From: JBHIER01 sp046760705 [NCBI: bacterium]
GTDB lineage: Bacteria; JBHIER01; G020348925
DNA length: 6,561 bases
Assembly (NCBI GenBank): GCA_046760705.1
Contig: JBHIER010000197.1
Location: 1-6,561 of the forward strand
Direction: 5' to 3'
This document shows, piece after piece, positions 1 through 6,561 of this stretch (position 1 is its first letter; every line of letters starts with the position of its first letter). Made by a program: the position numbers and the translations under genes. The notes below the pieces were generated by a model that made no database searches, had not been told where the DNA came from, and worked only from the letters and a program-made list of their open reading frames with translations.

Positions 1-202
1 GTTGGCCCAAGAGATCAGTAACAAAGCCCCCATCGCCATTGGGTTGATCAAAAAATGCGTCAATGTCGGATTGGAGACAGATTTGAAGGCAGGCTGCACC
101 TTTGAATCTCTACAATTTGGGGCGGTTTGCACCACCGAAGATAAAGCTGAGGGGACGAAGGCGTTTCTGGCGAAGAGGAAGCCGGAATTCAAGGGAAAAT
201 GA
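1..202 (+). CDS. Enoyl-CoA hydratase/crotonase family protein, C-terminal fragment cut by the window edge
   Basis: Only the last 66 or so residues are visible; the gene begins left of the window, so no start codon is assigned (reading frame from base 2). The tail carries the usual crotonase C-terminal pattern: a helix with APIAIGLIKK, then E...FG.VCTTEDKAEGTKAFLAKRKPEFKGK, where the D-x-x-EG-x-x-AF-x-x-KR-x-P-x-F signature is typical of enoyl-CoA hydratases. Family members hydrate 2-enoyl-CoA thioesters in the cytoplasm, in beta-oxidation or butyrate-type fermentation. The catalytic glutamates and the oxyanion-hole glycines lie upstream and cannot be checked, so another crotonase-fold reaction is possible. 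The gene ends at TGA 200-202 and is separated from the next gene-like sequence by about 380 non-coding bases, so it probably belongs to a different transcription unit from the por operon. Confidence 0.88.
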   Translation, partial: LAQEISNKAPIAIGLIKKCVNVGLETDLKAGCTFESLQFGAVCTTEDKAEGTKAFLAKRKPEFKGK

Positions 203-235
203 GGCAGAGAAAAGAGGGATAAACAGGCTCTGCCT
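202..235 (+). terminator. Stem-loop just after the crotonase gene, possible weak terminator
   Basis: AGGCAGAG at 202-209 pairs perfectly with CTCTGCCT at 228-235 around an 18-nt loop. It starts on the last base of the stop codon. No run of T follows the right arm, so this is not a textbook intrinsic terminator; it could be a transcript 3'-end hairpin or chance. Confidence 0.3.
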
Positions 236-321
236 TCTGGAATCAAAACTTCGTCTTCAATCCTGTCGGGTGTCGAAGTCTTTGGGAAAAGATTTTTATG
301 ATTAAATAGCCTCTGTCCGAA

Positions 322-420
322 CCTGTCATTCACGCGTGTTTACTTGCTTAAACTATGCGGGTGAGAGCTTAGCAGGAATCTCCAGATGAGGAGATTCCGA
401 AACACGTTCGGAATGACAGG
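322..420. repeat. Palindromic repeat element with 10-bp terminal inverted repeats (MITE/REP-like)
   Basis: CCTGTCATTC at 322-331 is the exact reverse complement of GAATGACAGG at 411-420, enclosing 79 bases. Inside, GGAATCTCC (375-383) pairs perfectly with GGAGATTCC (390-398) around a 6-base loop. Elements built from GGAATCTCC...GGAGATTCCG...GGAATGACAGG resemble dispersed non-coding palindromic repeats seen in many bacterial genomes. No transposase is present here, so any mobility would be in trans. Whether other copies exist in this genome cannot be seen from one window. Confidence 0.6.
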
Positions 421-452
421 TGGTAGTGATCGGAATGACAGGTGGTGGTGAG
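409..452 (+). repeat. Two tandem copies of a 22-bp unit
   Basis: Bases 409-430 and 431-452 are two head-to-tail copies of CGGAATGACAGGTGGTRGTG plus two more bases, differing at 2 of 22 positions. The first copy includes the right inverted-repeat arm of the palindromic element. The following bases (AGCAGGAGATTGCGAA, 451-466) echo the element's AGCAGGAATC...GAGATTCCGAA with the hairpin removed. This looks like slippage or partial duplication of the element's right end. Confidence 0.75.
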
Positions 453-486
453 CAGGAGATTGCGAACCAGAGTTCTAAGAAGATGA

Positions 487-515
487 TTGATTTTGGAGAG
501 CCAAAAGGTTATATT
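487..515 (+). promoter_or_regulatory. Candidate sigma70-type promoter upstream of the ATPase remnant
   Basis: TTGATT (487-492) matches the -35 consensus at 4 of 6 positions and TATATT (510-515) matches the -10 consensus at 5 of 6, with an ideal 17-base spacer. A start site around 522 would fall inside the inverted repeat at 516-553. This rests on consensus matching only. Confidence 0.4.
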
Positions 516-553
516 GTTGTAACAAAGTTGTTGACCAACAGGTTTGTTACAAC
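516..553. promoter_or_regulatory. Perfect 11-bp inverted repeat, likely operator or 5'-leader hairpin
   Basis: GTTGTAACAAA (516-526) and TTTGTTACAAC (543-553) are exact reverse complements separated by 16 bases. The centre carries a further GTTG/CAAC mini-dyad (530-533 and 536-539). The dyad begins right after the candidate -10 box and ends 28 bases before the ATG at 582. That position suits a repressor site overlapping the transcription start, or a hairpin in the leader. No regulator for it is recognisable in the window. Confidence 0.5.
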
Positions 554-581
554 TTCTGAACCATGAGAGATTGAGATCCTT

Positions 582-833
582 ATGAGTTTTAAAAGTTCAA
601 ATCCAGTCAGATCTGAAGCTTTTTTCAATCGTGGGGAGGAGTTGAAAAGATTGCTGAATGCGGTCGAAAGATTGAGAAAAGGGGCGGTAAAATGGTTTTT
701 GCTGCTGGGACAGAGGAAGATTGGAAAGACCAGCCTCTTGTATGAGTTTGAAGGCCGATTGCCTCAGGATATCTTCTCCGCCCACAGTGACTGTTGGGAG
801 AGTGCAAAAGAGGACGGCTGCCTTTTTATTTGA
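582..833 (+). pseudogene. N-terminal fragment of an archaeal-type (STAND/AAA-like) ATPase
   Basis: From ATG 582 the frame encodes 83 residues, of which about the first 73 look genuine. The N-terminal F-x-NR-x-EEL-x-x-L pattern (residues 14-24) and the P-loop GQRKIGKTS (43-51, Walker A GxxxxGKT) are typical of the archaeal ATPase family PF01637, whose full members are usually several hundred residues long. The DCWES stretch (near bases 789-803) still looks family-like, after which the frame loses similarity and ends at TGA 831-833. Walker B, sensor and C-terminal domains are missing, so the product cannot be a working ATPase. The downstream C-terminal piece is in another reading frame, which points to an internal deletion or frameshift near base 800. 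The gene retains a candidate promoter and dyad upstream. Confidence 0.65.
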
Positions 834-1024
834 AGAAATCCACGGTTGAGGAGTTGCCATTCTGGGCCAAAAAATTGAATTGGATTCCGGTGGTAGCTTT
901 GGACTCCGAGGAGAGAGTAAATTTCTATCGAATTGAAGATTTGAGAATGACCGAGAAGCATAGGGTTGTTGATGAGGGCTCGGCCAGGATTGATAATATG
1001 CTGGAACTGGTTTACGCCTGGTAA
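791..1024 (+). pseudogene. C-terminal remnant of a PD-(D/E)XK-like nuclease domain
   Basis: This frame opens at 791, after an in-frame TGA at 788-790, and runs to TAA 1022-1024, giving about 77 codons with no ribosome binding site or good start. It begins LLGECKRGRLPFYLKKS, where E-C-K looks like the E-x-K half of the PD-(D/E)XK active site. What follows (VEEL, hydrophobic-PVVAL, NFYRIEDL) resembles the C-terminal half of Hjc-type Holliday junction resolvases and related nucleases. The preceding D motif and N-terminal half are absent. It may be the other end of the same gene as the ATPase fragment, since some archaeal ATPases carry a C-terminal nuclease-like DUF234 domain, or the tail of a separate nuclease gene. 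Which one cannot be settled by eye. The last part also contains the candidate promoter for the por operon. Confidence 0.45.
969..997 (+). promoter_or_regulatory. Candidate promoter for the porA-porB-IPMS-aminotransferase operon
   Basis: TTGATG (969-974, 4 of 6 to the -35 consensus) and GATAAT (992-997, 5 of 6 to the -10 consensus) are separated by 17 bases and lie 69 bases before the porA start. They sit inside the tail of the nuclease remnant. No other gene drives the operon from the left, so a promoter in roughly this place is expected. The evidence is consensus matching only. Confidence 0.4.
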
Positions 1025-1066
1025 ACACTTAGGAGATGTGGCTAATGCAAAGGAGACCATCACCTT

Positions 1067-2218
1067 GTGAAGAAAATAATGACAGGAAACCATACAGTTT
1101 CGCATGCTGTCAAGCTGGCCAGAGTTGAGGTGATTGCAGCTTATCCCATTACGCCACAGACGAGCGTGGTGGAGAAGTTGTCGCAATGGTGCGCCACAGG
1201 TGAGTTGAGTGCTCGGTTTATCAAGGTGGAGTCTGAGCATTCGGCCATGGCCGGTTGTGTTGGCGCATCGGCTGCTGGTGCCCGCGCATTTACCGCCACC
1301 AGCGCCCAGGGTTTGGCCCTCATGCACGAACTTCTGCACTGGGCCGCAGGAGCCAGATTGCCCATTGTGCTGGCCAATATCAACAGAGCCATGGCCGCCC
1401 CCTGGACCATCTGGTGCGATCAGAACGATAGTTTGTCTCAAAGGGATACCGGCTGGCTCCAATTCTATTGCGAAAGCAACCAGGAGGTTCTTGACTCAGT
1501 GATCCAGGCATATAAAATCTCCGAAGAGATTTTGCTGCCGAGCATGATCCTTATGGACGGTTTCTTCCTCTCCCACACCGTGGAGCCTGTCGATCTGCCG
1601 GATATTGAGCTTGTCGATCAGTATCTGCCCCCACGGGAGGCGGAATACATTTTGGATGTGGATGATCCCCATACTTTTTACGGCGGCACGACTCCTCAGC
1701 TCTATTTGGAGATGAGGTATAAAATTCAACAGGCCATGGAGCAAGCCAGAGAGGTGGCTAAGAAGGCTGATGAGGAGTTTGCTCGAACTTTCGGTCGGAA
1801 ATACGGTCTGGTGGAGTCCTATCGAACTGAGGATGCAGATGCAATTTTGGTGGCTTCAGGCACTGTGGTTGGGACCACCCGGGGGGTGGTGGATCGATTG
1901 CGGGATAAGGGCGAAAAAGTGGGGCTGGTAAAGATTCGGATGTTTCGACCCTTCCCGACTGAAGAGATACGAGATCTTTTCAAACCCACCAGCAAAGTAG
2001 GCGTCATCGATAGAAACATCTCTTTCGGCCATTCGGGCATTTTTTACCAGGAGATCAAGTCGGCGCTGTGTAATGAGCCCGAGCGCCCGCTGCTTTTCGG
2101 CTTTATTGCCGGTTTAGGTGGCAGAGATGTGACCGAGAATGTGATCGAAGAGGCTTTCGATTATGTGGCCCGACATGACCAACCGGAGGACATCATTTGG
2201 TTGGATTTAAAGCGATAG
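1067..2218 (+). CDS. porA: 2-oxoacid:ferredoxin oxidoreductase, alpha subunit (PorA-like)
   Basis: PorA-type alpha subunits work with beta, gamma and delta subunits to decarboxylate pyruvate or another 2-oxo acid oxidatively, giving acyl-CoA, CO2 and reduced ferredoxin in the cytoplasm. The 383-residue product has the usual PorA length. It has the N-terminal thiamine-diphosphate pyrimidine domain with YPITPQT (26-32) and VESEHSAM (54-61; Glu57 is the expected cofactor-activating glutamate), then TSAQGLALMHE and SQRDTGW. A transketolase-C-like domain starts near RTEDAD (253), and GLGGRDVT lies near the C-terminus. The start is GTG 1067, with AAAGGAGA (1049-1056) ten bases upstream; ATG 1079 is a weaker alternative. 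The C-terminus overlaps porB by 22 nt. The family is clear, but whether pyruvate, a branched-chain or an aromatic 2-oxo acid is used cannot be read from sequence. No gamma domain is fused to it. Confidence 0.93.
   Translation: MKKIMTGNHTVSHAVKLARVEVIAAYPITPQTSVVEKLSQWCATGELSARFIKVESEHSAMAGCVGASAAGARAFTATSAQGLALMHELLHWAAGARLPIVLANINRAMAAPWTIWCDQNDSLSQRDTGWLQFYCESNQEVLDSVIQAYKISEEILLPSMILMDGFFLSHTVEPVDLPDIELVDQYLPPREAEYILDVDDPHTFYGGTTPQLYLEMRYKIQQAMEQAREVAKKADEEFARTFGRKYGLVESYRTEDADAILVASGTVVGTTRGVVDRLRDKGEKVGLVKIRMFRPFPTEEIRDLFKPTSKVGVIDRNISFGHSGIFYQEIKSALCNEPERPLLFGFIAGLGGRDVTENVIEEAFDYVARHDQPEDIIWLDLKR
2185..2199 (+). promoter_or_regulatory. Ribosome binding site that sets the TTG start of porB inside porA
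   Basis: GGAGGA (2185-2190) stands six bases before TTG 2197-2199, within the last codons of porA. No ATG or GTG in frame gives an N-terminus ahead of the cluster-binding CPGC motif with a comparable binding site. The overlap implies translational coupling of the two subunits. Confidence 0.65.
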
Positions 2219-3090
2219 ATCACAGAGTACCGGCGGAGGAGCTGCTCTCATCCGGGCACACCGCCTGCCCTGGATGCGGGGAGACTCTTTCTCTTCGGTT
2301 GGCCCTAAAGGCTTTGGGCAAACGCACCATTTTGGTCATCCCTGCCTGTTGCGCGGCTGTGGTTGACGGCATGTTTCCTCATTCATCGTCGAGAGTTCCC
2401 CTGCTACACACCGCTTTTGAAACCACCGCCTCAGCCGCCGTAGGAGTTAGAGCAGGATTGGAGGCGCGCGGCGTAAAGGATGTGACTGTGCTGGCCTGGG
2501 GAGGCGATGGGGCCACATTTGACATTGGATTTGGGGCTCTGTCAGGGGCGGTGGAGAGAAATGAGGACATTTTATACGTCTGCTATGACAACGAGGCTTA
2601 CATGAACACGGGCATTCAGCGAAGCTCAGCTACCCCCTGGGGTGCGTGGACGGGGACTACACCGGTGGAGCAGCCCAAGGACCGGCCCAAAAAGAATATG
2701 GTCGAAATATTGGCTGCTCACAAAATCCCTTATGCGGCCACTGCCAGTGTTGCCTTTCCAGAGGATTTCATTGGCAAGCTGCAAAAGGCCAAAAAGATGA
2801 AAGGTGCCCGCTTTGTCCACATCTTCTCCCCCTGTCCCAGCGGATGGAAGACACCCTCGGAGATTTCGATCAAATTGGCCAGACTGGCGGTGGAGACGAG
2901 GATGTTTCCACTGTATGAGGTGGAGGACGGGAGAAAATATACCCTAAATAAAGAACCCGAAGGTATCCCAGTGGTTGAGTATCTGAAACTCCAGGGGCGG
3001 TTCAGACACCTGGGCAAGAGGGAGATCGAGATCATTCAAAAAAATGTGGATGAAGAGTGGGAGGAACTGCTCACGAAAGTGGGAAGATGA
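2197..3090 (+). CDS. porB: 2-oxoacid:ferredoxin oxidoreductase, beta subunit (PorB-like)
   Basis: The beta subunit carries the diphosphate half of the thiamine-diphosphate site and the proximal [4Fe-4S] cluster that passes electrons towards ferredoxin. The 297-residue product has CPGC (Cys24, Cys27), a third cysteine in PACCAAVV (Cys52 by position) and a fourth in FSPCPSGW (Cys213), so all four expected cluster ligands are present. The Mg/ThDP motif is complete: GDG at 103-105, then DNEAYMNTGIQRSS with Asn132 and MNTG 136-139. GAWT and PKDRPKKN follow, as in archaeal PorB. It starts at TTG 2197, overlapping porA by 22 nt, and its TGA overlaps the ATG of the next gene (ATGA). The active site looks intact. 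The partner gamma and delta subunits are not encoded in this window. Confidence 0.93.
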   Translation: MVGFKAIDHRVPAEELLSSGHTACPGCGETLSLRLALKALGKRTILVIPACCAAVVDGMFPHSSSRVPLLHTAFETTASAAVGVRAGLEARGVKDVTVLAWGGDGATFDIGFGALSGAVERNEDILYVCYDNEAYMNTGIQRSSATPWGAWTGTTPVEQPKDRPKKNMVEILAAHKIPYAATASVAFPEDFIGKLQKAKKMKGARFVHIFSPCPSGWKTPSEISIKLARLAVETRMFPLYEVEDGRKYTLNKEPEGIPVVEYLKLQGRFRHLGKREIEIIQKNVDEEWEELLTKVGR

Positions 3091-4325
3091 AAGAACTGAA
3101 TGAAAAAGAGTTAATTTACGACTGGAACCAGGGGACAGAGGAGCGTGTCCAGGAAAAGGCGATCGAGTTTGACGATGAGACTCTAAGGGACGGGATTCAG
3201 TCTCCGTCGGTAACAGACCCCAAGATCGAGGAAAAGATTCAGATTTTACACCTCATGGACGATTTAGGGATTCAGGGGGTGGACATCGGGCTGCCGGGTG
3301 CCGGGCCCAGGGCTCAGGAAGATGTCTATTCTTTGGCTAAGGAGATCGTTGACGCCAAACTTAAGATCAAACCTAACTGCGCTGCCAGGACGCTGAAGGT
3401 GGACATCGATCCGATAATCGATATTTCCCAAAGGGCCGCTATTCCCATTGAGGCCTCTGTTTTCATCGGCTCCAGTCCCATCCGCCAGTATGCTGAGGGT
3501 TGGACCCTGGATGGGATGCTCAAACACACCGAGGAGGCGGTGGGCTATGCCATCAGTCATGGACTATCGGTGATGTATGTCACCGAAGATACCACTCGTT
3601 CTGCCCCGGAGACGATTCGCAAGCTGTACACCACGGCCATCGAGTGCGGGGCGCGCCGCATCTGTGTGTGTGATACGGTGGGTCATGCCATAGCCGAGGG
3701 AGTGAAGAAGTTGATCGGTTTTGTCCGAGAAGTGGTGGCCAAAACCGGAGAAGATGTGAAGATCGACTGGCACGGCCACCGGGACAGGGGACTGTCGGTG
3801 CCCAACACCATAGCCGCTATCGCCGCCGGAGCCGACCGGGTGCACGCCACGGCCCTGGGCATCGGCGAGAGAGTGGGCAATACGCCGATGGATATCCTTT
3901 TGGTCAATCTGAAATTGCTGGGCTGGATAGATCAGGATTTGACCCGATTGCCCGAATATTGTAAATTGGTCTCGGCAACCTGTAAGGTTCCCATTCCCGA
4001 AAATTATCCGCTCATCGGGGAAGATGCTTTTCGAACTGGAACAGGAGTTCATGCTGCGGCGGTTATCAAAGCCGAAAAGAAGGGGGATGCCTGGCTGGCA
4101 GATCGAATTTATTCTGCTGTGCCGGCCGGGATGTTTGGACTCCAACAGAAGGTTGAGATCGGTCCCATGAGCGGTGAGTCCAATGTGATCTATTGGCTTC
4201 AGAAGAGAGGAATTGAACCGACCCCCGATTTGGTGGAGCGCATATTCAATGCGGCCAAGGCGTCGCAGAAGATTCTCACGAGTGAAGAGATAATTGGTAT
4301 TGTCGAATCCGGGAAGGGAGAATGA
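3087..4325 (+). CDS. 2-isopropylmalate/homocitrate synthase-like DRE-TIM metallolyase
   Basis: Enzymes of this family condense an acyl-CoA with a 2-oxo acid to give a 2-alkylmalate (isopropylmalate, citramalate, homocitrate); some members are lyases. The 412-residue product has the TIM-barrel signature DETLRDGIQS (30-39; Arg34 and Asp35 are the expected catalytic and metal residues), the metal-binding HGH (229-231), GADRVHATALGIGERVGN, and an IPMS-like FRTGTGVHAAAVIK segment. Full-length LeuA has a leucine-binding regulatory domain; this protein is about 100 residues too short to include one. Two motifs differ from ordinary LeuA: GIQ instead of GEQ/GNQ, and HGHRDRG instead of HCHNDLG. It may therefore be a separate subfamily with another substrate. 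The start is ATG 3087 (ATGA overlap with porB); GTG 3057 would add ten residues. Substrates are not identifiable, but the por and aminotransferase neighbours supply or consume 2-oxo acids and acyl-CoA. Confidence 0.85.
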   Translation: MKELNEKELIYDWNQGTEERVQEKAIEFDDETLRDGIQSPSVTDPKIEEKIQILHLMDDLGIQGVDIGLPGAGPRAQEDVYSLAKEIVDAKLKIKPNCAARTLKVDIDPIIDISQRAAIPIEASVFIGSSPIRQYAEGWTLDGMLKHTEEAVGYAISHGLSVMYVTEDTTRSAPETIRKLYTTAIECGARRICVCDTVGHAIAEGVKKLIGFVREVVAKTGEDVKIDWHGHRDRGLSVPNTIAAIAAGADRVHATALGIGERVGNTPMDILLVNLKLLGWIDQDLTRLPEYCKLVSATCKVPIPENYPLIGEDAFRTGTGVHAAAVIKAEKKGDAWLADRIYSAVPAGMFGLQQKVEIGPMSGESNVIYWLQKRGIEPTPDLVERIFNAAKASQKILTSEEIIGIVESGKGE

Positions 4326-4326
4326 G

Positions 4327-5649
4327 ATGAATGACGATGTCCCTTTTAGCCGTGGTACGGTAGACAACATAATCGAGGAGAGCCGTGTCGACTTAAGCCG
4401 CGCCTCGATCAGGGAGATGAATCGGGTGGTGAACAAGATCGAGAGGGAGCTGGGTACCGAATTCATCCGCCTGGAATTTGGGATCCCCGGTCTGCCCGCC
4501 TCAAACATCGGTATCAACGCCGAAATTTACGCTCTGACAAAAGAGGGGGTGGCCTCAAGATATGCCCCTTTTGACGGGATTCCCCGGTTGAAAAAGGCAA
4601 CGGCGGAGTTCGTCAAGAAGTTTCTCAACCTCGATGTTGGACCTGAGTGCTGCATACCCACCGTCGGAAATATGCAGGGAGGGTTTCTGAGCCAGGCCAT
4701 TGCCGGCCGCCTGGACAGAAGGAGAAACACCATCCTGCACATCGACCCCGGATTTTCCGTGAACAAGAGCCAGGCCCGATTCCTGGGTTTGGAGACCGAC
4801 TCCATCGATTTCTACCAGATGCGGGGACCGAAACTTATCGCTGTCTTGCGGCAGAGACTGGCGAAGGGCGACGTCGGTGGGGTGCTGTGGTCCAGCCCCA
4901 ATAATCCGACATGGATTGTCTTCACCGATGAGGAGTTGAAGGATATGGGTGAGTTGTTCAATGAGTATGAAGTGGTAGCTATTGAGGATGTGGCTTACCT
5001 CTGTATGGACTTTCGCCAGGATTACAGCAGACCGGGGCAGGAGCCCTACCCCCCGACCATTGCCCATTATGCGGACAACTCCTTTGTCTTGATCAGTGCT
5101 TCGAAGATCTTCAGCTACGCCGGGCAGCGGGCGGCCGTGACCATCATCTCGCCGAAATTCATTCGTAAAGAGTATGAGGGTCTTGAGGAGTATTTTGGGA
5201 CCAGGCGCATCGGCGAAGCCTTTGTCCAGGGAGGGATGTATCCCACCACCTCCAGTGTTCCTCAGGGGCCGCAGCATGCGCTGGCAGCCCTGTTTGAGGC
5301 GGCCAGTTCGGGAGAATACGATTTTGTGAAGCCTTTGAGGGAGTATGGCAGAAGGGCGAATCATATGAAGAAAGCTTTCACGGCTCATGGATTTAAGTTG
5401 GTGTATGATTGGGACTTGGACAGACCCCTGGCCGATGGTTTCTATTTCACCTTCTCTTATCCAGGATTTTCAGGGGTCGAGCTTTTGAGGGAGATGATCT
5501 ATTATGGAGTGAGTGCCACTACCCTGAACATCACTGGTAGCATAAGGGCGGAAGGCTTGCGGGCCTGCGTCTCCCTTACTGGAGAAGATAGGTTCGACGT
5601 GCTCGATTACCGCTTGAAGCGATTTCACGAAGATCACCCACTTGATTAG
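4327..5649 (+). CDS. Class I/II PLP-dependent aminotransferase (fold type I)
   Basis: The enzyme is expected to exchange an amino group between an amino acid and a 2-oxo acid in the cytoplasm. The 440-residue product has the full active-site set: the N-P-T motif in SSPNNPTW (Asn193), the cofactor-binding Asp221 and Tyr224 in IEDVAY, the Schiff-base lysine Lys260 in ISASKIFSYAGQR, and the carboxylate-binding arginine Arg412 in GLRACVSL. Spacing is close to aspartate aminotransferase (Asn194, Asp222, Tyr225, Lys258, Arg386). The N-terminal half carries RLEFGIPGLP and ASRYAPFDGIPRLK, as in alanine/aromatic-type aminotransferases. The usual NPNNPTG has W after NPT, which is atypical. The start is ATG 4327, with AGGGAG (4315-4320) six bases upstream and only one base after the previous stop. 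The amino donor cannot be inferred. It ends the operon's confident coding part. Confidence 0.9.
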   Translation: MNDDVPFSRGTVDNIIEESRVDLSRASIREMNRVVNKIERELGTEFIRLEFGIPGLPASNIGINAEIYALTKEGVASRYAPFDGIPRLKKATAEFVKKFLNLDVGPECCIPTVGNMQGGFLSQAIAGRLDRRRNTILHIDPGFSVNKSQARFLGLETDSIDFYQMRGPKLIAVLRQRLAKGDVGGVLWSSPNNPTWIVFTDEELKDMGELFNEYEVVAIEDVAYLCMDFRQDYSRPGQEPYPPTIAHYADNSFVLISASKIFSYAGQRAAVTIISPKFIRKEYEGLEEYFGTRRIGEAFVQGGMYPTTSSVPQGPQHALAALFEAASSGEYDFVKPLREYGRRANHMKKAFTAHGFKLVYDWDLDRPLADGFYFTFSYPGFSGVELLREMIYYGVSATTLNITGSIRAEGLRACVSLTGEDRFDVLDYRLKRFHEDHPLD

Positions 5650-5677
5650 GTTCGTGCAAAAAGAGAGGAGGCATCTC

Positions 5678-5880
5678 ATGGCAATCTCCTTGGAAAAAGT
5701 CGAAAAAGAATTGGGTATACCAAAAGATCAGATTATAAAGGAAGGACTTCAACGGTTTTTAGAGATGGAGTTGAAAAACCTATCGGCGGAGATCTTGATG
5801 ACTTAACAAAACTTGAATATTTAGAGATTGAAAAAGAGAAGGTGGGTAAAATTCTTAAGGAGGTCATTAAGGAAAGTCAC
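5678..5880 (+). pseudogene. Frame-broken small protein resembling an antitoxin
   Basis: A strong AGAGGAGG site (5664-5671) precedes ATG 5678 by six bases, 28 nt after the aminotransferase stop. The frame gives a 42-residue peptide, MAISLEKVEKELGIPKDQII followed by KEGLQRFLEMELKNLSAEI, then stops at TAA 5804-5806. From about 5791 a different frame continues with DLDDLTKLEYLEIEKEKVGK and ILKEVIKE. Small proteins in thermophilic archaea and bacteria, often beside toxin genes, have both halves in this order (helical N-terminus ending in a ...LxxxxAEI segment, then a linker, then an acidic LEYLE...K stretch). This is from memory and is not verified. The simplest reading is an internal deletion or frameshift near 5790. 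Alternatively the 42-residue peptide is still made, since its translation signals are intact. Confidence 0.45.
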
Positions 5881-5980
5881 TTAAGTGATGTTCCAAAAGA
5901 GGTCTTTAAAGTTGGCGCAAATTCGACCCGAGGTCTGAGGCATAAAAAGACTTGCTCTCCAATGTTATTTTTTATAAATT
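5881..5980. other. Undecided stretch between the antitoxin-like and HerA-like remnants
   Basis: No single frame is convincing. The frame of the second antitoxin half stays open to TGA 5980-5982 but becomes unlike protein after about 5900. Another frame shows KFDPRSEA, a stop, then KDLLSNVIFYKLNSLDRW up to TAG about 6001-6003, which reads like real but broken coding sequence. I see no RNA gene, terminator or clear promoter here. Confidence 0.35.
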
Positions 5981-6091
5981 GAACTCCTTAGATCGCTGGA
6001 TGTAGGGCAGGCTTTGGTATCCAACACCGAAGTGGACAGAGCCTTTCTGATGGATGTGAGGCCAAGAGTCAGCGTCCACGGAGGATTTTGA
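5978..6091 (+). pseudogene. C-terminal tail of a HerA/DUF87-type DNA-translocating ATPase
   Basis: About 37 codons are open from 5978 (after an in-frame TAA at 5975-5977) to TGA 6089-6091. They read ELLRSLDVGQALVSNTEVDR, then AFLMDVRPRVSVHGGF. The pattern LxxLxxGxALV...VxVRPR.S.HGG is what HerA-like hexameric ATPases (DUF87) show at their extreme C-terminus, where the segment completes the fold after the RecA-like core. The whole ATPase core is missing upstream, so this is only a remnant. Its stop overlaps the next start (TGATG), showing that the two genes formed an operon before the 5' part was lost. Assignment rests on a short segment, so another P-loop ATPase family remains possible. Confidence 0.45.
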
Positions 6092-6561
6092 TGACTACCC
6101 TCAGAGTCTTCGACCACACAAACCGATCCATGCAGAGGTTGGGATATCTGAAATACCTCACCTGGCGATGCTCGCTCAGTGACGCGTCAAACCTGGATGC
6201 TCTGGGAAGGAATTTGATCAATACAGTAGCTAAAAGAATCCAGGTAGAACTCAATCCACATTTGAGCGAATATGTTCAGAGGCGCCTTACCGACCGCATT
6301 TACAAAAATTTACGGGAGACTGTTAAGAAGATTGGGAAAGGTCGTGAAGAACAGAGAACCATTCCCATAGAGCTTCAAGATGTGTATCTGGCCTCAAACG
6401 AGCTCGCTTCAAGAACAGGGAAGCTGGTTTCCGAGGATTGGCGTAAATATCCATACTTTCTATCATCTTTAGGGCTCGTACGTAAAGGAACCTATTCTCT
6501 GCTTGTTCGAGGGAACGTCTTCCTCCAATTGGTCTCCAAAAATGAGATCGACGCTTTCGGA
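6091..6561 (+). CDS. Unrecognised protein, N-terminal 157 residues, gene runs off the right edge
   Basis: The frame is open from ATG 6091 to the window end without a stop. GGAGGA (6080-6085) stands five bases upstream, and the ATG overlaps the stop of the HerA-like tail (TGATG), so translation was coupled to that gene. I do not recognise the family. The visible part is mostly helical and rich in Arg and Leu. Residues about 50-85 are strongly basic. After a short IPIELQDVYLAS stretch (near 91-102), the segment WRKYPYFLSSLGLVRKG...YSLLVRG (about 117-137) looks like a winged-helix end, with a recognition helix followed by a beta wing. HerA-type genes are usually followed by a nuclease such as NurA or another defence partner. 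This protein does not show a NurA motif in the visible part, so that link is only contextual. No signal peptide or membrane segment is seen. Confidence 0.7.
   Translation, partial: MTTLRVFDHTNRSMQRLGYLKYLTWRCSLSDASNLDALGRNLINTVAKRIQVELNPHLSEYVQRRLTDRIYKNLRETVKKIGKGREEQRTIPIELQDVYLASNELASRTGKLVSEDWRKYPYFLSSLGLVRKGTYSLLVRGNVFLQLVSKNEIDAFG

What the first reader, a model, noticed from the sequence alone, without database searches (positions are those of the whole stretch)
1067..5649. Compact operon: 2-oxoacid oxidoreductase core, IPMS-like enzyme and aminotransferase
Four genes are packed with a 22-nt overlap, a 4-nt overlap and a 1-nt gap, so they are very probably co-transcribed and coupled. 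Their expected chemistries all meet at a 2-oxo acid: transamination, oxidative decarboxylation to acyl-CoA, and acyl-CoA/2-oxo acid condensation. Ordinary leucine-type operons would contain leuC/leuD/leuB, and por operons would contain porG/porD; neither set is here. This could be an undescribed amino acid or 2-oxo acid conversion route, or a way to make an unusual alkylmalate.
Basis: partly seen in the sequence, partly recalled or inferred. Interest (0 to 1): 0.65.

Follow-up and report, generated by a model that had tools for sequence, protein, structure and literature searches.

The report
Aromatic-degradation operon with leucine-type enzyme
Four tightly packed genes, which in their closest known relative sit inside a gene cluster for breaking down benzene-ring compounds without oxygen, probably lengthen the side chain of an aromatic amino acid by one carbon so that it can be trimmed to benzoyl-CoA; the chemistry is inferred from gene context and has not been tested.

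Summary
The block is real: PorA-like, PorB-like, LeuA-like (HMGL) and aminotransferase genes, with 22-nt overlap, 4-nt overlap and 1-nt gap. The same four genes occur in 1 of 80 loci found with the LeuA-like protein: L001, a 5.0-Mb Gemmatimonadota chromosome. There the block follows bzd-type benzoyl-CoA reductase, beta-oxidation and Kor genes, and precedes LeuC/LeuD/LeuB-like genes. The LeuA-like enzyme is below the cut-off of all 24 NCBIfam models hit. Its relatives recur beside oah (ring-opening hydrolase of the benzoyl-CoA pathway), leuC/leuD, 2-oxoacid:ferredoxin oxidoreductases and thiolases. Leucine synthesis is unlikely: IlvD is absent from 7 of 8 linked genomes. One pocket residue (Ala99, 78 of 78) matches HphA, which elongates phenylpyruvate. 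Best guess: arylpyruvates are lengthened, decarboxylated to arylpropionyl-CoA and beta-oxidised to benzoyl-CoA. The aromatic context is fairly secure; substrate, direction and mechanism are inferred. No window genome is held, and the window itself shows neither benzoyl-CoA reductase nor leuCDB genes.

The parts
2..202 (+). C-terminal end of an enoyl-CoA hydratase gene
   Evidence: PF00378, 29.0 bits over cut-off 27; 79% identical over 66 aa to the hydratase upstream of the block in L001
1067..2218 (+). PorA-like alpha subunit (POR_N + PFOR_II) of a 2-oxoacid:ferredoxin oxidoreductase, 383 aa
   Evidence: PF01855, PF17147; PorA_Arch 527.1 bits, under the 550 cut-off; 75% identical in L001
2197..3090 (+). 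PorB-like beta (TPP) subunit, 297 aa, TTG start overlapping PorA by 22 nt
   Evidence: PF02775; NF008818 VorB-type beta 410.1 over cut-off 405, PorB 368.7 under 405; same overlap in L001
3087..4325 (+). LeuA/homocitrate-synthase-like condensing enzyme (HMGL-like) of a distinct family with Ala99 in the pocket, 412 aa
   Evidence: PF00682; below cut-off of all 24 NCBIfam models hit; AlphaFold model pLDDT 93.4, best match homocitrate synthase 6ktq Z 44.4; family alignments
4327..5649 (+). PLP-dependent class I/II aminotransferase, 440 aa, related to P. gingivalis 3g0t (organism recalled)
   Evidence: PF00155 55.4 bits; 3g0t 406.3 bits; 76% identical in G001, no match at E <= 1e-30 in 50 other genomes

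Best explanation
The block is part of an anaerobic aromatic-catabolism locus of an uncultured bacterium related to Gemmatimonadota bin29. Most likely mechanism, 'homologate, then beta-oxidise': (1) the aminotransferase turns an aromatic amino acid (Phe or Tyr) into an arylpyruvate; (2) the LeuA-like enzyme condenses it with acetyl-CoA to 2-benzylmalate; (3) LeuC/LeuD- and LeuB-like enzymes (adjacent in the relative, not in this window) give 2-oxo-4-arylbutanoate; (4) PorAB, probably with the gamma and delta subunits encoded upstream in the relative, decarboxylates it to 3-arylpropionyl-CoA and reduced ferredoxin; (5) acyl-CoA dehydrogenase, hydratase, hydroxyacyl-CoA dehydrogenase and thiolase cut this to benzoyl-CoA and return the acetyl-CoA; (6) benzoyl-CoA reductase uses product and ferredoxin. 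Shown: the gene block, its context in L001, the family's recurrent neighbours, the pocket residues. Inferred: every substrate, the direction, and subunit sharing. Placement in aromatic catabolism I hold at about 0.8; the confidence below is for the full mechanism.
For: L001 order on one strand: bzdN, bzdO, activase, bzdQ (N, O, Q over cut-offs), had-like, two HBD, ECH, delta/KorABG-like, PorAB, LeuA-like, AT, LeuC-, LeuD-, LeuB-like. The window keeps the ECH end in the same relative place. oah over cut-off in 19 of 50 genomes of the family and in 0 of 14 controls; in 14 of those 19 it lies within 8.2 kb of the LeuA-like gene, and in 7 of these the aligned stretches are only 30-56 bp apart. The window enzyme lies in a supported clade of 11, of which 7 have oah or had within 8 kb. 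At least one beta-oxidation gene type in 34 of 79 loci, thiolase in 24. IorA in 10 of 79 loci, KorA in 9, LeuD in 11. Ala99 in 78 of 78, aligned with Leu of IPMS and His of homocitrate synthase; HphA has Ala there and acts on phenylpyruvate (PMC12961565, abstract and passages). LeuD loop residue is Ala or Cys in 10 of 11 loci, Leu in the other. 3-Phenylpropionyl-CoA to benzoyl-CoA by beta-oxidation is described (PMC5109826, passages).
Against: Only 1 of the 5 HphA pocket positions matches (Ala99); His253 (80 of 80) is as in homocitrate synthase; Met163, Val165 and Cys193 match none of the three enzymes. 45 of 79 loci show no beta-oxidation type in view, and 31 of 50 genomes have no oah over cut-off. 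G006 and G008 have the enzyme, but their only LeuC-like matches are long, aconitase-sized frames. PorAB scores do not single out an aromatic substrate: PadG scores are 321 (window), 315 (L001 block), 319 and 302 (two other PorA of G001). The aminotransferase was found only in the window and G001 among 51 genomes searched, with 43-47% relatives in Bacteroidales. The window shows neither benzoyl-CoA reductase nor leuCDB genes. No acyl-CoA dehydrogenase was seen in the L001 locus. Thiolase and hydratase genes are common in such genomes; my control was only five stretches, 77.5 kb, from two genomes.
Confidence: 0.38

Rival explanations
1. The module runs in the opposite direction (one-carbon shortening): phenylpyruvate is carboxylated by the LeuB-like enzyme, isomerised by LeuCD and cleaved by the LeuA-like enzyme to phenylglyoxylate and acetyl-CoA; PorAB oxidises phenylglyoxylate to benzoyl-CoA.
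For: Same gene context. It would replace the Pad route; in Desulfococcus multivorans, which lacks padB and padEFGHI, the step from phenylglyoxylate to benzoyl-CoA is called unclear (PMC5109826, passages). PorAB has some similarity to PadG/PadI.
Against: Against the usual energetics of this condensation (own knowledge). PadG/PadI scores are about the same for other PorAB of the same genome. It leaves the neighbouring thiolase and beta-oxidation genes without a role in side-chain removal.
Confidence: 0.13
2. A leucine or isoleucine/citramalate biosynthesis operon with an atypical LeuA, the 2-oxoisovalerate coming from isobutyryl-CoA by reductive carboxylation through a VOR-like PorAB.
For: LeuC-like (TIGR02083 662.6 over 610.65) and LeuB-like (NF002898 450.5 over 393) pass leucine models. 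G001 has no other PF00682 match. PorB passes the VorB-type beta model. KARI is present in 6 of 12 genomes, G003 included. The aminotransferase would fit.
Against: IlvD absent in 7 of 8 linked genomes and KARI absent in 6 of 12, controls 14 of 14 each; Ala99 instead of the IPMS Leu; repeated placement beside oah; in G004, G007, G009, G010 and G011 a second, stronger PF00682 protein has LeuC- or LeuB-like genes beside it and looks like the ordinary LeuA.
Confidence: 0.15
3. An alternative oxidative TCA arm (Re-citrate synthase or homocitrate/2-oxoadipate chemistry) whose 2-oxo acid feeds KorABG to reduce ferredoxin for benzoyl-CoA reductase.
For: KorABG-like genes lie beside the block, and benzoyl-CoA reductase needs reduced ferredoxin (own knowledge). 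Re-citrate synthases are LeuA-like and often misannotated (PMC12016533, passages). His253 is as in homocitrate synthase. G002 has no Si-citrate synthase match.
Against: Si-citrate synthase found in 11 of 12 genomes, G001 included. The Arg of homocitrate synthase that PMC12961565 places at the substrate side chain aligns with Met163. Homocitrate synthase models: 195.7 against a cut-off of 413.55 and 177.6 against 462.9.
Confidence: 0.14
4. The family has some other substrate shared by all members (including lone-gene members in Acidobacteriota, Gemmatimonadota and Myxococcota), and the aromatic clusters only recruited it.
For: 45 of 79 loci show no beta-oxidation neighbour; enzyme present in genomes without oah over cut-off (31 of 50) and without a LeuC-sized homologue (G006, G008); residues 99, 126, 165 and 253 invariant across the members that cover them.
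Against: Aromatic-linked members fall in separated parts of the tree; the label needs at least 5 changes, so the link was kept or gained repeatedly.
Confidence: 0.2

Closest known systems
HphA homologation pathway of phenylalanine and tyrosine (cyanobacteria)
   Same: LeuA-like condensing enzyme with Ala at the key pocket position (PMC12961565, passages); LeuC/D/B-type partners beside it in relatives; transamination to an arylpyruvate
   Different: Here with 2-oxoacid:ferredoxin oxidoreductase and benzoyl-CoA genes, in a catabolic context; the four other pocket positions differ
Leucine biosynthesis leuABCD
   Same: Homologous enzyme types
   Different: No IlvD or KARI match in the single-contig chromosome of the closest relative; Ala99; below all LeuA cut-offs
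Archaeal POR/VOR (cores that share one gamma subunit, recalled for Pyrococcus)
   Same: Two-subunit alpha/beta core of the archaeal type; in L001 next to one gamma-like and one delta-like gene
   Different: Those gamma/delta-like genes are of the Kor/OGOR type and absent from the window; sharing is not shown
Pad pathway (PadBCD, PadEFGHI) from phenylacetate to benzoyl-CoA
   Same: Would serve the same purpose, linking phenylalanine to benzoyl-CoA (PMC5109826, passages)
   Different: A condensing enzyme with LeuCDB-like genes instead; whether PadBCD is present elsewhere in these genomes was not searched
bzd-type anaerobic benzoyl-CoA degradation cluster
   Same: bzdN, O and Q over cut-offs upstream of the block in L001; oah elsewhere in that genome
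   Different: Carries the added 2-oxo-acid module, not mentioned in the listings

Membership tests
2-isopropylmalate synthase (LeuA) | Scores over a curated LeuA model | tested here: not met
   Best 221.2 bits against cut-off 517
2-isopropylmalate synthase (LeuA) | Leu at the side-chain pocket position (as in 3rmj, 3ewb, 3eeg) | tested here: not met
   Ala99 in 78 of 78 members that cover it
2-isopropylmalate synthase (LeuA) | Genome has IlvC and IlvD to supply 2-oxoisovalerate | tested here: not met
   Both absent in G001; IlvD absent in 7 of 8 and KARI in 6 of 12 genomes; controls 14 of 14 each. Tested in relatives, not in the window's genome
Homocitrate synthase | His and Arg at the substrate side chain (6ktq) | tested here: not met
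   Ala99 and Met163 at the aligned positions; a further His-type position is kept (His253)
HphA (benzylmalate synthase) | Five pocket residues Ala, Asp, Ala, Met, Ser | tested here: not met
   1 of 5 equal: Ala99, Met163, Val165, Cys193, His253; of these positions only Ala73 was found important for selectivity in that paper
HphA (benzylmalate synthase) | Condenses phenylpyruvate with acetyl-CoA | not testable with these tools
   Needs an assay
Re-citrate synthase | Makes citrate from oxaloacetate; replaces Si-citrate synthase | tested here: inconclusive
   Si-citrate synthase found in 11 of 12 genomes; no Re-citrate synthase sequence was available to compare
LeuA-like condensing enzymes (superfamily) | Catalytic Arg, Asp, HxH metal site and C-terminal subdomain | tested here: met
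   R34, D35, H229, H231 invariant (roles recalled); near full-length match to 6ktq, Z 44.4, rmsd 2.2 over 377 residues
2-oxoacid:ferredoxin oxidoreductase, archaeal POR/VOR type | Alpha with domains I and II, beta with TPP domain | tested here: met
   Pfam domains over cut-off; beta passes NF008818; alpha is under its cut-offs
2-oxoacid:ferredoxin oxidoreductase, archaeal POR/VOR type | Gamma and delta subunits encoded nearby | tested here: not met
   Not seen in the window; in L001 Kor-type gamma-like and delta-like genes precede PorA, both under cut-offs
Anaerobic benzoyl-CoA degradation locus | Benzoyl-CoA reductase genes in the same cluster | tested here: inconclusive
   Met in L001: bzdN 499.5, bzdO 709, bzdQ 445.9, all over cut-off; none visible in the 6.6-kb window

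The most novel reading that the evidence does not exclude
An undescribed catabolic strategy: anaerobes degrade aromatic amino acids by first lengthening the arylpyruvate with a leucine-pathway-type module (LeuA-like, LeuCD, LeuB), then oxidatively decarboxylating to arylpropionyl-CoA with a ferredoxin enzyme and beta-oxidising to benzoyl-CoA, with acetyl-CoA acting catalytically. It would bypass the Pad route and be spread across several uncultured phyla.
Probability: 0.33. Interest if true: 0.8.

Novelty: new variant of a known kind. Interest (0 to 1): 0.6.

Why it matters
A widespread LeuA-like enzyme family that fits none of the curated models would gain a testable function in anaerobic aromatic catabolism. 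In Desulfococcus multivorans, which grows on phenylacetate and phenylpyruvate without padB and padEFGHI, the last step to benzoyl-CoA is called unclear (PMC5109826, passages); whether that species has this enzyme was not tested, but the gene set here offers a concrete candidate for a Pad-free route. It also shows leucine-type genes in genomes that lack IlvD, which would mislead automated predictions of amino-acid synthesis.

Tried and rejected
Leucine operon: rejected as the main reading, because IlvD and KARI are missing in the closest relative and oah/bzd genes recur nearby. Re-citrate synthase and homocitrate synthase: weakened by pocket residues and the presence of Si-citrate synthase. AAA-type lysine pathway, my first guess for the neighbours: dropped once NCBIfam named several of them as bzd/oah genes. 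Phenylglyoxylate-specific PorAB: not supported, PadG/PadI scores do not separate the paralogues. A search for the aminotransferase across the phylum of G001 reached one genome only, because no kinship is told for genomes reached through loci. Plasmid collection: 30 records with a match, the best three 43-47% identical in Bacteroidales; the two that I viewed lie beside yqgE/algH, no help. Rfam: nothing over gathering score in the window. Structure search: LeuA, homocitrate and methylthioalkylmalate synthases all match the model, so the fold does not choose a substrate. Ten paper searches on the gene combination: no listed paper describes it, but only part of the hits was listed in five of them (20 of 37, 15 of 48, 25 of 69, 10 of 74 and 12 of 21). 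I opened four papers by passages; PMC7324539 has no link.


Full report
Observation. The window holds four + strand genes: PorA-like 1067-2218, PorB-like 2197-3090, LeuA-like 3087-4325 and aminotransferase 4327-5649, with a 22-nt overlap, a 4-nt overlap and a 1-nt gap. Pfam domains confirm each. No genome is held for the window, so everything outside it comes from relatives.

Distribution of the block. A search with the LeuA-like protein in genome contigs gave 80 loci (146 stretches matched a pattern; 80 is also the most that a call returns). The full four-gene block is in 1 of 80, L001, on a 5.0-Mb Gemmatimonadota chromosome record, at 75-77% identity and with the same 22-nt and 4-nt overlaps. 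DNA similarity covers 1066-5639, and again 26-211, where the window carries the end of the enoyl-CoA hydratase that precedes the block in L001. The aminotransferase was found in G001, the genome of L001, and not in 50 other genomes of the family at E <= 1e-30.

Context in L001. Reading along the strand, with a few unassigned ORFs left out: MarR-like protein (named by eye), bzdN (499.5 bits over 453.8), bzdO (709 over 448.6), an activase (222.8 over 125.4), bzdQ (445.9 over 380.2), an 844-aa NAD(P)/FeS oxidoreductase-like protein (under all cut-offs), a had-like dehydrogenase (260.5, under 338.65), two 3-hydroxybutyryl-CoA dehydrogenases, enoyl-CoA hydratase (by similarity to the window's PF00378 fragment), a small two-cluster ferredoxin (OGOR delta-like, 64.3, under 125), KorA (511.6 over 411), KorB-like and KorG-like (under cut-offs), then PorA, PorB, LeuA-like, aminotransferase, LeuC-like (662.6 over 610.65), LeuD-like (230.7, under 245.85; passes the LeuD/DmdB subfamily model) and LeuB-like (450.5 over 393). 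The oah gene lies elsewhere in that genome, near thiolase-, SDR- and hydratase-like genes. G001 has two other PorAB sets, each with gamma- and delta-type partners beside it, those of one set named by eye only; so the block's PorAB is an extra core that may share the Kor gamma and delta subunits. Sharing is inference.

Context in the family. Among 50 genomes of the family, 19 have oah over its cut-off; 0 of 14 controls do. In 14 of these 19 oah lies within 8.2 kb of the LeuA-like gene (loci L002, L003, L004, L015, L016, L017, L018, L022, L046, L049, L051, L053, L061, L069); in seven of them (L002, L003, L004, L015, L016, L018, L022) the two aligned stretches are 30-56 bp apart. In the other five (G001, G026, G034, G038, G042) oah is elsewhere or on another stretch. 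In 79 loci (L080, a 31% match, left out), within flanks of up to 8 kb: LeuD-like in 11, LeuC-like in 7, LeuB-like in 12 (6 of them at only 34-36% identity), IorA in 10, KorA in 9, had in 7. Thiolase, 3-hydroxyacyl-CoA dehydrogenase, hydratase or acyl-CoA dehydrogenase: at least one type in 34 of 79, at least two in 17, none in 45; thiolase in 24. The query proteins came from these loci and from G001, and the control was small: five stretches, 77.5 kb, from two genomes, none found. Many loci are cut by contig ends, so counts are lower bounds. In G009 LeuC and LeuD lie about 10 kb downstream of the LeuA-like gene.

Tree. The window and L001 pair (95/70) and lie in a supported clade of 11 rows (99/93), 7 of which have oah or had within 8 kb; the label needs at least 5 changes, so it occurs in separated parts of the tree. 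The window protein falls below the curated cut-off of all 24 NCBIfam models it hits.

Pocket. Alignments with solved enzymes put Ala99 (78 of 78 members that cover it) at the position of Leu in IPMS (3rmj, 3ewb, 3eeg) and His in homocitrate synthase (6ktq). PMC12961565 (abstract and passages) reports Ala73 at this position in HphA and shows that changing it to Leu raises activity with the IPMS substrate. At the other four positions discussed there I place, by these alignments, Met163 (61 of 80), Val165 (80 of 80), Cys193 (54 of 80) and His253 (80 of 80); none equals HphA, and His253 equals homocitrate synthase. The Arg of homocitrate synthase aligns with Met163. LeuD neighbours carry Ala or Cys in 10 of 11 loci where the eleventh, and a LeuD beside a second LeuA-like protein in G011, have Leu; the absence of a homoaconitase-type Arg in this loop is judged from a recalled motif. 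Together this favours a bulky, non-acidic side chain, but it is not a substrate assignment.

Leucine and amino-acid supply. G001 has one PF00682 match, this enzyme; so have 5 more of 12 genomes. KARI is absent from 6 of 12, G001 included, and present in 6, G003 included. IlvD is absent from 7 of 8, both single-contig chromosomes G001 and G003 included; controls 14 of 14 in each case. Prephenate dehydratase is absent in 10 of 26, G001 and G003 included, while G001 has chorismate synthase and G003 has not. Most genomes are metagenome bins, so single absences may be gaps. Such organisms probably take up amino acids; this fits amino-acid catabolism but would also allow an anabolic use of the module.

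Mechanism. The forward reading: arylpyruvate plus acetyl-CoA to benzylmalate, LeuCD, LeuB, ferredoxin-linked decarboxylation to arylpropionyl-CoA, beta-oxidation to benzoyl-CoA with return of acetyl-CoA. The last part is described for 3-phenylpropanoate in Desulfococcus multivorans, and the same paper calls the step from phenylglyoxylate to benzoyl-CoA there unclear; its authors assign a dehydrogenase, hydratase and thiolase induced by phenylacetate and phenylpyruvate to phenylglyoxylate formation, and an induced IorAB to phenylpyruvate (PMC5109826, passages). Energetic statements are my own knowledge. The reverse reading, leucine synthesis, an alternative TCA arm and an unrelated shared substrate remain open with the weights given.

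What counts against. 45 of 79 loci show none of the beta-oxidation types, 31 of 50 genomes have no oah over cut-off, G006 and G008 have no LeuC-sized homologue, no acyl-CoA dehydrogenase was seen in the L001 locus, and the window has no benzoyl-CoA or leuCDB gene in view. The exact block is known from two lineages only. PorAB sequence scores do not point to an aromatic substrate. Four of five pocket positions differ from HphA.

Novelty. Ten paper searches of the held library listed no paper that describes a LeuA-like enzyme in a benzoyl-CoA locus; in five of them only part of the hits was listed, no preprints are held and most subscription papers are missing. I rate it a new variant of a known kind: known enzyme families in an apparently undescribed combination.

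Noticed in passing
window 582-1024: Remnant of an AAA ATPase gene: an 83-aa ORF with a weak AAA_16 match (29.7 bits, under cut-off 32.6), then a second ORF in another frame; between hydratase and PorA, where L001 has delta-like and KorABG genes. Looks like a decayed gene.
   Followed up: partly
window 516-553: Inverted repeat with 18-nt arms, 2 nt apart, 89% complementary, just before the ATPase remnant; operator-like.
   Followed up: no
window 408-451: Two tandem copies of a 22-nt unit (95% alike), perhaps a dispersed intergenic repeat.
   Followed up: no
window 6088-6561: ORF of 158 aa or more running off the window with no Pfam match; the flanks 203-1066 and 5650-6561 are about 44% G+C against 54% in the block.
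   Followed up: no
L159 (G001): Aconitase-like, LeuC-like and LeuD-like genes beside a citrate lyase alpha gene (citF 511.9 over 501.45), a separate citrate-lyase-like cluster.
   Followed up: partly
for example L005-L010 and L024-L037: Many members of the LeuA-like family in Acidobacteriota, Gemmatimonadota and Myxococcota have the same invariant pocket residues but no pathway genes that I recognised beside them. Function unexplained.
   Followed up: partly
L049, L051, L053, L057, L061, L068, L069: LeuA-like gene followed by IorA (and, where the contig goes on, KorA/KorB) and facing a PrpF-like isomerase, a thiolase-like gene and a 4-hydroxybenzoyl-CoA reductase-like enzyme; possibly a tyrosine-type version of the locus.
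   Followed up: partly
G001, G003: Single-contig chromosomes without IlvD and prephenate dehydratase matches; G003 also without chorismate synthase.
   Followed up: partly
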